Of a stretch of 6,406 bases of DNA, positions 1 through 6,406 are shown piece after piece. Origin of the DNA: Bifidobacteriaceae bacterium (GTDB taxonomy: Bacteria; Actinomycetota; Actinomycetes; Actinomycetales; WQXJ01); NCBI GenBank assembly GCA_031265345.1, contig JAISCU010000061.1, forward strand, positions 1 through 6,406, written 5' to 3'. The translations under genes and the position numbers were made by a program. The notes below the pieces were generated by a model. It saw only the letters and a program-made list of their open reading frames with translations. It did not search any database and had not been told where the DNA came from. How positions within the stretch are numbered: position 1 is the stretch's first letter; each line of letters starts with the position of its first letter.

Positions 1-749
1 CTTTCGGCCAACGGCTCGGTCGGGGGTGGGGAATCCTCGTCGGCCTTCTCCTTGGCGGCATGGCGTTCCACCAGACCCTCGGCGACGGCATCGGCCATGA
101 CCCTGGTCAGCAACCCGACCGCGCGGATGGCGTCGTCGTTGCCGGGAACCGCGTAATCGACCTCGTCCGGGTCCGCGTTGGTGTCGAGGATCGCGATGAT
201 CGGAATACCGAGCTTGCGGGCCTCGTCGATGGCCAGGTGCTCCTTCTTGGTGTCCACGATCCAGACCGCCGAGGGCACCTTGTGCATGGTGCGGATGCCG
301 CCGAGCGTGCGCTCGAGCTTGTCCCGCTCGCGGCTCATCATGAGCCGCTCCTTCTTGGTGTAAGCGCTGCCGACCGAGTCCTCGAGGTTCATGTCCTCAA
401 GCTCCTTCAGGCGCGACAGGCGCTTGGAGATGGTCTGGAAGTTGGTCAGCATGCCGCCCAGCCAACGCTGGTTCACATACGGCATGCCCACCCGCGTGGC
501 CTGGTCCTGGACCGCTTCTTGGGCTTGCTTCTTGGTGCCGATGAACAGGAGCGACCCGCCGCGGGCCACCGTGTGCTTGATGAACTGGTAGGCGGTGTCG
601 ATGTGCCCGAGCGTCTGGCCCAGGTCGATGATGTAGATGCCGTTGCGCTCGGTCAGGATGAAGCGTTTCATCTTCGGGTTCCAGCGCCTGGTCTGGTGCC
701 CGAAGTGGACACCGCTGTCGAGCAACTGGCGCATGGTGACAATGGCCAT
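1..749 (-). CDS. rpsB: 30S ribosomal protein S2 (partial, 3' end outside window)
   Basis: Ribosomal protein S2 of the small subunit, needed for binding of S1-like factors and for 30S function. Reading down from ATG 749-747, the frame stays open for 249 codons to the window edge, so the stop lies outside. The product starts [20 protein letters not shown] and continues [11 protein letters not shown], the N-terminal S2 signature. Further in are [30 protein letters not shown], and the second S2 signature around residues 165-205 ([20 protein letters not shown], then [20 protein letters not shown]). Past residue 230 it turns into an acidic, Pro- and Lys-rich tail, normal for actinobacterial S2. The start is supported by an AGAGG box 10 nt upstream. 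It is divergent from the M23 gene, which is the usual actinobacterial arrangement; tsf would be expected just beyond the left edge. Identification is near certain; the plus-strand frames over this stretch are shadows. Confidence 0.98.
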
Positions 750-759
750 GTGTGATTTT

Positions 760-765
760 CCTCTC
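760..765 (-). promoter_or_regulatory. rpsB ribosome binding site
   Basis: On the minus strand GAGAGG lies 10 nt before the rpsB ATG (749), a serviceable Shine-Dalgarno box. It fixes MAIVTMRQ as the start rather than the internal ATG at codon 6. Confidence 0.75.
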
Positions 766-779
766 GGTTGTTCGTTCTT

Positions 780-797
780 CCGGCCCTGATCGGCCGG
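780..797 (-). other. Perfect 6-bp hairpin in the rpsB leader
   Basis: CCGGCC (780-785) and GGCCGG (792-797) form a perfect GC-only stem around a 6-nt loop, about 30 nt upstream of the rpsB start and just outside the ribosome binding site. If transcribed with rpsB it would lie in the 5' untranslated leader. A role in S2 autoregulation is only a guess, since short GC stems are frequent at this base composition. Confidence 0.35.
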
Positions 798-859
798 TCG
801 AACGCCTGGTGCGCCCGCGGGTACAGAACCGGGCTGGTGCCCGGACCGAGTCCGCCCGC

Positions 860-880
860 GCCTGGCTCGTGGGTCCAGGC
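860..880 (-). other. Second hairpin in the presumed rpsB leader
   Basis: GCCTGG (860-865) and CCAGGC (875-880) form a perfect 6-bp stem with a 9-nt loop. With the hairpin at 780-797 it suggests the stretch between the rpsB start and about position 920 could be a structured leader. There is no T-tract, so it does not look like a classical intrinsic terminator. Confidence 0.3.
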
Positions 881-925
881 TTGGGAGCACGCGAATTAGG
901 CGGCCCTTGTGGGCTGCCGGATGGG

Positions 926-931
926 ATTCTA
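926..931 (-). promoter_or_regulatory. Possible -10 element for rpsB
   Basis: The minus strand reads TAGAAT here, close to the TANNNT -10 consensus of the main actinobacterial sigma factor, and it stands out in GC-rich surroundings. Transcription from it would give a leader of roughly 170 nt. No convincing -35 is visible 16-18 bp upstream (the bases there are GC-only), so this is tentative. Confidence 0.3.
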
Positions 932-1021
932 CCGCACTCGTCGGCCCGCCCGGCCCGCTCGGCTCATCCATGTCGTTGCCGGTTTCGTGGTCGGTGCCCG
1001 CCAGGCAAGGTGCGCCCGCGC

Positions 1022-1268
1022 CGAGTCCGGGGTTTCGCGCGGCTCTTGTCATCGAGTCCGCTGTTCTCCATCGTCCTGGGCATCGAGTCCGGGGTTTTGC
1101 GCGCAACCCTGCCCGCAAGCAAAGCGCTGACCAGGCAAGACGGAAAAGGGCCGGATGCGAAACAGCGGGCTCGACGACCCGAAGCGTGCGAAACCCCGGA
1201 CTCGATGAGCAAAGGCATAGGAAACAGCGGGCTCGACGAGTCCCACGGGCCGCGAACCGGCGGGCTCG
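1022..1268. repeat. Inverted array of seven 17-bp cores at 31-bp spacing
   Basis: Three cores in one orientation start at 1022, 1053 and 1084 (form CGAGTCCGGGGTTTCGC). Four in the opposite orientation start at 1157, 1188, 1219 and 1252 (form GCGAAACCCCGGACTCG). Intervals are 31 and 31 bp in the left arm, then 31, 31 and 33 bp in the right arm, with 14-16 bp between cores. Cores 1022-1038 and 1188-1204 are exact reverse complements over 17 bp; so are 1081-1097 and 1191-1207. Two subtypes alternate: AAACCCCGGACTCG (copies at 1022, 1084, 1188) and AACAGCGGRCTCG (1053, 1157, 1219, with 1252 closer to this type). Most cores are followed by ATG or ACG in the GACTCG direction. A degenerate further copy may lie at 1293-1310. 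It is not CRISPR: spacers are too short and orientation flips. Confidence 0.85.
1101..1156. other. Centre of the inverted repeat array
   Basis: These 56 bp separate the left-facing and right-facing arms and contain no copy of the core. The sequence includes CCAGGCAAG at 1131-1139, a 9-bp direct repeat of 1001-1009 just left of the array. It would form the loop if the arms paired. I see no gene in it. Confidence 0.5.
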
Positions 1269-1470
1269 ATGGGCCAGAGCGAGCGGACCGCCGGGAACTG
1301 CGGCGACGAGCCCCAGCAGCGACATGGATAGGCCCCTGGTCCCGCACAGGCGCCGGACCACGCCCCGACCGCCGTCGCGTCGGGACCCGCGTCCAGGGAT
1401 GGCCGATGCCGCCGGGACGGCTCGTCCACAGGCTTTTCGTTTCCGCGCCCACGGGCTGGGAGCCTCGGCT

Positions 1471-1485
1471 ATGACTGGAGGATGA
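1471..1485 (+). other. Possible four-codon upstream ORF overlapping the M23 start
   Basis: ATG ACT GGA GGA TGA (peptide MTGG) has a GGGAG box at 1458-1462, 8 nt before its ATG. Its stop overlaps the M23 start as ATGA (1482-1485). The GGAGG inside it (1477-1481) touches the M23 ATG directly, which is too close to act as a normal ribosome site for that ATG. Termination-reinitiation at the overlap would explain how the M23 gene is translated; this is inference. Confidence 0.4.
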
Positions 1486-2030
1486 CTGCCGCGGCGCGCT
1501 TGGCGATACTCGTTTTGATGCTCGGCGGGGGCGCGTTGGCGTTGGGTGCGTCCGCTCCGGGCGAGCCCCAGGCGGTTCCGCCGGCCGCACTGGCCGCGCG
1601 ATCAACGGCGCACGCGACGGTGGCGCCAGGCGAGTTCCGGTGGCCGTTGGCGGAGCCGGTCGAGATAGCCAGGCCGTTCGACCTGCCTGCGGAGAAGTGG
1701 CTGGCCGGGCATCGCGGGGTCGATCTGAGAGCGCCGGTCGGCACGGACGTGGTGGCGCCAGCTAGCGGAACGATCAGCTTCAACGGTTGGATCGTCGACC
1801 GCCACGTCGTGGTGATCCGTCACGGCGAATTGGCCTCGACGCTCGAGCCCGTGCTCAGCGAACTGCCGGTGGGCGAGGCGGTCGAGCAAGGCGGGGCCGT
1901 GGGCAGGGTGGCCGCGAGCGAGGCCTGGCACTGCCCCGATTGCCTCCATTGGGGAGTGCGCCGGGGCGACCAGTATCTGGATCCCACGCTCCTGGTCAAT
2001 CCTCAGCCCAGAGCCGTCCTCAAGCGCTGA
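1482..2030 (+). CDS. Secreted M23-family (LytM-type) peptidase-like protein
   Basis: The 182-aa product probably acts on or at the cell wall. A signal peptide is visible: MTAAAR, a hydrophobic stretch at about residues 7-22, and a likely cleavage near ASA 23-25, followed by an Ala/Pro linker. The M23 domain runs from about 53 to 174: FRWPL, the zinc motif GHRGVDL (His77, Asp81), [30 protein letters not shown], and [19 protein letters not shown]. The second His of the HxH box is His156, but the first position is Cys154, so the presumed catalytic base is missing. From memory, CLHWG is common in the actinobacterial relatives next to rpsB, so this may be a subfamily trait and the protein may be a non-hydrolytic binder or regulator. 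The ATG at 1482 is the most upstream start I can support; in-frame TTG 1500 and ATG 1518 are alternatives but would trim the signal peptide. The gene is convergent with xerC. Confidence 0.9.
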
Positions 2031-2124
2031 TCCGCGGGCGGCGTCAATCGGTGCGTCGAAGACCTGCAGACCGCTGGTGTCGCGGCCCAGACCATCCGAA
2101 TGGAGCCCCTTGCAGAACGAGACC

Positions 2125-2137
2125 ATGCGTTTCGCAT
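2125..2137. other. Small perfect hairpin in the convergent gap
   Basis: ATGCG and CGCAT pair perfectly around a TTT loop, about 95 bp after the M23 stop. The stem is only 5 bp and no U-tract follows, so it is weak as a terminator. Confidence 0.25.
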
Positions 2138-2217
2138 ACGGCGGTTCCGCATCAGGCCTGGTCAGACGGTTGCGGCCTTCGACCCAGATGCACGGGCGGC
2201 GAAGAAGCAACACGCGG

Positions 2218-2239
2218 GCGTGTCCGGAGGCAGGCACGC
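2218..2239. terminator. Weak candidate terminator stem downstream of xerC
   Basis: GCGTGTCC (2218-2225) pairs with GGCACGC (2233-2239) with one bulged T and a 7-nt loop, about 30 bp beyond the xerC stop. The position suits a terminator for the minus-strand operon, but there is no U-tract. Actinobacteria often use stems without one, so it remains possible but unproven. Confidence 0.2.
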
Positions 2240-2267
2240 TGGGGCCTTGTCCGCGACCCTGTTTGGA

Positions 2268-3338
2268 TCAATCCTTCGAACCGGAACGCGGGTGCGCCTG
2301 CGAATAGGAGCACCATAGGCGTTCCGAGGACACATGGGTGTAACGCTGAGTGGTCGCCAGCGACGCGTGACCCAGGATCTCCTGGACCGAGCGCAAGTCG
2401 GCGCCGCCTTCGAGCAGGTGGGTGGCCGCCGAATGCCGCAGGCCGTGCGGCGCCAGGTCGGTGACCCCGGCTTGGCGGGCCAACCGATGGACAACCTCGC
2501 GAGCCTGGCGCACTCCGAGGCGCCCGCCGCGTCGGCCCACGAACAACGCTTCGCGCGCTTGTGGGTCCAGGTCGCGCCGTCCGGAACCCTTCGAGCTGGC
2601 CCGTCCCGGGCCCATGCCACCGCAGCCTGAATCGAGATCGCCCGCGTCAGCACTGGCCGGACGCGCGCCCTCCCGACCCGCTCTGGCAGCCTCGATCATC
2701 GCCGGGCGCCCCCCATCGATCCAAATGTCCAAGGCCGTCGCCGCCGCCACGCCGAACGGCACGATCCGTTCTTTGTCGCCCTTACCCAGCACCCGCACCA
2801 GGCGTTCCGCGGAATCGACGGCGCCAAGGTCCAGGGACACCGCCTCCGACACGCGGATGCCGGTGGCGTAGATCAACTCGACCAGGGCACGGTCGCGTTG
2901 CCCGATAGGGCCGGATTCGGCGGCCGAGGCCATGGCCTGCTCCATCAGTGTGAGAGCCTCGCGCTGGGTCAGGACGGCGGGCAGGTGACGCCCGGGTGTG
3001 GGCGTCTGCAGCCGTTCGGCCGGGTCGACCTCGATCAGGCCCTGGCGCCGCGCCCACCGCATGAAGCGCTTGATGGACGAGCCGCGCCGGGCCAGGGAGG
3101 CCCTGGCGGCCCCGCGTTCCAGGTGGTCGGCCAGCAATTCGCGGAGGTCGTCCAGGGTGATCGCGGAAAGCTCGGCCGTCGAGGTGATGGCCAATCGGGT
3201 CAGCAGGTCCTCGGCGTCGCGGCGGTACGAGACCAAAGTGTTCGGGGCCAGGCCTTCGCCGCGCAGTGAGGCCCCGAACTGGTCCAGCACCTGGGCGCGC
3301 CAGTCGTGAGTCGTCACGCGTACCAGTATGTCGCTCAT
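2268..3338 (-). CDS. xerC: Tyrosine recombinase XerC
   Basis: This 356-aa site-specific recombinase resolves chromosome dimers at dif together with XerD. The N-terminal SAM-like core-binding domain spans about 12-105 (FGASLRGEGLAPNTLVSYRR, SIKRFMRWARRQG) and the catalytic domain about 120-348. All six active-site residues are visible: Arg162 (ATGIRVSEAVSL), Lys186 (GKGDKERIVPFG), His298 and Arg301 (PHGLRHSAATHLL), His324 (ILGHASLATTQ) and Tyr333 (TQRYTHV). Spacings Arg-Lys 24, His-His 26 and His-Tyr 9 match E. coli XerD. An extra segment of about 40 residues, rich in Gly, Ala, Ser and Arg, sits between Lys186 and His298 (roughly 214-260), making it longer than the usual 300 aa. The start ATG 3338-3336 overlaps the dprA stop as ATGA and lacks a clear ribosome site, so it is probably translated by coupling. 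The frame stays open far upstream through dprA, but that part is a shadow. XerC rather than XerD is called from the dprA neighbourhood. Confidence 0.95.
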   Translation of the reverse strand: MSDILVRVTTHDWRAQVLDQFGASLRGEGLAPNTLVSYRRDAEDLLTRLAITSTAELSAITLDDLRELLADHLERGAARASLARRGSSIKRFMRWARRQGLIEVDPAERLQTPTPGRHLPAVLTQREALTLMEQAMASAAESGPIGQRDRALVELIYATGIRVSEAVSLDLGAVDSAERLVRVLGKGDKERIVPFGVAAATALDIWIDGGRPAMIEAARAGREGARPASADAGDLDSGCGGMGPGRASSKGSGRRDLDPQAREALFVGRRGGRLGVRQAREVVHRLARQAGVTDLAPHGLRHSAATHLLEGGADLRSVQEILGHASLATTQRYTHVSSERLWCSYSQAHPRSGSKD

Positions 3339-4546
3339 CGCGAGCCGACGCGGGCCTTGCGCCACAGACCGCCGCTTTCGACGGCCCGGCCCGCCCGCTC
3401 CAGGCGACTGAGCGAAGCCATCACCTGGGGTGTGGCCAGCCCGCTCGACATCACCAAGGCCGTCAGCGCGGCCCCCCGGCGCAACGGCAACGAATCGAAG
3501 ACCTGGCGGTCGGACGGCGGCAGCCCGTCCAGTGGCCCGTCCGGCCCCGAGGCCTCGTCCAGCCTCACCAGGCCCAGCGGCGCCAGCAGTTCCCGCACCT
3601 CGTCCGCACCGGTCACCAGCGTGGCCACGCCTTGCCGTATCAATCGGTGGCAACCAGCGGACGATGCCGCCGTCACAGGTCCCGGCACCGCCCCGACCGG
3701 CCGCAGCAGTTCGGCAGCCACGTTGGCGGTGCGGTGGGCGCCTGATCGCCAACCCGACTCGGTCACCACCGTAACCTGGCCCAAGGCGGCGATCAGCCGG
3801 TTGCGGGACAAGAACCGTTCGCGCCTGGGCGCGGCGCCTGGCGGCAGTTCGGAGATCACCGCCCCCTCCCCGGCCACCGCCGTCAGGAGCCTCTCGTTGC
3901 CCAGCGGGTAGAGCCGGTCCACGCCCCCGGCCATGACGGCGACGGTGAACGCGCTTTGGGCTAGGGCCGCCCGGTGCGCCGCGGCGTCGATTCCGAACGC
4001 GCCGCCGGACACCACCGCGACCCCATAGCCGGCCAGGTCGCCCACGATGGTCGCGGTGACCAGCTCGCCATAAGCGGTCGCTGCGCGCGATCCGACCACG
4101 GCCACAGCCAGAGTCAGGGCTTGGTCCAATCGTCCCGCGAGCGCCCGGTCCGAGCGGACCCACAGGCAGAACGGCGCTTCGGTGCCCAGGTCGTCCAAGC
4201 GGGCGGGCCAACCAGAGGCCTCGGGCGTCGCGAGCCAGCCTCCGATCCGTTCGAGCGCGCGCAACTCGCGCCGGGGATCGAGCCCGTCCAGTCGGGCCCG
4301 CCACCGCTCCCGCAGTTTGTCGAGGTCGCGTCCGCCGCCGGGTTGACGGGTCTGAGCCTGGGCGCCGACGCCGTCCGGTGGGCCGGGGCGCCCGGGCCAA
4401 GATGTCGAGCCGGCCAGCCATCGCAGCGCATCCGCCGGTCCAAGCGCTTGGATCAACGATCCGACCGCCCGGTCACCCGGTTCGGCGATCCGGCTCCACG
4501 CCGCGCGCGCCAACGCGGGATCGTCAACGTCGAATGACAAACGCAC
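3335..4546 (-). CDS. dprA: DNA-processing protein DprA (Smf)
   Basis: DprA binds incoming single-stranded DNA in the cytoplasm and loads RecA during natural transformation; it is also kept in many bacteria not known to be competent. The 403-aa product has an N-terminal helical region (1-110), then the Rossmann-like DprA domain: VVGSRAAT (150-157), SGGAFGIDAAAHRAAL (180-195), MAGGVDRLYPLGNERL (205-220), ISELPPG (231-237), FLSRNRLIAALG (245-256) and SGWRSGAHRTANVA (264-277), followed by VGAVPGPVT and SAGCHRLIRQG. A C-terminal winged-helix segment (about 342-396, DRQVFDSLPL to ESGGLWRKARV) matches the DML1-like domain of the longer family members. Start GTG 4546-4544 directly abuts the yifB stop TAG and has AGAGGAGGG 5 nt upstream. 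The stop overlaps the xerC ATG. Length and motifs are normal, with no sign of decay. Confidence 0.96.
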   Translation of the reverse strand: MRLSFDVDDPALARAAWSRIAEPGDRAVGSLIQALGPADALRWLAGSTSWPGRPGPPDGVGAQAQTRQPGGGRDLDKLRERWRARLDGLDPRRELRALERIGGWLATPEASGWPARLDDLGTEAPFCLWVRSDRALAGRLDQALTLAVAVVGSRAATAYGELVTATIVGDLAGYGVAVVSGGAFGIDAAAHRAALAQSAFTVAVMAGGVDRLYPLGNERLLTAVAGEGAVISELPPGAAPRRERFLSRNRLIAALGQVTVVTESGWRSGAHRTANVAAELLRPVGAVPGPVTAASSAGCHRLIRQGVATLVTGADEVRELLAPLGLVRLDEASGPDGPLDGLPPSDRQVFDSLPLRRGAALTALVMSSGLATPQVMASLSRLERAGRAVESGGLWRKARVGSR

Positions 4547-6088
4547 CTAGGCCCTCCTCTGTCTGAAAGTCATGGCCGTGTCGATGTCCGGCGAGTCAGG
4601 CGAATCGCGTCCGTCGAGATCGGCTATGGTCCACGCCACCCGAAGCACCCGGTCGACCCCACGCATCGACAGGGCGCCCAGTTCCAGGGCGCGAGGGAGG
4701 CCCGACCGGGCCAAACGCGCCGATCCGAGCTTCGTTCGCATCCATTTGCCCGGTGCTTCGGAATTCAGCGCCCACCCGATGGGGCGGTAGCGGGCGGCCT
4801 GCGCGCGGCGCGCTTCGGCCACGCGGGCGGCCACGGTGGCGCTCGACTCGCCCCCGGAGGCCGCCCCGGCGGGCAGGGCACCGACCGGTTCGACGTCCAC
4901 CCACAGGTCGATCCGGTCGAGCAACGGTCCCGACACCCGGTCCAGGTACCTGCGCCGCGCGCCCGACGTGCAGGTGCAGGCGTCGCCCCGGCCGTAGGAC
5001 AAGCCGCAAGGACAGGGGTTCGCGGCCATCACGAGGTGGAACCGAGCAGGGTACCGGGCGGTGCCGTTAGCACGATGGATGACGACTTCTCCGCGTTCCA
5101 ACGGCTGGCGCAGCGTCTGCAGAACCCTCGGCGAGAACTCCGGGCATTCGTCCAAGAACAGGACTCCTCGGTGAGCTAGCGACACGGCACCGGGACGGGG
5201 CGACCCGCTGCCGCCACCGACCATAGCTGCGGGCGTGGCAGTGTGGTGCGGGTCCTGGAAAGGTGGGCGCCGGATCAGACCGGCCCGCGGGTCGAGGGCG
5301 CCCGCTATCGAATGCAGCGCCGTGACCTCGACGGCGGCGTCCTCGTCCAAGGACGGCAAGATGCCCGGCAACCGCGACGCCAGCATGGTCTTGCCGTTGC
5401 CGGGCGGCCCTTGCAACAACAGGTGATGGCCGCCGGCGGCGGCCAATTCCAGCGCGTAACGGGCGCTCGCCTGACCGACCACGTCCGCGAGATCCGGGCC
5501 GACCGGGGAAACGGCATCGTCCATCGGTTGCGGGCCGGCCTGCGCCCGACGCCTGGCGGAAGGCTCAGGGATCTTGGCACCGAGCAACCAGGCGACCTCT
5601 TCCAGCGATTCGACCGCGAGCACCCGCGCGCCTTTCACCATCCGAGCCTCCATGACCGCGCCGGCTGGGACCACCACGCGGTCGTGGCCCGCCGCGACCG
5701 CCCCCGCGACAGCCGGAAGGACGCCCCGGACCGGCCGGACCCGCCCGTCCAGCGACAACACGCCCAAGAACCCGGTGCCCTCCGGGTCGGCTTGGTCGAC
5801 CAGACCGGCGGCGATCAGCAGCGCCACCGCGATCCCGACGTCGAAACCAGTGCCGGCCTTGGGGAGGTACGCGGGCGAGAGATTGGCGGTCACTCGGCAA
5901 TCCGGGAAGCCGAACCCGGACGAGGCGAAGGCGGCGCGGACCCGGTCGCGGGACTCCCCCACCGCCGCGTCCGGCAGCCCCACCAGCACGAATGTCGGCA
6001 GACCCGACTGGGTCAGCACCTCGACATCCACGATATGACCGTCCAGGCCGGTCAAGCTGACCGCCAGGGTGCGCCCGATCCGGCTCAC
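4547..6088 (-). CDS. yifB: YifB/ComM family AAA+ ATPase (Mg chelatase-like)
   Basis: The family member ComM is a hexameric helicase that promotes branch migration during integration of transforming DNA; other members are of unknown role. The 513-aa product begins VSRIGRTLAVSLTGLDGHIV and has an N-terminal Lon-like domain (about 20-170; GLPTFVLVGLPDAAVGESRD, NLSPAYLPKAGTGFDVGIA). The AAA+ domain (about 195-400) has Walker A GPPGNGKT (227-234), FQDPHHTAT (277-284), Walker B VLFLDE (309-314), a sensor Asn357 in AANPCPCG, and GPLLDRIDL (387-395) with the likely Arg finger. Cysteines 359, 361, 371 and 373 form a CPC...CTC cluster seen in the family. The C-terminal Mg-chelatase domain follows (about 415-505). 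I chose GTG 6088-6086, which overlaps the yraN stop as GTGA and follows AGGGGG by 7 nt. The frame is open further upstream, but that extra N-terminus is antisense-like low-complexity sequence overlapping yraN. Confidence 0.95.
   Translation of the reverse strand: MSRIGRTLAVSLTGLDGHIVDVEVLTQSGLPTFVLVGLPDAAVGESRDRVRAAFASSGFGFPDCRVTANLSPAYLPKAGTGFDVGIAVALLIAAGLVDQADPEGTGFLGVLSLDGRVRPVRGVLPAVAGAVAAGHDRVVVPAGAVMEARMVKGARVLAVESLEEVAWLLGAKIPEPSARRRAQAGPQPMDDAVSPVGPDLADVVGQASARYALELAAAGGHHLLLQGPPGNGKTMLASRLPGILPSLDEDAAVEVTALHSIAGALDPRAGLIRRPPFQDPHHTATPAAMVGGGSGSPRPGAVSLAHRGVLFLDECPEFSPRVLQTLRQPLERGEVVIHRANGTARYPARFHLVMAANPCPCGLSYGRGDACTCTSGARRRYLDRVSGPLLDRIDLWVDVEPVGALPAGAASGGESSATVAARVAEARRAQAARYRPIGWALNSEAPGKWMRTKLGSARLARSGLPRALELGALSMRGVDRVLRVAWTIADLDGRDSPDSPDIDTAMTFRQRRA
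4552..4560 (-). promoter_or_regulatory. Strong dprA ribosome binding site inside yifB
   Basis: The minus strand reads AGAGGAGGG, 5 nt before the dprA GTG start. It is formed by the last codons of yifB (encoding the RQRRA tail). It settles the GTG at 4546 as the dprA start and points to coupled translation of yifB and dprA. Confidence 0.85.
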
Positions 6089-6406
6089 AGCGAGACCCCC
6101 TGAAGATGCTGGACCGACCGACCGGCGGGGCCGCCGGTCGTCACAGCCACAACGTCGATCCGCACCACCGCGGCGTGAAGATCGTGGGCGGCCAGCCAGG
6201 CCGCCGCCAAGCGCCGCAGCCGCGCCAGCTTCCTGGCCGTGACCGCCGCCGCAGGTACGCCGCAATGATCACCGCTACGGGTCTTGACCTCAACGAACAC
6301 CAACGTGTCCGGGTCCGCCTGGGCTACCAGGTCGAGCTCGCCGCCCCGGCAACGCCAATTCCGGTCCACCACCCGCCAGCCCTTGAGGCGCAGGAAGGCC
6401 GCCGCG
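6085..6406 (-). CDS. yraN: YraN family protein (UPF0102, endonuclease-like fold), 5' partial
   Basis: This is a member of the UPF0102/YraN family, which shares the fold of Holliday-junction resolvase and restriction endonucleases; its cellular role is not settled. The 106 visible codons begin AAAFLRLKGWRVVDRNWRCR and contain the family core: GGELDLVA, FVEVKTRSG and RIDVVAV. The Glu of GELDL, its Asp, and the Glu and Lys of FVEVK correspond to the D-ExK-type metal-binding pattern. A GTG at 6372-6370 could be mistaken for the start, but residues AAAFLRLKGWRV upstream of it align with the conserved family N-terminus, so the gene continues past the right edge; about 10-20 residues are probably missing. 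Its TGA overlaps the yifB start as GTGA. It appears to be an upstream gene of the operon, and the operon promoter is outside the window. Confidence 0.93.
   Translation of the reverse strand, partial: AAAFLRLKGWRVVDRNWRCRGGELDLVAQADPDTLVFVEVKTRSGDHCGVPAAAVTARKLARLRRLAAAWLAAHDLHAAVVRIDVVAVTTGGPAGRSVQHLQGVSL
6096..6101 (-). promoter_or_regulatory. yifB ribosome binding site inside yraN
   Basis: AGGGGG on the minus strand lies 7 nt before the GTG at 6088, within the last codons of yraN. It supports the shorter 513-aa YifB over the longer open frame beginning at 6265. Confidence 0.75.

Follow-up and report, generated by a model that had tools for sequence, protein, structure and literature searches.

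Plasmid centromeres of the ParR/ParB type consist of phased repeated sites set in two blocks around a fixed middle. Among dispersed repeats, the GI REPIN has 71 bp between two 16-mers, the length of the spacer being kept rather than its sequence (PMC3116915, in the part of the text available), and BIMEs combine repeats of alternating orientation with protein binding (PMC2817692, in the part available). The foldback transposon Galileo carries secondary transposase sites in its repeated arms (PMC3688188), and BrickBuilt of Porphyromonas gingivalis is a MITE with 23-nt tandem repeats without spacers (PMC4596501), both according to the accessible sections. Endosymbiotic Bifidobacteriaceae of termite gut flagellates are described, in the accessible part of the source, from MAGs without detected transposable elements (PMC11707648). 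As far as these sections go, none of the descriptions of REPIN, BIME, Galileo and BrickBuilt includes non-palindromic sites set in phased, mirrored rows about a common centre, and no earlier report of such elements was recognised in the open-access literature searched, which is not proof of absence.

Rows of this kind are present in the window, by which the whole analysed stretch of 6,406 nucleotides is meant. Here rpsB (3-749, - strand) and a gene for an M23 peptidase (1482-2030, + strand) are divergent, and the array is intergenic between them; downstream of the M23 gene follow a xerC/D-type integrase gene, dprA, and comM-type and UPF0102 genes, assigned by Pfam family, the more specific gene names being putative. 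The sequence-only reading had described seven 17-bp cores in two directions. Indeed, the profile GCGAAACMSCGGRCTCG at up to three mismatches gives exactly seven matches in the window, starting at 1022, 1053 and 1084 on the - strand and at 1157, 1188, 1219 and 1252 on the + strand (0, 3, 1, 0, 0, 2 and 2 mismatches, respectively), where 0.57 are expected by chance; the largest shuffled count was 3 and none of 200 shuffles reached 7. The claimed steps of 31 and 31 bp on the left and of 31, 31 and 33 bp on the right were recovered, as was the exact reverse complementarity of the copies at 1022 and 1188. The features of the region are as follows.

937..942, + strand: CTCGTC, candidate direct repeat left of the segment, read from the sequence; weak and not confirmed by empty sites
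943..1420, no strand: segment absent from relatives, best-guess limits from flank alignments to L504 and L505
961..982, + strand: left half of an outer inverted pair (possible extra site or end), 18 of 22 positions complementary to 1313-1334
1022..1038, - strand: left-arm site 1, profile match, with CGGNCTCGA on the - strand at 1021-1029
1053..1069, - strand: left-arm site 2, three mismatches to the profile, shared motif at 1052-1060
1084..1100, - strand: left-arm site 3 (innermost), profile match, shared motif at 1083-1091
1127..1149, + strand: centre, CTGACCAGGCAAGACGGAAAAGG, midway between the inner sites, similar to the centre of L158 in sister genome G002
1157..1173, + strand: right-arm site 1 (innermost), profile match, shared motif at 1166-1174
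1188..1204, + strand: right-arm site 2, profile match, exact reverse complement of 1022-1038
1219..1235, + strand: right-arm site 3, profile match
1252..1268, + strand: right-arm site 4, profile match, after the 33-bp step
1313..1334, - strand: right half of the outer inverted pair, pairing with 961-982
1421..1426, + strand: CTCGTC, candidate direct repeat right of the segment, read from the sequence; weak

The array thus comprises a row of reversed sites, a middle of 74 bp between shared motifs and a row of forward sites, with an inner start-to-start distance of 83 bp (1083 to 1166, measured on the shared motif CGGNCTCGA). Along the array, copies of two subtypes, ..CCCCGGACTCG and ..AGCGGGCTCG, follow each other in alternation. 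The part of the core common to relatives is CGGNCTCGAYG, and the left half of the 17-mer is specific to the lineage of the window. Since the imperfect inverted arms extend over 51-56 nt at 75-80% complementarity, the resemblance between them reaches partly into the spacers. The outer inverted pair, equalled by 1 of 300 randomised flanks, is not concentric with the array, its midpoint lying at 1147.5 as against 1128.5.

Three MAGs titled Bifidobacteriaceae (G001, G002 and G003), presumably of termite gut origin, were used as sister genomes and carry the copy counts given below, the window's own genome being outside all counts. The nearest matches of the window RpsB were L001 in G001 (94%), L002 in G002 (96% over 233 residues) and L003 in G003 (89%). 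Compared with relatives, the window holds an extra segment of ~470 bp, with alignment limits at about 941-1409; the interval initially noted, 1022-1268, makes up about half of it. Window 706-940 aligns with 720-954 of L504 (G011) at 85.5%, and window 1410-1450 with 969-1011 of the same locus, 14 bases beyond the end of the left flank there. L505 (G010) agrees with L504, with window 706-937 aligned and a short 19-bp right match at 1425-1443, and in G007 (L506), which has no array, only the left flank aligns. The divergent rpsB and M23 genes are kept in G010, G011 and G007. A detector of phased inverted repeats flagged no array in 11 loci (L504-L514, some of them short), the only flags raised alongside these being the window and L003, where the array flagged belongs to a further family, A42, and lies beyond M23. 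No array was found in the 523 bp upstream of rpsB in G001; the G002 contig starts 176 bp upstream of rpsB and is uninformative on this point. Among 77 further rpsB loci (L004-L080), the detector flagged two, L017 and L070, both judged to be coding or short-step repeats. L070 755-825, from Streptomyces halstedii, is a short alternating inverted repeat with 16-17-bp steps.

These alignments bear directly on the regulatory role that had been proposed from the divergent intergenic position of the array. The conserved block just upstream of rpsB is left whole, including a -10-like TAGAAT (926-931, - strand) that is identical in L504 and nearly so in L001 and looks, from its sequence, like the -10 box of rpsB; the segment starts ~10 bp upstream of this hexamer, so that it would replace the -35 region. 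Although both position and junction would suit a site that regulates rpsB or the M23 gene locally, the array is not conserved there: G010 and G011 have both flanks without the segment, G007 and the 523 bp upstream of G001 rpsB have no array, and the same kind of array lies beside unrelated genes in the sisters. The comparison across species suggested in the sequence-only reading therefore speaks against conservation upstream of rpsB, and a local regulatory site is extremely unlikely. On this reading, a repeat array found between divergent promoters is not necessarily a regulatory one. Regulation through the rpsB leader, for which the site should be kept upstream of rpsB in relatives, was rejected on the same empty sites.

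Copies were then sought in the sister genomes. The 17-mer was rejected as a genome-wide probe, since at up to two mismatches it gives 6, 11 and 6 matches in the three sisters vs 14, 10 and 3 for the reversed pattern, near control level; only the phased pair is specific. This pair, CGGNCTCGA-N21..23-CGGNCTCGA, is found 35 times in G002, 23 times in G003 and not at all in G001, with a reversed control of 0 in all three, which bears out the earlier suggestion of a repeat element, here in the sisters. Among 396 relatives of G002, at least one match occurs in 208, and only G002 and G003 stand out; the others have 1-6 each except G149, with 9, and the matches listed outside G002 and G003 look like coding chance. 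The 31-bp phased family (A31) was mapped as 13 arrays in G002, nine of them two-armed, and six two-armed arrays in G003. In every two-armed array the polarity is the same, the left arm being made of - copies and the right arm of + copies. All mapped arrays lie outside genes as called by a home-made predictor, in tandem, divergent and convergent gaps and beside unrelated genes; sister regions were mostly picked for array or centre matches, and the densities found there do not stand for whole genomes. By extension from the sisters, dispersal would also be expected in the host.

The geometry of A31 is regular. Inner distance is 83 bp in 9/9 two-armed G002 arrays, equal to that of the window, and in G003 it is 94 bp in 4/6 and 125 bp (94+31) in 2/6, the latter two having one unit below the motif cut-off; at 10.4 bp per turn, 83 and 94 bp make 8 and 9 turns. 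Of the spacings of 20-45 bp between motifs on one strand, 82 of 102 in G002, 36 of 41 in G003 and 4 of 7 in the window are exactly 31 bp, as counted over whole loci with a one-mismatch motif and including chance motif matches outside arrays. Helical phasing, as first proposed for the window, thus extends to both sisters. The sequence-only reading had also held that copies scattered without phasing or inversion would point to a simple dispersed repeat; the copies are indeed scattered, yet phased and inverted.

Within units, identity is 89-91% at positions 1-11, a value inflated by the picking of units on the core motif, and 46-56% at positions 12-20, in the spacer; the left extension, at 58-74% identity, has a consensus that differs between lineages. 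What the lineages have in common is therefore the geometry and an 11-bp core, the rest of the site being specific to each. Unit number differs between arrays of one genome, with arms of up to 13 units (L208), and some neighbouring units are identical or nearly so. The outer flanks of the G002 copies are mosaic and partly shared, five of them aligning on one side and eight on the opposite side, so that any limits given for the A31 element are approximate. Two G003 contig starts, L220 1-430 and L224 1-310, carry near-identical stretches of A31 and of another family, F5, and then diverge, which points to duplication of the region or to a break of the assembly at repeats.

The inverted repeats around the centre differ between elements, and besides A31 they comprise families F2 to F6 and two palindromic kinds in G001. 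The operators are as follows.

F2 operator: CCTCGCGAGAGTACGGTTATGTAG
F3 operator: GCGAAAGGTCAATTCC
F4 operator: palindrome with CACGGATTTACGG
F5 operator: GCGACCTTCGCACAC
F6 operator: has CCAATTG

F2 half-sites number 98 in G003 and 0 in eight other genomes searched. Nearly all of them (96/98) form 48 +/- pairs, at 81 bp (16), 82 bp (28) or 83 bp (4). In 14 of 15 loops compared, with L459 left out, identity rises from 42-43% at the ends to 60% immediately left of the centre and 93% in the centre itself; length is hence held as sequence drifts. The flanks of F2 are unlike in sequence, yet rich in pyrimidines on the left side and in purines on the right; the copies read have no tandem units, and several elements lie soon after a gene end. 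These observations weigh on the view that a 31-bp unit simply grew as a minisatellite, by slippage and inverted duplication, the phasing being the unit length and nothing binding to it. Variation of unit number within one genome and the identical or nearly identical neighbouring units agree with such growth. However, spacers are half diverged in units that keep core and 31-bp step (with the core identity inflated as stated), the non-repeat centre keeps its length in 9/9 G002 arrays, and F2 holds 81-83 bp in 48/48 pairs with no tandem units in the copies read, which makes minisatellite growth clearly unlikely.

In L223, at about 5250-5450, a mixed element combines, about a single centre, left-hand A31 units with a right-hand F3 arm, a composition suggestive of exchange at that centre. 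In L466, L222 and L473, a nested inner inverted repeat of the CATCCCGG / CCGGGATG type lies inside F3, around the same centre. A42, the further phased family of G003, consists of GGTAGAGASTTGTTGCA or GGAGAGASTTCCGGT, mostly every 41-43 bp; its first form, GGTAGAGASTTGTTGCA, has 65 matches in G003 with a control of 0, its inner distance is 38 bp in 20/22 centres and 37 bp in 2/22, and the copies read are without the TGACC centre. From an A42 array to the next, the distance from - to + is mostly 45 bp. A42 arrays lie ~90-1290 bp from 31-bp arrays in six G003 loci (L141, L145, L152, L156, L157 and L221), in four of them within about 500 bp. The ~88 kb of G011 examined contain a single 31-bp array, built of another operator around CTGACCAGCGCAAACG; a search for this operator as an exact phased pair gave matches in 0/9 genomes including G011, the pattern being too strict to match even the known array of G011. 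The region upstream of glyA houses elements of A42 and other families in G003 and an A31 array in G002, as if it were a preferred place; the detector flagged none there in G011. The two stretches concerned, L150 5512-7166 and L216 1-870, hold different element families in G003 and G002.

The middle of the elements is asymmetric, and nine G002 copies read ..TGACCTGCGACAACGC.. or a close form, in either orientation. The window middle, compared ungapped with a single G002 copy, the centre of L158, is identical at 32 of 74 positions, with the best score at offset 0 and CTGACC in place, and 16 of 20000 shuffles were as good; the opposite orientation gave 23/74 vs a shuffle mean of 19.3. Other operators are arranged, inverted, around a related centre, TGACCTGCGNNAACGC, in G003 and G001. 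At up to two mismatches, TGACCTGCGACAACGC is found 38 times in G001, 24 in G002 and 59 in G003, against 1, 0 and 3 for reversed controls; as the reversed control is without codon structure, part of this excess may be coding. In the chosen loci, matches to a looser centre pattern have an inverted repeat score of at least 12 in 32/111 cases in G003, 12/21 in G002 and 6/44 in G001, as against 26/540, 26/348 and 16/396 of random places; many centre matches, above all in G001, are thus not elements. The window centre departs in two letters from this looser pattern and is uncounted there, and the one window place that matches it is without a strong inverted repeat. A stricter centre, TGACCTGCGNNAACGCC, says little, since it matches in 44/149 genomes, and it misses the common G002 form. 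Of the 32 centre elements of G003, 17 are in tandem gaps, six in convergent and two in divergent ones, five at contig edges and two inside called genes.

Recurrence of a centre with changing arms would fit a so far undescribed modular class of elements in these Bifidobacteriaceae, in which a common asymmetric centre, TGACCTGCGNNAACGC, is flanked by fast-changing mirror-image operator arms exchangeable at the centre, a core enzyme acting at the centre and family-specific DNA-binding partners choosing the arms. Such arms would be single sites or helically phased rows, unlike REP/RAYT systems and classical transposon ends. This wider reading is put forward tentatively, with odds well short of even.

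Whether the constraint acts on DNA or on RNA can be judged from the arms. A stem kept as RNA should show more G-U than A-C mismatches. Over three genomes, the arms have 108 GU and 117 AC mismatches, and those of the window 5/5 and 3/3; without wobble preference, the constraint looks DNA-level, in keeping with the initial view of a row of sites on the DNA. A transcribed hairpin (an RNA element, terminator or small RNA) would agree with the fold of the window array as RNA, at z -6.05 on the + strand and -3.83 on the - strand relative to shuffles, and with the position of several F2 elements soon after a gene end. Any inverted array would fold well. Rfam gave, in six sister loci, a ZTP riboswitch (L150 5525-5633) and four microRNA hairpins below gathering scores; these four weak matches, in G003 loci, would also suit a hairpin, and three of them fall over two A42 stretches. 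Against it stand the balanced mismatches, the mixed gene orientations and the window itself, with no T-run terminator in 740-1500 and no Rfam match in 700-1700. A transcribed hairpin is accordingly very unlikely.

Set beside the described systems, the elements of G002 and G003 share with REPINs and BIMEs the extragenic inverted doublets at a set distance in many copies. F2, with 81-83 bp in 48/48 pairs, closely parallels REPINs, and the arrays recall BIMEs in their alternating orientation (PMC2817692, available part). They differ from both in that the A31 core, in the units read from the window, G002 and G003, is non-palindromic and without a GTAG tag, in that the A31 arms are tandem phased rows and a similar centre is common to different families, and in that no cognate RAYT (Y1_Tnp) is found in G002 or G003. 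Palindromes do occur in F4, F6 and the two G001 families, and the letters GTAG in A42 and F2. Inverted arms of tandem direct repeats around a middle, the plan of foldback-type transposons such as Galileo and Tetris, are found here as well; as far as its available description goes, Galileo is eukaryotic, with arms of >1 kb and a known transposase, whereas the arms described here reach tens to hundreds of bp, with no coding copy found. BrickBuilt resembles the arrays in being intergenic and non-coding and in combining short tandem repeats, whose number varies, with conserved parts beside them (PMC4596501, accessible part). The present arrays differ from it in their inverted arms, in units made up of a core plus a diverged spacer, and in having the fixed part centrally, between the arms. 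The elements have the marks of a MITE (short, non-coding, many copies, unrelated flanks, empty sites), the empty site being that of the window A31 copy, the copy count that of F2 and A31 in the sisters, and the G002 A31 flanks being partly shared. Plasmid centromeres differ in that the arrays are many dispersed chromosomal copies in the sisters, and no partition gene and no cas gene was found among six window proteins tested. A CRISPR array was rejected, the repeats being inverted about a centre with a 31-bp unit and no cas among the six window proteins. The array is probably a variant of the dispersed-repeat kind, probably mobile, with an unexplained common centre.

On this basis, the array is best explained, with a probability of about 0.5, as one inserted copy, between rpsB and the M23 gene, of a dispersed, non-coding, lineage-specific mobile element that resembles REPINs or foldback transposons and is probably non-autonomous. 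This explanation builds on dispersal in two sister genomes, helical phasing, mirror-image arms, a middle of fixed length and the empty site in two relatives with both flanks aligned. In this model, a DNA-binding protein supplied in trans would line up on one face of the DNA at arm sites whole helical turns apart; with the arms opposed about an asymmetric centre whose length is fixed, the two rows of protein could meet there, or a second factor may act there. A transposase-like protein would recognise the inverted site pairs and copy or move the unit, and additional tandem sites may let it bind the element more firmly. Judging from REPINs and foldback transposons, this build is most likely explained by mobilisation, with transposition as the presumed cause of the spread.

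The arrays might instead organise the chromosome as binding sites of a nucleoid, gyrase, partition or SMC-loading protein. Several families are spaced by nearly whole turns (31, 42 and 81-83 bp), and the sites are intergenic whatever the arrangement of the genes and numerous within a genome, all of which would suit such a function; BIMEs bind IHF and gyrase (PMC2817692, part available). However, a housekeeping site should be kept, and F2 occurs in 1/9 genomes, A31 stands out in 2/396 and relatives are without the segment at rpsB. Mobilisation is favoured because the sites turn over between close relatives, as F2 does, and because F2 flanks are unlike; a chromosome-organising site is considered unlikely.

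Several results count against a mobile element or bear on its nature. No transposase was found among 10 flanking proteins tested. Y1_Tnp (PF01797, the RAYT family) gave 0 matches in G002 and G003, which are MAGs, so that this absence is not final, one in G001, which is without A31, and two in G011; IstB (IS21) gave four matches in G002 and G003 together, three over the cut-off and one of them strong (G003, E 5.6e-73). There is no clear target-site duplication, none being seen at F2 ends and the 6-bp CTCGTC repeat of the window being weak. Neither window 930-1420 against phages nor L216 150-520 against plasmids gave a match, and in the viral scan, among the matches listed, every row but one had a single match. 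Besides the lack of a neighbouring transposase, of Y1_Tnp and of a clear target-site duplication, points against a mobile element are arms of up to 13 units (L208), which exceed what a simple one needs, the A42 copies read without the centre, the 2/32 G003 centre elements inside called genes, the strong fold of the + strand of the window array (z -6.05), which leaves some room for an RNA role, and the 31 loci of other relatives, in which no match to the strict centre pattern (which excludes the G011 form) has a strong inverted repeat.

If the mobile-element reading is true, these genomes would hold dispersed bacterial intergenic repeats whose geometry (31-bp steps, an 83-bp gap, an 81-83-bp doublet) outlasts their sequence. 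The replacement of sites between close relatives would then help to study the recognition and spread of such repeats, and the window, G002, G003 and perhaps G011 would offer natural variants for finding the protein.
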